A stretch of 62,067 nt of DNA from Okeania sp. SIO2C9. GTDB lineage: Bacteria > Cyanobacteriota > Cyanobacteriia > Cyanobacteriales > Microcoleaceae. The position numbers were made by a program, and so were the translations under genes. The notes under the pieces were generated by a model. The model was not told the DNA's origin. It was given only the letters and a program-made list of their open reading frames with translations, and ran no database searches. Position 1 is the stretch's first letter. The number at the start of each line of letters is the position of its first letter. Below are positions 1-62,067 of the stretch, in pieces. The DNA is taken from assembly GCF_010672455.1 (NCBI RefSeq), contig NZ_JAAHGO010000036.1, positions 26,654 through 88,720 of the forward strand. Direction: 5' to 3'.

Positions 1-131
1 CAGAAGTTGGAGCTGCTTTAGGATTACTTTGTACATCCCGTTATGTATTACCAGCAATTGCAGGTTTGCCATTTTTCGGACAATATTTAATTGCTATGGA
101 AAAAATGCAGAATATTAGAAAATCTCAGTAA
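1..131 (+). CDS. C-terminal end of an unidentified protein (partial)
   Basis: Only the last 42 codons are in the window, in the frame starting at base 3, ending in TAA at 129-131. The translated tail is hydrophobic with small residues (it contains RYVLPAIAGLPFFGQYLIAM) followed by a polar end, so it may be the last membrane segment or an amphipathic tail. I do not recognise the family. Reading the frame as coding rests on it being open to the window edge and on the ordinary residue composition. Confidence 0.5.
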   Translation, partial: EVGAALGLLCTSRYVLPAIAGLPFFGQYLIAMEKMQNIRKSQ

Positions 132-205
132 GCATTCAGCCGTTAGCTATCAGCTATCAGCAATCAGCCATTGCTTTTTTTAGTTCTAGATAAAAGCTTG
201 ACTAA

Positions 206-447
206 TACCTATTTGATAAATGTTTGCTACATTTTATTGAGCGGGGGACCCACCCCTAACCCCTCCCAGGAGGGGAAGTAGGGGAGTGGGTAGGGACGTT
301 ACATACAACGTCCGTACAGGGAGAGGTAAAAATAAGAATAATTAATAATAACTGGCTAATAATTATCAAAAAAATATTCAGTCTGTGTTAATTACTTAAT
401 AATTGAAGTGTCACTTAAAACATAGCATTCTTTTTTCACGCTTGGTA
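206..447. mobile_element. MITE-like element, family A (TACC...GGTA ends)
   Basis: Left end TACCTATTTGATAAATG and right end CATTCTTTTTTCACGCTTGGTA are imperfect inverted copies of one another. The element is flanked by the 3-bp direct duplication TAA (203-205 and 448-450). It carries the internal palindromic block around acgttacatacaacgt, which is also present in the copy at 16915. No ORF inside. Non-autonomous status is inferred. Confidence 0.7.
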
Positions 448-453
448 TAATAG

Positions 454-1030
454 TTTCAAATTTTAAATGTTAAAGCGCTTCCCGTTTTTATGAGGTACAC
501 CAGTCGGGGGCAAGATGCCCGCACTACAATGATTTTACTATTCAAGCTTATACCTCTTTTGCCCGAAATATGCTGTAAATAATTTCGGTAAATTACTGTA
601 AAATTAAAGTTCTGTAGCTCTATAAAATCTTACTTTTAACTTTTAACTTTTAACTTTTGAATTGACTATGTCACAAATAATTTTCAACTTTAAATGTTAA
701 AGCGCTTCCCGTTTTTATGAGGTACACCAGTCGGGGGCAAGATGCCCGCACTACAATAATTTTACTATTCAAGCTTGTACCTCTTTTGCCCGAAATATGC
801 TGTAAATAATTTCGGTAAATTACTGTAAAATTAAAGTTCTGTAGCTCTATAAAATCTTACTTTTAACTTTTAACTTTTGAATTGACTATGTCACAAATAA
901 TTTTCAACTTTAAATGTTCAATAATTTCGGTAGATTACTGTAAAATTAAAGTTTTGTAGCTCTATAAAATCTTACTTTTAACTTTTAACTTTTGAATTTT
1001 GACTTCACATACTTTTGACTTTTGAATTAA
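454..1030. repeat. Tandem repeat, about 2.6 units of 220-227 bp
   Basis: Units begin at 454, 681 and 901 with TTTCAAnTTTAAATGTT. The first two contain the small hairpin GGGCAAGATGCCC and all end in heptamer runs of the type ACTTTTA. The third unit lacks the middle and runs directly into the start of the next gene, whose ATG follows at 1032. No other gene is seen between 132 and 1031. Confidence 0.85.
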
Positions 1031-1031
1031 C

Positions 1032-2564
1032 ATGGAAATTATTAGAAATAAAAAGTTTGGTTTACCAGATTTTAAGTTTTTCCTTGACAATCAAATACTG
1101 TCATATTTAATTATTGCTTTTGGGGTGGCTGTAAGGTTAGTTCAATATTTATCTAATCGTTCTCTTTGGGCAGATGAAGCGGTTTTAGCTTTGAATATTG
1201 TCAATCGTTCTTATTTGGAATTACTCCAACCTTTGGATTATGACCAAGGTGCCCCAATTGGTTTTTTGATGGTAGAAAAATTGGCAGTTCAGATATTAGG
1301 GAATAATGAGTATGCTCTACGTTTATTTCCTTTTATTTGTGGCGTAGGTTCATTATTTGTATTTTATAAATTAGCCAAAAAATGGATTCCTAAATCTGCT
1401 ATTCCTATCGGTTTAATTTTGTTTGCCAGTTTGGAATATTTAGTCTACTATTCCGCAGAAGTAAAACAATATTCTAGTGATGTAGCGATCGCCCTCCTTT
1501 TATATCTATTATTACTACCTTTGGTTAAGGCAAAATTGAACTTTGGTCAAATGATTAGATTTGGTCTGCTCGGAGCGATCGCTATTTGGTTTTCTCATCC
1601 TTCTATCTTTATTTTGGCGAGTATTGGGGGGAGTGCTTTACTAATTAATTTTTGGCAGAAGGACCTGAGTAAAGTCAAAAATTTATTACTCATTTATTCA
1701 GCTTGGGTTTTCAGTTTTGTCATCTTTTATTTTGTGTCTTTGAGAAATTTAACTGGCAACGAAACTCTCACAACTTCTTGGGGCGATGGTTTTCCTAGTT
1801 CGACCTTTGATATTATTTGGATGTTTGATGCTTTTGGCAAATTTTTCTATAAACCTTTGGGCTTTACTAAATGGATGGATGGATTAGCTATTATCCTTTT
1901 TTTAATAGGTTGTATTTCTTATTGGTTGAGCAGAAAAGAAATTTTATTGCTATTACTTTCTCCATTATTTGTAACTTTTCTGGCATCCTTTTTACACCAA
2001 TACCCATTTCGGAGTCGTCTAGTTTTATTTCTCACACCATTCGTAATTTTTCTCATCGCAGCAGGTGGAGGTTATATTCTGAGTAAACCGAAATTTCGAC
2101 CGATAAAAATTATTGGGATTTTCTTGGTTATTTTATTGTTATATAAACCCTTATCAAAAGCTATTGATTTGATAGAAGACCCCATAACTTATTCAGAAAT
2201 TAAACCTGTGCTGAATTATATTCAAAAAAATCAACAACCAGGGGATATTTTGTATGTTTATCAACGAGGAATATATCAGTTTCAGTATTATGCAGAAAAA
2301 TATGGTTATCAAGAGGGAGATTATATTATTGGTGTGGATGACTTAGATAAATATGATGGTCAAGAATTATCAATTGCTGAAATGACAAGATATGAAAAAG
2401 ACTTAGATAAACTGCGGGGAAATAAGAGAGTTTGGTTATTATTTTCTCATACTCATATTCCCGCAGAAAGGAGATTTTTGAATTATTATTTGAATGAAAT
2501 TGGTCTCAGAATAGATACTTTTGAAAAGCCTGGGTCTTATGTATATTTATATGATTTGAGTTGA
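1032..2564 (+). CDS. GT39/PMT-like membrane glycosyltransferase
   Basis: This 510-residue polytopic membrane protein resembles GT-C fold glycosyltransferases of family 39 (ArnT/PMT-like), which move a sugar from a polyprenyl-phosphate donor on the outer face of the cytoplasmic membrane. A first membrane segment (about 23-40) is followed by an extracytoplasmic loop with SLWADEAV. D48-E49 sits where the family has its catalytic acidic pair. About ten further hydrophobic segments run to about residue 385. A soluble tail of about 125 residues follows, with an aromatic-rich ending. ATG lies directly after a heptamer repeat and no clear Shine-Dalgarno is seen. The gene stands alone, next to other GT-C-like genes in the first 25 kb. 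The acceptor cannot be told from sequence. Confidence 0.75.
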   Translation: MEIIRNKKFGLPDFKFFLDNQILSYLIIAFGVAVRLVQYLSNRSLWADEAVLALNIVNRSYLELLQPLDYDQGAPIGFLMVEKLAVQILGNNEYALRLFPFICGVGSLFVFYKLAKKWIPKSAIPIGLILFASLEYLVYYSAEVKQYSSDVAIALLLYLLLLPLVKAKLNFGQMIRFGLLGAIAIWFSHPSIFILASIGGSALLINFWQKDLSKVKNLLLIYSAWVFSFVIFYFVSLRNLTGNETLTTSWGDGFPSSTFDIIWMFDAFGKFFYKPLGFTKWMDGLAIILFLIGCISYWLSRKEILLLLLSPLFVTFLASFLHQYPFRSRLVLFLTPFVIFLIAAGGGYILSKPKFRPIKIIGIFLVILLLYKPLSKAIDLIEDPITYSEIKPVLNYIQKNQQPGDILYVYQRGIYQFQYYAEKYGYQEGDYIIGVDDLDKYDGQELSIAEMTRYEKDLDKLRGNKRVWLLFSHTHIPAERRFLNYYLNEIGLRIDTFEKPGSYVYLYDLS

Positions 2565-2578
2565 GGTCTGGCCTAAAT

Positions 2579-2843
2579 AGGGTTTGCGTATGGAAAGTCT
2601 TTTTGCTGGGGTAGGAGACAGCTATACTGGAGACAGGAGACAGGAGAAATAGGAATTACAGGAGAAATAGGAATTACAGGGGATGTAGTTGGAAGAATTA
2701 TCCCTTAATTTTTCTGCTCTTAGTTTGCTTTTTATGCTAACTTTTTGAGGTTTTTAGACTAAAGTAAGCACACTTTTTGGGAATCAAAAAATGCTCAAAA
2801 CTTTTTTACTTGTCAATGGTTTGAGAATTAATCAGCAAGCCCT
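2579..2843. mobile_element. MITE-like element, family B (AGGGyTTGC ends)
   Basis: Left end AGGGTTTGCG and right end AATCAGCAAGCCCT form inverted ends. Both flanks carry AAAT (2575-2578, 2844-2847). This fits a 4-bp target duplication, or alternatively a TA duplication around GGG...CCC ends. The body is related, in the opposite orientation, to the copies at 36176 and 46236. No ORF. Confidence 0.65.
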
Positions 2844-2985
2844 AAATAGGTTGTGATATTTTGTTTTTTCGCAAATCATTTCTACAGCCTGAAGGTTATA
2901 GCTGCCGCTAGGCTCCGCCAACGCGTTTATATGGGAAGTAAAGCGGAAGGTCGTTCTATCACTCAGAAACGATACAATTTTTTTT

Positions 2986-3430
2986 GTTGAATAAAAAGTC
3001 ATGCCTATAGGCGAGTTACCCCAGTTAATACTTACGATATCACAAAAATTGTGAGGATGCAACCGAAAATCCTTTTACCCGCGAGGAGCTTAATCAAATG
3101 AATATATTTTTAGTTCTGGAATGAAGAAGGATTAATGGCAAGATTTAATGAGGTAAAAGCCAGCATTTTTATCAGGAGGGCTGCACAAGATGAACATCTT
3201 TCTGATATTGCTCTTGGAAAAAATTCCTGAATATGAGCGATCGCCCTGTTAGTAGGGAAAATAAGTTGAATAAAAAGTCATGCCTATAGGCGAGTTAGCC
3301 CAGTTAATACTTACGATATCACAAAAATTGTGAGGATGCAACCGAAAATCCTTTTACCCGCTAGGATCTTAATAAAATGAAGATGTTTTTAGTTCTGGAA
3401 TGAAGAAGGATTAATGGCAAGATTTGATGA
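2986..3430. repeat. Two direct copies of a 165-bp unit
   Basis: Bases 2986-3151 and 3265-3430 are nearly identical and both start with GTTGAATAAAAAGTCATG. The reverse complement of that 18-mer also closes each unit of the repeat at 24791-26010, so the two sets share an end. Each copy holds short broken reading frames (for example a stretch reading CEDATENPFTREELNQM after a frame change), which could be remains of a small gene. Nothing intact is present. Confidence 0.75.
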
Positions 3431-3546
3431 TAGGAAAAATCTCACCTCTTTTCTGGAGATATCTAATACTATCAATTCATAAATTCTACTTTTTCAAAGC
3501 TTTTTAAGGTCAATCCATTTTTCCTATTATAGCAATTCCAATAAGT

Positions 3547-3650
3547 AGGGTTTGCTGATTAAATATCAAAGAATTGACAGATAAAGTTTTGAGAAATTTT
3601 AGGTCTTTAATTTGTCAGAAAAGCTTCAGAGAAAGTTTTGTTTTTTCATT
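3547..3650. mobile_element. Family B MITE-like element, right end missing
   Basis: The left end AGGGTTTGCTGATTAAATA matches family B. The sequence then diverges before any CCCT end is reached, just downstream of the HAD gene, which is on the opposite strand and ends at 3657. Read as a truncated copy. Confidence 0.45.
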
Positions 3651-3656
3651 AGCTTT

Positions 3657-4352
3657 TTAACTATTCTCTAAACCTATTTTATTGGTAAAAACATCTGGTG
3701 TTGGTAAAGAGGGTATAGCCCACCAAGGATTATCTTGTTGTAACTCCTCCAATTTATACGAACCAGTCGCAACAGCAATAGACCTAGCGCCAATAGCTTG
3801 ACAACAGCTTATATCTTTGGGCGTATCTCCTATCACATAAACTTTTTCCAAGTTAATTTCTCCGACTAATTCTTGGGCACTGGTTAACGCTTGACGAGCG
3901 ATCGCTTTTCTATCTGCTACTGTATCTGAAAATCCGCCCTGAGTAAAATTAAAATAATTATCTAAACCATAATGAGTAAGTTTTGCTTTTGCTCCTACAG
4001 AGGTATTTCCTGTTAGTAATAGAGAAATTACATCGTTACGGTTGGGGTGTAAATGAGAGAGAATTTCTTTGACTCCCTGTAATATTGCCCCTTGTTTTCT
4101 AGTAAGACTTTGAGGTAGGTATTCACTATAAACTTGTAATAATTGGTCTATTTTGCCATCATTGGGAGTAATACCCCCTAATTCTAAAATTTGAGCTGCT
4201 AGTGAGCGATCTGTTGCTCCTGCTGTGTTGAGCTGTGATAAATCTATCTCTTTGCCAATTATTTCTCTAGCAGCATCTTCTAGGGCAAAAATACCTGCTC
4301 TACCAGTGGTTAATAATGTTCCATCAATATCCCAAAATAGTATTGTAGTCAT
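3657..4352 (-). CDS. HAD-superfamily hydrolase (phosphoglycolate phosphatase-like)
   Basis: A 231-residue cytoplasmic haloacid-dehalogenase-type phosphatase. Motif I is FWDIDGTLL (nucleophile Asp8, acid Asp10). An alpha-helical C1 cap follows (about residues 16-85). Motif II is LLLTGNTS (near 112-119). A conserved Lys falls in the segment VGAKAKLTHYGL. Motif IV is VIGDTPKDISC (near 172-182), whose acidic pair binds Mg2+. The length and cap are typical of the Gph/PGPase group, but the substrate cannot be read from sequence. ATG start (complement of 4350-4352) with no strong Shine-Dalgarno. It is followed on the same strand by nothing, and preceded 197 bases away by the EamA transporter gene, so co-transcription is possible but unproven. 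Confidence 0.85.
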   Translation of the reverse strand: MTTILFWDIDGTLLTTGRAGIFALEDAAREIIGKEIDLSQLNTAGATDRSLAAQILELGGITPNDGKIDQLLQVYSEYLPQSLTRKQGAILQGVKEILSHLHPNRNDVISLLLTGNTSVGAKAKLTHYGLDNYFNFTQGGFSDTVADRKAIARQALTSAQELVGEINLEKVYVIGDTPKDISCCQAIGARSIAVATGSYKLEELQQDNPWWAIPSLPTPDVFTNKIGLENS

Positions 4353-4548
4353 TTTGATTTGGAGTAACTGGTTAATTGTTTAGAAATTAATAAATATTTC
4401 GTACTTTTAACTATTATTTTATGCTCAAAGTATTTCCTTTCTCACCCATTTACGAATATTCTATCTTTTCTTACTTTTAAACTTTTGATTTTTGCCTACG
4501 GAAAGTGCTGTATTACTCATTATTTGAACTATTCAACTGCACATAATA

Positions 4549-5502
4549 TTACTCCTGCTTAACAACTACTCGATGTTCTTGACTCAACAAAAAAATACCC
4601 ACAGTAACAACAACAATACCCAAAATTTGCCAACTATTAATAGCTTCTTGAATTGTTAACCATGCTAAAATTGCTGTAAAACTGGGATTAATTGCCCCAA
4701 TAGTTGCTGCAGTAGTAGCACCTATTAACTTAATTCCATAATTAAACATTAAATGACCACTCAAAGTGACGATCGCCGACAGGAAACCACCAACCCACAT
4801 AGGAATCCAGTTAAGGTCAGCATTGTCTCCCTGCCAAATAAATAAACTAAGAGTAGATAACCCTAAAGCAGTAGCAAAACTAATCCAAGTAAAAGGAACT
4901 GGGTCTATAGTTTCAAAACTTTTTTGTGCATTTACAGTGTAGAGAGCATAAGCAAGTCCGGCAGCAATGCCACAAATTACTCCAATTCTGTTGTAACTAT
5001 CGGATGTTGTCTGAGTATAAGGAATAGTCAAAAAAGTTCCAACTAACACAATAACTATTATCATCCAGCGAAACTTTGTAGGGGGAATACCCAAAAATGC
5101 CCAAGAAAATAGGGAAGTGAATATTGGGTAAGTAAAAAACAGAGTTAAAGCAATTCCAGTTTCGATTAAACCGATAGATATATAAAGTAGTGCTAAGTAT
5201 AGAAACATTAATACTCCACCAAGGAGCGATCGCCTCAATATAGGACGCGCTTCATTATTTCCTAATACTCGAATATCTTGCCAGGTCAGCGGGTAAAGTT
5301 TTGTCGCGAAGGATGCCATTAATGGAACTACTAATACCATCCGCATAAACATTAGTAGAAAAGAATTTTGTAGGGTAGGAATAACAAATCCTCCTGTCTG
5401 AAAAATTCCCAAAATTGTCTGTTCATTGAAGAGAATTCTGACAATTACATTTTGGAAACAAAAACAGAATGATGCGAGTAAAACAATGATAAAACCAAAC
5501 AT
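4549..5502 (-). CDS. EamA/DMT-family transporter
   Basis: A protein of about 317 residues in the drug/metabolite transporter superfamily, with ten hydrophobic segments arranged as two five-helix EamA repeats (about 1-150 and 165-310). Diagnostic features are the Gly/Ala-rich packing helices (ICGIAAGLAYALYTVNAQ) and the end of the second repeat (AATIGAINPSFTAILAWL, then GIVVVTVGIFLLS). It would move small metabolites or drugs across the inner membrane, substrate unknown. I place the start at the ATG ending at 5502. The frame is open for four more codons to a TTG, but the ATG gives a normal first membrane helix. Confidence 0.85.
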   Translation of the reverse strand: MFGFIIVLLASFCFCFQNVIVRILFNEQTILGIFQTGGFVIPTLQNSFLLMFMRMVLVVPLMASFATKLYPLTWQDIRVLGNNEARPILRRSLLGGVLMFLYLALLYISIGLIETGIALTLFFTYPIFTSLFSWAFLGIPPTKFRWMIIVIVLVGTFLTIPYTQTTSDSYNRIGVICGIAAGLAYALYTVNAQKSFETIDPVPFTWISFATALGLSTLSLFIWQGDNADLNWIPMWVGGFLSAIVTLSGHLMFNYGIKLIGATTAATIGAINPSFTAILAWLTIQEAINSWQILGIVVVTVGIFLLSQEHRVVVKQE

Positions 5503-5614
5503 AAATAATACCAATTCCCAATGCTATTGTTCTTTCATTATTCCGCAATTCATAATCTAAATTTTCTCAAAGGTAGAGTTAAAATTTAAAAATTTTTGCT
5601 TACGTTGTATTTTA

Positions 5615-6037
5615 GAGGATATCTGAAAAGTTTTTTGATACTGAATTTTGCCCCCCTAGCCCCCCAACTTTGGGGGGAACAAGAGTCAATTTGCTTCTAA
5701 CCTACATTCCGCACGAGAAAACGTAGCATAAAAATATTAAGTCAAAAGTCATGCATTCAAAAGTCATGCATTAAGAATTTAAGAAGTAAGAAGTAAGAAG
5801 AAAATTTATAGTGGTCAATAAGAGTTAATAATTCAGTAAGTATTTATGCTTAATATTTAACTGAAAATTTGACTTTTGAGAAGTAATTTGTAAAGTATAA
5901 ATATTTACCAATAATATAAATTGTATACTACTTTTAATGTTACAAATTGACGTGCGGAATGTGGGTTCTAAAAGTCCCCCAATTTTGGGGGATTTAGGGG
6001 GCTTAGATGTAGCATAAGGGACTTCTCAGACAACCTC
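5615..6037. mobile_element. Long imperfect inverted-repeat element (about 423 bp)
   Basis: About 100 bases at the left (5615-5718) pair imperfectly with the last 90 or so (5949-6037). Outer ends are GAGGATATCTGAAAAGT and ACTTCTCAGACAACCTC. Inner blocks are CCTACATTCCGCACG and CGTGCGGAATGTGGG. Each arm also carries its own C-run/G-run hairpin (AGCCCCCCAACTTTGGGGGG; GTCCCCCAATTTTGGGGGA). The roughly 230-bp centre has heptamer repeats and no ORF. It lies between the EamA and oxidoreductase genes and looks like a foldback or MITE-type insertion. No target duplication was identified. Confidence 0.6.
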
Positions 6038-6142
6038 TTATCGTCAAGAGATATGTGTCCTGTTTCGTCAAGTACATAATACTGCAGAAAGTATCATTTA
6101 ATTTAAAACCTCCATTTTTTTACTATTTACTTTCATTTTTTT

Positions 6143-7288
6143 CTAATTCCATAAATTCATAATTTCTACTATTTGAATAGCTGTTCTTGCGGAACAAGGA
6201 TTCTTTTTTTTTCCCTGAAAATATTCTACGGCATTCTTCATTGATATACCCATTGTATCATCAGCTATAGAGGAAATAATTTTTTGTACAATGCCATCCT
6301 GGCAAATTACAACTCTTCCTTCACCTCTATTTTTACCAATAATTGGCTCATAAAATCCAGCTACAGTTATCCCCTGGTTATGATCTTCTACAGCTAATAC
6401 ACGATACCGAATATTTTCTTCTTCAGGAGGTTTATAAAAGTATTTTAGAGAGTATCCTGGATAAAAATATTTGATATTTCCTGTCATAGAAGTATATAAA
6501 ACAATTTCTGCACCGTTAACTGCCGTATAATGTTTTTCTACCATTCCTTGTTTAGGCAAAAAGTAATTTTTATCGTTAATATTTAGTTCTATATCTTGAT
6601 AAAATATCTTGCCTACTTTTTGAGGAAAATATTCTTTTCCCAAAGCCATAACATTTGCAACTATATGTGAACCTTCATAGCCAAAAGCATAAAGTTTATC
6701 ATCTACAAATCGACCATTAATAAAATCATTTATTCTATTTTTAGTCATTTCTGAAACAACCCTATGGGGGGTAATTTTCAGAGATGTAATTAGTTCTTTA
6801 ACCTTCTGAGTTACTAATGATGCTATATAGTTTTCATTAACAACAAGCTTTCCTTTAAATTCCTGCAATAACTCACACAAGATTTGAATATCTTCATAAT
6901 TGCAGATAGGTTTTTCTACAAGAATATTAGCCTCATTATCAATTTTTATAATATTTCTAATAACTTCAAAATGAGTATCAGTAGGAGAACAAATATCCCA
7001 GAAAAGGGGACGTGTTTCTGCTGCTTGTTCTAAGGATGAAAATATATTTATTCCTCTGTTGAGTGCCTCTTGTTGTTTAGCCGAATTTGGATCGATAATT
7101 CCTAGAGTATGAATTCCAATATTGCTTAATTTTTTTTCATGCCATGAAGCTACATTTCCATTTCCTACACGCACACATCCAAATAAATCTGACTTTCTAT
7201 CTAAAAGATGAGAAAATTGATGAGTCCTAGTTAATATTTGCATATTTTTCAAAGCTTTTAAAGCTCGATATATTTTTCCCAGGGTCAT
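6143..7288 (-). CDS. Gfo/Idh/MocA-family oxidoreductase
   Basis: A 381-residue NAD(P)-dependent oxidoreductase-like protein of the Gfo/Idh/MocA family. A Rossmann half near residues 35-150 carries a dinucleotide loop CVRVGNGNVASWH and the family hallmark EKP in ILVEKPIC. The C-terminal alpha/beta half ends in SMKNAVEYFQG and AIQIVEIMNLW, as usual in the family. The family acts on sugar or cyclitol substrates; this substrate is unknown. The reported ATG (7286-7288) lies at the inner edge of a MITE-like end (7288-7405), so the first 15 residues may come from the insertion. A second Met at residue 16 (MQILTRTHQF) is a plausible ancestral start. Confidence 0.75.
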   Translation of the reverse strand: MTLGKIYRALKALKNMQILTRTHQFSHLLDRKSDLFGCVRVGNGNVASWHEKKLSNIGIHTLGIIDPNSAKQQEALNRGINIFSSLEQAAETRPLFWDICSPTDTHFEVIRNIIKIDNEANILVEKPICNYEDIQILCELLQEFKGKLVVNENYIASLVTQKVKELITSLKITPHRVVSEMTKNRINDFINGRFVDDKLYAFGYEGSHIVANVMALGKEYFPQKVGKIFYQDIELNINDKNYFLPKQGMVEKHYTAVNGAEIVLYTSMTGNIKYFYPGYSLKYFYKPPEEENIRYRVLAVEDHNQGITVAGFYEPIIGKNRGEGRVVICQDGIVQKIISSIADDTMGISMKNAVEYFQGKKKNPCSARTAIQIVEIMNLWN

Positions 7289-7405
7289 TTCATTCTAGAT
7301 TTTGGCAATGAGTTTATTGATTTTCAGACGGCGAAATATAAATTTCCTAAAACTTGAAATAACGTGGTTTAGTCAATACATAAAATGGCATAGTTTAGAA
7401 TGAAA
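7288..7405. mobile_element. MITE-like element, family C (TTTCATTCTA ends)
   Basis: Perfect 10-bp inverted ends TTTCATTCTA (7288-7297) and TAGAATGAAA (7396-7405). The body of about 100 bp is similar, in inverted orientation, to 43193-43298 upstream of ptxA. Relative to the neighbouring gene both copies have the same orientation. Target duplication is unclear (at most the dinucleotide CA). Confidence 0.65.
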
Positions 7406-7806
7406 CAACCCTGTATTTTTCCTGTTAGTTATTTACGTTTTTAGGTTTGTGGGCGATCGGTATCTATCGCTTAATTTTTAAGAGAAATAATTTTGATTTT
7501 TGTCTACATAGATACTTTTTAAAAGCTTGGGTATAATGAAATCTAAATTTAGTCAAAGATAAAATGCTTTTCTGTTATTAGATAAGCAATTAAGTAGAGC
7601 AAACTAAAAAAAAGACGTTGCATTTTTAATCAAAAAAAAACCTAAAGGCAATCAATATAAACTTTTGAGCTAATTTACAATTTGATACATAGCCCCCAAA
7701 ATTTACCATGTTCTACTTACCATAAATCAATATAACATAGTAAAAATACAGTTGAGGCAGGCTGTCAGCAAGGCACGCGTTGAATCTACACCGTTACTAC
7801 AAAATC
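7406..7806. other. Intergenic stretch, no gene seen
   Basis: AT-rich spacer between divergently transcribed genes (oxidoreductase on the minus strand, membrane protein on the plus strand). It must hold both promoters, but I cannot point to convincing -35/-10 pairs. One HIP1-like GGCGATCGG occurs near 7452. Confidence 0.4.
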
Positions 7807-10011
7807 ATGTATATCCAAAATATTAAACAAATCTTAATCCCATTAAATACTCTAAAAGCAAATCAGAAAATATTTTGGCTAATTCTCAGTTTAACTTTCG
7901 CAACTATCTATAGCTTATTAGCACTTAAACAAGCATTTAGTGGAGAATATATTGTGCAAGATGATGCACGACAGCACGTTTTTTGGATGCGTCGTTTTTT
8001 AGACCCAGAATTATTTCCTAATGATTTAATTGCCGATTATTTTCAGTCTGTTGCACCATGGGGTTATAAAACTTTCTATTGGTTATTTTCCCAAGTAGGG
8101 ATAGACCCAATGTTTCTGAATAAATTATTACCATTACCTTTAAGTTTAATAACTGCTGCCTACTGTTTTGGAATTTGTTTTCAGATATTGCCTATACCTT
8201 TTGCTGGTTTTATTGCCTCAGTATTATTAAGTCAAAATATCTGGCTTCAAGATGACATAGTTTCTGGCACACCAAGAGCTTTTTTATATCCTTTATTTCT
8301 GGCAGTTTTATACTATTTATTACGCAAATCATTAGTTCCATTTTTAGTAGCGATCGCTCTGTTGGGATTATTTTATCCTCAATACCTTATCCTAACTGCT
8401 TTGATTTTAATTATCAGACTTTTAAATTGGGAAAAAAGGCGGTTTTGTCTGAGCAAAAATCCACAGGATTATCTATTTAGTGGAGTAGGTTTAGGATTAA
8501 GTTTATTGGTTATTTTCTTTTATGCTTTAAATTCTAGTAATTATGAACCTGTAATTACAGCATCTCAAGCAAAAGTTTTGCCAGAATTTGGTGAAGCTGG
8601 TAGAAGTGTTTTTTTCTTACAAAATTCTTGGGATTTTTTCATCTTCGGCGGTCGTAGCGGTATTCTACCTCAACAATTATTTCTGCCTCGCATATTAATA
8701 CTTGGATTATTTTTGCCAATACTTTTTCAGAAGGAAGAGGGAAGAAGGAAGAAGGAAGAAGTAATAGGGAGGAAGCAAGAAGGAAGAAGGAAGAAGCAAG
8801 AAGAGGAAATTCATAACTTTGATGGGGCAAAAAATTTTCTCAGAAGACTACCTTTAACTTTCAAGAAGGAAGAAGCAAGAAGCAAGAAGCAAGAAGATAA
8901 AATTCATAACTTTGATGGGGCAAGAATTTTTCTCAGAAGACTACCTTTAACTTTCAAGAAGGAAGAAGGAAGAAGCAAGAAGCAAGAAGATAAAATTCAT
9001 AACTTTGATGGGGCAAGAATTTTTCTCAGAAGACTACCTTTAACTTTCAAGAAGGAAGAAGGAAGAAGCAAGAAGCAAGAAGATAAAATTCATAACTTTG
9101 ATGGGGCAAGAATTTTTCTCAGAAGACTACCTTTAACTTTCAAGAAGGAAGAAGGAAGAAGCAAGAAGCAAGAAGATAAAATTCATAACTTTGATGGGGC
9201 AAGAATTTTTCTCAGAAGACTACCTTTAATTAAACAAATAACACCGAATATTAAATTGTTAGTTCAGATTTTTTTTGCTGGTTTAGTTTTATTTGTGGCA
9301 GCTCATCTTTTATTATTCAAATTACATTTACCAAGTCGCTACACAAATCATAGTTTTCGGATAATTTTAGCTATAGCAACTGCCGTTGTTTTGTGCATAA
9401 TTTTAGATGCCGTCTTTCAGTGGGTAATTCAACAGCCATCTGACAAAAGTAGAAGAATTTCAGGATTAATTTTTATGGGATTTTTAGGAATTTTACTTAT
9501 TGGTAATTTTAACTTGTGGAAAAATTTTTCTGACCTTGATTATCAAAAAGGTAAATCTCCAGAAGTTTATAAATTTTTTGCTCAACAATCAAAAGATATT
9601 CTCATTGCTTCTCTCTCAGAAGAGGTGAATTATATCCCTACATTTTCTCAACGTTCGGTATTATTTGCCTGGGAATATGCCATTCCCTATCATCTAGGTT
9701 ATTACAATCAAATTAAACAACGAGCTACAGAATTTATTTTTGCTCAGTATCATTCAGATATTCAATTTATTCAGGATTTTATCAATACTTATGGAATAGA
9801 TTTTTTAATCTTAGACCGTCAAGCATTTATACCAGAATATGTTCTGAAGAATCGTTGGTTGAGACAGTGGTATCATCAAATGGGAAATCAGATTGAAATT
9901 AACCTCCAAAATGGAACTATTCCTGCCATAGTTGGCACTATAGATAAATGTTCGGTTTTAGAAACAGAAAAATTATGGGTTTTGGAAAGTAAATGTATTT
10001 TGCTTGAATAA
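7807..10011 (+). CDS. Polytopic membrane protein (GT-C-like) with an internal repeat insertion
   Basis: 734 residues from the ATG at 7807; the frame also opens at a TTG nine codons earlier. About ten membrane segments. The first extracytoplasmic loop carries YIVQDDARQHVFWM with D52-D53, which by position resembles the acidic motif of GT-C glycosyltransferases; function is otherwise unknown. The gene at 22867 is a paralog: QDDAR, ADYFQSVAP, LPSRY/HHPSRY, SEEVNYIPTF/ALEANNIPTF and the tail LESKCILLE/LEAKCILEL correspond. Residues about 307-474 are not in the paralog. They are very basic/acidic and come from a 93-bp repeat plus GAAGGAAGAAG simple repeats. The reading frame stays open through it. 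The insertion falls in the loop before the segment LLVQIFFAGLVLFVAAHLLL, presumably on the cytoplasmic side. No operon partner is evident. Confidence 0.8.
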   Translation: MYIQNIKQILIPLNTLKANQKIFWLILSLTFATIYSLLALKQAFSGEYIVQDDARQHVFWMRRFLDPELFPNDLIADYFQSVAPWGYKTFYWLFSQVGIDPMFLNKLLPLPLSLITAAYCFGICFQILPIPFAGFIASVLLSQNIWLQDDIVSGTPRAFLYPLFLAVLYYLLRKSLVPFLVAIALLGLFYPQYLILTALILIIRLLNWEKRRFCLSKNPQDYLFSGVGLGLSLLVIFFYALNSSNYEPVITASQAKVLPEFGEAGRSVFFLQNSWDFFIFGGRSGILPQQLFLPRILILGLFLPILFQKEEGRRKKEEVIGRKQEGRRKKQEEEIHNFDGAKNFLRRLPLTFKKEEARSKKQEDKIHNFDGARIFLRRLPLTFKKEEGRSKKQEDKIHNFDGARIFLRRLPLTFKKEEGRSKKQEDKIHNFDGARIFLRRLPLTFKKEEGRSKKQEDKIHNFDGARIFLRRLPLIKQITPNIKLLVQIFFAGLVLFVAAHLLLFKLHLPSRYTNHSFRIILAIATAVVLCIILDAVFQWVIQQPSDKSRRISGLIFMGFLGILLIGNFNLWKNFSDLDYQKGKSPEVYKFFAQQSKDILIASLSEEVNYIPTFSQRSVLFAWEYAIPYHLGYYNQIKQRATEFIFAQYHSDIQFIQDFINTYGIDFLILDRQAFIPEYVLKNRWLRQWYHQMGNQIEINLQNGTIPAIVGTIDKCSVLETEKLWVLESKCILLE
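8724..9228 (+). repeat. In-frame 93-bp tandem repeat inside a membrane-protein gene
   Basis: Four full units of 93 bp (starting 8857, 8950, 9043, 9136), preceded by a degenerate unit and a GAAGGAAGAAG run. Each unit encodes 31 residues of the type TFKKEEGRSKKQEDK followed by IHNFDGARIFLRRLPL. 93 is divisible by three, so copy-number change would not shift the frame. Units are almost identical, which suggests recent expansion. Confidence 0.95.
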
Positions 10012-10120
10012 GCAATAAGAAAAAATACTGAAATTAGCAACCTCTTTTTTCTATATTTAATTTATCGTTATCGAGATTACAGTTTTGCCATTCTTTTGTT
10101 AAATTTAAACTTGCTTTTAG

Positions 10121-10675
10121 CTAACTTATATCTGATTTTTCATCCTCATGATAAGGGTAGGATATTTCTCTTTGAATTCTCCGGATGCTAGATTTCCTTT
10201 CTCCATAACCTAAAACATAAGTACCAATAAATAATATAGGCGAAATAACAAATATAATTCCCCAAAAAACTATAAACCAGTTAGGATGCTGTAGCATTTC
10301 AAGCGACATTTGTTCTGGGTTATTCAAAAAATTATTAATCCGGTCTACTTTTTGAGTAGCTACTAATTCACTTGAAGCAGAAAAAGCTTCTTGTATTGGA
10401 ATTTCATCATATTCAGTCAAAAGAAATATTCCATATCCACTCTTTCGTTTATGACCCATTCGCTTTTTTTTAGTACCTTGAAGCTGTCCTGGAATAATTA
10501 CAGTAATACGTTTTCCACGCAAGCCAAAATAAGTAACTTCACAGGTTACTTTTTGGTTTAACTGGAGGCGTTTACATTTTAGGGTTGTCAGTTCAGAACC
10601 AAATAACAAATATAATCCTAATACAAAGGCAAAAATAAAACCTATAGGTTCAGGAAGATTAATTTTTTTTGACAT
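10121..10675 (-). CDS. Hypothetical membrane protein with two helices
   Basis: A 184-residue protein I do not recognise. One membrane segment lies near the N-terminus (IGFIFAFVLGLYLLFG, about 12-27) and another near residues 132-153 (FIVFWGIIFVISPILFIGTYVLG). Between them is a domain of about 100 residues, basic in its first part (QLQGTKKKRMGHKRKSGYG), with beta-strand-like patterns. The topology would place this domain on one side of the membrane with both termini on the other. ATG at the complement of 10673-10675. It converges on the preceding membrane-protein gene with a 110-base gap. Confidence 0.6.
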   Translation of the reverse strand: MSKKINLPEPIGFIFAFVLGLYLLFGSELTTLKCKRLQLNQKVTCEVTYFGLRGKRITVIIPGQLQGTKKKRMGHKRKSGYGIFLLTEYDEIPIQEAFSASSELVATQKVDRINNFLNNPEQMSLEMLQHPNWFIVFWGIIFVISPILFIGTYVLGYGERKSSIRRIQREISYPYHEDEKSDIS

Positions 10676-10813
10676 GGCTTATCATCAGATAAATATTTAG
10701 TAGACTTCTTGAAAATTATACAAAAATTTCTCGCTCGATCGGCTATATAGTTCTATGTTTTTGGGCAACAGAGATTAAGATTAACTTCTAAATAAATTTA
10801 CAATATGGTGTTA

Positions 10814-11014
10814 TACCATTTTGATAAATGTTTGTTACAAATGCTAGAAGCAAGAAAGAAGGAAGAGGGAAGAAGGAAGAAGGAAGAAGGAGGAAATATC
10901 GAAAAAAAAGGGGGGGAAAATAGATATAAATATCTAAAATTAATTGGAACGGCTATTTTTAAGCATGCGCGGTCGATATCTACCTTTTTGTAGCATTCTT
11001 TTTTCAAATTGGTA
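10814..11014. mobile_element. MITE-like element, family A
   Basis: Ends TACCATTTTGATAAATG and CATTCTTTTTTCAAATTGGTA, flanked by the direct duplication TTA (10811-10813, 11015-11017). It contains a GAAGGAAGAAG simple repeat. Short ORFs on both strands across it are built from the repeat and are not taken as genes. A related right half occurs at 50075-50176. Confidence 0.75.
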
Positions 11015-11190
11015 TTATTTCAGTTATTAGTTGTAAATTTTCTAGTATTATCTTTTCTAGATGAATTCTATCTGGATTTAATACCTTATATCTACACAGT
11101 GTCTATAATTAGTTAGGGTTAATCCCATGAAGTAGTAACTTTTCAGTATCCCCATCCACTTTTTACTTCTTCCTTCTTTAAGGTAATGAA

Positions 11191-12732
11191 ATGGTGAAAA
11201 TTAGCACATTGAAAAATCAAATCCTCAATCCCATAGCTCAAATTTTTATCTTAGGCTTAATTTTCGGAATTTCCTATACTCAAGACCCTCTATATACCTC
11301 AAATCAACATACTAAATTTTTACAAGGATTAGCTAAAGCTGGTTCTGGTTATTTAAACAAAGATTGGTTAGCTAATACACTCGACCCTTTACCTGCTTTT
11401 ACTTTTTTAGTTCAAATTACTTACACTTACTTTCATGAAAACTTTTTCTACTTTTATTACATTCTCATTTTTGGCATCTATATTTATAGTATGCTTGGCA
11501 TTGCTTCAGTAATTTTTAAAATTAATACTTCCCGACTGAAAGTACTAATTTATTTTCTCCTCCTCCTGACTATCCACTGTCTACAAATCAGAATATTTGA
11601 CTTTAAAACTCATGTACATCTCCACTATGGTTTAGCCGAACAATATATTCTCGGTGACTATTTTCAACCCTGTACATTTGGAGTCTTAATTATCTTTTCT
11701 ATCTATGCCTTTCTCAGAAAAAAACCTTTTTTAGCAGTCTTAGCTTTAGGAATAGCTGCAACCTTTCATCCCACATATCTCCCTAGTGCAGTTTTACTAA
11801 CTTTAGCTTATTTGATTCTCACTTATAAAAATGAAAATAATCTCAAAAAATCATTATTAATAGGTGTCGTTTCATTTATCTTTGTCTTACCAGTAGTCAG
11901 TTATATGACTATTACTTTTAAACCCACATCTCCAGAGCTTTTTCAAATTTCTGAAAGCTTACTTGTAAATAGAATTCCCCATCATTCCTTCCCCGATATT
12001 TGGTTAACTGAACCTGCCGCCACAATACAAATCTTAGTAGTAGCGATCGCTCTCTATCTCCTCCGCAAAACTAGACTATTTTTTCTCCTATTTTTTCCCT
12101 TTGCCACAGCAACTATTCTGACAATAATTCAAATAATTTCTGTCAGTAATACTTTGGCGTTTCTTACCCCTTGGCGAGTCTCTGCTTTTTTAGTTCCGAT
12201 TTCTACTTGTATGATAAGCGCCTATATTGTCGCGGTTATTTTTGATAGGTATCATCCTCAAATCCTGAAATACAAAAAACTGCTTAAAATTGGCACTTTA
12301 GTAGGAATACATCTTTTCATCTTGTCAGGAGTAGGAATACAACTAGAAAAGCTAACTATTAATCAAAAAGATACGCCAATTATTATGGAATATGTCAAAG
12401 AAAATAAACAGGTGGGAGATATATATTTAGTTCCTTACGCTTCTGGGAAATTCGTTGATTTTAGAATTGCTACAGGTGCGCCAATTTTGATTAATCTTAA
12501 GTCTCATCCCTACAAAGATACAGAAGTTATTGAATGGCACAATAGACTATTAATGGCGCAGCAGTTTTATGATAATTCTGCCATAGTTAAATGTCAGGCT
12601 TTGCAAAATTTAATTGATAAATATCAGATAACTCATATAATTATTGAAAATGATGATTATATTGAATGTTCAGGAGTAGAAAGAACTTATATAGATAATT
12701 TATATAAGATGTATCAAATTATTGAAAAATAG
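11191..12732 (+). CDS. Hypothetical polytopic membrane protein (GT-C-like)
   Basis: 513 residues, with ten or more hydrophobic segments. The N-terminal segment is followed by a loop reading SYTQDPLYTSNQHTKFLQG and then SGYLNKDWLANTLDP. Later segments include HYGLAEQYILGDYFQPCTFG and a histidine-containing helix GIAATFHPTYLPSAV. The last 110 or so residues are soluble (from ENKQVGDIYLVPYASGKFVD). This layout of many helices plus a soluble C-terminal domain resembles the neighbouring GT-C-like genes, so a role in cell-surface glycan assembly is a guess. AAGG lies about 8 bases before the ATG. The gene ends 14 bases inside a possible small antisense ORF. Confidence 0.7.
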   Translation: MVKISTLKNQILNPIAQIFILGLIFGISYTQDPLYTSNQHTKFLQGLAKAGSGYLNKDWLANTLDPLPAFTFLVQITYTYFHENFFYFYYILIFGIYIYSMLGIASVIFKINTSRLKVLIYFLLLLTIHCLQIRIFDFKTHVHLHYGLAEQYILGDYFQPCTFGVLIIFSIYAFLRKKPFLAVLALGIAATFHPTYLPSAVLLTLAYLILTYKNENNLKKSLLIGVVSFIFVLPVVSYMTITFKPTSPELFQISESLLVNRIPHHSFPDIWLTEPAATIQILVVAIALYLLRKTRLFFLLFFPFATATILTIIQIISVSNTLAFLTPWRVSAFLVPISTCMISAYIVAVIFDRYHPQILKYKKLLKIGTLVGIHLFILSGVGIQLEKLTINQKDTPIIMEYVKENKQVGDIYLVPYASGKFVDFRIATGAPILINLKSHPYKDTEVIEWHNRLLMAQQFYDNSAIVKCQALQNLIDKYQITHIIIENDDYIECSGVERTYIDNLYKMYQIIEK

Positions 12733-12949
12733 CTACTATTGAAAAATTTTGCTTCTCTTCTTCCTTAGAAGGAAAAAGCAAGAAGCAAGAAGCAAGAAGG
12801 AAAAAGGAAAAAGTGAATGGGGACTCAAACCCCAACCAATTGTAAACACCCTGTAGACGGCGGGGTATTAAACCCAAAATAAAAAGAGAAGCAGCTACCA
12901 TTGACAAAATAATCCCTATTTGATAATTTTCAAAAAAATTACTAACCAA
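12719..12949 (-). CDS. Possible small membrane protein, tail made of repeat DNA
   Basis: A 76-codon frame with a TTG as its only plausible start. The first 44 residues look protein-like: a helix GIILSMVAASLFILGLIP, then RRLQGVYNWLGFESP. The rest (FTFSFFLLASCFLLFPS...) is the translation of a GAAGCAAGAAG simple repeat. It may be a real small one-helix protein whose 3' end was extended by the repeat, or a gene fragment. The frame is closed upstream by a stop near 12973. Low certainty. Confidence 0.3.
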   Translation of the reverse strand: MVSNFFENYQIGIILSMVAASLFILGLIPRRLQGVYNWLGFESPFTFSFFLLASCFLLFPSKEEEKQNFSIVAIFQ

Positions 12950-13100
12950 AAAATGCTGAAAAGGGTCTAGATTAATCTAGGAAAAGCAAAAAAAAGAATT
13001 ATTTCCAGACAAAAAGTACAAGAAATCAGGCATAGTTAATCAATTCATAAAAATCATCATCACTACCCTTTCCTTGAGTATTCAATTGGAGGTTTGAGTT

Positions 13101-13166
13101 ATGAAAAAGTTGATTTTCAAGAACAGTATTGCAGAGGAAACCTTGTGGAAGCTGTCTAACAATTGA
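13101..13166 (+). CDS. Small repeat ORF, unit 1 (frameshifted)
   Basis: GGAGG lies 8 bases before ATG. It encodes MKKLIFKNSIAEETLWKLSNN (21 residues) and stops early. Compared with units 2 and 3 there is one extra base near 13158 (tctaacaatt versus tctcaaatt). Without it the frame would run on to the TGA shared by the complete units. Function unknown. Confidence 0.45.
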   Translation: MKKLIFKNSIAEETLWKLSNN

Positions 13167-13265
13167 TTTGGTGAAAATTCCCAATCAAATTGAACCTAAA
13201 ATCTACGACTTACCACCTTCTTTAATGCTACCCTTTCCTTGAGTATTGAATTGGAGGTTTGAGTT

Positions 13266-13406
13266 ATGAAAAAGCAGATTTTCAAGAACAGTATTGCAGA
13301 GTCAACTTTGTTGAAGCTTTCTCAAATTGATTTGCTGGAAATTCCCAATCAAATTGAACCTAAAATCTATGACTTACCACCTTCTTTAATGCTACCCTTT
13401 CCTTGA
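13266..13406 (+). CDS. Small repeat ORF, unit 2 (46 residues)
   Basis: GGAGG lies 8 bases upstream of ATG. The peptide starts MKKQIFKNSIAESTLLKLSQ, continues with IDLLEIPNQIEPKIYDLPPS and ends LMLPFP. The first half could form an amphipathic helix; the end is proline-rich and hydrophobic. This is the fullest form together with unit 3. I do not recognise a family. Confidence 0.5.
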   Translation: MKKQIFKNSIAESTLLKLSQIDLLEIPNQIEPKIYDLPPSLMLPFP

Positions 13407-13429
13407 GTATTGAATTGGAGGTTTGAGTT

Positions 13430-13570
13430 ATGAAAAAGCAGATTTTCAAGAACAGTATTGCAGAGTCAACTTTGTTGAAGCTTTCTCAAATTGATTTGCT
13501 GGAAATTCACAATCAAATTGAAGCTAAAATCTACGACTTACCACCTTCTTTAAGGCTACACTTCTATTGA
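13430..13570 (+). CDS. Small repeat ORF, unit 3 (46 residues)
   Basis: Same length as unit 2 and 23 bases after its stop, with GGAGG 8 bases before ATG. Differences from unit 2 are EIHNQIEAKI for EIPNQIEPKI, and an altered end (PPSLRLHFY). Several substitutions change the protein but none breaks the frame. Confidence 0.5.
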   Translation: MKKQIFKNSIAESTLLKLSQIDLLEIHNQIEAKIYDLPPSLRLHFY

Positions 13571-13593
13571 GTATTGAATGGGAGGTTTGAGTT

Positions 13594-13722
13594 ATGAAAA
13601 AGCAGATTTTCAAGAATAGTATTGCAGAGCAAACCTTGTTGAAGCTTTCTCAAATTGATTTGCTGGAAATTCACAATCAAATTGAACCTAAAATCACAGT
13701 ATTGCAGAGTCAACTTTGTTGA
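13594..13722 (+). CDS. Small repeat ORF, unit 4 (42 residues)
   Basis: ATG lies 23 bases after the unit 3 stop, preceded by GGGAGG. The peptide begins MKKQIFKNSIAEQTLLKLSQ and, because of an internal partial duplication, ends in PKITVLQSQLC instead of the proline-rich tail. Confidence 0.45.
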   Translation: MKKQIFKNSIAEQTLLKLSQIDLLEIHNQIEPKITVLQSQLC

Positions 13723-13837
13723 AGCTTTCTCAAATTGATTTGCTGGAAATTCACAATTAAATTGAACCTAAAATCTACGACTTACCACCTTCTTTAATGC
13801 TACCCTTTCCTTGAGTATTGAATGGGAGGTTTGAGTT

Positions 13838-13966
13838 ATGAAAAAGCAGATTTTCAAGAACAGTATCGCAGAGCAAACCTTGTTGAAGCTTTCTCAAATT
13901 GATTTGCTGGAAATTCACAATCAAATTGAACCTAAAATCACAGTATTGCAGAGTCAACTTTGTTGA
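13838..13966 (+). CDS. Small repeat ORF, unit 5 (42 residues)
   Basis: Encodes the same peptide as unit 4 apart from synonymous changes (AAT/AAC, ATT/ATC). GGGAGG precedes the ATG. It lies 244 bp after unit 4, the period of the longer unit. Confidence 0.45.
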   Translation: MKKQIFKNSIAEQTLLKLSQIDLLEIHNQIEPKITVLQSQLC

Positions 13967-14081
13967 AGCTTTCTCAAATTGATTTGCTGGAAATTCACAA
14001 TTAAATTGAACCTAAAATCTACGACTTACCACCTTCTTTAATGCTACCCTTTCCTTGAGTATTGAATGGGAGGTTTGAGTT

Positions 14082-14186
14082 ATGAAAAAGCAGATTTTCA
14101 AGAACAGTATCGCAGAGCAAACCTTGTTGAAGCTTTCTCAAATTGATTTGCTGGAAATTCACAATCAAATTGAACCTACCACCTAA
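14082..14186 (+). CDS. Small repeat ORF, unit 6 (34 residues, truncated)
   Basis: Same start and Shine-Dalgarno as units 4 and 5. After EIHNQIEP the frame runs into the ACCTAAAACC simple repeat and stops (ending PTT). Last unit of the array, 42 bases before the next gene. Confidence 0.4.
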   Translation: MKKQIFKNSIAEQTLLKLSQIDLLEIHNQIEPTT

Positions 14187-14228
14187 AACCTACCACCTAA
14201 AACCTAAAACCTACCACCTTCTTCAAAA

Positions 14229-15818
14229 ATGTTCTATAAAAAACCTTATTTTACTTGGCTAAAAATATTTATTGCCATTACCTTAATCTTAGGAATATGT
14301 TTCAGATTTATAAATATTGACCGAAAAGTTTACTGGTACGATGAAACAATTACCTCCTTAAGAATTGCTGGTTATACTAGAGGCGAATTAGAGGATATAA
14401 CCGATGAAGCTGACATAATTAATGGAGAATTTTTCCAGCAGTATCAAGGCACTAACCCTAATAAAAATGTCATTAATACTATCAACTCCTTAGCAACAGA
14501 AAACCCCGAACATTTGCCAATATATTTTGTACTACTCAGATGCTGGGTAAAATTATTCGGTCATTCTGTAGCAGTAACCAGAAGTTTCTCAGCTTTGACC
14601 AGCTTATTAATATTTCCTTGTATTTACTGGTTATGTCGAGAATTATTCAATCAACCATTAGTTGGAGAAATAGCGATCGCTCTGACGGCAGTTTCTCCAA
14701 TCTCAGTATTATATGCTCAAGAAGCACGGGTTTATAGTTTATTTACAGTAACAATTTTATTATCAAGTATTGCCTTACTTCGGGCAATGAAAATTCCCAC
14801 TAAACGTAACTGGCAAATTTACACAGTAAGTTTAATCTTTGCCTTATATACTCATCTTTTTTCCATATTAGTAGCCTTGGGTCATGGAATATATATACTT
14901 TTAATCGAAAAACTAAAATTAACCAAAAAATTCAAATCTTATCTCCTAGCATCTGTTTCTGGATTTTTAATTTTTTTACCATGGTTTATAGTAATAGTTG
15001 AGCATTTCGATGGCACAAAATGGGTATCTCGAACAGCACCTTTATTAACCTTGTTGAAAAGATGGTTTATTAATATAGGTTTTACTTTTATCGATATTCA
15101 AATTGGCTCTCCAGAAAGATTATTTGATGTCAAAAATATTGTTTTTGATAACGATGCTTTATTAAGTCTCAATACAATCTGGCCTTACTTATTATTGATA
15201 ACTTTAATCTTAGTAATATACTCGATTTATTTTATCTGTCAGAATGCACCTAAATCAGTAAATCTGTTCATCTTAACCTTGATATTATTAACTCCCATAA
15301 CTTTGATAATTCCTGATTTAATATCTGGCGGACAACGTTCAACTATTCCTCGTTATTTCATCCCTACTTACTTAGGAATTCAAATAGCTGTTGCTTATCT
15401 TTTGGCTACTAATTTAACCAACTTTAGCAACCAAGTTAAATATAAACTTTGGCAAATAGTAACAGTTACTCTAATTTCTGTCGGAGTAATATCTTGTGGA
15501 ATTAGTTCCCAAGCAGAAACTTGGTGGCATAAATATAGTAGTTATTATGACCCCCAAGTAGCAAAAATAATTAACCAAACAAACAACCCACTTGTAATTA
15601 GTAATCATTCCCTTAGATTAGCTTCTCTGAGTTATTTACTTAATTCTCAAGTTAAATTTCAATTTGTAGAAGTGGGTGAAGTACCAGAAATTCCTGATGG
15701 TTTTAGTCATGTGTTTATATTTCGCCCAGAATGGAGTTTAATTTCAGGATTAGAAACACAAGAAAACTCCCCACTAGAATTAGTTCATAACAGTGGAGAA
15801 CTCTGGATTTTAAAATAA
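14229..15818 (+). CDS. GT39-like membrane glycosyltransferase
   Basis: 529 residues. N-terminal membrane helix (about 9-28), then NIDRKVYWYDETITS with D38-E39 as the likely catalytic acidic pair of the GT39/PMT_2 family. The first loop is long (residues 40-95), with NSLATENPEHLPIYF. Segment YAQEARVYSLF (near 165) matches the family's conserved loop. About ten more helices run to about residue 425, with a soluble tail of about 100 residues ending SGELWILK. The family uses polyprenyl-linked sugar donors at the outer face of the membrane. The gene at 16258 was a close paralog, now broken, so comparison of the two gives exact insertion boundaries. It starts 42 bases after the small-ORF array with no clear Shine-Dalgarno of its own. 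Whether the array and this gene share a transcript is unknown. Confidence 0.8.
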   Translation: MFYKKPYFTWLKIFIAITLILGICFRFINIDRKVYWYDETITSLRIAGYTRGELEDITDEADIINGEFFQQYQGTNPNKNVINTINSLATENPEHLPIYFVLLRCWVKLFGHSVAVTRSFSALTSLLIFPCIYWLCRELFNQPLVGEIAIALTAVSPISVLYAQEARVYSLFTVTILLSSIALLRAMKIPTKRNWQIYTVSLIFALYTHLFSILVALGHGIYILLIEKLKLTKKFKSYLLASVSGFLIFLPWFIVIVEHFDGTKWVSRTAPLLTLLKRWFINIGFTFIDIQIGSPERLFDVKNIVFDNDALLSLNTIWPYLLLITLILVIYSIYFICQNAPKSVNLFILTLILLTPITLIIPDLISGGQRSTIPRYFIPTYLGIQIAVAYLLATNLTNFSNQVKYKLWQIVTVTLISVGVISCGISSQAETWWHKYSSYYDPQVAKIINQTNNPLVISNHSLRLASLSYLLNSQVKFQFVEVGEVPEIPDGFSHVFIFRPEWSLISGLETQENSPLELVHNSGELWILK

Positions 15819-15915
15819 TCAGGAAAAAATTAGAAGGAAAAACGGCGTTGCTAAATTGGTGTATGATATTAATTTTAATTACTTAGGAGTCAGGAGTTAT
15901 AATAAATAGCTTTGA

Positions 15916-16009
15916 TACCATTTATTAGGTCAGGATTTATCTTTTTAGTCTAAGGGAAATATTCTGTAAAGTCTCTTATTATTCGTTACATTCTTTTTCC
16001 AAATTGGTA
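15916..16009. mobile_element. MITE-like element, family A (short form)
   Basis: 94 bp with ends TACCATTTATT and CCAAATTGGTA, flanked by direct TGA (15913-15915 and 16010-16012). The body matches the short elements inside the tandem repeat at 40069-40172. The rest of the 15819-16257 spacer shows no gene, only a doubled aagcttctatcctagataac just before the next start. Confidence 0.75.
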
Positions 16010-16914
16010 TGACTTATCAAAAGTAATTATGATTTTTTCTGGTTCCCAGTTTTCAGATTATTCCGTTATAATTCAAATTATAAAAAGAACTTATATCAAC
16101 AATTGAGAGTAATATCATGTCCGTTGGTATCGTTTGTGTAAAAGTTGGGAAAATATCTACCATATTTAAGGTTTTTCTTTCTCTTAAAGCTTCTATCCTA
16201 GATAACTAATAAAGCTTCTATCCTAGATAACTAAAGTCTTCTTCCTCAGAATATCCTATGCAAAAATCTTACTTTCGTTGGTTAAGAGTATTAATTATCA
16301 TAGTCTTAATCTTAGGAATATACTTCAGATTAATCAATATTGACCGAAAAGTTTACTGGCACAATGAAATAATTACTTCTGTCAGAATAGCTGGTTATAC
16401 AAAAGAAAATTTTTCTGACATTCTGAAAAAATCTGGTGTAGTCGATGGGGAAAATTTACAACAATATCTAAATATCGACTCTAACAAAACTTTTATTAGT
16501 ACTATTAACTCTTTAGCAACAGAAAATCCCGAACAGGTTCCTATATATTTTATACTTTTGAGATGGTGGGTAAAATTATTTGATAACTCTATAGGAGGAA
16601 TCAGAAATTTTTCTGCTGTAATTAGCTTGTTAGTATTTCCTTGTATTTATTGGTTATGCCGAGAATTATTTAATAAATCATTAGTTGGAGAAATAGCGAT
16701 CGCTCTGACGGCAATTTCTCCAATCTTAGTCTTATATGCTCAAGAAGGGCGGAGTTATAGTTTATTTGCAGTGACGGTTTTATTATCAACTATTGCTTTG
16801 TTTCGAGCAATGCGAATTCAAACTAAACGTAGCTGGCTAATTTACACGGCAAGTTTGGTATTAAATTTATATACTAATCTATTTTTTCTATCAATAGTTA
16901 TGGGGCATGGGTTA

Positions 16915-17126
16915 TACCATTTCTCAAAAAGAATGCTATATATGATTGGGTGGGGAAGTGTGGGAAGTGTGGGAGGTGTGGGGAGAGGTAGGGACGTTGC
17001 ATGCAACGTCCGTACGAAAAATCTATACTAACTGACTAATAATTGTCAAAAACAGACTTTTAATCTTAGTAACTATTGAGGTGTTGAAGTATAGCTGAAG
17101 TATAGCATTACTTTTGGTAATTGGTA
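16915..17126. mobile_element. Family A MITE inserted in the glycosyltransferase pseudogene
   Basis: 212 bp. Ends are TACCATTTCTCAAAAAGAATG and its imperfect inverse ending TTTTGGTAATTGGTA, with TTA duplicated at 16912-16914 and 17127-17129. Exact excision restores the reading frame and the paralog's residues, which proves insertion here. Internal features are a GGAAGTGTGG repeat and an acgttgcatgcaacgt palindrome. Confidence 0.9.
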
Positions 17127-17786
17127 TTATATGTTCTTTTAGTTGAAAAGCTGCGATTAACTAAAAGATTAAAAGCTTATCTCCTGGCATCAGTTCTTGG
17201 ATTTTTAATATTTTTACCTTGGATAATAGCCATAGTTAGCGATTATGAAGACACGGCATTTCTCTCTCAAACTATACCTTTTTTAACTTTAGTTACTAGA
17301 TGGTTTATTAATTTAGGTTTTACTTTTATAGATATTCAAATTTGCTCTTCAGAAAGATTATTTGATGTCAGAAATGTAGCTTTGGATAATAATGCTTTAC
17401 TCAGTTTAAATACAATCTGGCCTTACTTACTGGGATTAATTTTAGTCTTAATACTATACTCAATTTATTCTGTCTGTAGGCATCAGCCAAAAGAAGTAAG
17501 TTTGTTGATATTAACTTTCATATTAATTACTCCGATAAATATGGTAATTTCCGATTTAATGTCAGGTGGGCAACGTTCTACTATTGCCCGTTATTTGATT
17601 CCTAGTTATTTAGGAATTTATTTATGTATCGCTTACTTACTGACAAATAAATTAACCAATTTTACTTACCCACTTCAACAGAAATTTTGGCAAATAGTAA
17701 CAGTTTTTCTCATCTCAGCCGGAATAATTTCCTGTGGAATTAGTTCCCAAGCAGAAACTTGGTGGCATAAATATAGTAGTTATTAT

Positions 17787-17910
17787 TACCGAAAAATTCT
17801 GGGTATGCGCCTCCCCTTTTAAGGGGATAAAAAAAGAGAATATTTCAGATTTCAAGCCTCCTTATTGCAGAGGTACTGATAACTGATAACTGATAACTGA
17901 TAACTGAAAT
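17787..17910. repeat. 124-bp repeat patch inserted in the pseudogene
   Basis: Absent from the paralog. It starts TACCGAAAAATTCTGGGTATG with a CTCCCCTTTTAAGGGG hairpin, resembling the family D palindromic repeats (compare the end of 22431-22597 in inverse), and ends in tandem GATAACT heptamers. It introduces a stop and a frame change. No clear target duplication. Confidence 0.75.
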
Positions 17911-18128
17911 GACCCCCAAGTAGCAGAAATAATTAACCAAACTAATAATCCACTTGTTATTAGTAATCATCCTCTGAGATTAACCTCTCTTAGTTATTTG
18001 CTTAACCCTAAAATTAAACTTCAATTAGTAGAAGCAGAAGCGGATGCTCTACCTGAAATTTCCGATAATTTTACTGATATATTTATATTTCACCGTACGA
18101 AAAAAACTGTAGAAAATTGTAACAGCTT

Positions 18129-19353
18129 TTATCTTGATATTGGATTAACCAATACTGGCTGTACGGCGCAACTCACTATTCCCTCAACAGTAAATGCTCC
18201 TGGGAATTTCTTTCTAATTATTTGAAGACTGCCATTGACATCGGCATTAATCACTTGGCCAGTTGCACTTCTAAATAAACCACGTTTGACTCGCTTGCCT
18301 ACATAAGTTCTATGCTTACAAGGTTTTTCTAAGTCAATAGCAGATGTTTTACTGGTGTAACTTTCTTCCATTTCAATGACTTTTACCCCAGCCAGTTGAC
18401 ACTTATAAGTTATCTGTTGAATTAACTTACCGTGAGGTATTTGAGTAAAATTTTGGTTGTTTTTTTTGCCGATATTTGCACCTTGTTTCCAGTTATCATT
18501 TTTTCCTATGACTACAGTACCAATATTATTTATGGTTAAATACAAGGGCCACTAATTTACTGGTGTTATGCAGATAATTCTCTACAAAACGATTTCGGTG
18601 ATAGGTTAACGCTTCAATCTTACGGCTAGTTTTTCTGTTGCCTTTGAGATGACTTTGGTACTTGGCTTTACGCTTGTTGTAAAGCTGATTAAAACTTTTT
18701 AGTGGCTTCCCGTTAATCAGCAGTGGTTTGACACCAGGCTTATTTGTAGATAGGGCAACTAATCTGTCAATTCCTAAGTCTATTCCAGCTACATATGTTG
18801 AGTGTATTTGTGGCTGAAGTGTTTTTTCATAGACTACTTCAATTATATAGCAGTTAGTAGCAGGTACTATCCTGACTTCGATTACAGTTTCTACAATTAC
18901 AGGTATTTTGATTTCACTCATGGATAAGTGACAAATACCATCTTTTAAAGGGGCTTTATAGACTGATTCTCTTGAATATATGACTACATTCCTACCTTGA
19001 GTTTTATTTTTATACTTTGGTATTTTTGGCTTGCCCAAAAACTTCCCTGGATGTTTTGACCATTCTTTGATTGCCTGAAAATAACCACGCCAAGTTGCAA
19101 CCAAGCATTTTATTATTTGTTTTGATACTTTTGTTGGTAATGCTCTATAGGCATCGCTATCTTTGGTGGCGTGGTACAGTTTAGTTAGTGAGAGACTTTT
19201 ACCAGTACAGAAAAAATGCTGACGACAGTGATAGTTAGCCAAGTTATACAGGTTTTTTGACTTAAAAGCTAACTCATCACACACCCGCCAAAAGTTATGT
19301 GTTCGTCTAATTATATGTCTGTCAACAACAATCAATTGTGCACTAACCCTCAA
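18129..19353 (-). pseudogene. tnpB: TnpB RNA-guided nuclease, frameshifted
   Basis: Two overlapping frames (19353-18526 and 18545-18129) together encode a TnpB of about 400 residues, the transposon-linked ancestor type of Cas12. The first frame has the N-terminal helical domain and RuvC-I (AGIDLGIDRLVAL). The second has RuvC-II with MEESYTSKTSAID, one cysteine of a degenerate zinc-ribbon region (EKPCKHRTYVGKR) and RuvC-III (INADVNGSLQI). All three catalytic acids (D, E, D) are present. The frames join near 18530, where the sense strand reads tttaaccataaataatattgg: skipping one base links VALVFN to NNIGTVVIG. So inactivation, if real, rests on a single frameshift. The C-terminus lies only about 36 bases from the element's right end. 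Confidence 0.85.
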
Positions 19354-19361
19354 ATTTTGCT

Positions 19362-19379
19362 GTAGTCACCTGTGACTAC
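19362..19379. other. Hairpin at the left end of the tnpB element
   Basis: Perfect 8-bp stem GTAGTCAC / GTGACTAC with a 2-base loop, 9 bases upstream of the tnpB start. Subterminal imperfect palindromes of this kind are the end-recognition structures of IS200/IS605 elements. The identification as such is inference from position. Confidence 0.6.
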
Positions 19380-19599
19380 TATCATGGTCAAAATCATTCA
19401 CTGCCTAAATTTAGGCTTTCTATTAATTTTTTTATATTACAATACTTTTCTACATTTGACAACTATTTTCTACAGTTTAAGTTTAACAGTTAATTACCCC
19501 GAAGATAGTTTTATTTCTCAATTAGAAACACAAGAGAATTATCAGCTCAAATTAATTCACAACTTCGGCGAACTCTGGAAATTAGTTAAAGATAAATAA

Positions 19600-20451
19600 T
19601 CAAGATTTTCCTAAATCATCAAAATCTCCGGAAAACCCTCAGTAGATAACGTTCTACTGTGCATTGATAACAAATGACTCACAAAATAGTATTGGATCAG
19701 AATTGTTGGTGGTGGTGCATTGTAATGGTTGTGAATTTTTCGGCAATATTTTTTACGAGAACAGTGGGAGCATCTTGCTCCCGTGCGAGGTATTCCTTAT
19801 TTGCTGTATACCATGATGCAGGACTACCGAATTGTTGTAATCAAAAGTACCGAGGCGTAATGGTCAACTAGGAAGTAGGTCAAAAACCCAAAAGCGACAG
19901 GAGAGAAATTTCCCAAAATCTGATTCTCAAGCTCTAAAAACTAGCTTAGGTGACTCCAGAGGAATCACCGAATGCAATCTTTAACTTATTTTGTCCTTTA
20001 CACTCCCACCATTAAATCAGATACTATAATGGGAGTTCTCTTTCAAGATTTTTTGATAGAATTCATCAGTTGACAGATACATCAAGCCCGGCAATTCCCG
20101 CTAAAACCAGGTAAAACCGTTCATAGCAACGTGACGGTGTGAATCCATCAACGCAGGCGTTATCTAGCAATGCTTTGAGGAAAATCCCCAAAGCGCTATT
20201 TTTTGACTTATTTATGGCTAACTCACATGAGTATTTATTTTGCGCTTTCTTTTTCAAGACTTGGCAACCATTAGGAATGACTCAAAGTCGGGATCGAAAT
20301 AACACGATACTCAGTTGTTAGTTATTTTGCAACTTCTATTATAACGCTATTTTCAGGAAATTGCCAGGGATTCTAAAATCTAGTAATCCACCAAAATTAA
20401 ATTGTCTGTCACCCTAGAAATCCTTCAAGTACTTTTTGGAATATAAGCTAT
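19600..20451. other. Intergenic stretch without a recognisable gene
   Basis: About 850 bp. Three ORFs of about 60 codons occur (19674-19871 plus, 20139-20321 plus, 20066-20257 minus). The last two are antisense to one another, and none resembles a known protein or has a convincing Shine-Dalgarno. Base use here is slightly less AT-rich than in the neighbouring repeats, so a decayed gene is possible. A short palindromic block GGAGCATCTTGCTCC lies near 19768. Confidence 0.4.
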
Positions 20452-21201
20452 TTACTGCTGCAAACTTTTTTTCTTTACAGATAGTCCAGCTAATGCAGAT
20501 ACTCCTGCCAAAGTCCAGAGAGATGTCAAAGGTTCTGGAACGCGAGCACGAGGCTCTTTACCAACCTGAATCATATCAAATTGGGCATCAATTTCTGCCG
20601 GACCATCAATATTCAACTTAATTGCGCCAACACTAGTGAAATCTGCATTGCCAGTAAAATCACTAAAGAGGAAAGTTGCGGTTTCTGGAGTTGTGATAGG
20701 GTCGGCAAAATTCTTTGAAAGAGTTGAAACACCGTTCGCAAGGTCATAGATAGTAAATTCCAACTCTAAACCACCAAGGTCAGCTGAGAGGATTTCTACC
20801 AATATACGATCTAGAGGCCAAACACCACCAGTTAGGTCTATTCCTCCCAAACCATCTTCATCTACTACTGTTGGGTCGTCATCTCCATCCCAAACTATCA
20901 TTCCAGACCCGTTAGTACCTACATTATTACTAAAATTAAGCACTCCTCCAGTTGCTTGCATACGAGTTTCAAGGAAACTATCAGCATCTCCCATAACTTC
21001 CATATCCCGGAAACCACCAAGAATAGAACCATCTGGTCCCACTTGGCTGTTACTAGGTATAACAGGGTCAATCGGCTGAAATCCAACATCCTGATTTACG
21101 CTAAAATCGTCGAGGAGAATTGGAGCTGCTTGGGCACTGCCTGCTCCCAACATAGCTGTGGCCGTCAATAAGCTAAAAATATATTTTTGATGTGTCTTCA
21201 T
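20452..21201 (-). CDS. PEP-CTERM sorting-domain secreted protein
   Basis: 249 residues. Signal peptide MKTHQKYIFSLLTATAMLGA ending at AQAA-AP. The acidic, beta-rich extracellular part (about 28-215) holds many Asp/Gly residues and DGDDDPTVVDEDGLGGIDL, which may bind Ca2+. The C-terminal sorting tag is VPEPLTSLWTLAGVSALAG with the basic end VKKKSLQQ, the usual PEP motif, helix and positive tail. Such proteins are exported and processed by an exosortase; none is in this window. A good Shine-Dalgarno, AAGGAG, lies 8 bases before the ATG (complement of 21199-21201). Monocistronic as far as visible. Function of the mature domain is unknown. Confidence 0.85.
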   Translation of the reverse strand: MKTHQKYIFSLLTATAMLGAGSAQAAPILLDDFSVNQDVGFQPIDPVIPSNSQVGPDGSILGGFRDMEVMGDADSFLETRMQATGGVLNFSNNVGTNGSGMIVWDGDDDPTVVDEDGLGGIDLTGGVWPLDRILVEILSADLGGLELEFTIYDLANGVSTLSKNFADPITTPETATFLFSDFTGNADFTSVGAIKLNIDGPAEIDAQFDMIQVGKEPRARVPEPLTSLWTLAGVSALAGLSVKKKSLQQ

Positions 21202-22018
21202 ACAAATTCTCCTTCCAAATAACTTTTACTTACAGATGGATATAACAGTTAATCAGCTATAGCTTATAGTCCTAAGTGCTTAATGCCTTGTTGAACAAAA
21301 GCTTGAACTGGAAGTAATTAGTACCAATTTAATGTGAAGTTGCACAGAATAAACTTAATCAGGGCATTGCTTTTAGCAGGTCTAGATCTAGTTATATACA
21401 ACTTCATAAAAATTCAGTGTAATCACTTAACTACAAATCATAACTCTAACCATAACAATAAAGTAATCAGCCAATTCAACTAAATTAGTATCTTCACGAA
21501 AACTTCATATATTTAATTTGTGTAAATATATTAGTTTTTTTAATGTTTTTAATATGCTAAATAAAACAATAAAATTTTTATTATTGTACTAATAAATTTT
21601 TTGTGCAAGGAAGGTTAAGTTATGATTTAGGGTAGGCAAAAAGAAAAGATCAACCTGAGCTGAAAGCCTACCTTAAACTAAGCAATATATAGAAGATTAA
21701 GCACTCTAGCTTTCTTCATATTGGCTTAATTATAAGTGTCAAATCAACATAATTATTCATACACAAGACTCTCCAGATTTTTAGATTTAATATCTGAATT
21801 GTTGAGAGTCACAATTTTATTTATTAGCAAAATAATATTGATTTTTATTAATTATTCATAGAAGTAAAAACCATCTAATAACATAAATACGTTCATTCCC
21901 ATAAGTTTTACTTATAGTGTTTTTACATAGATACGAAGTGTTTGTCTTCATAGAATCTTTACAAACCTAGCTACTACTCTACAACAAGGAACAATGAGAA
22001 AAATATTTCTCTGTTTTA
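21202..22018. other. Upstream region of the PEP-CTERM gene; no gene seen
   Basis: About 800 bp of very AT-rich DNA with no ORF of note. It should contain the promoter of the 20452-21201 gene on the minus strand, but I cannot mark it confidently. At 22019 the sequence TACCAATTTGATAAATA begins, which is the left end of a family A element whose right end I could not find. Confidence 0.4.
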
Positions 22019-22148
22019 TACCAATTTGATAAATATTTGCTAAAAATAACTAGTGCAGGATGGCGGAAATAACTGACCAGTTACAAAATCCCAAAACAAT
22101 TACAAATCAAAAATGATTGACTGTCAGATATGCGTCTTACATTCTGGA

Positions 22149-22188
22149 GGGGCTGTGTGCGGAATTACTTCCGCACAGTAGGCGCCCC
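22149..22188. other. Strong 40-base hairpin
   Basis: GGGGC and TGTGCGGAA pair with TTCCGCACA and GCCCC around a TTAC loop. The TGTGCGGAA core is shared with the inverted-repeat element at 5615-6037 (GTGCGGAAT). It is intergenic, not followed by a T run, so a repeat or RNA structure rather than a simple terminator. Confidence 0.6.
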
Positions 22189-22340
22189 GTAGGACACCTC
22201 GCCAATTAGCACTCGATGCATGAATTTTGACTTTTAACTTCCGCGTAGCGGCACTAGGTTATTTCTTAGGAGGACCGAGTCAGAATGAATATCTTTGGAT
22301 ACCATTTATAGCAGTCGCCACTATAGTTAGGACATCGGTT

Positions 22341-22430
22341 CAATAATGAATAATGAATAATTAATAATTAATAATTAATAATTAATAATGAATAATGAAT
22401 AATTAATAATTAATAATTAATAATTACCTC
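22341..22430. repeat. AATAATTAAT/AATAATGAAT simple repeat
   Basis: About 90 bp of tandem 7-10-mers (taataat, gaataat). Similar runs border family D palindromic repeats elsewhere, such as near 25640 and 42800. Confidence 0.85.
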
Positions 22431-22597
22431 TCCATGAATTGAAGAGGATTGACTAATTATGAAAATTTTTCTTCTCTTGGTCGATTGGACATGGCGAGGA
22501 GACCTCGCCATCCCACCCAACGGGGAAGCTGCGAAGATCGACCACTTATTATCCCCTATCCAAGGGGAGGCGCATACCCACAATTTTTCGGTAATTA
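22431..22597. repeat. Family D palindromic repeat (TAATTACC...GGTAATTA)
   Basis: Perfect 8-bp ends TAATTACC and GGTAATTA. Inside are the nested hairpins ATGGCGAGG AGA CCTCGCCAT and a CCCCTATCCAAGGGG stem. The ORF crossing it (22459-22737) is repeat DNA read in frame and not a gene. The following 270 bp up to 22866 shows no gene, only one GCAACC/GGTTGC stem near 22645. Confidence 0.75.
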
Positions 22598-22866
22598 TGA
22601 TGATTCATAACGCGAGCAAGATGTTCCCACCAATTGTCAAACAGCAACCAGACGGTTGCTATAGAATTCGTCGCTGCCTAAAAGATATGAAGTGTTTACG
22701 GGATGCTATGGAATTTGTCTTGCGTCAAGAATTCTAACAGTTATGGCGGTTGCTATATTAGGTCAGAATTTATCTTTAGAGTGCCGTCACTTTTTGTCTG
22801 GAAATAATTTTTTTTGCTGTTTTTATAGAAATTTAGTAGTTGACAACTATTTTTTTGTAACTATCT

Positions 22867-24759
22867 ATGGACTATGGAAAAATTAATTTGCATAAATTTT
22901 TAACTGCACCCACTCCAGTCAGATTTTGGTTTTATTTAAGTCTGGGTTTAGCAGCAATTTGTGGAATTTTAGGAATAATTCCCGCTTTTAGTAATGAATA
23001 CATCGTCCAGGACGATGCTCGCTCCCACGTTTTTTGGATGGCAAGATTTCTCAATCCCCAACTTTTTCCCAACGATATTATTGCTGACTATTTTCAATCT
23101 GTCGCTCCCACCGGATATACCTATTTTTATAAATTATTTTCCCTCATCGGCATTCCACCTTTACTATTAAATAAATTTCTACCAATCCTATTAGGATTAA
23201 TCACAACTGCCTATTGTTTTAGAGTAGAAATAGAAATATTCCCAGTGCCACTCGCTGGATTTCTCAGCACATTATTTTTGAATCAAAATCTCTGGCTAAA
23301 AGATGACTTAATCTCCGCTACCCCCAGAGCATTTTTCTATCCTTTATTTTTGGCATTCTTATACTATTTCCTCAGACATTCTTACTTGGGAATTGCAGTA
23401 GCGATCGCTCTGCTCGGATTATTTTATCCCCAAGGAGTTTTACTCTGTCTTGCAGTCTTAGTCTTAGATTTTCTCCACTTCCGAATTCGCCCAAAATTCA
23501 TCATTTTAGCTATTGGTTTAACCACAGGTTTTTTCGTACTTTTACCCTATGCTTTAAATACCTCCGAATATAGTCCGATTATTACATTAGCTGAAGCTCA
23601 AAAATTACCAGAATTCTGGCCGGGAGGTAGAGCTTCCTTCTTTTCAAATAATAGTTTTGACTTTTGGTTCACAGGCGATCGCTCAGGTATTATTCCCCCA
23701 GAATGGTTATCTCAATCTTTCCTACCTCCACAGGTTTGGGCAGGATTATTACTCATTTTATTAAGCTCAAGAAATTTTCCCCTAGCTAAAAAAATCTCTC
23801 ATAAAATCATCCTTTTACCAGAATTATTATTAGCATCAACCGGAATATTCTTAGCTGCTCACTTTTTACTATTTCGGTTACATCATCCCAGTCGTTACAG
23901 TCAACATAGTCTCAGAATAATCATGGCTTTAGCTGGTGGCATAGCCTTCACTTTAATAATTGATTTTGTCTGGCAAAAATTTCATCTACTCAACCAGTCC
24001 TCCAAAACCAAACCAGTATTCAAGAATTTAGAATTAAGAATTAAGAATTTAGAATTACCTCCTCTTATAAATAAGAGGATTAGATTAAAGGATTTTTTTT
24101 CTTCTCTTGGTCGATGGGATATGGCGAGGAAACCCATCCATCCCCCGAACACTTTTTTCTCCATAAATGGAAAGGCTTTAAACCTTAATTATTCGGTTAA
24201 AATCAAAACTATATCTATATATATAGTGCTAATTCTCCTCCTGTTATATCCAGCTTTAACCAACAATTTTCCTGTGACTAATTATGTAGTGGGAAAAGTA
24301 CCCCAACTTTATGAATATTTAGCCCAACAACCTTCAGATATTCGCATTGCTTCTTTAGCATTAGAAGCTAATAATATTCCTACTTTTGCTCAACGTTCAA
24401 TATTGGTAGGTTCGGAATATGCTTTGCCTTATCATCAGGGATATTATCGGGAAATAAAACAACGAGCTCAGGATTTAATCGAAGCACAATATAGTCCTGA
24501 TTTAAAACAGGTACAAAATTTTATTGAAAAATATGGAATTGATTTTTGGTTGTTAGATTCTCAAGGGTTGACTTTAGAATATGTCACGAAAAATCATCGT
24601 CTTAGGCAATTAAATAATACTGCTGCTGCTGTAGTTAAGATGCAGATGGAAAATGGTGTGGTTCCCAGTTTGTTAAATGCTCAGAAAAGTTGTCAAGTTC
24701 TAGATATTCCAGACTTAGTTTTATTAGAAGCAAAATGTATTTTAGAGCTTCAATCTTAA
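22867..24759 (+). CDS. Polytopic membrane protein (GT-C-like), paralog of the 7807 gene
   Basis: 630 residues with about ten hydrophobic segments. YIVQDDARSHVFWMARF (D49-D50) lies in the first extracytoplasmic loop, followed by ADYFQSVAPTGYTYFYKLF and later LHHPSRYSQHSLRIIM, as in the paralog. The acidic pair recalls GT-C glycosyltransferases, but the activity is unproven. Residues about 385-444 (from KNLELRIKNLELPPL to NLNYSVK) are an in-frame insertion of a family D palindromic repeat between two membrane segments. The paralog has no insert here and instead carries its own insert 70 or so residues earlier. The C-terminal soluble part resumes at VPQLYEYLAQQPSDIRIASL. ATG start. No operon partner within 1 kb. 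Confidence 0.8.
   Translation: MDYGKINLHKFLTAPTPVRFWFYLSLGLAAICGILGIIPAFSNEYIVQDDARSHVFWMARFLNPQLFPNDIIADYFQSVAPTGYTYFYKLFSLIGIPPLLLNKFLPILLGLITTAYCFRVEIEIFPVPLAGFLSTLFLNQNLWLKDDLISATPRAFFYPLFLAFLYYFLRHSYLGIAVAIALLGLFYPQGVLLCLAVLVLDFLHFRIRPKFIILAIGLTTGFFVLLPYALNTSEYSPIITLAEAQKLPEFWPGGRASFFSNNSFDFWFTGDRSGIIPPEWLSQSFLPPQVWAGLLLILLSSRNFPLAKKISHKIILLPELLLASTGIFLAAHFLLFRLHHPSRYSQHSLRIIMALAGGIAFTLIIDFVWQKFHLLNQSSKTKPVFKNLELRIKNLELPPLINKRIRLKDFFSSLGRWDMARKPIHPPNTFFSINGKALNLNYSVKIKTISIYIVLILLLLYPALTNNFPVTNYVVGKVPQLYEYLAQQPSDIRIASLALEANNIPTFAQRSILVGSEYALPYHQGYYREIKQRAQDLIEAQYSPDLKQVQNFIEKYGIDFWLLDSQGLTLEYVTKNHRLRQLNNTAAAVVKMQMENGVVPSLLNAQKSCQVLDIPDLVLLEAKCILELQS
24019..24200 (+). repeat. Family D palindromic repeat inserted in frame in a gene
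   Basis: TTAGAATTAAGAA heptamers lead into TTACC at 24055 and the element ends TTCGGTTAA. It shares the TCTTCTCTTGGTCGAT block and the broken ATGGCGAGG hairpin with the copies at 22431 and 25668. The frame remains open through the whole repeat. Confidence 0.85.
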
Positions 24760-24790
24760 ATAAGAGAAATTACTAAATTTTTCATTGTAT

Positions 24791-26010
24791 GAAGCACTCA
24801 AAAAAAGCGGCGCGGGAGGAAATTAGGGTTGCACGACACCAAAAATTCTGATACACTTTTGTTATTGGGTGGTGTTCGCCCATGCGCATGACTTTTTATT
24901 CAACTAAAAATTATGTTTTGATAGGCGATCGCAATACAGAGAATGAGAAATAATCATATTGCATCATTTTGTGAAGCTTAAAAAAGCGGCGCGGGGGGAG
25001 AGAATTAGGGTTGCGCGGTAGCAAAAATTCTGATATAGTTTTGTTATTGGGTGGTGTGCGCCCCTACACATGACTTTTTATTCAACTAAAAATTATGTTT
25101 TGATAGGCGACCACAATACAGAGAATGAAAAATAATCATATTGCATCATTTTGTGAAGCTTAAAAAAGCGGCGCGGGGGGAGAGAATTAGGGTTGCGCGG
25201 TAGCAAAAATTCTGATATAGTTTTGTTATTGGGTGGTGTGCGCCCCTACACATGACTTTTTATTCAACCAAGGAATATCTACTAGATGCGATCATAAATA
25301 TCAAGTTGCTGAGGACTGATGCTGATGATGAACTTTAGACAGTCCGATGCTTGTCCAACTCTTGAAAGAAGGTAAGTGTTGATGCTCGCTCAATTTATTG
25401 TTTAATGTGAGGGGCAACTACTATCTTCATTCTCGAAAGCACTCAGAAAAAAAAGCGGCGCGGCGGGAGGGAATTAGGGTTGCGCAGCAGCAAAAATTCT
25501 GATATGCTTTTGTTATTGGGTGGCGTTCGCCCCTACACATGATTTTTTATTCAACAAAAAAAATATCTGTAGATAGAACTAAATGCGATCGCAAATATCA
25601 AGTGGCTTAGAACTTATGCTGATGATGAACCTTCAATAATTGATAATGGATAATGGATAATTGATAATTACCTCTTCCTTTTAGGGAGAGGATTGAATAA
25701 AAGGAAAATTTTTTCTCTCTTGGTCGATTGGATATGGCGAGGAGACCTCGCCATCCCTCGACCGCTTGTTTCTCCTTTAAAGGAGAGGCTTTAAACCTTA
25801 GTTATTCGGTAAGAAAGTCCGATGTTTGTGTCATTGCTGCCCTTTTTCTACAGGACATAGAACCAAAAAGTCTTGATGTTCGGTCAATTCTCATTTTCTG
25901 AAGCACCAACAACGGTGGAAGGGAATTAGGGTTGCACGAAACAAAAAATTCTGATATAGTTTTGTTATTGGGTGGTGTTCGCCCATACACATGACTTTTT
26001 ATTCAACTAA
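24791..26010. repeat. Five dispersed copies of a repeat of about 130-180 bp
   Basis: Copies start near 24791, 24972, 25155, 25433 and 25900. The shared body runs from a GAAGC / AAAAGCGGCGCGG head (the last copy lacks the GCGGCGCGG) through AATTAGGGTTGC, TTCTGATA, TTGTTATTGGGTGG and CATGACTTTTTATTCAAC. The first three are tandem with 181-183-bp periods. The closing 18 bases are the reverse complement of the head of the 2986/3265 repeat. A family D element sits between copies four and five. No gene in 24760-26286. Confidence 0.85.
25668..25812. repeat. Family D palindromic repeat
   Basis: TTACC...GGTAA ends, with the perfect palindromes ATGGCGAGGAGACCTCGCCAT and TCTCCTTTAAAGGAGA inside. It is preceded by a GATAATGGATAATT simple repeat. 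Confidence 0.75.
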
Positions 26011-26286
26011 AATAATATAACCAAAAATCATAAGTGTGGTTGGAAACTCAAACCAGTTTCAAATCAATAGAATTTTGTAGCTAAAATATTGCTTCTGGAT
26101 TGTCTAAAAAATTAAGAAAATTAGTATTAGTATTTTGCTTATTCCCTTCTTTTTTCTCCTTTCTCCTTTGTTCTTCCCTCTTCCTTGTTCCTTCTTCCTC
26201 CTTCCTTCTTCCTTCGTGAATATGATATAAAGAAATCGGGTTTTAACAAAAACCTCTGCACTTATATATTGTGAATATTTTATTTT

Positions 26287-28380
26287 ATGGTCATCAGTTT
26301 CGATCGAGAAACTTGTAGTAATCTCAACATAACTGAATCCCGCGAATGGTTAGTCACAAACGGTATTGGAGGCTACGCTTCTGGTACAGTAGCTAACATC
26401 CTAACCCGTCGCTATCATGGATTACTCATAGCAGCACTCAAACCCCCATTAGGGCGTACATTATTGCTAACAAAACTAGACGAAACTGCCAATTATAAAG
26501 GTCTAGAGTATCCTCTTTACTGTAACCGTTGGGCTGATAGTACAGCAAACCCAGAAGGTTATCAACAAATAGAAAGCTTCCACCTAGAAGGAACAATACC
26601 AGTATGGAAATTTACATTTGCAGACGTGGTATTGGAGAAACGGATCTGGATGGAGCAAGGAGAAAACACCACCTATATTCATTATAATTTGCGCAATGGT
26701 AGTCAACCCTTAAACTTGGAAATTAAAGCATTAATTAACCATCGCGATCATCATCATCATACCAACGCTCAAGATTGGCAAATCAGCACAGAAAACATTA
26801 AAAACGGAGTCCGTATACAAGCTTTTCCTGAAGCAACACCCTTATATCTGCTGACAGACCCTCATCCAGATGACAAAAAATTAGTATCTACACCTGCCAA
26901 TAATTGGTATTACGGATTTAATTTAGCAGTAGAAAAATATCGCGGTCAACAAGAATTAGAAGACCACTTACACGCTGTTACTTTTGATGCACAAATTGAA
27001 GTAGGCAAATCTCTAACTATAGTTGCCAGCACAAAAGAAAATGCTACTACTAATGGCGAGAGAGAACTAGCTTTTCATCATAATTACGAACAACAAATAA
27101 TCCAAAAATTTGCCACTGTCGAAGCACCCAAGTCAGAAGTAAAAAATCCAGTCATTAAATTCTGGAAATCATTTACCCAGACAAAAGCTCAACCTATTGC
27201 AAAACCAACTCCAGACTGGATAAACCAATTAGTATTAGCAGCTAATCAATTTATTGTAGATCGCAAATCCCCCAAACATCCATACGGCAAAACTATCCTT
27301 GCAGGTTATCATTGGTTTGAAGACTGGGGTCGCGACACAATGATTAGTTTACCTGGTTTAACTATTTGTACAAAACAATTTGATGTCGCTAGGTCTATTC
27401 TGCTCACCTTTGCTGAGTATGTTGACCAAGGAATGTTGCCAAACCGCTTCCCCGACGGTAGTACTACACCAGATTATAACACTGTAGATGCCACACTTTG
27501 GTATTTTGAAGCAGTTCGTGCATACTATGAAGCTACAGGCGATCGCCAACTTTTAGTAGAATTGTTTCCAATTTTAGCAGAGATCATTGACTACTATCGC
27601 CGAGGCACCCGCTACAATATTCAGTTAGATACTGATGATGGCTTAATTTATGCTGGTGAAGCAGGTTCACAAATTACTTGGATGGATGCCAAAGTAGATG
27701 ATTGGGTAGTGACATCGCGTATTGGTAAACCCATTGAAATTAGTGCGCTTTGGTATAATGCTCTGCAAATCATGGATAAGTTTGCCCAGCAGTTGGGTAA
27801 GGATAATCTAGATTATGAAAGGTTGGCAAGGTTGATAAAGGAAAAGGGTTTTGCTCGTTTCTGGAATCAAGAGGAAGGTTATTGTTACGATGTAGTTGAT
27901 ACACCTAATGGTAATGATGCTGCTTTGCGACCGAATCAAATATTTGCCTTATCATTACCAGGGAACGGGGAATTTAGTTATCCACCTCTACTGACACCAG
28001 AGCAGGAAAAACAAGTGATGGATATATGTACGCACAAGCTATTGACTCCCTATGGTTTACGCAGTCTAACGAATGACGCTCCTGAATACAAAGGTGTTTA
28101 TGGAGGCGATATTTATCAACGAGATGGTGCTTATCATCAAGGTACTGTCTGGGGTTGGTTGATTGGTCATTATGCTGTAGCGCATCTACGAATTTATAAC
28201 AACCAAGCAAAAGCTGAGGAGTTATTAAAACCGATAGCAGAGCATTTAACAGTGCATGGTATTGGCAATATCAGTGAAATTTTTGATGGAAATGAACCGA
28301 TGACACCCCGTGGTTGTATTGCTCAAGCGTGGAGTGTTGCAGAAGTTTTACGAGCGTGGACGGTAATTAATAATGAATAA
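26287..28380 (+). CDS. Glycogen debranching enzyme, amylo-alpha-1,6-glucosidase (GH133-like)
   Basis: 697 residues, cytoplasmic. The N-terminal GDE_N-type beta domain (about 1-250) starts with ESREWLVTNGIGGYASGTV and RRYHGLLIAA. The (alpha/alpha)6 catalytic domain (about 300-690) contains HWFEDWGRDTMISLPGL, ITWMDAKVDDWVVTSRIGKP followed by IEISALWYNAL, and IYQRDGAYHQGTVWGWLIG, all hallmarks of the bacterial amylo-alpha-1,6-glucosidase family; the Asp/Glu residues in these blocks are the likely acid/base set. Role: removal of alpha-1,6 branches in glycogen or related glucans. ATG at 26287 follows an AT-rich leader, and a GAAGGAAGAAG-type repeat (complement strand) lies about 100 bases upstream. 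The length fits the family and the gene appears intact and monocistronic. Confidence 0.9.
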   Translation: MVISFDRETCSNLNITESREWLVTNGIGGYASGTVANILTRRYHGLLIAALKPPLGRTLLLTKLDETANYKGLEYPLYCNRWADSTANPEGYQQIESFHLEGTIPVWKFTFADVVLEKRIWMEQGENTTYIHYNLRNGSQPLNLEIKALINHRDHHHHTNAQDWQISTENIKNGVRIQAFPEATPLYLLTDPHPDDKKLVSTPANNWYYGFNLAVEKYRGQQELEDHLHAVTFDAQIEVGKSLTIVASTKENATTNGERELAFHHNYEQQIIQKFATVEAPKSEVKNPVIKFWKSFTQTKAQPIAKPTPDWINQLVLAANQFIVDRKSPKHPYGKTILAGYHWFEDWGRDTMISLPGLTICTKQFDVARSILLTFAEYVDQGMLPNRFPDGSTTPDYNTVDATLWYFEAVRAYYEATGDRQLLVELFPILAEIIDYYRRGTRYNIQLDTDDGLIYAGEAGSQITWMDAKVDDWVVTSRIGKPIEISALWYNALQIMDKFAQQLGKDNLDYERLARLIKEKGFARFWNQEEGYCYDVVDTPNGNDAALRPNQIFALSLPGNGEFSYPPLLTPEQEKQVMDICTHKLLTPYGLRSLTNDAPEYKGVYGGDIYQRDGAYHQGTVWGWLIGHYAVAHLRIYNNQAKAEELLKPIAEHLTVHGIGNISEIFDGNEPMTPRGCIAQAWSVAEVLRAWTVINNE

Positions 28381-28444
28381 TTGTATCCACTCAATATGAT
28401 GGGGAAGGCAATTATCCCTCTTCTGTCACTCTCCGGTTTTTTTT

Positions 28445-28556
28445 ATTAGAGTTGTTGGGAAATAAGAAAGAATAAATTGGCCACCGGACCAAATTCTCCT
28501 TTTTAAACGCCAATTTTTTCTTGGCTTATTTTACTTTATTTCCCAACAACTCTAAT
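28445..28556. mobile_element. MITE with perfect 21-bp inverted ends (TTAGAGTTGTTGGGAAAT)
   Basis: ATTAGAGTTGTTGGGAAATAA at the left and its exact reverse complement at the right, 112 bp in total, no ORF. The same end closes the transposase remnant at 29642-29901 and stands alone at 54906, so this is a non-autonomous derivative of that IS. A TA duplication is possible (TA|GAG...CTC|TA). Confidence 0.85.
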
Positions 28557-28629
28557 ATAGGTCAACTTTATATTTACCTCTATCTTGTAAAGAAATCTAT
28601 TTTCTAAACTGAACGCTTTAAATGAAAAA

Positions 28630-28691
28630 GTGAACAGGAAGTGAACAGAAAGTGAACAATTTAATAAAAAAAGTGAACAGAAAAGTGAATA
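28630..28691. promoter_or_regulatory. Five direct GTGAACA boxes (operator-like)
   Basis: GTGAACA at 28630, 28641, 28652 and 28673, and GTGAATA at 28685: steps of 11, 11, 21 and 12 bases, close to whole helical turns. The set lies about 100-165 bases upstream of the 28794 ATG. This arrangement suggests cooperative binding of a regulator on one DNA face; the regulator is unknown. Confidence 0.5.
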
Positions 28692-28793
28692 ATCGCCGTG
28701 AAATTACTGTGAGATAATTTAGATGTAGATTGAAAATTAATGGAACGTAGAACAGTCTCATTCTGAAACTCTTAATTAATAAAAAGAAAAATA

Positions 28794-29636
28794 ATGTTAA
28801 AGAAGATTTATTTTTTAGCAAGCTTAATGACAGCTTTTACAATAACTCCTATTGCTTATGGAGCATCTTTTGAAGATAATTTTAGTGATGGAATCATAGA
28901 TTCTTCTATCTACAGGCCTTTAGAAAATGGAATTATTGAAGAATCTTCAGGAACATTAAATGTAACAGTTAATGATATAGGTGATGGAGTTGATATATTT
29001 TTAGATGAAGTAATTCCTGATGCTCAATGGATTAAAATGGACTTTTCTATGTCTGATTTTTTGATAGGAGAAGGTCTTAAATTTGAAGTTTTTTCAGGAG
29101 AAAGTGATACTATTTCAGACTTTGATTTAACGGTATTAATAGACGAAGTATTAGTAGAGAGTTCCGGTAATTCATTATTACTTAATGAAAATGAAAAAAA
29201 CTGTGCTATTCGTGTTAATGTAAGTATAGATTTCGCGAATACACGTCAACAGATAATACATTTAGATCAACCCTGTAGTGAAATTGATGCTTTTAAAGGT
29301 TTTTTTAGAATTGATTGGATTCCAAAAGATGGAAAATGGAAATACGATTTTGGAACTGCTTCAGGTGATACAAATAATATTCCAAATATAATAAATGATA
29401 TAGTAATTCCAAAACTTAACCCGCCTAACAATACTGATAAGAAAATAGAACGTATAGCAGTAAACTTTCAGACTTTTATACCTCGTGATCCAATCTTTTC
29501 TATTGATAATTTTGGTGCAGAAGTAATACATCGTAGCACTAATGAAAATACTTCTTCAAAATCTATTGTTATGTTAGGAATTTTACTTACTGGCTTTTCT
29601 TTATCAAAAAAGCTAGTAAATAAGAATAAAAAATAA
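28794..29636 (+). CDS. Secreted protein with C-terminal membrane anchor (PEP-CTERM-like layout)
   Basis: 280 residues. Signal peptide MLKKIYFLASLMTAFTITPI, cleaved probably after YGA-SF. The mature acidic domain (FEDNFSDGIIDSSIYRPLEN) looks beta-rich, with two cysteines (in NCAIRV and QPCSEI) that could form a disulfide. The C-terminus has a short helix SIVMLGILLTGFSLS followed by KKLVNKNKK. This is the helix-plus-basic layout of sorting tags, but without a PEP motif, so exosortase processing is doubtful. Family not recognised; the N-terminal FEDNFSDG resembles the start of some lectin/glucanase-like folds. The five GTGAACA boxes upstream suggest tight regulation. Its 3' end abuts a transposase remnant. 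Confidence 0.65.
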   Translation: MLKKIYFLASLMTAFTITPIAYGASFEDNFSDGIIDSSIYRPLENGIIEESSGTLNVTVNDIGDGVDIFLDEVIPDAQWIKMDFSMSDFLIGEGLKFEVFSGESDTISDFDLTVLIDEVLVESSGNSLLLNENEKNCAIRVNVSIDFANTRQQIIHLDQPCSEIDAFKGFFRIDWIPKDGKWKYDFGTASGDTNNIPNIINDIVIPKLNPPNNTDKKIERIAVNFQTFIPRDPIFSIDNFGAEVIHRSTNENTSSKSIVMLGILLTGFSLSKKLVNKNKK

Positions 29637-29641
29637 GAAAG

Positions 29642-29821
29642 CTACAAAAGACCGAAAATCGGAAATTGAGTCAATCTAGAGTAATATGTGAAAACGCCTT
29701 TGCAGGTGTCAAGCGCTATGGCTCTGTCAATCAGATTTACCGTAATCACAAGGATGATTTTGATGACAAATTAATGTTAACAGCGACTGGATTATGGAAC
29801 TTGTACCTGATGGCAGCATAA
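29642..29821 (+). pseudogene. C-terminal fragment of a DDE transposase (IS5/DDE_Tnp_4-like)
   Basis: The open stretch reads RVICENAFAGVKRYGSVNQI then YRNHKDDFDDKLMLTATGLW and ends NLYLMAA before TAA. The R-x-x-x-E-N-x-F-x-x-x-K-R block is the catalytic-Glu region of IS5-group (HARBI1-related) transposases. No start codon and no upstream catalytic Asp residues remain. Confidence 0.8.
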
Positions 29822-29901
29822 ATAATAAAATCAATAACCAAAATTGATCAGTTTGAGTTTTCATTTTTCACTAACCTCAGTTATTTCCCAACAACTCTAA
29901 T
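29642..29901 (+). mobile_element. Remnant of an IS5-like insertion sequence (3' part with right end)
   Basis: The last 59 codons of a transposase followed by 60 bases and the terminal TTATTTCCCAACAACTCTAAT (29881-29901). The 5' two thirds and the left end are missing. The end is identical to the MITE at 28445. Confidence 0.8.
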
Positions 29902-29937
29902 ACTTTAACCATTGCAGAGAAGATTTTTCAGTGTTAA

Positions 29938-30048
29938 AAAAAACATGAGACAAAACTAAAGAAGGTCGAAATTGTTTCTGGAGAAAAACGACTTTTACTG
30001 GAAGAAGCAACTGTAGAACAAATTAAAGATATTTTGGAAAGTTTCTGA
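29938..30048 (+). pseudogene. 3' remnant of an unidentified gene upstream of the CHAT protein
   Basis: A 36-codon open stretch with no start codon, ending KLKKVEIVSGEKRLLLEEA and TVEQIKDILESF, then TGA 10 bases before the next ATG. The composition is protein-like and the tight spacing suggests it was the upstream partner of the 30059 gene, its 5' part lost where the IS remnant now ends. Family unknown. Confidence 0.4.
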
Positions 30049-30058
30049 GAAAATAGCT

Positions 30059-32875
30059 ATGCAAATTCTTCACCTAAACTTGAAATTAATAGGGGATGAT
30101 TATGCCCAATTTCGATACTTTTGGAATAATCCTAATGATTACCAATCTTATCAATTATCTCTGACAGAAATTTCCGCTCTAATCGAAAAATCAGAGGCAA
30201 ACTATTACACTAGACTGCCAGGCGACTACGCCAAAACTGGTCAAATTATTTATAACTGGTTAGATGGAAATGACCGTATTTTGCAAAGAGAACTCGATAA
30301 ATATCGACGGGAAGGAATTGTTTTAGCTATTTCTACCTCAGAAAGATTAGCTCATTTACCTTGGGAAGTGCTACATGATGGTAAAGGATTTTTAGTTCAG
30401 CGTAAACCTGCTATTATTCCTGTTAGTTGGGTGACGGATAGTCAACAACTTTATTTTCAAAATCAACCTCATAACCGAGCATTAAATGTTGTGTTTATGG
30501 CAAGTTTCCCCCGCAATATGGGAGACCATTTTTCGGAACTTGATTTTGAAGCGGAGGAGAGAAGTATTTTAGAGGCAACTAAAAGAACACCTCTTTATTT
30601 AGAAGTAGAAGAAAGTGGTTGTTTGACTGAGTTAGGTTATCTAGTGGAAAGTCACGAAGAGAATTTTTTTGATGTTGTTCATCTCACAGGTCATGCAACT
30701 TTTGAGGATAAGAAACCTTGCTTTATTACTGAGACAGAATATGGACAAGCAGAATATAGCAGTGCGGAAGATATTGCCACAGAATTACAATTTCAGCACC
30801 CTAAACTAATTTTTCTATCGGGTTGTCGGAGTGGATATTTATATCTGGGGAATATTCCGTCAATGGCAGAATCTTTATTAAGTCAAGGTGCAACAGCAGT
30901 TTTAGGATGGGGCGATCGGGTTTTAGATACAGACGCAACAACAGCAGCAGGAAAGCTATATCAGGGGTTGTCCTCTGGTAAGGGAGTAACCGAAGCATTA
31001 GCGGAAACTTACCAGGAATTAATTGAGGTAAATACTAGAGACTGGCATAAATTACGACTTTATGTGGCGGGTAGTTTACCGGGAGCGTTAGTAACTCCCT
31101 TGAGAAAACCAGGTCGGAAACCTGCACCTCGTTATCAGAAAACTATTGAATTTAGAGACCCAGAAGGTAAACTTAGGGTTGCTACTCGTAAAGATTTTGT
31201 TGGTCGTCGCCGTCAATTACAAAATTGTCTCCGTGCTTTTAAGTTAGATGATAAGTTGGGAGTATTAATTCATGGTATGGGGGGTTTAGGAAAAAGTACT
31301 ATTGCTTCTCGACTTTGGGAACGTTTATCGGAATATGAAAAGGTTTTATGGTGGCGACAAATTGATAAATCGAATTTAGTAGAAAAATTGGCAGATAAAT
31401 TGAGATATGCTGACTTACGTTTTGCTTTAAAAGATAATCAATATGAGCTTAAATATAGGTTGCGAGATTTGTTTGAAAGTTTGATTGAAGCAGGAGAAAA
31501 ACCTTTTCTTTTCCTCTTTGATGACTTTGAATGGAATCTCGAACCTCGTGAAGGTGGATATGTTTTGAAACCTGAAGCAGCAGAAGTTTTGAATGCTTTG
31601 GTTTGGGCAATTCAAGAAGTAGGTGCGAGGGAAAAAATTATTATTACTTGTCGTTATAAATTTCAACATCAATTATTAAGTGAATTTTGGGTGCAAGGAT
31701 TAAAGCCATTTCGCGAAGCTGACTTAGATAAAAAATTGAAACGTCTGGAGAATTTTAATTCTGGAAAAATTGATGAAAAGTTAATCGAAAGAGCATTAAA
31801 ACTTGCCGATGGAAATCCTCGTTTATTGGAATGGTTGGATAAAGATGTGCTTTCTTGTGAGGATATTGATAACAGGTTAAGTAAGCTTGAATCTAGTTCT
31901 GAAGATTGGCAAGGAAAAGTGATTTGGTCTGAACTTTATGCACAAATTGATCAAAAAATTGTTCAGGTATTGAGTCATTGTTTGGTGTTTGAAATTCCTG
32001 TACCAATGTCAGCTTTAGAGGCGGTTTGTGAGTCGATTTCTGGTTATAAAGAACAACTGAAGAGAGGGATAGATTTAGGTTTGATAGAGGTTAGTTCGGA
32101 AGTAGAAGAATCTGAGCGTGTTTATCGAGTTTCGCGAATTTTACCTCGGATTATTTCGAGTATTAAATTGCCAGAAGTTCCTGAAGTTTATTCTTTGTAT
32201 AAAAAAGGTTTGAAAAAGTTGTTTGAGGTGTGGGGAAGGAGAGACAATAGAAGCCAGGAAAAATGGCGTGAGATTTTCCGGTTAATGTTTGCTAACAAAG
32301 AAAATCCTCAGAGATTTCGACAGGGGTTTTATCAAATGCTTGATGCTGATTTTTCTGAAGTTGATGAAGCTTATGAGTCTGAACTTAGGCAAAGCAAAAC
32401 TGAACTATCAGAGGATAATTTATATGTTCAATTAGAAGAATATTTGTGTCAAGGTGAATGGATAAAAGCTGATGAGGAGACAGCATTTATTTTTTATCAA
32501 GTAATGGCATTCAAGGATATTGACAGACATGATATTTATGAGGAGATTCCACTTTCAATACTGAGAGAAATAGACCAACTTTGGGTAAAATATAGTCATG
32601 GTAAGTTTGGATTTTCCGTCCAAAAGAAAATTTATCAGAGCGTGGGTGGTACGAAAGAATATAATGAGGAAGTATTGGAAGCGTTCGGCAACGAAGTTGG
32701 ATGGCGTGAAGGAGGAGAATGGTTGTATTGGGATGACCTAACTTATCGCTTAGATATGCATTCTGTGGGGACTTTGCCTTCGGAAATAGCAGACTTTTGG
32801 AGGGAGGTGTGGATGGTACCTGAGAGTGGGGTGTGGGTGTTGCTCGCACAGAGACTTGTAGACTATAACATATAA
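30059..32875 (+). CDS. CHAT-protease/NTPase (STAND-type) protein
   Basis: 938 residues, cytoplasmic. N-terminal CHAT (caspase-like) domain, about 1-350, with catalytic His212 in HLTGHATF and Cys256 in FLSGCRSGY. Then an NB-ARC/NACHT-type NTPase: FVGRRRQLQ, Walker A HGMGGLGKST (near 408-417), Walker B FLFLFDDFEW, and a winged-helix-like region (ALKLADGNPRLLEWLDKD). The C-terminal 300 residues are helical, mixed and not recognised; they would be the sensor in a STAND layout. Related architectures serve in bacterial immunity and cell death as nucleotide-switched proteases. The target here is unknown. ATG lies 10 bases after the remnant at 29938-30048. The downstream side is repeat DNA, so no partner gene remains beyond that fragment. 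Confidence 0.85.
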   Translation: MQILHLNLKLIGDDYAQFRYFWNNPNDYQSYQLSLTEISALIEKSEANYYTRLPGDYAKTGQIIYNWLDGNDRILQRELDKYRREGIVLAISTSERLAHLPWEVLHDGKGFLVQRKPAIIPVSWVTDSQQLYFQNQPHNRALNVVFMASFPRNMGDHFSELDFEAEERSILEATKRTPLYLEVEESGCLTELGYLVESHEENFFDVVHLTGHATFEDKKPCFITETEYGQAEYSSAEDIATELQFQHPKLIFLSGCRSGYLYLGNIPSMAESLLSQGATAVLGWGDRVLDTDATTAAGKLYQGLSSGKGVTEALAETYQELIEVNTRDWHKLRLYVAGSLPGALVTPLRKPGRKPAPRYQKTIEFRDPEGKLRVATRKDFVGRRRQLQNCLRAFKLDDKLGVLIHGMGGLGKSTIASRLWERLSEYEKVLWWRQIDKSNLVEKLADKLRYADLRFALKDNQYELKYRLRDLFESLIEAGEKPFLFLFDDFEWNLEPREGGYVLKPEAAEVLNALVWAIQEVGAREKIIITCRYKFQHQLLSEFWVQGLKPFREADLDKKLKRLENFNSGKIDEKLIERALKLADGNPRLLEWLDKDVLSCEDIDNRLSKLESSSEDWQGKVIWSELYAQIDQKIVQVLSHCLVFEIPVPMSALEAVCESISGYKEQLKRGIDLGLIEVSSEVEESERVYRVSRILPRIISSIKLPEVPEVYSLYKKGLKKLFEVWGRRDNRSQEKWREIFRLMFANKENPQRFRQGFYQMLDADFSEVDEAYESELRQSKTELSEDNLYVQLEEYLCQGEWIKADEETAFIFYQVMAFKDIDRHDIYEEIPLSILREIDQLWVKYSHGKFGFSVQKKIYQSVGGTKEYNEEVLEAFGNEVGWREGGEWLYWDDLTYRLDMHSVGTLPSEIADFWREVWMVPESGVWVLLAQRLVDYNI

Positions 32876-32972
32876 GCGTTTCAGCCATTAAGAGAAAAAA
32901 CTTTTAGGAACTCAATTTTACGAATTTTCTTTATTTCAGCATTTTTGATACCTGGCACAGTTCGGTTATCAG

Positions 32973-33166
32973 TTATCAGTTTTTGATAATCAATTTATTG
33001 GCGATCGCTCAGATACCATTTATCAGTTTTTGATAATCAATTTATTGGCGATCGCTCAGATACTATTTATCAGTTTTTGATAATCAATTTATTGGCGATC
33101 GCTCAGATACCATTTATCAGTTTTTGATAATCCATTGATTGGCGATCGCTCAGATACTATTTATCA
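32973..33166. repeat. 47-bp minisatellite, four units, each with a HIP1 site
   Basis: GCGATCGC occurs at exactly 47-base steps (33001, 33048, 33095, 33142) within units of TTATCAGTTTTTGATAATCAA. TTATCA/TGATAA gives each unit a small hairpin. Units are near-identical with no unique spacers. Confidence 0.95.
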
Positions 33167-33408
33167 GTATCAAAAAATTGCATTGCCACCTCTTGTTGTG
33201 AGGTACTTCTACTTTTCTATTCAACCTCCTAGATTTTCCTTTGATAAATGTAGCAATAAGTGACATTAATCAATTTGTAATAGGGTTGGGTAGAACTCAG
33301 TGAAACCCAACAAAGCCATACCAAATTCAAAACAGGTAGTTAGAGTTGGGTTTATCCTAACGGATAAGCTGGCGCTAACGTTACCTCAACCCAACCTACA
33401 AAAACTAT

Positions 33409-34030
33409 AACGTTGCAGTTAGGGGTTTAACCCCTCATAGCGCCAAAAAATCAGAAAACATTACCGTAGGGGTTTGGTTTCCAAACCCTCATCTCAAATC
33501 AGGAACCCAACCGACAAAAACTATAACGTTGCAGTTAGGGGTCTTGCCCCTCATAGCGCTAAAAAATCAGAAAACATTACCGTAGGGGTTTGGTTTCCAA
33601 ACCCTCATCTCAAATCAGGAACCCAACCGACAAAAACTATAACGTTACAGTTAGGGGTCTTGCCCCTCATAGCGCTAAAAAATCAGAAAATATTACCGTA
33701 GGGTTTGGTTTCCCAACCCTCATCTCAAATCAGGAACCCAACCGACAAAAACTACAACGTTGCAGTTAGGGGTCTTACCCCTCATAGCGCTAAAAAATCA
33801 GAAAACATTACCGTAGGAGTTTGGTTTCCAAACCCTCATCTAAAATCAGGAACCCAACTGACAAAAACTACAACGTTGCAGTTAGGGGTCTTACCCCTCA
33901 TAGCGCTAAAAAATCAGAAAACATTACCGTAGGAGTTTGGTTTCCAAACCCTCATCTAAAATCAGGAACCCAACTGACAAAAACTATAACGTTGCAGTTA
34001 GGGGTTAAACTCCTCATAGCGCCAAAAAAA
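33409..34030. repeat. 116-bp minisatellite, about 5.3 units
   Basis: Units start AACGTTGCAGTTAGGGG at 33409, 33525, 33641, 33757, 33873 and 33989. 116 is not a multiple of three, so the overlapping ORFs it generates cycle through frames and are not genes. Each unit has a GGTTTGGTTTCCAAACCC hairpin. The stretch 32876-33408 holds the 47-bp array and GTTGGGT-rich hairpin sequence only. Confidence 0.95.
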
Positions 34031-34140
34031 TCAGAATTATCTTCCCGCAGTAATTATTAGAGTTTTTTATGAATTTAAAATAAGTAGTAAAAACCAAAAA
34101 CGTTCTAAACTAAGTAAAAAATTAATTTGGAGTTAAACCA

Positions 34141-34452
34141 ATGAGTAAAATCTTCATATATGCTGAATACCAAGTATCAATTCCTTTTACTGAAATTAAT
34201 TGGGAACCTATTAATGTAGACATGAAAAAATTTCCAGGGTTAAAATCAAAAACTTGGTTGAGTGGTTTAAATACCAATAGTGTAGGTGGTTTTTACGAAT
34301 TTGATTCTGTAGAAAATGCACAAAATTATATTGATAATTTATTAATTCCATTTGTTAAACAAGTAAATGGAAATCTTAGTGTCAAGCTTTTTGATGGTGA
34401 TGTTACAAAAGAAGCTTCTCTTGGCATGGATTCAGCTTTTTATAATAGCTAG
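34141..34452 (+). CDS. YdhR-like small protein (dimeric alpha/beta barrel)
   Basis: 103 residues resembling the YdhR/putative mono-oxygenase family. The pattern runs SIPFTEINWEPINVDMKKFP, GLKSKTWLSGLNTNSVGGFY, then EFDSVENAQNYID, which is the signature strand-helix-strand of that ferredoxin-like fold. A catalytic role has not been established for the family with certainty; members form dimers. GGAG lies about 10 bases before the ATG. It sits alone between a minisatellite and a degenerate MITE; the small gene at 34724 follows 270 bases later. Confidence 0.8.
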   Translation: MSKIFIYAEYQVSIPFTEINWEPINVDMKKFPGLKSKTWLSGLNTNSVGGFYEFDSVENAQNYIDNLLIPFVKQVNGNLSVKLFDGDVTKEASLGMDSAFYNS

Positions 34453-34458
34453 TTACCT

Positions 34459-34639
34459 AGAGTTTGCTGATTAACTTTCAAAGGGTTGATAGATAAAGGC
34501 TTTAGCTTTTTGTCGGTCGAAAAAAGTGCCAATTTTTCAGTCTCTAGAGCTGCAAAAAGTTAGTATTTTTGTCGGAAAAGGGCAGAAAAATCAAGGGATA
34601 ATTTTTCTCTGATCTACCTAAAAAAAATCAGCAAATCAT
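34459..34639. mobile_element. Degenerate family B MITE-like element
   Basis: Left TAGAGTTTGCTGATTAA and right AAAATCAGCAAATCATA are inverted ends with two mismatches from the family. The centre (GGCTTTAGC...AAAAGTTAGTATTTTTG) matches other family B copies. Confidence 0.55.
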
Positions 34640-34723
34640 AATTAATTTTGAATATATGACAACTGAACAGCTAGTTTTAATAGTCTCTAAATTATCTTTA
34701 CGCAGTAATTATTAGAGGTTTTG

Positions 34724-34945
34724 ATGGATTTAAAATTAGTTAAATTCCTAGCAGAAATAATTAACAACTTAACCCCAGAAGAAAAACAGGTTTTGGGGAC
34801 AATGATTAATTTAATTCAAGATAATAACCAACCTGAAAATCAGTCTTGGCATGAATTTATTGAAAACACCTATGGCAGTATTCAAGATGAAACTTTTGTC
34901 AGACATTCTCAAGGTAATTTTGAGCAGAGAGAATTATTTGAATGA
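34724..34945 (+). CDS. Small antitoxin-like protein
   Basis: 73 residues: a helical, charged N-terminal half (LKLVKFLAEIINNLTPEEKQ) and a tail SWHEFIENTYGSIQDETFVR. Small cyanobacterial proteins with a Trp-His-x-Phe / TYGS tail often precede PIN-type toxins or nucleases, so an antitoxin or DNA-associated role is a guess from layout. ATG at 34724; the frame also opens at the TTG immediately before it. AGAGG lies about 6 bases upstream. The next gene is a Uma2 nuclease 138 bases downstream, with a duplicated piece of this gene's 3' end between them. I do not know a matching toxin here. Confidence 0.55.
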   Translation: MDLKLVKFLAEIINNLTPEEKQVLGTMINLIQDNNQPENQSWHEFIENTYGSIQDETFVRHSQGNFEQRELFE

Positions 34946-34995
34946 TTTATTTAGAGGTACACCCACGCGGGCAAGATGCCCGCACTGGAAACATT

Positions 34996-35071
34996 ATTCA
35001 AGATGAAATTTTTGTCAGACATTCTCAAGGTAATTTTGAATAGAGAGAATTATTTGAATGATTTATTTAAT
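34996..35071 (+). repeat. Duplicated 3' end of the preceding small gene
   Basis: Bases 34996-35071 repeat 34880-34955 with few changes, 116 bases further on. In the copy, a C-to-A/G-to-T type change makes GAGCAG into GAATAG, a stop. Between them lies GGGCAAGATGCCCGCAC, a hairpin repeat also found at 505 and 733. Confidence 0.85.
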
Positions 35072-35082
35072 TGATAACTGAA

Positions 35083-35730
35083 ATGACTATGACTAAAACT
35101 CTATTAAAACCAGAAAATACAACCCTATTAATGGGAATTAGATGGGAAACTTATCAAGCATTATTGTTAGATTTAGTAGAAAATCCCGGTAAAAAATTGA
35201 CCTACGACCAAGGTGCATTAGAAATTATGACTCCCTTACCAGAACATGAAATTAATAAAGGTTTTTTAGGACGACTGGTACAAACAACTACAGAAGTATT
35301 AGGATTAGAAATATCAAGTCTTGGTTCGACAACATTAAGCCGAAAAGATTTACAAAAAGGGGTTGAACCAGATGAATGTTATTACATCACCAATGAGGAA
35401 TTAGTACGAGGTAAAATTAAATTTGATTTTAATCACGACCCACCTCCAGATTTAGTAATTGAAATTGATATTACCAGCAGTTCTTTAGACCGTTTAACAA
35501 TTTATGCTGCTTTAGGTATCCGAGAAATATGGAGATTTGATGGAGCAAACTTATTTATTTATTGTTTGGAAAATGGGAGTTATCAGGAGCAAGAAAAGTC
35601 AAATATTTTGCCAATTTTATCCAAGTCAGTTATTTTAAATTTTCTCATTAGGCGAGGAGAAAAAGGAGAGAATGCTTTACTCCGTGAATTTCGTCAATGG
35701 TTAGAAAACCCGAAGATTATTCAGAAATAG
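35083..35730 (+). CDS. Uma2-family (DUF820) restriction-endonuclease-like protein
   Basis: About 215 residues from the ATG at 35083 (ATGACTATG; a second Met follows two codons later). Uma2/DUF820 proteins have a PD-(D/E)xK fold. Visible blocks are YDQGALEIMTPLPEHE (near 40-55), GVEPDECYYI, PPDLVIEIDITSSS with the metal-binding D and ExD residues, and YAALGIREIWRFDG. These are very numerous in cyanobacteria and of uncertain function, possibly mobile nucleases or antitoxin-regulated toxins. It follows the antitoxin-like small gene. The stop at 35728-35730 coincides with the start of a 127-bp tandem repeat. Confidence 0.85.
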   Translation: MTMTKTLLKPENTTLLMGIRWETYQALLLDLVENPGKKLTYDQGALEIMTPLPEHEINKGFLGRLVQTTTEVLGLEISSLGSTTLSRKDLQKGVEPDECYYITNEELVRGKIKFDFNHDPPPDLVIEIDITSSSLDRLTIYAALGIREIWRFDGANLFIYCLENGSYQEQEKSNILPILSKSVILNFLIRRGEKGENALLREFRQWLENPKIIQK

Positions 35731-36108
35731 AATCTACATTCTGCAGTTCAATTTGTGATTGTTGTAAGGAAGGTGAGATAGTTCTGCAAACTGTTCCGGA
35801 ACAGATAATTGAGCAAAACGCTCTTCTTGGATAATCCGCTTTATTAAGGAGTAATAGAATCTACATTCTGCAGTTCAATTTGTGATTGTTGTAAGGAAGG
35901 TGAGATAGTTCTGCAAACTGTTCCGGAACAGATAATTGAGCAAAACGCTCTTCTTGGATAATCCGCTTTATTAAGGAGTAATAGAATCTACATTCTGCAG
36001 TTCAATTTGTGATTTTTGTAAGGGAGGTGAGATAGTTCTGCAAACTGTTCCGGAACAGATAATTGAGCAAAACACTCTTGTTGGATAATCCGCTTTATTA
36101 AGGAGTAG
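35728..36108. repeat. 127-bp tandem repeat, three units with an internal palindrome
   Basis: Units start at 35728, 35855 and 35982 with TAGAATCTACATTCTGCAG. Each contains the perfect 14-bp palindrome CTGTTCCGGAACAG and ends GGATAATCCGC...TTAAGGAGTAA. The first unit overlaps the stop codon of the Uma2 gene, so part of the unit may derive from that gene's own 3' flank. Confidence 0.95.
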
Positions 36109-36175
36109 GGGAAAATTTGAGAGTCTCAAGAGAATTCAGAAGACGATTAATATTTATGTCTAATTAGGGCTTGCT

Positions 36176-36480
36176 GATTAAATACCAAAGCATTGGGTGA
36201 TATAGGTTTTAGCGTTTTTCGATTCTAAAAAAGTACCAGCTTTTCGGTAGAAAAAGCTCATGCATGCTAGTATTTTGGGGTGATTATGGCAGAAAAATTG
36301 AGAGACAAAACGCCCGCTCCTATCTCCTCGTTCATTCCCATTTCTCCTGTCTCCTGTCTCCTACGAAAAAAGACTTTTTAAATATCAAAGCATTAACTGA
36401 TATTGGTTTTAGCCTTTTTCGGGCTTTTAAAAAGTGCGCCAGTTTCAGTCTAAAACGCTCAAAAAGTTAGTATTTTAGGC
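36176..36480. mobile_element. Two nested or adjacent family B MITE-like pieces
   Basis: A left end AGGGCTTGCTGATTAAATA at 36176 is followed by the usual body, then a CTCCTGTCTCCTG repeat. From 36373 a second body follows (TTTTTAAATATCAAAGCATT... to AAGTTAGTATTTTAGG). No right CCCT end is found for either; the 3' side runs into GACTCCTGACTCC repeats before the kinase gene. Confidence 0.5.
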
Positions 36481-36580
36481 TCATAGTTGGGCAGAAAAAT
36501 CATTCTGACAATTCTTACTCCTACCTCCTCGCTCATTCCCATTTCTCCTGTCTCCTGACTCCTGACTCCTGACTCCTTCT

Positions 36581-39500
36581 TCAATAACTATTCTCTGACA
36601 ACTTTTTAGCCTTGCACAACAACACCCAATGTTTCCAACCCATATATAAACCAAATAACAATATCGCCCAGACAAAACTAGGTTCTGGAATACCCACCAT
36701 CCCATCAGGCGTCTGTTTTTTCACTTTCTCCCGACGACCAGAATTATTCGGGTCAACTCGTTGTTCATCACTCACTGCCACAAAAGCAGTATATTTCGAC
36801 ATCAACCGATAACCCAAAGCCACATTTGTCACAGCTTCAACTTTTTCTGACATCTCCCCATCAGTCATTTCCAGCATCAACTCCTTAATTTTGGCCCGTC
36901 CCCAAAGTTGAGCGATCGCTTCATTCCCACCATCTGAGTCAAAGCGCAAGGGAAAGGTCTTACGATATGGTTTTCCACCAGCAGCAACGGCAGTTATTTG
37001 CAAATTTCCACTGAGTCGGTCTTGTTTACGTCCGTACAAAATTAAAGGTTCTTGAGCAAATAAGTCTGCAGGTTTGAGTGGGAATATTTCGGGAGCTTCT
37101 CCTAAACCCTGCCAAGTTACTTCTATATTGGTCAAAACTGGGTTATTAATTTCATTGAAAAACTTTTCTACTACTGCATCCACAGATTCATCGTGACGTA
37201 CAACGTGGACTGTACCCCGTCCCACTTCTGCTAGTCGGTTTAATAAAAATCGATTTACGGAACTACCTACACCAAAACTATAGAGACGGTTTCCTGGTTG
37301 TAGTTGTTTTTGTATGCGAGAAATGATTTGATTTTCATTGCCAATTAAACCATCTGTTACTAGGACAATACTTCGCAGTCGCCCATTTTTTGCTGGTGAA
37401 AAGTTCAGCACAGTATCAATTCCATTGAGTAATTCTGTTCCACCATTTGCTTTTAAGTTATTAACATAATCTATGGCTTTTTTCTGGTTAGCAGGAGTAT
37501 TAGCTAAAGGTTGGGTTGATAATGTTTGAGCGCTATTAGCAAAGTCAATAATTGTGAAGGTATCGTCAGGATTTAATCCCTGAAGAAAACGGCGCATTAA
37601 TACTTTAGATTGTGCTAAAGGTGCACCGCTTTGGGAACCGGATGTATCCATCAAAAATACTACGTCTTTCGGTACAATTTCTGTGGTTTGATATTCCAGA
37701 GCGGGAATTAAAGAAACTGCAAAATGTCCGCCTTTATTATCTGCTTGAGAGAGAACTGTAGATTGGGTTTCTTTGCCAGCTACTTGATAACGAAGAACTA
37801 AATCTTTATTGGGAATAGTGTCAGTTTTGTTTAATTGTACTTGAGTAATAGATGGTAATCCTGACGCAGCAACTTTTTGAATTTGGATTTGATGGGAGGT
37901 GGAGATAATATTAGAAATTGGTACTCCGGCATCAATTTCAACTGTGACATTAATATCATGACATGAACGTTCTTTTGGTGGAGTTTTTGCTGTTTGAGAA
38001 AGTAAGTTAGTCAGAGAATTTGTGGTAGGTAAACTTGCTAAATGAATTGGTTTTTCTGGGAAGCTACTTAAATTAGAATTTCCTGGATTATAACGAGGTC
38101 CGACAACCATTGGAAAGACAAATTCATAGTCGCCCCCGGCGAATTTTAAAGCATCGGTGTAGCGAATTACTACTTCTATAGTTTCCCCTGGTTGAATATT
38201 AGCTAAAGACTGAGTAAAAATATTAGGTCGTTCTTGTTCTAATAAAGCAGCAGTTTTTCCTTCTTTTTTAGCTTTATTGTAGATTTTTTTTGCTTGTTCC
38301 CGTTTTTTAATAACGCCTTTAATTACGCGATCGCCTATGCGAATTTCCATATCATCTACGGCAGATTCATCGGGCAATGGAAATTGATAAATTGCTTCTA
38401 AAGGAGTTTTATAGGGATTAGTAAAACGTTGTACTACTTCTACTCTCGATACATTTCCGGCAATTTTAGCAGTAACATCTGTATGTTCTAATGGAAAAGC
38501 TTGTACTGTCCCTGTGGGAGATTTTGCATATAATCCGCCAAATTCTGGAGGCGAAATAACTGGTTTTTGAGGTTCTGATTTAAGTTTTTCTGATTGAATA
38601 ACAACAGGTTTTTGTCGAGGAGAACTTGAAAATATTCCTGCTAAAACTACCCCGGTTAAAAATAAGCAACTTATACCTGCAACTCCACCAATAAATAATT
38701 TATGGAGATTGTTTTGTACTGTAGTTAATTCTGGAGAAGCATTCAAATCATGTAAAATTTCCCGTGCTGTTTGATAACGATTTTTAGTCGCAGTTTTCAG
38801 CATTTTATCGATAATTTGACTCAACTGAAGAGAAACAGGACTTTTCAAATAATCTCGCCAAACCCAAGTATCTTCACTACTATCAAATAAATCAAAAGGC
38901 GCTACTCCAGTAAGTAGATAAATACAAGTTATAGCCAAACTATAAATATCACTAGCAAAGATAGCTTTACCCCTTACTTGTTCCGGTGCAATATACGCTG
39001 CTGAACCAATTAAAGTTCCAGTTTTTGCCAAAGCAGTTTTAGATGTAAATTTAGCTGCACCAAAATCAACTAAAACTAGAGAATATTTCTGATTTTCACC
39101 TCGTTCGGAGTTAGCAATACGAACAATATTTTCTGGTTTAATATCTCGGTGTATTACCTGATGGCTATGAATAAATCCCAAAATAGGTAACATTTCATTC
39201 AGAAATTCTCGGATTTTAGCTTCACTGAAAACTCCCTCCGTTGCCAACTCTTCAGCTAAGTTTTGACCAGCAATATATTCTTGTACTAAATATTGATGAT
39301 TATCTTGAACTAAATGAGCAAAAAGTTCTGGTATTTGTCGATGTTTGCCGAGGGTTTCTAAACGTACTGCTTCTTGTTCAAATAATTCTGTAGCCTTCTG
39401 AATACTTTTAGCATCTTGAACTGTGGATAAAAATTGTTTAATTACACATAAAGGTTTTGAAGGTTTGAACTCATCCACAGCTTTAAAAGTTCGGCCAAAA

Positions 39501-39628
39501 CCACCCTCACCAATAATTTCTAAAGCACGATATCGTTCTGCTAATAATAGTTTTGAACCACATTCTTTACACACTTCTGTTTCTGGCAGATTTTGATGTA
39601 AACAGTTAGGATTAAAACATTTACTCAT
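36581..39628 (-). CDS. Membrane Ser/Thr kinase fused to VIT and von Willebrand A domains
   Basis: 1015 residues. N-terminal zinc ribbon C4-C9-C20-C23 (ending CKECG). Protein kinase domain, about 30-300: IIGEGGFGRTFKAVD, VIKQF lysine, VIHRDIKPENIV, VDFGAAKF and YIAPEQVRG. One membrane helix near 310-335 (FIGGVAGISCLFLTGVVLAG). Then, outside, a VIT domain (about 363-490; GLYAKSPTGTVQAFPLEHTD, PLPDESAVDDMEIRI) and a VWA domain (about 650-830) with MIDAS DTSGSQSG. The end reads GIPEPSFVWAILLFGLYMGW then KHWVLLCKAKK, close to a PEP-CTERM tag and probably a second anchor. It is plausibly a receptor kinase coupling an external adhesion module to cytoplasmic phosphorylation. ATG at the complement of 39626-39628. 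Monocistronic. Confidence 0.9.
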   Translation of the reverse strand: MSKCFNPNCLHQNLPETEVCKECGSKLLLAERYRALEIIGEGGFGRTFKAVDEFKPSKPLCVIKQFLSTVQDAKSIQKATELFEQEAVRLETLGKHRQIPELFAHLVQDNHQYLVQEYIAGQNLAEELATEGVFSEAKIREFLNEMLPILGFIHSHQVIHRDIKPENIVRIANSERGENQKYSLVLVDFGAAKFTSKTALAKTGTLIGSAAYIAPEQVRGKAIFASDIYSLAITCIYLLTGVAPFDLFDSSEDTWVWRDYLKSPVSLQLSQIIDKMLKTATKNRYQTAREILHDLNASPELTTVQNNLHKLFIGGVAGISCLFLTGVVLAGIFSSSPRQKPVVIQSEKLKSEPQKPVISPPEFGGLYAKSPTGTVQAFPLEHTDVTAKIAGNVSRVEVVQRFTNPYKTPLEAIYQFPLPDESAVDDMEIRIGDRVIKGVIKKREQAKKIYNKAKKEGKTAALLEQERPNIFTQSLANIQPGETIEVVIRYTDALKFAGGDYEFVFPMVVGPRYNPGNSNLSSFPEKPIHLASLPTTNSLTNLLSQTAKTPPKERSCHDINVTVEIDAGVPISNIISTSHQIQIQKVAASGLPSITQVQLNKTDTIPNKDLVLRYQVAGKETQSTVLSQADNKGGHFAVSLIPALEYQTTEIVPKDVVFLMDTSGSQSGAPLAQSKVLMRRFLQGLNPDDTFTIIDFANSAQTLSTQPLANTPANQKKAIDYVNNLKANGGTELLNGIDTVLNFSPAKNGRLRSIVLVTDGLIGNENQIISRIQKQLQPGNRLYSFGVGSSVNRFLLNRLAEVGRGTVHVVRHDESVDAVVEKFFNEINNPVLTNIEVTWQGLGEAPEIFPLKPADLFAQEPLILYGRKQDRLSGNLQITAVAAGGKPYRKTFPLRFDSDGGNEAIAQLWGRAKIKELMLEMTDGEMSEKVEAVTNVALGYRLMSKYTAFVAVSDEQRVDPNNSGRREKVKKQTPDGMVGIPEPSFVWAILLFGLYMGWKHWVLLCKAKKLSENSY

Positions 39629-40068
39629 GGTATTTATTCACTTTCTAGAATGACAGTCATTTCAGTTATTAGTTATCAGTATCTCTGCAATAAGGAGGCT
39701 ACGAAAATACGGAATCTTCTTTTCTCTTGGTATCATGGATATGGTTCTGAGACCCGCTCTTATCAGAGCCGCTCCGCTTTACATGTTGCGGAGCAGAACG
39801 CCATCCCACCCTATTATTAAGAGACAATATTGTTGTGTGACTAATCAACCAAAAACGATATTACCTAAGATTTTAAATAAGGAAATAGCATTTTGTTGAT
39901 CTCCAATGTCAACTTCCTATTTTCCCGAATAGTAGAAAAAAATTTTTGTCTAACTTTTTTGTAAAGTGCAACAGTTATAACAAATTGATAAATTTTTACT
40001 ACAAATAGCTAGTATATTTCTGAGGAGTCAGGAGTCAGAAGTCAGGAGTCGTATCGGAATGACTTTAA

Positions 40069-40172
40069 TACCATTTTTTAGGTCTGAATTTATCTGTTTA
40101 GTCCAAGAGATATCTCCGATAAAGTATTTTAATTATCCTCATTATTCGTAACATTCTTTTTTCAAATTAGTA
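40069..40172. mobile_element. Family A short MITE within the 332-bp repeat
   Basis: 104 bp, TACCATTTTTTAGG to TTCAAATTAGTA, flanked by TAA (40066-40068, 40173-40175). Closely related to 15916-16009. Copied with the larger unit, it recurs about 332 and 800 bp downstream. Confidence 0.7.
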
Positions 40173-40715
40173 TAATCAACCCAAAACGACATTACCTAAG
40201 ATTTTAAATAAGGAAATATCATTTTGTTGATTTCCACTGTCAACTTCCTATTTTCCCGAATAGTAGAAAAAAATTTTTGTCTAACTTTTTTTGTAAAGTG
40301 CAAGAGTGACAACAAATTGATAAATTTTTGCTACAAATAGCTAGGATATTTCTGAGGAGTCAGGAGTCAGAAGTCAGGAGTCGTATCGGAATGACTTTAA
40401 TACCATTTTTTAGGTCTGAATTTATCTGTTTAGTCCAAGAGATATCTCCGATAAAGTATTTTAATTATCCTCATTATTCGTAACATTCTTTTTTCAAATT
40501 AGTATAATCAACCCAAAACGACATTACCTAAGATTTTAAATAAGGAAATATCATTTTGTTGATTTCCACTGTCAACTTCCTATTTTCCCGAATAGTAGAA
40601 AAAAATTTTTGTCTAACTTTTTTTGTAAAGTGCAAGAGTGACAACAAATTGATAAATTTTTGCTACAAATAGCTAGGATATTTCTGAGGAGTCAGGAGTC
40701 AGAATAAATGACTTT

Positions 40716-40850
40716 GGGTGCATCTCATATTTGCAAAAATACTTTTTTCTTATATATTCCCTATTCCCTATTCCCTCTTGCCAGATGAGCTGTTGCCTGT
40801 TGCCTAAAAGCGATAAATTTTTGGCTTTATTCTTGCATTGAGATGCACCT
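40716..40850. mobile_element. MITE-like element, family F, with an 8-bp target duplication
   Basis: Ends GGGTGCATCTCA and TGAGATGCACCT (11 of 12 inverted matches) enclose 135 bp. ATGACTTT is duplicated exactly at 40708-40715 and 40851-40858. Neighbouring units of the tandem repeat have a single ATGACTTT and no element, so this is a proven insertion. The interior has CCCTATTCCCTATT and GTTGCCTGTTGCC repeats and no ORF. Confidence 0.9.
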
Positions 40851-41414
40851 ATGACTTTAATACCATTTTTTAGGTCTGAATTTATATTTTTAGTCCAAGA
40901 GATATCTCCGATAAAGTATTTTAATTATCCTCATTATTCGTAACATTCTTTTTTCAAATTAGTATAATCAACCCAAAACGACATTACCTAAGATTTTAAA
41001 TAAGGAAATATCATTTTGTTGATTTCCACTGTCAACTTCCTATTTCCCCGAATAGTAGAAAAAAATTTTTGTCTAACTTTTTTGTAAAGTCTAAGAGTGA
41101 CAACAAATTGATAAATTTTTGCTACAAATAGCTAGGATATTTCTTAGGAGTCAGGAGTCAGAAGTCAGGAGTCGTATCGGAATGACTTTAATACCATTTT
41201 TTAGGTCTGAATTTATCTGTTTAGTCCAAGAGATATCTCCGATAAAATATTTTAATTGCCCTTATTATTCATAACATTCTTTTTTCAAATTGTTAAAATA
41301 TTTTACTCTCTTGCTAAGTACTATTCATCCACATCTACTATTACTATGCAGAACTACCAAAAAAAAATAAATTCCATATTTCAAGCTTCCTACTTCAGGA
41401 CTCGGTAATAATAG

Positions 41415-41935
41415 TGGTTAAAAAAATTTACCCAGAAATGTAGATTTGACTAAAAACAGAGTTGGATTCTAATAACTCTAATAAATTATATATTGGCTAT
41501 TTCTACTGACTACTGACTCGGTCTTCCTGACTCCTAAAGAATGTGGTGAAAAAAATTTACCTAGAAATGTCAATTTGACTAAAAACAGAGTTGGATTCTA
41601 ATAACTCTAATAAATTATATATGGGCTATTTCTAGTGACTACTGACTACTGACTCGGTCTTCCTGATTCCTAAAGAATGTGGTGAAAAAAATTTACCCAG
41701 AAATGTCGATTTGACTAAAAACAGAGTTGGATTCTAATAACTCTAATAAATGATATATAGGCTATTTCTACTGACTCCTGACTCCTAAAGAATGTAGTGA
41801 AAAAAATTTACCCAGAAATGTCAATTTGACTAAAAACAGAGTTTGATTCTAATAATTCTAATAAATGATATATAGGCTATTTCTACTGACTCCTGACTCG
41901 GTCCTCCTGACTCCTAAAGAATGCAGTTGCAGCCA
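41415..41935. repeat. Four tandem copies of a unit of about 125-140 bp
   Basis: AAAAAAATTTACCCAGAAATG recurs at about 41419, 41550, 41688 and 41807, followed by TTGACTAAAAACAGAGTT. Units contain CTGACTACTGACTCGG simple repeats. The last unit overlaps the 3' end of the methyltransferase gene and supplies its stop codon. Confidence 0.85.
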
Positions 41936-42533
41936 TCATTCCCCAAATAATTCCTAAACGAAATTTAGTTGCAGAATGTACTTCAAATTGAGCAGATACT
42001 AATAACTTATGTAACTCTGCTTGGGTATAACATTGTTGATGAGCAGGATCGAAAAATTGTAAGAACCAGTCACAAATTCTACAGACAAAATAATCTTTGT
42101 TCCAGTCAATAATTATTACTTTACCATTTGGTTTAAGCACCCGTTTCATTTCTCCTAATGCTACTTGAGGTCTGTCAAAAAAATGAAAAGAATTAGCACA
42201 TACAACTACATCAAAAGAATGACTGTTAAATGGCAATGAATGAACAGATGCTTGTTGAAACTTAACGTTAGAATAAGCCTGATATTTTTTCCTAGCTACA
42301 TTTAACATATTTTCAGATATATCAACTCCTATAATTTCTTGTTTTGGATTTTCTTCAAGCAAAAGTCTTTCAAATTCGCCAGTACCACAAGCAACATCTA
42401 GAATACTTGATTGTTGCTCAATTTGTTCCCAATTATGTAGAAAGGTAAGAGTATTAATTATATAATTACGCCAGCGTAAATCGTAGATATTAGCAAGTTC
42501 ATCGTATTGCCTTTGAATTTGAATTTCGTTCAT
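41883..42533 (-). CDS. Class I SAM-dependent methyltransferase
   Basis: 216 residues. Methyltransf_11/25-type Rossmann domain with motif I ILDVACGTGEFERLL (about 42-56), motif II IGVDISENMLNVA (Asp binds the ribose of SAM), and post motifs VKFQQASVHSLPFNSHSFDV, VVCANSFHFFDRP and MKRVLKPNGKVIIIDW. The substrate is unknown. The last dozen residues (FFRSQEDRVRSQ) are the translation of the GAGTCAGGAG simple repeat, so the native C-terminus was replaced or extended by repeat DNA. ATG at the complement of 42531-42533, with no clear Shine-Dalgarno. A monocistronic gene between repeat blocks. Confidence 0.85.
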   Translation of the reverse strand: MNEIQIQRQYDELANIYDLRWRNYIINTLTFLHNWEQIEQQSSILDVACGTGEFERLLLEENPKQEIIGVDISENMLNVARKKYQAYSNVKFQQASVHSLPFNSHSFDVVVCANSFHFFDRPQVALGEMKRVLKPNGKVIIIDWNKDYFVCRICDWFLQFFDPAHQQCYTQAELHKLLVSAQFEVHSATKFRLGIIWGMMAATAFFRSQEDRVRSQ

Positions 42534-42560
42534 ATTATTTCAGTTATTAGTTATCAGTAC

Positions 42561-43002
42561 TATCAATTTTAAAAAAGAATGTTACGAATAATAAGGGCGG
42601 TCAAAATATTTTACCGAATAATTAAGGTAAAAATCCTCTCCTTTAAAGGAGAAACAAGCGGTCGTTTGCTTTGCAACGCTGGCGCGAAAAGCGTAGCTTC
42701 CCGAAGGGTAGGATGGATGGGTTTCCTAACCATATCCAATCAACCAAGAGAGAAAAAATTTTCCTTTTATTCAATCCTCTTCTTTTTAGAGATAGGTAAT
42801 TATCAATTATCCATTATCAATTATCAATTATTGAAAGGAGATGTCTATTTGACTAATAACATAAGTTTTTAACTAAGAAATTGTATCGAAGCTATTTATT
42901 ATGACTCGGTCATCCTGACTTCCCCTCCTGGGAGCAGTAGGGATGGGTTTACTCCTCAAAAATTCTCCTAGCTATTTGTCGCAAAAATTTATCAAATTGG
43001 TA
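42561..43002. mobile_element. Family A element containing a nested family D repeat
   Basis: Left TATCAATTTTAAAAAAGAATG and right TTTATCAAATTGGTA are inverted family A ends. TAC is duplicated at 42558-42560 and 43003-43005. The interior holds a family D palindromic repeat (42611-42799). A small plus-strand ORF across it is repeat DNA. Confidence 0.7.
42611..42799. repeat. Family D palindromic repeat, inverted orientation
   Basis: TTACCGAATAATTAAGGT at one end and AGATAGGTAA at the other. It contains TCTCCTTTAAAGGAGA and an extra GC-rich block (AACGCTGGCGCGAAAAGCGT) not present in other copies. Confidence 0.75.
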
Positions 43003-43192
43003 TACCCCAGTTAAAGCTAGAGCTTTGAAATACTAAGGTTTATTTTTTAATCAATTTTTGAAGGTTATAGTTTGCCTAGACTTGTTCAATATATCAATAG
43101 AAATCTCCGATAATAAAAAATTAAATTAATTCTCATTAGATACATCAATTATTTATCCCTACTCCCTATTTTATTAGGGCTATTTATTCTAA

Positions 43193-43298
43193 ACTGTGCC
43201 ATTTTATGTATTGACGAAAACACGTTATTTCCAGCTTGATAAAATTTATCTTTCGCTGCCTGAAAATCAATAAATTTATTGCTAAAATCTAGAATAAA
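43193..43298. mobile_element. MITE-like element, family C, upstream of ptxA
   Basis: Perfect 9-bp inverted ends TTTATTCTA and TAGAATAAA. The body shares long blocks with the reverse complement of 7288-7405 (TGCCATTTTATGTATTGAC, CTGAAAATCAATAAA, AAAATCTAGAAT). It lies 145 bases before the ptxA start. Confidence 0.65.
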
Positions 43299-43442
43299 AT
43301 GAATCTGCTATTTTCTGGAGAGGTTTAATATATGTACTTACGGATATTTAGACAATAATTTCACAAAATATACTTGACCAAATATTGAGATTAAAAGTAA
43401 ACTATAAGCAAAATTAATTAATCATTTAACTAATCAAAAATT

Positions 43443-44198
43443 ATGATTTCTCTGAATAATCTGGGGGTAACTTACCAAGATGGCACAATAGCTTTACATA
43501 ACATTTCTATTGAATTTACTCAAGGGGAATTCACAGTAATATTAGGGTCTTCTGGGGCGGGAAAATCTACCCTTCTACGCTGTATAAACTTTCTTACTCA
43601 TCCTACAAGTGGTCAAGTCATTACTGAAGATAACGGTAATTTACATCACCCCAAAATATTACAAAAACATCGTCAAAGAACAGGAATGATTTTTCAACAA
43701 CATCAATTAATTCCTCGACAAACAGCTCTGAAAAATGTTCTAGTAGGTCGTTTAGGTTATCATTCTACTTTAAAAAGTTTATTTCCTCTTCCTAAAAAAG
43801 ATCAATATATTGCCTTAAACTGTCTAGAAAGAGTAGGTTTATTAGACAAAGCTTTAACACCTGTGAAAGCATTAAGTGGAGGACAACAACAACGAGTAGG
43901 AATTGCTCGTGCTTTAGCCCAAAAACCTAAATTTCTCTTAGCTGATGAACCCATCGCTAGTTTAGATCCTGCCAGTTCTCATCAAGTTTTATCCAATTTA
44001 CGAAAGATTTGTCAAGAAGATGGAATTGGAGCTTTAGTTAGTTTGCACCAAGTTGATTTAGCTTTAGAATATGCCGATCGTATTATTGGATTAGGTAAAG
44101 GGACAATTCTCTTTGATGGTAGTCCTTCAGAGATTAAAAATCAACAACTTGAAGAAATTTATCAAACGTTATCCTTAAGTAATACCAATTCACCTTAA
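43443..44198 (+). CDS. ptxA: Phosphite ABC transporter ATP-binding protein
   Basis: 251 residues, PhnC-like ATPase. Walker A GSSGAGKS (35-42), Q-loop IFQQHQL, signature ALSGGQQQRVGIARALAQ, Walker B LLADEPIASLD and switch His in SLHQVD. It powers uptake of phosphite/phosphonate together with the binding protein (45128) and permease (46747). The downstream dehydrogenase identifies phosphite as the likely substrate. ATG at 43443 without a strong Shine-Dalgarno. A family C MITE-like element ends 145 bases upstream. I looked for Pho-box-like direct octamers in 43299-43442 and could not mark any with confidence. Unusually, 930 bases of repeats separate it from ptxB. Confidence 0.9.
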   Translation: MISLNNLGVTYQDGTIALHNISIEFTQGEFTVILGSSGAGKSTLLRCINFLTHPTSGQVITEDNGNLHHPKILQKHRQRTGMIFQQHQLIPRQTALKNVLVGRLGYHSTLKSLFPLPKKDQYIALNCLERVGLLDKALTPVKALSGGQQQRVGIARALAQKPKFLLADEPIASLDPASSHQVLSNLRKICQEDGIGALVSLHQVDLALEYADRIIGLGKGTILFDGSPSEIKNQQLEEIYQTLSLSNTNSP

Positions 44199-45127
44199 AA
44201 ATGTCACAAATAGTTTCAAATGAAATCTTACTTTTGACTTTTAACTTCGGTGAAACGGTGAAAATCTTACTTTTGACTTTTGACTTTGGTGAAACGGTGG
44301 AAATCTTACTTTTGACTTTTGACTTCGGTGAAACGGTTAAAATCTTACTTTTGAATTTTGACTTTTGACTTTGGTGAAACGGTTAAAATCTTACTTTTGA
44401 CTTTTGACTTCGGTGAAACGGTGAAAATTTTATTTTTGGCTTTCGACTTTTGACTTCGGTGAAACGGTGAAAATTTTATTTTTGACTTTTGGCTTTCGAC
44501 TTTTAACTTCCATGAAACGGTGAAAATTTTATTTTTGGCTTTCGACTTTTGACTTCGGTGAAACGGTGAAAATTTTATTTTTGACTTTTGGCTTTCGACT
44601 TTTAACTTCGGTGAAACGGTGAAAATTTTATTTTTGGCTTTCGACTTTTAACTTCGGTGAAACGGTGAAAATTTTATTTTTGACTTTTGACTTTTAACTT
44701 CCATGAAACGGTGAAAATTTTATTTTTGGCTTTCGACTTTTAACTTCGGTGAAACGGTGAAAATCTTACTTTTGACTTTCGACTTTTAACTTCCATGAAA
44801 CGGTGAAAATTTTATTTTTGACTTTCGACTTTTAACTTCCATGAAACGGTGAAAATTTTATTTTTGACTTTTGACTTTTGACTTTTAACTTTTGACTTCC
44901 GTGAAAGGGATTGACTTTTGAGAGACAATACTTATAATTTCATTAATGTGAGTATTTCCTGCGGACTGCTGCGCAAACAGCTATTAGTAGTCAGATGGTG
45001 ATTTTTAATTTTCCTTGGATTGGAGACTAATTTTTCCTTCTAAGCAGTATGAATTAATAACTTATAGCTGATGGCTGATAGCTGATAGCTGAATGCTTAC
45101 TCATTAATTGTTTAGTCAAGAAAGATT
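44199..45127. repeat. Minisatellite between ptxA and ptxB
   Basis: From about 44213 to 44915, some fifteen units of the form GGTGAAACGGTGAAAAT plus runs of the heptamer GACTTTT/CTTTTGA. Unit length varies from about 40 to 65 bases. The rest to 45127 has a GATAGCTGATAGCTG run at about 45063-45090. No gene, no obvious terminator. Confidence 0.95.
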
Positions 45128-46051
45128 ATGTTAAGTTTAATCCTCAAAAAAAATTTTTTGATAGTGCTTTTTTTGGCTTGGTTAGGTTTAGTTAGTTGTA
45201 GTAATTCTAATACTCAAACATCAAGTACAGAAAATCAACCCACACAAGCAGATACAAAAGCTAACCCTGAGAAATTAGTTGTTGCTTTATTACCAGATGA
45301 ATCTGCAGCTACTGTCATTCAAAATAATAAAGGACTTGAGACTTATTTAGAAAATAAACTAAGTAAAGATATTGAATTATTTGTCAGCACTGATTATTCT
45401 TCTATGATTGAAGTGGCTAGCAAAGGACGTTTAGATTTAGCCTATTTTGGTCCCTTGTCTTACGTTTTAGCGAAAACTAAAAGTAATATTGAACCCTTTG
45501 CGGCTTTAGAAAAAGATGGAAAAACCACTTATCAAGCTCTAGTTATTGGTAATGCAGAATCAGGAATTGATTCCTATGAAAAAATAGAAGGAAAAGTTAT
45601 GGCATATGGCGATCAAGCTTCTACTTCTAGTCACTTAATTCCCAAGTCAATGTTAATGGAAAAAGGATTAAAAGCTGGGGAAAATTATGAAGAGGTTTTT
45701 GCGGGTGCCCATGATGCTGTTGCTGTTGCTGTTGCTAATGGAAAAGCACAAGCGGGAGGGTTGAGCAAACCCATTTTTACTGCCTTAGTTGAGAGGGGAA
45801 CAATTGATAAAAATAAGGTAATTATTATTGCTGAATCTAAAGCTTTTCCTCAATATCCTTGGACAATGCGTTCTGATTTAGAACCTGAACTTAAAACACA
45901 AATTCAACAGGCATTTTTAGAATTAGAAGATGAAGCTATACTAAAACCATTTAAAGCAGATGGATTTCAATCAATTACAGATGAAGATTATAATGTGGTG
46001 AGAGACTTAGGAAAACTACTCGATCTTGATTTTGCTGAATTGAGTAAATAA
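45128..46051 (+). CDS. ptxB: Phosphite/phosphonate-binding lipoprotein
   Basis: 307 residues, PhnD/PtxB-type periplasmic binding protein. The lipoprotein signal ends in the lipobox LVSC (Cys25 region), followed by an Asn/Ser/Thr-rich linker. The mature protein has the family's features: VVALLPDESAATVIQNNKGL at the start, then FVSTDYSSMIEVASKGRLDLAYFGPLSYVL, YGDQASTSSHLIPKSML, and FAGAHDAVAVAVANGKAQAG with a conserved ligand-site His and Asp. It delivers phosphite to the ptxA/ptxC importer. ATG preceded by AAGAAAG. Repeats on both sides separate it from its operon partners. Confidence 0.9.
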   Translation: MLSLILKKNFLIVLFLAWLGLVSCSNSNTQTSSTENQPTQADTKANPEKLVVALLPDESAATVIQNNKGLETYLENKLSKDIELFVSTDYSSMIEVASKGRLDLAYFGPLSYVLAKTKSNIEPFAALEKDGKTTYQALVIGNAESGIDSYEKIEGKVMAYGDQASTSSHLIPKSMLMEKGLKAGENYEEVFAGAHDAVAVAVANGKAQAGGLSKPIFTALVERGTIDKNKVIIIAESKAFPQYPWTMRSDLEPELKTQIQQAFLELEDEAILKPFKADGFQSITDEDYNVVRDLGKLLDLDFAELSK

Positions 46052-46235
46052 TAAATAAGCTGTCAGCTATCAGCTATCAGTTATCAGCTTCCGAAACACA
46101 TCTAAAATTTCCTCCTACACAATTAATTGTATGAGTTAACCACTTAAGTTAGTCATTATTGTGTTTCAATTCTATAGTTGAAAATATAGTAGAAGTTCAA
46201 GGAAAAGCTTGCTTAATTTATGAAAAATATTAAAT

Positions 46236-46462
46236 AGGGCTTGCTGATTAAATATCAAAGCATTGACTGATATTGGTTGTAGATTTTTTTTGTCTAAAAA
46301 AGCGTTAGTTTTTCGGTGAAAAAAGCTCAAAAAGTTAGTATTTTGAGACGATTATGGCAGAAAAATCAACGGAAAATTTTTCCTACTACCGCTTCTATAA
46401 TTTCCCTAACTCCTGACTAAATGACTACTAGGAAGAGCAAAAATACTTTTTCAGCAAACCCT
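46236..46462. mobile_element. MITE-like element, family B, between ptxB and ptxC
   Basis: AGGGCTTGCTGATTAAATA at the left, TTTTTCAGCAAACCCT at the right, flanked by AAAT (46232-46235, 46463-46466). The body carries AAAAAGTTAGTATTTTG as in the other copies. No ORF. Confidence 0.75.
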
Positions 46463-46583
46463 AAATATCTGAGACTGAGAGCTGATTCTTAATAGCTGAA
46501 TGCTTACAAAAAATTAGTCAATTTTATTCTAAAAATTATCTTTAATGATAACTGAAAACTGACAACTGAAAACTAACAACTGA

Positions 46584-46726
46584 TATAGCGTTTTCAAATG
46601 AGATGTTAAATAAGAGTTGGTTATTTACTAACGGTAAAAAGTCCGGCAAACTTTCTTACCTGTTGCCTGTTGCCTGTTGCCTAAAAGCGATCGGGTTTTT
46701 GGAGCAACTCAAATGAAATTACTATA
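46584..46726. mobile_element. MITE-like element, family G, with a 5-bp target duplication
   Basis: Ends TATAGCGTTTTCAAATGAG and CTCAAATGAAATTACTATA are imperfect inverses. ACTGA occurs at 46579-46583 and 46727-46731. The flanks are GATAACTGAAA simple repeat, so the duplication could be chance. The interior has a GTTGCCTGTTGCC run and AAGCGATCGGG. Confidence 0.6.
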
Positions 46727-46746
46727 ACTGATAACTGATAACTGAA

Positions 46747-47553
46747 ATGATGGTTACTCCTAATAAATTTGATAGTTTGCTCCGTCAACAACAAAGAAGT
46801 TGGTATATTTCTTTGACTAAAACATTGACTTTGTTAGGTATTATTTTAGTGAGTTTTGGGAGTGTGGGATTATTGGATGGACAACGGTTATCTGAGGGAG
46901 TTCCTGACTTAATTGACATGGTTGGAGAAATGTTCCCGCCTGATTTTAGTCGCGCTCTAAACTGGATTAAACCTTTAGTTGATACTATTGCTATGAGTAT
47001 TGCTGGAACAGGTATGGCTATTGCTCTTTCTCTTCCCCTTTCTTTAGGAGCTGCTCGTAATACCACACCTCATCCTTTTGTTTATTTCCTATCAAGAATG
47101 ATTTTGAATATAGCCAGGGCAATTCCTGAATTAATTCTAGGAATTATTTTTGTGGCAGCAGTTGGATTTGGCACACTTCCTGGTGTATTAGCACTAGGAT
47201 TTCATTCAATTGGTATGGTGGGAAAATTCTTTGCTGAGGCTATAGAACATACAGATAATTCTCCGATTGAAGCGGCAAAATCTGCGGGTGCTAATCATTT
47301 ACAAATTATTTTTCATAGTATTTTTCCTCAAATTTTTCCTCAAATTGCTGATGTAACTTTTTACCGTTGGGAATACAATTTTCGAGCCTCAATGGTATTA
47401 GGAGCTGTGGGAGCTGGTGGCATTGGATTTGAGATTATTGGAGCCTTACGTTTACTCAAATATGAGGAAGTTTCTGCACTTTTATTAGTTGTATTAATAA
47501 TGGTTACTTTAGTTGATAGTTTAAGTAATTATTTACGTCAAAAATTTATTTAA
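46747..47553 (+). CDS. ptxC: Phosphite ABC transporter permease
   Basis: 268 residues, PhnE/PtxC-type inner-membrane permease with about six helices. The ATPase-contact (EAA) loop reads EAAKSAGANHLQIIFHSIFP (near 178-197), followed by RWEYNFRASMVLGAVGAGGI, a block typical of phosphonate/phosphite permeases. Works with ptxA and ptxB. ATG at 46747, directly followed by a second ATG; upstream is a GATAACTGAAA repeat with no Shine-Dalgarno, so the true leader may have been altered by the repeat. The gap to ptxD is 475 bases of heptamer repeats. Confidence 0.9.
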   Translation: MMVTPNKFDSLLRQQQRSWYISLTKTLTLLGIILVSFGSVGLLDGQRLSEGVPDLIDMVGEMFPPDFSRALNWIKPLVDTIAMSIAGTGMAIALSLPLSLGAARNTTPHPFVYFLSRMILNIARAIPELILGIIFVAAVGFGTLPGVLALGFHSIGMVGKFFAEAIEHTDNSPIEAAKSAGANHLQIIFHSIFPQIFPQIADVTFYRWEYNFRASMVLGAVGAGGIGFEIIGALRLLKYEEVSALLLVVLIMVTLVDSLSNYLRQKFI

Positions 47554-48010
47554 AGAAGAAGGAAGAAGGAAGAAGGAAGAGGGAAGAAGGAAGAAGGAGT
47601 AAATATTGAAAAAAAAGTTTTAAGCCGATAAAATCTTACTTTTGACTTTTGACTTTTGACTTTTGAATTCCCTTTCAAACTTTAGATGTGAAATAATTTC
47701 CTGAAATTACTGTTAAAATCTTACTTTTGACTTTTGACTTTTGACTTTTGAATTTCCTTGGTATATTTCATGTCGCACAGCGAAAAGTTTTAAGCCAATA
47801 AAATCTTACTTTTGACTTTTGACTTTTGACTTTTGAATTTCCTTGGTATATTTCATGTCGCACAGCGAAAAATTCTAAGCCGATAAAATCTTACTTTTAA
47901 CTTTTGAATTTTGAATTTATTTTTAAACTTTAGATGTGAAATAATTTCCTGAAATTACTGTTAAAATCTTACTTTTAACTTTTGACTTTTGACTTTTGAC
48001 TTTTGAATTC
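47554..48010. repeat. Heptamer repeat block between ptxC and ptxD
   Basis: A GAAGGAAGAAG run (47555-47600) is followed by four or five runs of CTTTTGA separated by near-identical spacers (TTTCATGTCGCACAGCGAAA twice; TTTAGATGTGAAATAATTTC twice). No gene. Confidence 0.95.
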
Positions 48011-48028
48011 CCTCTTCCTTACTAAATT

Positions 48029-49024
48029 ATGAATAAAAAACCTAAAGTTGTTATTACCCATTGGATTCATCCTGAAGTTATTGACTATTTAAATCAAACT
48101 TGTGAAGTTATTCTCAATCAAACTCAAGACACATTATCTCGTGAAGAAATTATCAAACGAACCAAAGAAGCTGAAGGTTTAATGGTATTTATGCCTGACT
48201 ATATTGAATCGAGTTTTTTGGATACTTGTCCCCAATTAAAAGTTATCGCAGGAGCTTTAAGAGGCTATGATAATTTTGATATAGATGCTTGTACAAAACG
48301 AGGTATTTGGTTCACAATTGTTCCGGATTTATTAGCAGCACCAACAGCAGAATTAACTATTGGTTTACTAATTGGATTAGGTCGTCGAATGTTAGAAGGC
48401 GATCGCTTAATTCGTAATGGTAACTTTCAAGGATGGAAACCACAACTTTATAGTAGGGGATTATTAAATCAAACTCTAGGAATTGTGGGAATGGGAAAAT
48501 TAGGAAAAGCTTTGGTTCAAAGATTAGTAGGTTTTGAAATGAATTTACTTTACACCGATCCTATTCCTTTATCTGTAGAACAAGAAACTGCCTGGAAAAT
48601 CTCTAAAGTGTCTTTAGAAGAACTCTTAAAAAGTAGTGATTATGTAGTGTTAATGGTACCTTTAATTCCTAATACCTATCATCTGATTAATCAAGATACC
48701 TTAGCTAAGATGAAACCAAATAGTTTCCTAATTAATCCTTGTCGGGGGTCAGTTGTAGATGAGAAAGCGATCGCCTCGGCAATTCAATCAGGACATTTAG
48801 CTGGATATGCTGCTGATGTATTTGAAATGGAAGATTGGGCAATTTCTCATCGCCCTCAAGAAATTTGCAAAACATTAATAACTGAGAAAAATCAGACTTT
48901 TTTCACTCCTCATTTAGGTTCTGCTGTTGATGAAATTCGCCACGATATTGCTTTTGAAGCAGCCAAAAATATTATTCAAGTTTTATCAGGAAAAATTCCT
49001 CAAGGAGCTGTTAAAAAGCTATAA
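48029..49024 (+). CDS. ptxD: NAD-dependent phosphite dehydrogenase
   Basis: 331 residues, D-2-hydroxyacid dehydrogenase superfamily, matching phosphite dehydrogenase PtxD (phosphite + NAD+ to phosphate + NADH) almost motif by motif: [14 protein letters not shown] (Met55), [36 protein letters not shown], dinucleotide loop [19 protein letters not shown] (Arg239), [13 protein letters not shown] and FTPHLGSAV (His295). The acidic residue in YTDP after the Rossmann fold favours NAD. The P. stutzeri active-site Lys76 corresponds here to Arg78 ([10 protein letters not shown]), a conservative but notable change. With ptxABC this gives growth on phosphite as phosphorus source, as known from Trichodesmium. 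ATG follows CTCTTCCTTACTAAATT with no clear Shine-Dalgarno. Confidence 0.9.
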
Positions 49025-49071
49025 ATCAATAAGGAAGAATTCAAGAATTTAGAATTTAGAATTTAGAATTA

Positions 49072-49892
49072 TACCAAATTTAAAAAAGAATGTTACAAAT
49101 AAACTGGCTATTCAAAAATTAATAACTATTAATTATTACCTGTCCTTGAAAACAGATAGAATTGACTAATAATGAAAATTTTTTCTTGTTTCTCCTTTAA
49201 AGGAGAAGATTTTGACCTTAATTATTCGGTAAATAACTAATAATCTACCTAAAACCTAAAACCTACCACCTACCACCTACTACCTATAATTAGGGTCTGC
49301 GTATGGAAAGTCTTTTTGCTTGAGTAAGAGACAAGAGACAGGACACAGGACACAGAAGAAATGGGAATGAGCTAGGAAGTACGAGTCAAAATTGTAAGAA
49401 TGATTTTTCTGCCCAACTATGCGCCTAAAATACTAACTTTTTGAGTGTTTTAGACGTGATACCATGCACTTCTTTCGACCTCAAAAAGGCACTTGTCTTT
49501 ATATTTCAATTCTTTTAGATTTAATCAGCAACCCCTAATTATTACCTCTGCTTGAAAACCGATAGAATTGACTAATAATGAAAATTTTTTCTTGTTTCTC
49601 CTTTAAAGGAGAGAATTTTTACCTTAATTATTCGGTAAATAACTAATAATCTACCTAAAACCTAAAACCTACCACCTACCACCTACCACCTACCACCTAT
49701 AATTATTACCTCCCCTTGAAAACGGATAGAATTAACTAATAATGAAAATTTTTTCTTGTTTCTCCTTTAAAGGAGAGAATTTTTACCTTAATTATTCGGT
49801 AAATAACTAATAATCTACCTAAAACCTAAAACCTACCACCTACCACCTAACACCTAGAAAATTATTTGTAGCAAACATTTATTAAATTGGTA
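49072..49892. mobile_element. Composite family A element with nested repeats
   Basis: Left TACCAAATTTAAAAAAGAATG and right TTTATTAAATTGGTA, with TTA duplicated at 49069-49071 and 49893-49895. Inside are three family D repeats (49136-49232, 49542-49638, 49706-49802), a family B element (49292-49536) and ACCTAAAACCTACCACC arrays. The 821-bp size comes from these nested insertions and duplications. Confidence 0.65.
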
Positions 49893-49988
49893 TTACCTAT
49901 CCTTTAAAAGAAGAGGATTGACCCAAAGGAAAATTTTTCTTTTTATCCTCTTATAAAGAGGAGGCTTTCAACCACAATTTTTCGGTAA
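49136..49988. repeat. Four family D palindromic repeats
   Basis: Copies at 49136-49232, 49542-49638, 49706-49802 and 49893-49988, each TTACC...GGTAA with a TCTCCTTTAAAGGAGA (or ATCCTCTTATAAAGAGGA) palindrome. The first three are near-identical and alternate with ACCTACC arrays, so they were probably spread by local duplication. Confidence 0.8.
49292..49536. mobile_element. MITE-like element, family B
   Basis: AGGGTCTGCGTATGG at the left and ATCAGCAACCCCT at the right, with AATT on both sides (49288-49291, 49537-49540). Same orientation and internal GAGACAGGAGACAGG-type run as the copy at 2579. Confidence 0.7.
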
Positions 49989-50074
49989 GAAGGAAAAAAG
50001 AAGAAGGAATAAATAAAGTAGATGAGCCTATAGACAGTTAAGGTTTTTTTGTAGCAATTCTGTAATCTCAAGAA

Positions 50075-50176
50075 CTACTATCTATATAAATAACTATCTA
50101 AAATCAACTGGAATAGCTATTTTTAAGCATATATGATTAAGGTCTACCTTTTTATAGCATTCTTTTTTGAAATTAG
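50075..50176. mobile_element. Right part of a family A element
   Basis: ATCTAAAATCAACTGGAATAG through TAGCATTCTTTTTTGAAATTAGTA, similar to 10933-11014. The left end was not found. The rest of the spacer to 50290 shows no gene. Confidence 0.5.
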
Positions 50177-50290
50177 TATTATCTGAACCGTATTGAGCTA
50201 TAAATAAAAATCTTCTTGAGACTAGGGTTAGATAGACAAAACCCTCAGTCTCTACTTAATAATCTAAGTATTCAAAATATCAGTTGAAAA

Positions 50291-50995
50291 TTAATTCACA
50301 CCTTGACAATATTCTTCATAAACACCATCAAGCAATAAATTTAAAGCATCTACTGCCTGAGCTGCTGCTGATAATGCCTCCTGTTTTTCAACATCAGTTT
50401 CACACATTTTTACTAATGCTTCTCTTGTAACTTGGCTGTGAATTTCATCAGCTTTTTCATGTACTTGAAAAAAGGCTAAAGCTGCTTCAGAATTAATGCC
50501 ATAAAATTCTTTCAAACCAGCAATTTTAGTAGTAGCTACTTCAGGAATTTGAGACTCATAAGCATAAAGAGCAGCTAAACCTTTTGCCGGATTTTCACTG
50601 CGGGATAACTCTTTGAGAATACTTACAGATTCCTTGGTTTTTGCTAAATGTGGTCTATTTTTAACTGCTTCCCGTTTTACACCCAAACCTTCCGCAAAAC
50701 GTAACCATAATTCCGGATGATTTGCTGCTCCCATTTCCTCTTCCATAAGATTTTCTAACAGCATTTTACGAGTTTCTAAATCATCACAAGCTGCATGAGT
50801 AGCACTAACATAAGTGGGGAAATAATGAACTTGTAGATAATACTCTTGAGCATACTCTTGCAACATTTCTAGAGAAAGTTTTCCTTCATTCCACATTTGG
50901 TAGAAAGAGTGCTTAAGTAGATGTTGTTTTTCAATAATCTCATCAAGTTGTGCAAGGAAATCTTGTGCAGTCATTTGTGTATTTTGAAGCAACAT
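50291..50995 (-). CDS. CADD-type protein (TENA/PQQC-like), probable pABA/folate role
   Basis: 234 residues, all-helical heme-oxygenase-like fold of the CADD group. Proteins of this group supply para-aminobenzoate for folate in Chlamydia, using a di-metal site and sacrificing one of their own residues. Expected ligand-bearing blocks are visible: LMEEEMGAANHPELW (Glu, His), ALYAYESQIPEVATTKIAGL (Glu and the Lys after it) and AFFQVHEKADEIHS (His, Asp, His). SFYQMW near residue 31 has the conserved Tyr. The length fits the family. ATG is the complement of 50993-50995. The gene stands alone; a plain spacer follows on its 5' side. Confidence 0.85.
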   Translation of the reverse strand: MLLQNTQMTAQDFLAQLDEIIEKQHLLKHSFYQMWNEGKLSLEMLQEYAQEYYLQVHYFPTYVSATHAACDDLETRKMLLENLMEEEMGAANHPELWLRFAEGLGVKREAVKNRPHLAKTKESVSILKELSRSENPAKGLAALYAYESQIPEVATTKIAGLKEFYGINSEAALAFFQVHEKADEIHSQVTREALVKMCETDVEKQEALSAAAQAVDALNLLLDGVYEEYCQGVN

Positions 50996-51000
50996 ACTTA

Positions 51001-51748
51001 TTCAGTAAATTAATAGTTTCAGATATGGATATTATCACATCTTGTTCTACAGCGCTATGCACAAGTCTGTAGGGGCAAATGGCATTCGCCCTCTGTAGAG
51101 TCTGTGGGTAAGTCCTTATTTATTGTCTTTACTAAAAGATTTAGTGTTCTTCTTTGGAAGATATTAGCTATTACCATATATTTGCAACTACGTCAAATAC
51201 CTGTTAGAGCAACTGATGAAAATTAGTCAATCTTCGTTAAAGAAATATCAGGTAATTCCTTAAAAAACAACGAAATAATCATGGTTGTGGGCTGAAAAAT
51301 CTCATTAGGTTATAAATACCCTTGGATTATTATTTATTAATTATATCATGGAAAGGCTGAAACTATTGAAACTCCGTTAGCTAATTGAGGCTTTTTTTGA
51401 TGTTTTTTGTCAGAGATTGATGACAAAGTTGAAAAATTTAAAATTAGAAGCTGAGATTGATAACTAAAACTTTTCAGATAGCGATCGCTGAAGTCAGGAA
51501 TGAGGATTCAATAATGGGACTTACACAAAGTAGAGTGATAAAATAGCTTCAAATATCGGTACTTTGATATTTTTTACAGCGAAAATGCCTTCAAAGCTAG
51601 TAGGGGTAAGGGAAATACGTTGCTCTGGCTAAAAATGGCTCAAACCTAGATATATCAGGAAAAAGGTTGGTTAAATGTAAAACCTAGACTATATAAGGGT
51701 TTGATGCTGTTATTAACATATTTTTTGCCTACCGATATATACAGGTAG
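51001..51748. other. Intergenic stretch, no gene recognised
   Basis: About 750 bp. A hairpin repeat GGGGCAAATGGCATTCGCCC lies near 51071 and recurs, slightly changed, at 61671-61690. A HIP1 site lies at 51481. No reading frame with protein-like composition was seen. Confidence 0.4.
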
Positions 51749-52057
51749 AAAGTTTTTGGTCCTGATATAAAAGATCATAAACAATATATTTTCCCTATAT
51801 TTGACGATTTTGAACGGGGTGAATCAGATGATAATTTATTAGGTTATTTGTTTTTAGTTGACACTAATATTTTTCAAGGAAAAATAGAAGATCCAGAAGT
51901 CAATCTTACATACCTAATGAAGCTTACTTTCCCCTATCCTCCACGTCCTCAATTAGGAGTACAGCTTAATAAGAATGATTTGGATGAATGGATAAAGAAT
52001 AGAGAAAAGAAAGAATTTATTGCAAAAAATCCTTATATTCCATCAAGCTCTTCTTAA
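51749..52057 (+). pseudogene. C-terminal fragment of a PYIP-tail protein
   Basis: A 102-codon open stretch without a start (stop TAG at 51746-51748). It aligns with the last 90 or so residues of the 54957 protein: YIFPIFDDFERGESDDNLLG, DTNIFQGKIEDPE, FPYPPRPQLGV, DLDEWIKNR and the tail AKNPYIPSSSS. The N-terminal half is missing. A rho-independent terminator follows 43 bases after the stop. Function of the family is unknown. Confidence 0.7.
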
Positions 52058-52099
52058 TTCTTTTCAACTACATTTATATTAAAATTAAGTATACGCTTT

Positions 52100-52129
52100 A
52101 CCCGCTTCATACAAACGCGGGTTTTTTTA
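52100..52129 (+). terminator. Rho-independent terminator
   Basis: Stem ACCCGC / GCGGGT with an 11-base loop followed by a run of T residues (to 52129). It closes the PYIP-tail fragment on the plus strand. This is the clearest intrinsic terminator in the window. Confidence 0.8.
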
Positions 52130-52257
52130 TAAGTAGTAATTAGTAGTACTAATTGGAAAAAGCATTACAAATTGTTTAGTGTGATCGCTTTCTAAAGATA
52201 AGATACTATAGTCACAGAAATTTATTCTCAAGTCTAATTAAATTTCATCCTTAACTG

Positions 52258-52591
52258 CGGGTGAGCCTTTGAGAATGTGGTAGCGGTTGGCGTCCCTATT
52301 GGTTATGGTGGTTGGATGAAGAATACAAAAATTTACATTGGAGAAGTCAAAAATGTGGTAAAATTAGTGGTATCAGAGTATTTTAGCTGTCAATGTTATA
52401 TTGCCATTGACGCATCTGAACCTTATCTTTCTCAGATAATTAAGTTTATTGATTCTGACAATTTAATATTTGGCTCAAATGATCCAGACATAGCTCTTTA
52501 GCCAGATGTTGTGGAGCTTCAGGAAAAGTTATCTCCGGAGATAGTGAACAAGATTGTTTGGGATAATCCTAGATGTTTTGATCGCATTTGA
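52258..52591 (+). pseudogene. C-terminal remnant of an amidohydrolase
   Basis: Homologous to the last 110 residues of the 52643 gene: EYFSCQCYIAIDASEPYLSQ, IIKFIDSDNLIFGSNDPDIA and IVWDNPRCFDRI correspond. It has an in-frame TAG after DIAL, and the metal-site region reads GSNDPDI where the intact gene has GSDYPHI. No N-terminal part. It is the first of two such remnants flanking the intact copy. Confidence 0.8.
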
Positions 52592-52642
52592 GGCAAAATC
52601 TACGAGATTTATGATGACTATATTGTACCTGGTCAACAGAAA

Positions 52643-53728
52643 ATGCTAAAAGGATATTCAATTATTGATGCAGACTCCCATGTTATTGAACCTCCTAGTA
52701 TGTGGGCTGAGTATCTCGATCCAGAATTTCAACAGTTTGCTCCTTCAGCAGACATGAAAATTAAAGGGGAAAACATTTCAGAGAAGATTTCTGAAAAATT
52801 GCAGGAGATAGTAAATAAGCAAATGATGGAAAATCACCCCAATGCTTATTTTCATAGCTATAATTCAGAGTCTCATGTCCAAGAGATGGTGAGGATGGGG
52901 ATAGATCGGGCATTCCTTTATCCAAATTATGGGTTGTTGCTTTGGGGTATCGATACTATGGCACCTGAAGTTGCAGGAGCTTTCACTCGTGCCTACAATA
53001 CTTGGTTATTTGAAGAATTTTGTAGTTACGATCCAGAACGCTTGAGAGGAGTGGGCGCAATTAATCTTCATCAACCAGAGAAGATGGTGTTAGAATTGCA
53101 TCGAATTGCAGAATATGGCGGTAAAGCAGTTTTTTTACGACCTAACCCAATTAAAGGGAGATTATTAAGCAATCCTGCCTATGAACCTTTTTGGACGGAA
53201 TGTGAAAAATTGAATATGGCCATAGGAATTCATGAAGGTACTCATAGTCTTTTACCTACAGTAGGTGCAGAAAGATTCAGAACTCAGTTTGCACTTCACG
53301 CTTGTTCCCATCCCATGGAACAGATGATGGCTTTATTGGCTTTAATTGAAGGAGGGGTGTTGGAGCGTCATCCGAAACTGCGGGTGGGGTTTCTTGAATC
53401 AGGTTGTGGTTGGCTTCCCTATTGGTTATGGCGACTGGATCAAGAATACGAAAATTTATATTGGGAAGTGAAAGATAATGTTAAAATACCACCGTCAGAA
53501 TATTTTCGTCGTCAGTGTTATGTTGCGATTGAACCATCTGAATCTTATCTTTCTCAGATTATTCAATATATAGGTTCTGATAATTTAATCTTTGGTTCAG
53601 ATTATCCTCACATAGATCATCAGCCAGATGTGATCGATCAATTGGTGGGACTTGAGAAAGATTTATCGAAAGAAACTCTGAAAAAGATTGGTTGGGATAA
53701 TCCTGCTCGCTTTTATGGTCTGGTCTGA
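52643..53728 (+). CDS. Amidohydrolase family 2 (ACMSD-like) metal enzyme
   Basis: 361 residues. TIM-barrel amidohydrolase-related protein (PF04909 type). Strand 1 carries IIDADSHVIEPPSMW (D-x-H-like metal ligands). GIHEGTHS and HACSHPMEQMMALLALI give the next His residues. FLESGCGWLPYWLWRLDQEY and NLIFGSDYPHID supply the catalytic Asp near residue 318. Members hydrolyse or decarboxylate aromatic or heteroaromatic acids; the substrate here is unknown. ATG at 52643. Only 26 bases separate it from the next gene, so they are very likely co-transcribed. Two decayed copies of its 3' end lie at 52258-52591 and 54649-54886. Confidence 0.85.
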   Translation: MLKGYSIIDADSHVIEPPSMWAEYLDPEFQQFAPSADMKIKGENISEKISEKLQEIVNKQMMENHPNAYFHSYNSESHVQEMVRMGIDRAFLYPNYGLLLWGIDTMAPEVAGAFTRAYNTWLFEEFCSYDPERLRGVGAINLHQPEKMVLELHRIAEYGGKAVFLRPNPIKGRLLSNPAYEPFWTECEKLNMAIGIHEGTHSLLPTVGAERFRTQFALHACSHPMEQMMALLALIEGGVLERHPKLRVGFLESGCGWLPYWLWRLDQEYENLYWEVKDNVKIPPSEYFRRQCYVAIEPSESYLSQIIQYIGSDNLIFGSDYPHIDHQPDVIDQLVGLEKDLSKETLKKIGWDNPARFYGLV

Positions 53729-53754
53729 AATTATTATCCAATAGGAGTTAGAAA

Positions 53755-54639
53755 ATGACGTTCTCTGACAAAGACTATGATGAATACATCTTTCAAATAC
53801 TGTTATATGAAAATCAAGAATTTAAATTAGTATACGGAAAGAAAAAAGATATACACAAAAATTATAACATAGATTCTTTATCTTTAGGAGTAAACGTCGA
53901 TCCAAATTTTGTGGATAAACAAGATATTGAATACCCCACTGTGTTTTTTTTACTAAAATGTCGTAAACTATCCCAGGTTGTAACTTCTACTTGGCTGACG
54001 CCAAGCCAGATAGATCAGATAGAAGCAAAAAACAATACCCGAAAAAACCAAATAATATTGACCAGGCAGATACTAGATTCATATAATATTATCCCTCATG
54101 CTACTTATTGGCTGCATAAGCAGAATGAATCTAATGATGAATATGAACTCAGGAAAGTAAACGATCAGGATATACACACAAGACTAGAGGAAGAGGATAA
54201 TCAATTTTATTGTATTACGCCTACACACATAAGTTATCGGTCAATATCTTTAGTCCTTTTATTATGTGGGCAAGCATATTACAAAGAGAATAATGCCTGG
54301 ACAAAAATTTGTGAACCCATTTTTAGTACCTATGAAACTATTTGGGAGTATGGATTAGATATATCTTGGGATACATATTATTCTACTAGGATAGATGTTT
54401 CCCAAGCTGGAAAAATGCCAGTACCTCCTTTTACCTCAGTAGTTCTAGGTTATCCCCCGAAACCAAATACGTTTTCTCTTGAAGATGACAAGATCGAATA
54501 CTGGGTTAATTCAAATGAATATGATTCTGGTGAAAATAAATACCCATTTTATCCCCAGAAAGGCACAATTGAATGGGAGAAGAAAGATTTAAAGTATATA
54601 GTTCCTCCCTATCCTTATATTCCTCTTAGCTGTCTGTAA
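53755..54639 (+). CDS. Unrecognised protein with PYIP-type C-terminal tail
   Basis: 294 residues, no family recognised, no signal peptide or membrane helix. It is rich in aromatic and charged residues. The C-terminal third relates to the 54957 and 51749 products through PPFTSVVLGYPPKPNTFSLE, IEYWVNSNE and the end PPYPYIPLSCL. A good Shine-Dalgarno AGGAG lies 7 bases before the ATG, and the gene follows the amidohydrolase by 26 bases, so the two probably form an operon. A conserved tail with Ser/Cys at the extreme C-terminus could be a modification or attachment site, or simply a structural end. This is inference. Confidence 0.6.
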   Translation: MTFSDKDYDEYIFQILLYENQEFKLVYGKKKDIHKNYNIDSLSLGVNVDPNFVDKQDIEYPTVFFLLKCRKLSQVVTSTWLTPSQIDQIEAKNNTRKNQIILTRQILDSYNIIPHATYWLHKQNESNDEYELRKVNDQDIHTRLEEEDNQFYCITPTHISYRSISLVLLLCGQAYYKENNAWTKICEPIFSTYETIWEYGLDISWDTYYSTRIDVSQAGKMPVPPFTSVVLGYPPKPNTFSLEDDKIEYWVNSNEYDSGENKYPFYPQKGTIEWEKKDLKYIVPPYPYIPLSCL

Positions 54640-54648
54640 TTAAAACAT

Positions 54649-54886
54649 AGGAAGTCAAAGATATGGTAAGATTGACACTGTTAGAGTACTTTCGCAGTCA
54701 ATGTTATACTGGGGTCTATCCATCTTAACCTTATCTGAACTAAGATAATTTCATCTTTGGCTCAGATTATCCACACATGGATCGTCAGTCAGATATTGTG
54801 AAAAATTCTGTAAAGCTTTAGAGGAAGTTGTCTCCAAAAATTTAAAAAAAATTTTTGGGGATAATCCTAGACATCTCTATGGTTGT
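54649..54886 (+). pseudogene. Second amidohydrolase C-terminal remnant
   Basis: EYFRSQCYTGVYPS, then, after stops and frame changes, FIFGSDYPHMDRQSD and GDNPRHLYG can be aligned to the end of the 52643 gene. It is more decayed than the remnant at 52258. It lies between the two PYIP-tail genes, which points to duplication of a two-gene unit followed by loss of the enzyme copies. Confidence 0.75.
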
Positions 54887-54905
54887 GAAGAATTCAGCTA
54901 TTCAT

Positions 54906-54927
54906 TAGAGTTGTTGGGAAAATAACA
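54906..54927. mobile_element. Solitary end of the IS5-like element
   Basis: ATTAGAGTTGTTGGGAAAATAA equals the inverted end at 28445 with one extra A. No partner end nearby. It lies 30 bases before the 54957 start and may be a relic of an insertion or deletion. Confidence 0.6.
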
Positions 54928-54956
54928 AACTTTATAATTCATCAAGGAACAATATT

Positions 54957-55586
54957 ATGTCCAGAAGACTTATTTCAAAGTATCAGAATCATTTGGCAAA
55001 TCCGGAGAATGCTGTTCAATCTGCAACTGGTCAGATAATACAGCGGATGCTTGAACAAGTAAAAGTAATTTCTATATTAATTACATATTCATGGAGGTAT
55101 AATCAGCCAGATTCTACCCCTGAGCAGTTATTGACTGCTCAAAGGTTGCAATACTATTTCCGACATACTGTTCCCGATCCACTATGGCGTAGAGATGAAG
55201 AAGTAAAAAGACTCTTTCCTAATGTTACTAAAGCCCCAGTACTCGAAGATTTAATGGGTGCTGAACTTAATAGCGATACTATTCCAGGTGAAGTATTGTG
55301 TACTGTTTTTGCTACTCCCATAGGTTATGTATTTCCAATTTTTGAAAAGATAGCTATTGATTTCAAGTTGGTATCATTTGAAATTGATACTGGTATATTT
55401 AACGGCTGGATCACAGATCCTGACCCAAATTCTCCTCATATGTTGACAGTCGTGATTGCCTTTCCGCCTCGTCCAGCACTTAGTGATGCAACAGTCACAA
55501 ATACTGAATTGGAAGATTGGATCGATAATCGATCTCCAGTGAAATTTATGTCTGAAAATCCTTACATTCCTACCTGTAGTTGTTAA
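54957..55586 (+). CDS. Unrecognised protein with PYIP-type C-terminal tail
   Basis: 209 residues, family not recognised. The N-terminal half is helical and polar (MSRRLISKYQNHLANPENAV, QSATGQIIQRMLEQVKV, YYFRHTVPDPLWRRDEEVKR). The C-terminal half matches the fragment at 51749 (YVFPIFEKI, DTGIFNGWITDPDPNSP, FPPRPALSD, ELEDWIDNR) and ends SENPYIPTCSC. No signal or membrane segment. AAGGA lies about 9 bases before the ATG. An IS end sits just upstream, so its promoter context may be new. The paralogs differ strongly in the N-terminal part but keep the tail, so the tail is probably functionally important. Confidence 0.6.
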   Translation: MSRRLISKYQNHLANPENAVQSATGQIIQRMLEQVKVISILITYSWRYNQPDSTPEQLLTAQRLQYYFRHTVPDPLWRRDEEVKRLFPNVTKAPVLEDLMGAELNSDTIPGEVLCTVFATPIGYVFPIFEKIAIDFKLVSFEIDTGIFNGWITDPDPNSPHMLTVVIAFPPRPALSDATVTNTELEDWIDNRSPVKFMSENPYIPTCSC

Positions 55587-55836
55587 CAACACCTACTCTT
55601 AATCCATATAAATAAAACAGACACTCGCAAAGATAAATTTTGTTGCATGGATATCTCAGAAGCCTTTAAAATAAATGATTTATGTATCAAACTGATTTAA
55701 TAGAAGGTTAGATATATTCGTGCAACAAAGCCCCAAAGATACATAAATATATAGCATACGCTCTGAACTTTGGAATGTTACTGTTACTTTGATTGGTATG
55801 AGGTGAATAACAGATGTTTCCGAAATCTAAGAAACC

Positions 55837-58800
55837 ATGAATACTATAAACAAAAAGAATAGGAACTATAAGTTTATTGAACAAATCTATGAAAGTGCTA
55901 ACTCTTTAGTTTATCGAGCTATTCTCAAAGCAAATAATCAGCCTCTTATTCTCAAAATTCTTAAAGAAAACTACCCTACTGCTTCCGAACTCACACGCTA
56001 CAAACAAGAATATGAAATTATTCGCTCCTTGAATGTAGATAGCATTGTTAAAGCTTACGACCTACAAAGATATGAGAATAGTTTAGCAATACTTCTAGAA
56101 GACTTCGGCGGTCAATCTCTAAAATTACTAATATCTCAATCTCAATTCAACTTAGAAAACTTTCTAACTATTGCTATTAAAACAACAGAAAGTTTAGCAG
56201 CAATTCATACTGCTAATATTATCCACAAAGACATTAACCCCTCAAATATTGTCTATAACCCCCAAACAAAACAACTAAAAATTATCGACTTTGGCATATC
56301 TACCCGTTTATCCCAAGAATTTATCACAGTTATCCCCCCCAACCAACTAGAAGGAACCTTAGCATATATCGCTCCAGAACAAACAGGTAGAATGAACCGA
56401 GGGATAGATTATCGTAGCGACTTTTATTCCCTGGGCGTAACTTTCTATGAACTTTTAACGAATAAACTGCCTTTTGAAATAACTGACCCCATGGAGTTAG
56501 TTCATTGCCATATTGCCCAACAACCATTACCAGTACATGAACTAATTCCTGATATTTCTAATTCTGTGTCTAATATAATCAGCAAATTGTTAGCTAAAAC
56601 CCCAGAAGAAAGATATCAAAGCGCTTGGGGAATTAAAGCAGATTTAGAAACTTGTCTAGAGCAATTAAAAACTTTAGGACAAATTTCAGACTTTCCTTTA
56701 GCCACTCAAGATATTTGTGATAAATTTCAGATTCCTCAAAAACTCTATGGTAGAGAGCAAGAACTCGAGGAACTATTAACAGCATTCGAGCAAGTAAGTC
56801 TGGGAAAAACAGGAATGATTCTGATTTCTGGTTATTCAGGAATTGGTAAATCAGCATTAGTCAATGAAATTCACAAACCCATTACAAAAAAACGAGGAAA
56901 ATTTATTAGTGGTAAATTTGACCAGTTGAATCGAGATATTCCTTATTCAGCTATTTGTCTAGCTTTTCAAGAGTTAATCCGTAAACTCCTAAGCGAACCA
57001 GATATAACTCTACAAACCTGGAAAAATCAACTATTAGAAGTTCTAGGAAATAATGGTCAAATTATCATTGATGTGATTCCCGAACTGGAAAAAATTATCG
57101 GTCAACAACCACAAGTTGAACAATTAGGAGCTAGCGAAAGTCAAAATAGATTTAATTTATTTTTTCAAAGGTTTCTGAATGTGTTTTGTCAAAAACAACA
57201 TCCTTTAGTAATTTTTATTGACGATTTACAATGGGCAGATTTACCATCCCTGAACTTAATAGAGCAATTAATGTCAGATTATGAGAACCAATATTTTCTG
57301 TTAATAGGAGCATATCGAGATAATGAAGTTAGTCCTACTCATCCTCTAGTACGGACTTTAGATAAAATTAAGACTGCACAAGTACCCGTTAACGAAATTA
57401 CCCTTTACCCTTTAAAAATTAATCATATTAATCAATTAATCGCTGATACCCTAAGTTGCTCCACAGAAATTACCAAACCTTTAGCAGAATTAGTTACCAA
57501 AAAAACAGGAGGCAATCCATTTTTTCTGACTCAACTGCTGAGTTCTTTGTACCAAGAAAATTTATTAGTATTTAACCCGGAGCAATATTCTCTGAACATA
57601 GAAAACGATGGACAAAGTTATTGGCAATGGGATATAGAAGAAATTGAAAGAGTTTCCATCACTGATAACGTAGTTGATTTAATGGTCAGAAAAATTGAAA
57701 AATTAGATGAAACAACTCAACAAGTTCTCAAATTAGCAGCTTGTATTGGCAACAAATTTAATTTAGAAATCCTGTCAATTGTTAATAATAAATCTCAAAC
57801 AGTCACAGCTAATGAATTACAGTCTGCCTTACACGAAGGGCTGATTTTTCCGTTGAAAAATAACTATAAAGCTCCTTTACTTTGGAATCCAGAAGACTTA
57901 TCAAATAACCTCTCAGAAAACTATTTTGAATCGGCAAAATATATCTCCTACAAATTTTTACATGACCGAGTACAACAAGCATCTTATTCTCTGATTCCAG
58001 CAGCAGAAAAAAAGCAAGTGCATCTACAAATAGGTCGTCTACTTTTGAAAAATCTTGAAGAGGATAAATTACAGAATAAGATTTTTGATGTTGTCAATCA
58101 ACTGAATCAAGGGTCTAGTTTAATTACCGAACAATTAGAAAAAGATGAGTTAGCGAAATTAAATCTTCAAGTCGGAAAAAAGGCCAAAGACTCCACCGCT
58201 TATGAGCCAGCACTAATATATTTAGAAACAGCCTTAGAGTTACTGTCATCAGAAAGCTGGAAAAATCAATATCATTTAACTTTAGAAATTTATACAGAAG
58301 CCGTAGAACTTCAATACTTTAATTCTCAGTTTGAACAAGCTGAAACTCTAGCTGCTATTGTTCTTCAAAATGCTCAAGAAGTTCTCGATACAGTAAAAAT
58401 TTATGAATTAAAAATTGAATCTTATCATGCCCAAGTCCTCGTAAAAGAAGCGGTAGATGTTACCTTTGAAATTTTAGCCAAGCTAGGAGTTTATATTCCA
58501 TCTGACGTAAATCAACAGGAGGAAAAAATTGCTCAAGAAGAAAAAGTGATAGCGTTATTTTTGCAGGATAAATCTATTGCTCAGTTAGCAAATTTACCTG
58601 CGATGATCGATCCTTACAAACTTGCTGCTGTTAGGCTATTAGTTCTTACTACTACATCTGCCATGATTTATAGCCCTGAAGTCTGTGGGCTGATAACTTT
58701 AACTGCTATTACTCTCTGTCTAAAATATGGAAACTCACCTTTAGCAACTAGTGTCTATTGTTTTTATGGAATAGCTATATGTGGTATGATTCTGACTCAA

Positions 58801-61671
58801 GATATTAAATCTGGATATGAGTTTGGGAAACTAGCTTATCATTTGTTGAATAAGAGTAATACTGATGAAGCAAAACCATTTGTTATTATTCATTACTATG
58901 GATTTATTCGTCATTGGAAAGAACCTTTTAGACAAATCAACCTCAATGATTTTGAAGATGTAATTCAAATTGGACTGGAACGAGGAGATTTTCGACATAC
59001 TGGTTATAATATAATTTCTTATTGTCTTTTTTCAATTTTTCGTGGTTTTAATCTTGAAGACTTTGAATCTAAGTGTAGAGCTTATGGTAAGTTAATAAAA
59101 CCAACACAAGAATATGAATATTATTATTATGAATCTTGTCAAAAAATGGTTTTAAATTTGTTGAAAGAAGACCGAAAAAAATATCATTTATTATTTGAAA
59201 AATCTCAAGAAGAAGAAGATGAATTAATACAAATTTGGATTGATAATAATACTGATTGGTTATTGTTTATTTCCAGTCTCAGTAAAACATTTGCTGCCTA
59301 TTTTTTTAAAGATTATGAGCGAGGATTAGAAACGGTTTATTTATCGGAAAAACACTCTCGACCTTGTTCAGCTTATCTCGTTTATCCACAAAATGTTTTT
59401 TACTCGGCATTAACTCTTTTAGCCGTTTATCCTCAAGCTGATATTGAAGAAAAACAACTTATCCTTGAGAAAGTTACAGAACATCAAAAAAAGATGTATT
59501 ATTTCCAGGAAAATTGCCCTGAGAATTATGGAAATAAATACTATTTAATCGAAGCAGAAAAAGCCAGAATATTAGGAAAAACTTTACAAGCGCAAGAACT
59601 GTACGATCGCGCCATTCAAGGAGCAAAAAAATATGAATTTATCCATGAAGAAGCTTTAGCTTACGAACGAGCAGCAGAATTTTATCTCGCCCTTGACAGA
59701 CAAGAAATCGGTCAATTTTACCTCAGAAATGCCCATCATTGTTACATCCGTTGGGGAGCAAAAGCTAAAGTCAAACAATTAGAAGAGGAATATCCCCAAT
59801 ATTTATTAGGAGTAGCAAATAAAAATAAATTAAAAGGTATTAGTACAACTATTTCTGCCTCCGGTAATGATGGAGAAATTCTTGACTTAACCACAGTAAT
59901 GAAATCATCTCAAGCAATTTCTGGTGAAATTAAGCTGGAAAATCTCCTGCACAATTTAATGAAAATTACTATCGAAAATGCTGGGGCACAAACAGGATTT
60001 TTAATTCTCTACCATCAAGGAAATTGGGTTATAGAAGCTCAAGGAAAAATAAACAGCGACGAAGTAACAATTTTACAATCAATTCCCATCGAATCTACAG
60101 ACCCCCAAACATCACTTCCCATATTACCAACTACCATTATTAACTATGTAATTCGCACTCAAGAAAATATTGCACTCAACGACGCAGCTAACCAAGGACA
60201 ATTTATTAATGACCCCTATATTATCGCCACAAAAAGTAAATCAATTCTCTGTACACCCCTAATTAACCAAGGTCAATTAAGCGGAATAGTTTATTTAGAA
60301 AATAATTTAACCACAAATACATTCACCTCAGAAAGAGTCGAACTATTAAATATTTTATCTGCTCAAGCAGCAATTTCCATCGACAATTCCCGACTTTATC
60401 AAACCCTAGAACAAAGAGTAGAAGAACGCACAAAAGAACTATCTCAAACCTTAGACGTTCTCAAAGCAACTCAAGCAGAACTAATCTTTGAAAATGAACT
60501 ACTAAAAACTGACAAACCCGCCTCTAATTTTAACTATAAAGTAGGTGGAAGTTTGCCCAATAATTCCCCTACTTATGTAGTCCGGCAAGCCGATCGCTCC
60601 CTCTATCAAGCCTTAAAACAGGGTGAATTTTGTTATATTTTAAATGCCCGACAAATGGGAAAATCTAGTCTGATGGTCAGAATGATCCACCATCTCAACC
60701 ATGAAGGACATCATTGTGCCGCAATAGATTTAACTCAAATTGGCAGTGAAAATGTCACCGTAGAACAATGGTATAAAGGATTAGCTGTCGATCTATTGCG
60801 TAGTTTTCGTTTAATGAAAAAATTTAACTTAATCAAATTAAAAACTTGGTGGAATGACAGATTAGATATTTCTCCCGTACAAAGATTAGGTCAATTTATT
60901 GAAGATATTTTATTAGTTGAACTGAATAACGAGGACGATGAATCTATCAAAAAAGTCTTCATTTTTCTGGATGAAGTTGATACTATTTTAAGCTTAAAAT
61001 TTCCAGTAAATGACTTTTTTGCCCTGATACGTTCTTGTTATAATCAACGCATGATTCATCCAGAATCTAGATACCAGAATCTCACCTTTGCTTTTTTTGG
61101 AGTAGCTACTCCTTCAGAATTAATGACTGACATTAGAAGAACCCCTTTTAACATTGGTCAAACAATTGAACTAGAAAGCTTCAAAACACATGAAGCACAA
61201 CCTTTATTATATGGAATAACAGAAAAAGTTAGTAATCCTCAAACCATGCTCCAAGAAATATTAAACTGGACCGGAGGACAACCTTTTTTAACTCAAAAAC
61301 TATGTCAGTTAATTCGTAATTCAGAAATACCAATTCCAGTCAATGGTGAAACTAAATGGATAGAAAACTTAGTACAAGAAAAAATCCTGAAAAATTGGGA
61401 AAGTCAAGATGAACCAGAACATTTAAAAACCATACGCGATCGTATATTTCATAGTAAAAATAGAAGACAAATGCTCGAAATCTATCAACAATTATTAGAG
61501 CAAAAAGAGATAATGAGAACAAATATTCCAGAAGAAAAAGAATTATGTTTATCTGGACTGGTAATTAAGCAAAATGAATTACTGAAAATTCACAACCGCA
61601 TTTATGAATTAATATTTAATCACAGTTGGACAGAAAAAAATCTGCTTGAAGTCAAGAGTCAGGAGTCGTAG
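55837..61671 (+). CDS. Giant Ser/Thr kinase-ATPase-GAF protein with C-terminal AAA-like domain
   Basis: 1944 residues. Kinase domain about 12-275: ESANSLVYRA in place of a Gly-rich loop, LILKILKE lysine, IIHKDINPSNIV, IIDFGIST, YIAPEQTGRMNRGIDYRSDF. AAA_16-type ATPase from about 302, with Walker A ISGYSGIGKSALV and Walker B IFIDDLQWAD. Helical TPR-like region to about 1330. GAF domain about 1355-1530, then a coiled coil (QRVEERTKELSQTLDVLKAT). In the usual cyanobacterial relatives a histidine kinase follows; here, from about 1565, comes an AAA-like (AAA_35-type) domain: NYKVGGSLPNNSPTYVVRQA, ILNARQMGKSSLMVRM, IFLDEVDTILSL and WTGGQPFLTQKLC. It is probably a cytoplasmic signalling hub. The last residues (EVKSQES) and stop come from a GAGTCAGGAGTC repeat. 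Confidence 0.9.
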   Translation: MNTINKKNRNYKFIEQIYESANSLVYRAILKANNQPLILKILKENYPTASELTRYKQEYEIIRSLNVDSIVKAYDLQRYENSLAILLEDFGGQSLKLLISQSQFNLENFLTIAIKTTESLAAIHTANIIHKDINPSNIVYNPQTKQLKIIDFGISTRLSQEFITVIPPNQLEGTLAYIAPEQTGRMNRGIDYRSDFYSLGVTFYELLTNKLPFEITDPMELVHCHIAQQPLPVHELIPDISNSVSNIISKLLAKTPEERYQSAWGIKADLETCLEQLKTLGQISDFPLATQDICDKFQIPQKLYGREQELEELLTAFEQVSLGKTGMILISGYSGIGKSALVNEIHKPITKKRGKFISGKFDQLNRDIPYSAICLAFQELIRKLLSEPDITLQTWKNQLLEVLGNNGQIIIDVIPELEKIIGQQPQVEQLGASESQNRFNLFFQRFLNVFCQKQHPLVIFIDDLQWADLPSLNLIEQLMSDYENQYFLLIGAYRDNEVSPTHPLVRTLDKIKTAQVPVNEITLYPLKINHINQLIADTLSCSTEITKPLAELVTKKTGGNPFFLTQLLSSLYQENLLVFNPEQYSLNIENDGQSYWQWDIEEIERVSITDNVVDLMVRKIEKLDETTQQVLKLAACIGNKFNLEILSIVNNKSQTVTANELQSALHEGLIFPLKNNYKAPLLWNPEDLSNNLSENYFESAKYISYKFLHDRVQQASYSLIPAAEKKQVHLQIGRLLLKNLEEDKLQNKIFDVVNQLNQGSSLITEQLEKDELAKLNLQVGKKAKDSTAYEPALIYLETALELLSSESWKNQYHLTLEIYTEAVELQYFNSQFEQAETLAAIVLQNAQEVLDTVKIYELKIESYHAQVLVKEAVDVTFEILAKLGVYIPSDVNQQEEKIAQEEKVIALFLQDKSIAQLANLPAMIDPYKLAAVRLLVLTTTSAMIYSPEVCGLITLTAITLCLKYGNSPLATSVYCFYGIAICGMILTQDIKSGYEFGKLAYHLLNKSNTDEAKPFVIIHYYGFIRHWKEPFRQINLNDFEDVIQIGLERGDFRHTGYNIISYCLFSIFRGFNLEDFESKCRAYGKLIKPTQEYEYYYYESCQKMVLNLLKEDRKKYHLLFEKSQEEEDELIQIWIDNNTDWLLFISSLSKTFAAYFFKDYERGLETVYLSEKHSRPCSAYLVYPQNVFYSALTLLAVYPQADIEEKQLILEKVTEHQKKMYYFQENCPENYGNKYYLIEAEKARILGKTLQAQELYDRAIQGAKKYEFIHEEALAYERAAEFYLALDRQEIGQFYLRNAHHCYIRWGAKAKVKQLEEEYPQYLLGVANKNKLKGISTTISASGNDGEILDLTTVMKSSQAISGEIKLENLLHNLMKITIENAGAQTGFLILYHQGNWVIEAQGKINSDEVTILQSIPIESTDPQTSLPILPTTIINYVIRTQENIALNDAANQGQFINDPYIIATKSKSILCTPLINQGQLSGIVYLENNLTTNTFTSERVELLNILSAQAAISIDNSRLYQTLEQRVEERTKELSQTLDVLKATQAELIFENELLKTDKPASNFNYKVGGSLPNNSPTYVVRQADRSLYQALKQGEFCYILNARQMGKSSLMVRMIHHLNHEGHHCAAIDLTQIGSENVTVEQWYKGLAVDLLRSFRLMKKFNLIKLKTWWNDRLDISPVQRLGQFIEDILLVELNNEDDESIKKVFIFLDEVDTILSLKFPVNDFFALIRSCYNQRMIHPESRYQNLTFAFFGVATPSELMTDIRRTPFNIGQTIELESFKTHEAQPLLYGITEKVSNPQTMLQEILNWTGGQPFLTQKLCQLIRNSEIPIPVNGETKWIENLVQEKILKNWESQDEPEHLKTIRDRIFHSKNRRQMLEIYQQLLEQKEIMRTNIPEEKELCLSGLVIKQNELLKIHNRIYELIFNHSWTEKNLLEVKSQES

Positions 61672-61690
61672 GGGCGAATGGCATTCGCCC
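61672..61690. repeat. GGGCGAATGGCATTCGCCC hairpin repeat
   Basis: A perfect inverted repeat immediately after the giant kinase stop. A variant is at 51070-51090. No T run follows, so terminator function is uncertain. The following bases to 61937 contain a GAAGGAAGAAG run and a CCCCCAATTCTGGGGGG stem like that of the 5615 element, and no gene. Confidence 0.7.
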
Positions 61691-61937
61691 GCACAGGAGT
61701 TAGGAGGGAAGAAAGAAGGAAGAAGCAAGAAGGATGATGCGCCCCTAGCCCCCCAATTCTGGGGGGAACAAGAATCCATTATATCATGTTCCCCCTCCGG
61801 GGGAGCTACGCTAACGGATAATTACTTATAATAAAGTTTTTGTTTGTAGTTGGGCTTTAGCCCTTACAATGCTTAGTATTAGGAATAAAGTCCAACTACG
61901 AGCCTAATTATAACTGTTCTACCGAACATGATATTAG

Positions 61938-62067
61938 CTGTTGACATCCTCCCCGGCTGTTAGGCACGGGGATTCCTGCCGAGCCTTAGCTCCTGGGTGG
62001 GTTGACGTTTTGCGCTCCGCAAAGCTCCGCTAACACAGGCTGCCGCTACCTTGGCGCTAGTCTTACA
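61938..62067 (-). mobile_element. Right end of an IS200/IS605-type element (runs off the window)
   Basis: TTGACATCCTCCCCGGCTG...CACGGGGATTCCT with a CCCCG/CGGGG stem (61951-61955, 61977-61981) and CCTTAGCTCCTGGGTGGG has the look of the tnpB-proximal right end, or guide-RNA region, of tnpB elements common in cyanobacteria. The tnpB itself would lie on the minus strand beyond 62067. No match to the ends of the 18093-19496 element is evident. Confidence 0.55.

Follow-up and report, generated by a model that had tools for sequence, protein, structure and literature searches.

The RiPP bottromycin has a terminal thiazoline that is converted to a decarboxylated thiazole with the use of a P450. For this route, BtmJ (the P450) and PurAH are named in PMC10127204, where LynB7 is described as using Fe2+ and O2 to turn thiazoline-4-carboxylic acid into thiazole by oxidative decarboxylation. 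It requires the free 4-carboxylic acid, which fits the last residue of a protein. LynB7 belongs to a nonribosomal pathway. On the ribosomal side, the NHLP-type TOMM precursors (TIGR03793) and their clusters have been described (Haft et al. 2010, PMC2887384), those of the Burkholderia type including a large Ser/Thr kinase, as do the clusters considered here. The cyanobactins with their PatD-type heterocyclase likewise share with these clusters a cyanobacterial fused cyclodehydratase. For the combination of a precursor with a C-terminal Pro-Tyr-Ile-Pro (PYIP) motif, a YcaO, a PF04909 enzyme and a kinase, no description was found in searches of an open-access library.

The window, a stretch of 62,067 nucleotides from Okeania sp. 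SIO2C9, contains two apparently intact precursors and one intact PF04909 enzyme together with decayed copies (Table 1). The spacing of 26 bases between the intact amidohydrolase-family gene and the gene of the 294-aa protein, the enzyme-gene remnants among the PYIP members, and the C-termini PYIPLSCL, NPYIPTCSC and NPYIPSSSS, all listed in a preliminary description of this DNA, were confirmed, the remnants as tblastn pieces with internal stops. Homology of the 69-aa remnant starts slightly upstream of its ORF, near 51780, and the remnant matches the short-type members L033:18974 and L043:9638 with 58 bits. The 1944-aa kinase has the HKD and DFG motifs. An intact YcaO is also present in this genome, sited on a different contig from the PYIP locus.

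Table 1. Features of the PYIP locus, in positions of the window
Feature	Position	Strand	Remark
Short-type PYIP protein, C-terminal remnant, 69 aa, tail NPYIPSSSS	51848..52057	+	matches C-terminal half of short-type members
PF04909 enzyme gene, decayed 3' piece with stops	52234..52588	+	tblastn
PF04909 enzyme, intact, 361 aa, LynB7-like dinuclear oxygenase (reaction inferred)	52643..53728	+	
Long-type PYIP precursor protein, 294 aa, tail PYPYIPLSCL	53755..54639	+	
PF04909 enzyme gene, second decayed 3' piece with stops	54651..54883	+	tblastn
Short-type PYIP precursor protein, 209 aa, tail NPYIPTCSC	54957..55586	+	
Ser/Thr kinase, 1944 aa, AAA_16 + GAF + AAA_35 domains	55837..61671	+	recurrent cluster partner

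The long (294-aa) and the short (209-aa) type align by profile with 99.5% probability, in agreement with the earlier view that the PYIP proteins are one family, which is without a Pfam or NCBIfam name. Judged by profile comparison, these proteins are enlarged relatives of the NHLP RiPP (TOMM) precursors: the short type reaches a profile-profile homology of 96.7% with NHLP precursors, at a score of 61.8, where 20 column shuffles gave no more than 14. Against -CC-ending sister-cluster precursors its score is 81; the precursors of the sister clusters are shorter, most of them with -CC, -SC or the like at the end. A 116-aa protein of another locus (L206), which ends in PYIPLTLC, matches TIGR03793 itself with an E value of 1.4e-7, under the cut-off of the model, and the window proteins gave no match to this model. 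Like the NHLP systems, the PYIP systems combine the homologous leader with a fused YcaO cyclodehydratase and a Cys/Ser/Thr C-terminus, but the PYIP motif stands in place of the Gly-Gly site of classic NHLPs (in alignments A1 and A3, the PYIP-type rows have no Gly-Gly cleavage site ahead of the tail), the precursors range from about 115 to about 416 aa and have a C/S/T end that is very short, and the clusters add the PF04909 enzyme and are without a recurrent exporter or protease.

The PYIP motif is conserved throughout the family, and the residues that follow it are variable yet rich in C/S/T (286/398). The last residue is C, S or T in 89 of 101 family proteins and F, L or V in the other 12, and the last three are all C/S/T in 62/101 tails versus 4/1019 mechanical background ORFs, with the reservation that the search model behind the family already contains the tail columns and that some background ORFs may be non-genes. 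Of the traits by which azol(in)e RiPPs can be recognised, a Cys/Ser/Thr-rich C-terminal core is present in the PYIP family, though the cores are very short, and a fused YcaO with leader-binding domain near the precursor is found for the family but is not linked at the window locus. The tail statistics exclude 8 of 109 family ORFs in which the motif is absent, mostly fragments or cut ends, and ORFs with X were removed before counting. One of the eight (L243) has a related end, CVPVCSC. A 681-aa ORF in L036, which runs across an X-read stretch, was taken to be a questionable assembly join, and the tail-family matches in three small f41 genomes (E 8e-4 to 9e-4) were all treated as spurious; the one inspected, L168, has neither tail nor cluster.

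The gene neighbourhood was evaluated for the best 80 among 175 named loci anchored on YcaO, with author-set thresholds of >25 bits for the tail family, >100 for the enzyme, and >=400 aa and >300 bits for the kinase, weaker matches being left out of the counts. In this sample 62 loci have a PF04909 enzyme together with the YcaO, 54 a giant Ser/Thr kinase, 52 a PYIP-family protein, and 41 all three. The YcaO of locus L034 counts as a fused TOMM-type enzyme (PF02624, E 8.6e-103; TIGR03604, 265 bits at a cut-off of 219; TIGR03882, 181 bits at a cut-off of 37). The PYIP clusters fall within a single YcaO clade (69 rows, SH-aLRT 100), 18 rows of which have no PYIP protein in the examined stretch. 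Seen from the enzyme, a relative of at least 63% identity occurs in 19 of 386 genomes of the phylum, and in 16 of these 19 a YcaO lies inside the surrounding stretch. Family proteins also occur without the enzyme in the examined stretch (6/52 YcaO loci), and in G028, a genome 93% complete, even with no YcaO at all; in both cases the tail is retained. Homologs lacking both the enzyme neighbour and the tail, which the preliminary description had named as evidence against its reading, were not seen within the examined loci.

Beyond YcaO, enzyme, kinase and precursors, the most frequent protein clusters are an unnamed one, with 13/80 loci as the maximum, a radical SAM protein (8/80) and a further one (6/80). 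The radical SAM protein was rejected as a core part, since it occurs in 8/80 loci, all with precursors of 147-227 aa (one of them has an additional 347-aa precursor), and the window genome contains a partial match alone, 31% identical. A PatA-like protease, a cyanobactin trait, is found in 2/80 loci and was rejected as releasing enzyme. Among the fates that had been considered for the tail, cleavage and attachment are unsupported by these neighbourhoods, whereas a modification is strongly supported by the recurrent YcaO cyclodehydratase neighbours and the homology to RiPP precursors. The kinase scores 130.5 bits against the TOMM kinase/cyclase fusion TIGR03903, far under the cut-off of 705.75, the best stretch comprising residues 302-675.

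The 361-aa enzyme had been called ACMSD-like, which holds at the level of the superfamily (amidohydrolase family, PF04909) but not below it. The solved structures nearest to it are those of dinuclear oxygenases, with PtmU3 on top in sequence and fold searches, the latter headed by PtmU3 and SfbO, and PtmU3 matches with E 3e-35 versus about 2e-12 for ACMSD. An ACMSD-type decarboxylase was rejected on this ranking and on the metal site. The best-matching oxygenases PtmU3, SfbO and AibH2 have the same six metal ligands, which are conserved in 78 of 79 enzyme relatives, but the window enzyme has D325 where PtmU3 has E313, and substrates and contexts differ. The residues D11, H13, H197, E252, D320, H323 and D325 are the seven reported for the active site of LynB7, in identical numbering, which suggests, going by these residue numbers, that LynB7/BarH and the ribosomal PYIP group may be close relatives. 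Two enzymes from other contexts, 36-41% identical, carry all seven as well; the residues are thus not exclusive and speak for the type of enzyme rather more than for its reaction. In four Moorena genomes, LynB7/BarH was not recognised by homology or by neighbourhood reading.

From precursor homology, gene association, the full set of metal-site residues and an extreme C-terminus that is heterocyclisable in most members, it is likely that these loci encode a RiPP/TOMM-type pathway with very large precursors, in which an azoline made by YcaO would become a decarboxylated azole through the LynB7-like enzyme, so that the PYIP proteins probably come to carry small aromatic rings at their C-terminal ends. 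The leader-binding region of the fused YcaO would recruit the PYIP protein by its enlarged NHLP-like leader, the YcaO would cyclise the C-terminal Cys/Ser/Thr behind the Pro-Tyr-Ile-Pro motif to azolines, and the PF04909 oxygenase would oxidatively remove CO2 from the terminal azoline-4-carboxylic acid, leaving a decarboxylated C-terminal azole. The proposed substrate would thus be a terminal azoline acid like that of LynB7 but at the end of a ribosomal protein, and the product would be like that of the bottromycin route, formed by a PF04909 dinuclear enzyme instead of a P450. The enzyme would also replace the usual SagB dehydrogenase, which occurs in 5/80 loci, and the YcaO of the window genome would work in trans, from the other contig.

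Several observations count against this pathway. The ends in F, L or V are not directly explained by the LynB7 reaction, the YcaO of the window genome is unlinked to the PYIP locus with decayed copies nearby, the enzyme is also found in 3 of the 5 SagB loci, and part of the YcaO clade (18/69) has no PYIP protein in the examined stretch. The tails are moreover alike with and without the enzyme: 56/63 precursors at enzyme loci end in C/S/T and 9/10 at enzyme-less loci, so that the enzyme is uncorrelated with the end residue.

The fate of the modified protein may also differ from that of a classic RiPP. It is possible, though doubtful, that the PYIP proteins are uncleaved and folded, permanently bearing the decarboxylated azole as a C-terminal cap that the giant kinase reads or controls; this would be a protein modification made by natural-product enzymes, with a genetically encoded aromatic cap.

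Rather unlikely is a course in which the YcaO makes the tail azolines, but the PF04909 enzyme hydroxylates elsewhere or gates the pathway by a PurAH-like hydrolysis of the azoline amide as in bottromycin. Simple hydroxylases, PtmU3 and AibH2 for example, do belong to the dinuclear PF04909 enzymes (PMC10811679, PMC10401708), the seven residues do not fix the reaction, and F, L or V stands at the end of some tails, but the exact agreement of residue numbers is with LynB7, for which only 14% identity with PurAH is reported (PMC10127204). There is still less reason to expect an unmodified tail, with the PYIP proteins as adaptors whose conserved C-terminus docks to YcaO, enzyme or kinase: the 209-aa protein is predicted to be well folded (pLDDT 90.7; no PDB match in the fold search, best E 2.5) and the motif is conserved family-wide, yet the residues behind it vary in the manner of a C/S/T-rich RiPP core, the family is homologous to NHLP precursors, and the shorter sister precursors have their -CC or -SC ends. 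An accessory metabolic operon with an ACMSD-like enzyme and ongoing gene conversion, proposed before as the plainer alternative and compatible with the genuine duplications and remnants and with the Pfam family common to enzyme and ACMSD, is scarcely credible, as the ACMSD match is far weaker than that of PtmU3, the neighbours are of RiPP type, and the remnants, compared piece by piece, share 54.5 to 64.0% identity with the paralogue on contig C92 but 47.3 to 56.6% with the intact neighbour, a difference that argues against recent gene conversion with that neighbour.

If the decarboxylated azole is indeed formed, a PF04909 dinuclear oxygenase would have a ribosomal substrate, and terminal azole formation would have an alternative to flavin dehydrogenases and P450s. 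A RiPP leader may in that case have expanded several-fold in size and become a folded protein, and a recurrent cyanobacterial gene set with an unnamed precursor would become testable by one intact-mass experiment. Two cyanobactin-like heterocyclases (L085 and L090) sit outside the PYIP YcaO clade, and sister clusters are found also on two Ca. Parabeggiatoa contigs and on one contig labelled Ca. Gracilibacteria.

The PYIP-tail proteins of the window, a long type and a short type, lie beside a PF04909 enzyme and a giant Ser/Thr kinase and among decayed pieces of the enzyme gene, and the coordinates and C-terminal tails that the preliminary description had given for this locus are correct. In the relative G003 the flanking genes match those of the window, and what they enclose at this place is a radical SAM enzyme together with a single precursor and the kinase. 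A CADD-family protein (window 50291-50995, minus strand; TIGR04305, 304 bits, cut-off 200) also stands at the matching place in G003 (locus L043), and window 33474-34060 holds a tandem pair of similar small ORFs of 75 and 79 aa with the N-terminus MVSKPSS.

Genes and remnants of the PYIP locus, in window positions
Feature	Length (aa)	Position	Remark
C-terminal PYIP-protein fragment	69	51848-52057	
Enzyme-gene piece		52234-52588	decayed
PF04909 enzyme	361	52643-53728	
Long-type PYIP protein	294	53755-54639	starts 26 bases 3' of enzyme gene
Enzyme-gene piece, second		54651-54883	decayed
Short-type PYIP protein	209	54957-55586	
Kinase	1944	55837-61671	

In relatives, a neighbouring 765-aa protein proved to be a fused TOMM-type YcaO cyclodehydratase. 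Among the best 80 of 175 YcaO relatives from a scan of named genomes, a PF04909 enzyme is present at 62 loci, the kinase at 54, a tail-family protein at 52 (including L243 of Ca. Parabeggiatoa, which ends in CVPVCSC and has no PYIP tail) and all three at 41, with radical SAM at 8 and SagB at 5. When only the 62 loci with 7 kb or more of downstream sequence are counted, the respective numbers are 54, 52, 44, 39, 6 and 4. A recognised precursor, NHLP type included, occurs at 56 of the 62 enzyme-bearing YcaO loci. Enzyme relatives of at least 63% identity (the next identity level is 41%) were found in 19 of 386 genomes, and the stretch around them contains a YcaO in 16 of the 19, the exceptions being G000, G305 and G380. 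YcaO of any kind is encoded in 9 of 11 near genomes with the tail family versus 28 of 87 without it (Fisher p 0.002, kinship ignored). A quick tree search with midpoint root places the PYIP clusters in a single clade of 69 YcaO rows (SH-aLRT 100), 51 of which have a PYIP-family protein in the stretch examined; none was seen there for the other 18, which include the row of the window's genome and three from Microcystis loci. At L094:6045-10423, a VioA-like flavoprotein (84 bits, below cut-off) lies between an NHLP-type precursor ending in -ACC and the YcaO.

TOMM cyclodehydratases of the fused YcaO kind form rings on Cys, Ser and Thr, and from this established knowledge it can be expected that the fused YcaO would do the same on the precursors. 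By analogy with LynB7 of Moorena bouillonii, the PF04909 enzyme may then oxidatively decarboxylate the terminal ring. As no recurrent exporter or protease was seen at the 80 YcaO loci, the modified protein may stay whole and uncleaved. Against this model count the enzyme's presence also at 3 of 5 SagB loci, and G028, a 93%-complete genome with a tail protein in which no YcaO was found.

The closest solved relative of the window enzyme is PtmU3 (E 3e-35), followed by other PF04909 chains, with ACMSD appearing only near E 2e-12; several such chains, SfbO and its relatives and AibH2, are described as dinuclear oxygenases (PMC10811679, PMC10401708). PtmU3 and SfbO also top the fold ranking of the enzyme's structure model, which is of moderate quality (pLDDT 74.7, below 50 at 253-256, 291-298 and 309-324, touching the metal site). 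According to PMC10127204, LynB7 converts thiazoline-4-carboxylic acid to the thiazole with Fe2+ and O2 and yields no product with the carboxamide. Such a free-acid requirement would fit residues at the extreme end of a protein. The metal site of LynB7, located with the help of a predicted structure, comprises H13, H197, H323, D11, D320 and E252, and its D325 takes the position of E313 in PtmU3 (PMC10127204). Compared by these reported residues, the window enzyme is identical at all seven, even in numbering. Among 79 relatives, all but one disrupted ORF retain the six ligands (78 of 79), and 74 retain D325; the exact LynB7 spacing is found in 29 of the 79 and the exact numbers in 22. The residue match is strong sequence evidence for the enzyme type and suggestive for a LynB7-type reaction, only suggestive because two enzymes from other contexts, found in searches at 36-41% identity, also have the seven residues, with different spacing. 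At L276:913-10535, a PF04909 enzyme of 41% identity that also has the seven residues is encoded immediately 3' of a polyketide synthase.

As for the tail, 109 distinct family ORFs were compared, and 101 of them carry an x-(I/V/L/C/M/F)-P motif close to the C-terminus. Beyond the motif come 1-7 residues, and 286 of the 398 residues in this part are S, T or C. All of the final three residues are C, S or T in 62 of these 101 tails versus 4 of 1019 background ORFs, and the last residue is S in 41, C in 26, T in 22, F in 9, L in 2 and V in 1. The 12 tails whose last residue is Phe, Leu or Val do not directly fit the proposed chemistry. Precursors ending in C, S or T make up 56 of 63 at loci with the enzyme versus 9 of 10 at loci without it, and this similarity likewise counts against the model. 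Loci L211, L222, L224 and L227 have His at enzyme position D325 and precursor tails with WIP in place of YIP. In four genomes a second enzyme type of 351 aa adjoins precursors ending in VTF or VSF (L035:7245-9479, L037:11009-13265, L034:8122-10251, L039:10319-12105), perhaps a specialised pair.

The 209-aa and 294-aa proteins have no convincing Pfam or NCBIfam match. Among 98 near genomes, 11 encode relatives; in an even phylum sample of 386 genomes, 20 gave matches, those in 3 of the 20 being judged spurious. One near genome, G016, has 12 matches, 11 on a single contig; this array (L033, G016:C212:1-20000, and L034) has varied tails such as PFIPVCCS, PFIPLCSC, PYIPATCS, PYIPLCTT and SYVPCCCS. 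In profile alignments the long type matches the short type at 99.5%, and the short type matches NHLP RiPP precursors from helix through tail at 96.7% (score 61.8, versus at most 14 in 20 column shuffles). The long type by itself is unconvincing (11%, score 26.5), and its tie to NHLP thus runs via the short type. Judged by their sequences, intermediates between the NHLP and PYIP types exist: a 116-aa Rhizonema protein with the tail PYIPLTLC (TIGR03793, E 1.4e-7, below the model cut-off) and shorter precursors of about 104-138 aa (Moorena, Ca. Parabeggiatoa, others) ending in -GCC, -GSC, -GTC, -NCC, -MCC, -SCC and similar, or in -GCL at one SagB locus. G001:C345:5925-7900 and G001:C410:12-2822 carry tandem NHLP-model matches, many per ORF of about 303-319 aa, as if several leader domains had been fused. 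A high-confidence structure prediction (pLDDT 90.7, pTM 0.88) shows the 209-aa protein as folded, with no match among solved structures, and on this model the protein is unlike an ordinary flexible leader.

NHLP clusters have been described (PMC2887384, PMC4603692), with a large Ser/Thr kinase noted in the Burkholderia type (PMC2887384), and the word 'amidohydrolase' is absent from the main texts of both papers; the passages covered of PMC13083261 and PMC11583998 do not mention it either. The combination of YcaO, PF04909 oxygenase and PYIP-tail precursors was not found described in the portion covered of the open-access literature.

The window's cyanobacterium is close to Okeania, as its YcaO and the Okeania hirsuta YcaO form a pair in the tree; its 10.9-Mb genome has YcaO genes on contigs C2, C285 and C24. 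The C2 gene falls in the PYIP-cluster clade and has no internal stop; in the 19.9 kb examined there, no precursor or enzyme was recognised. A further PF04909 enzyme lies on C92, and contigs C263 and C284 hold fragments of precursors. With its parts on several contigs and partly in fragments, the system is thus scattered and partly decaying in this genome, but it includes a set that is apparently intact.
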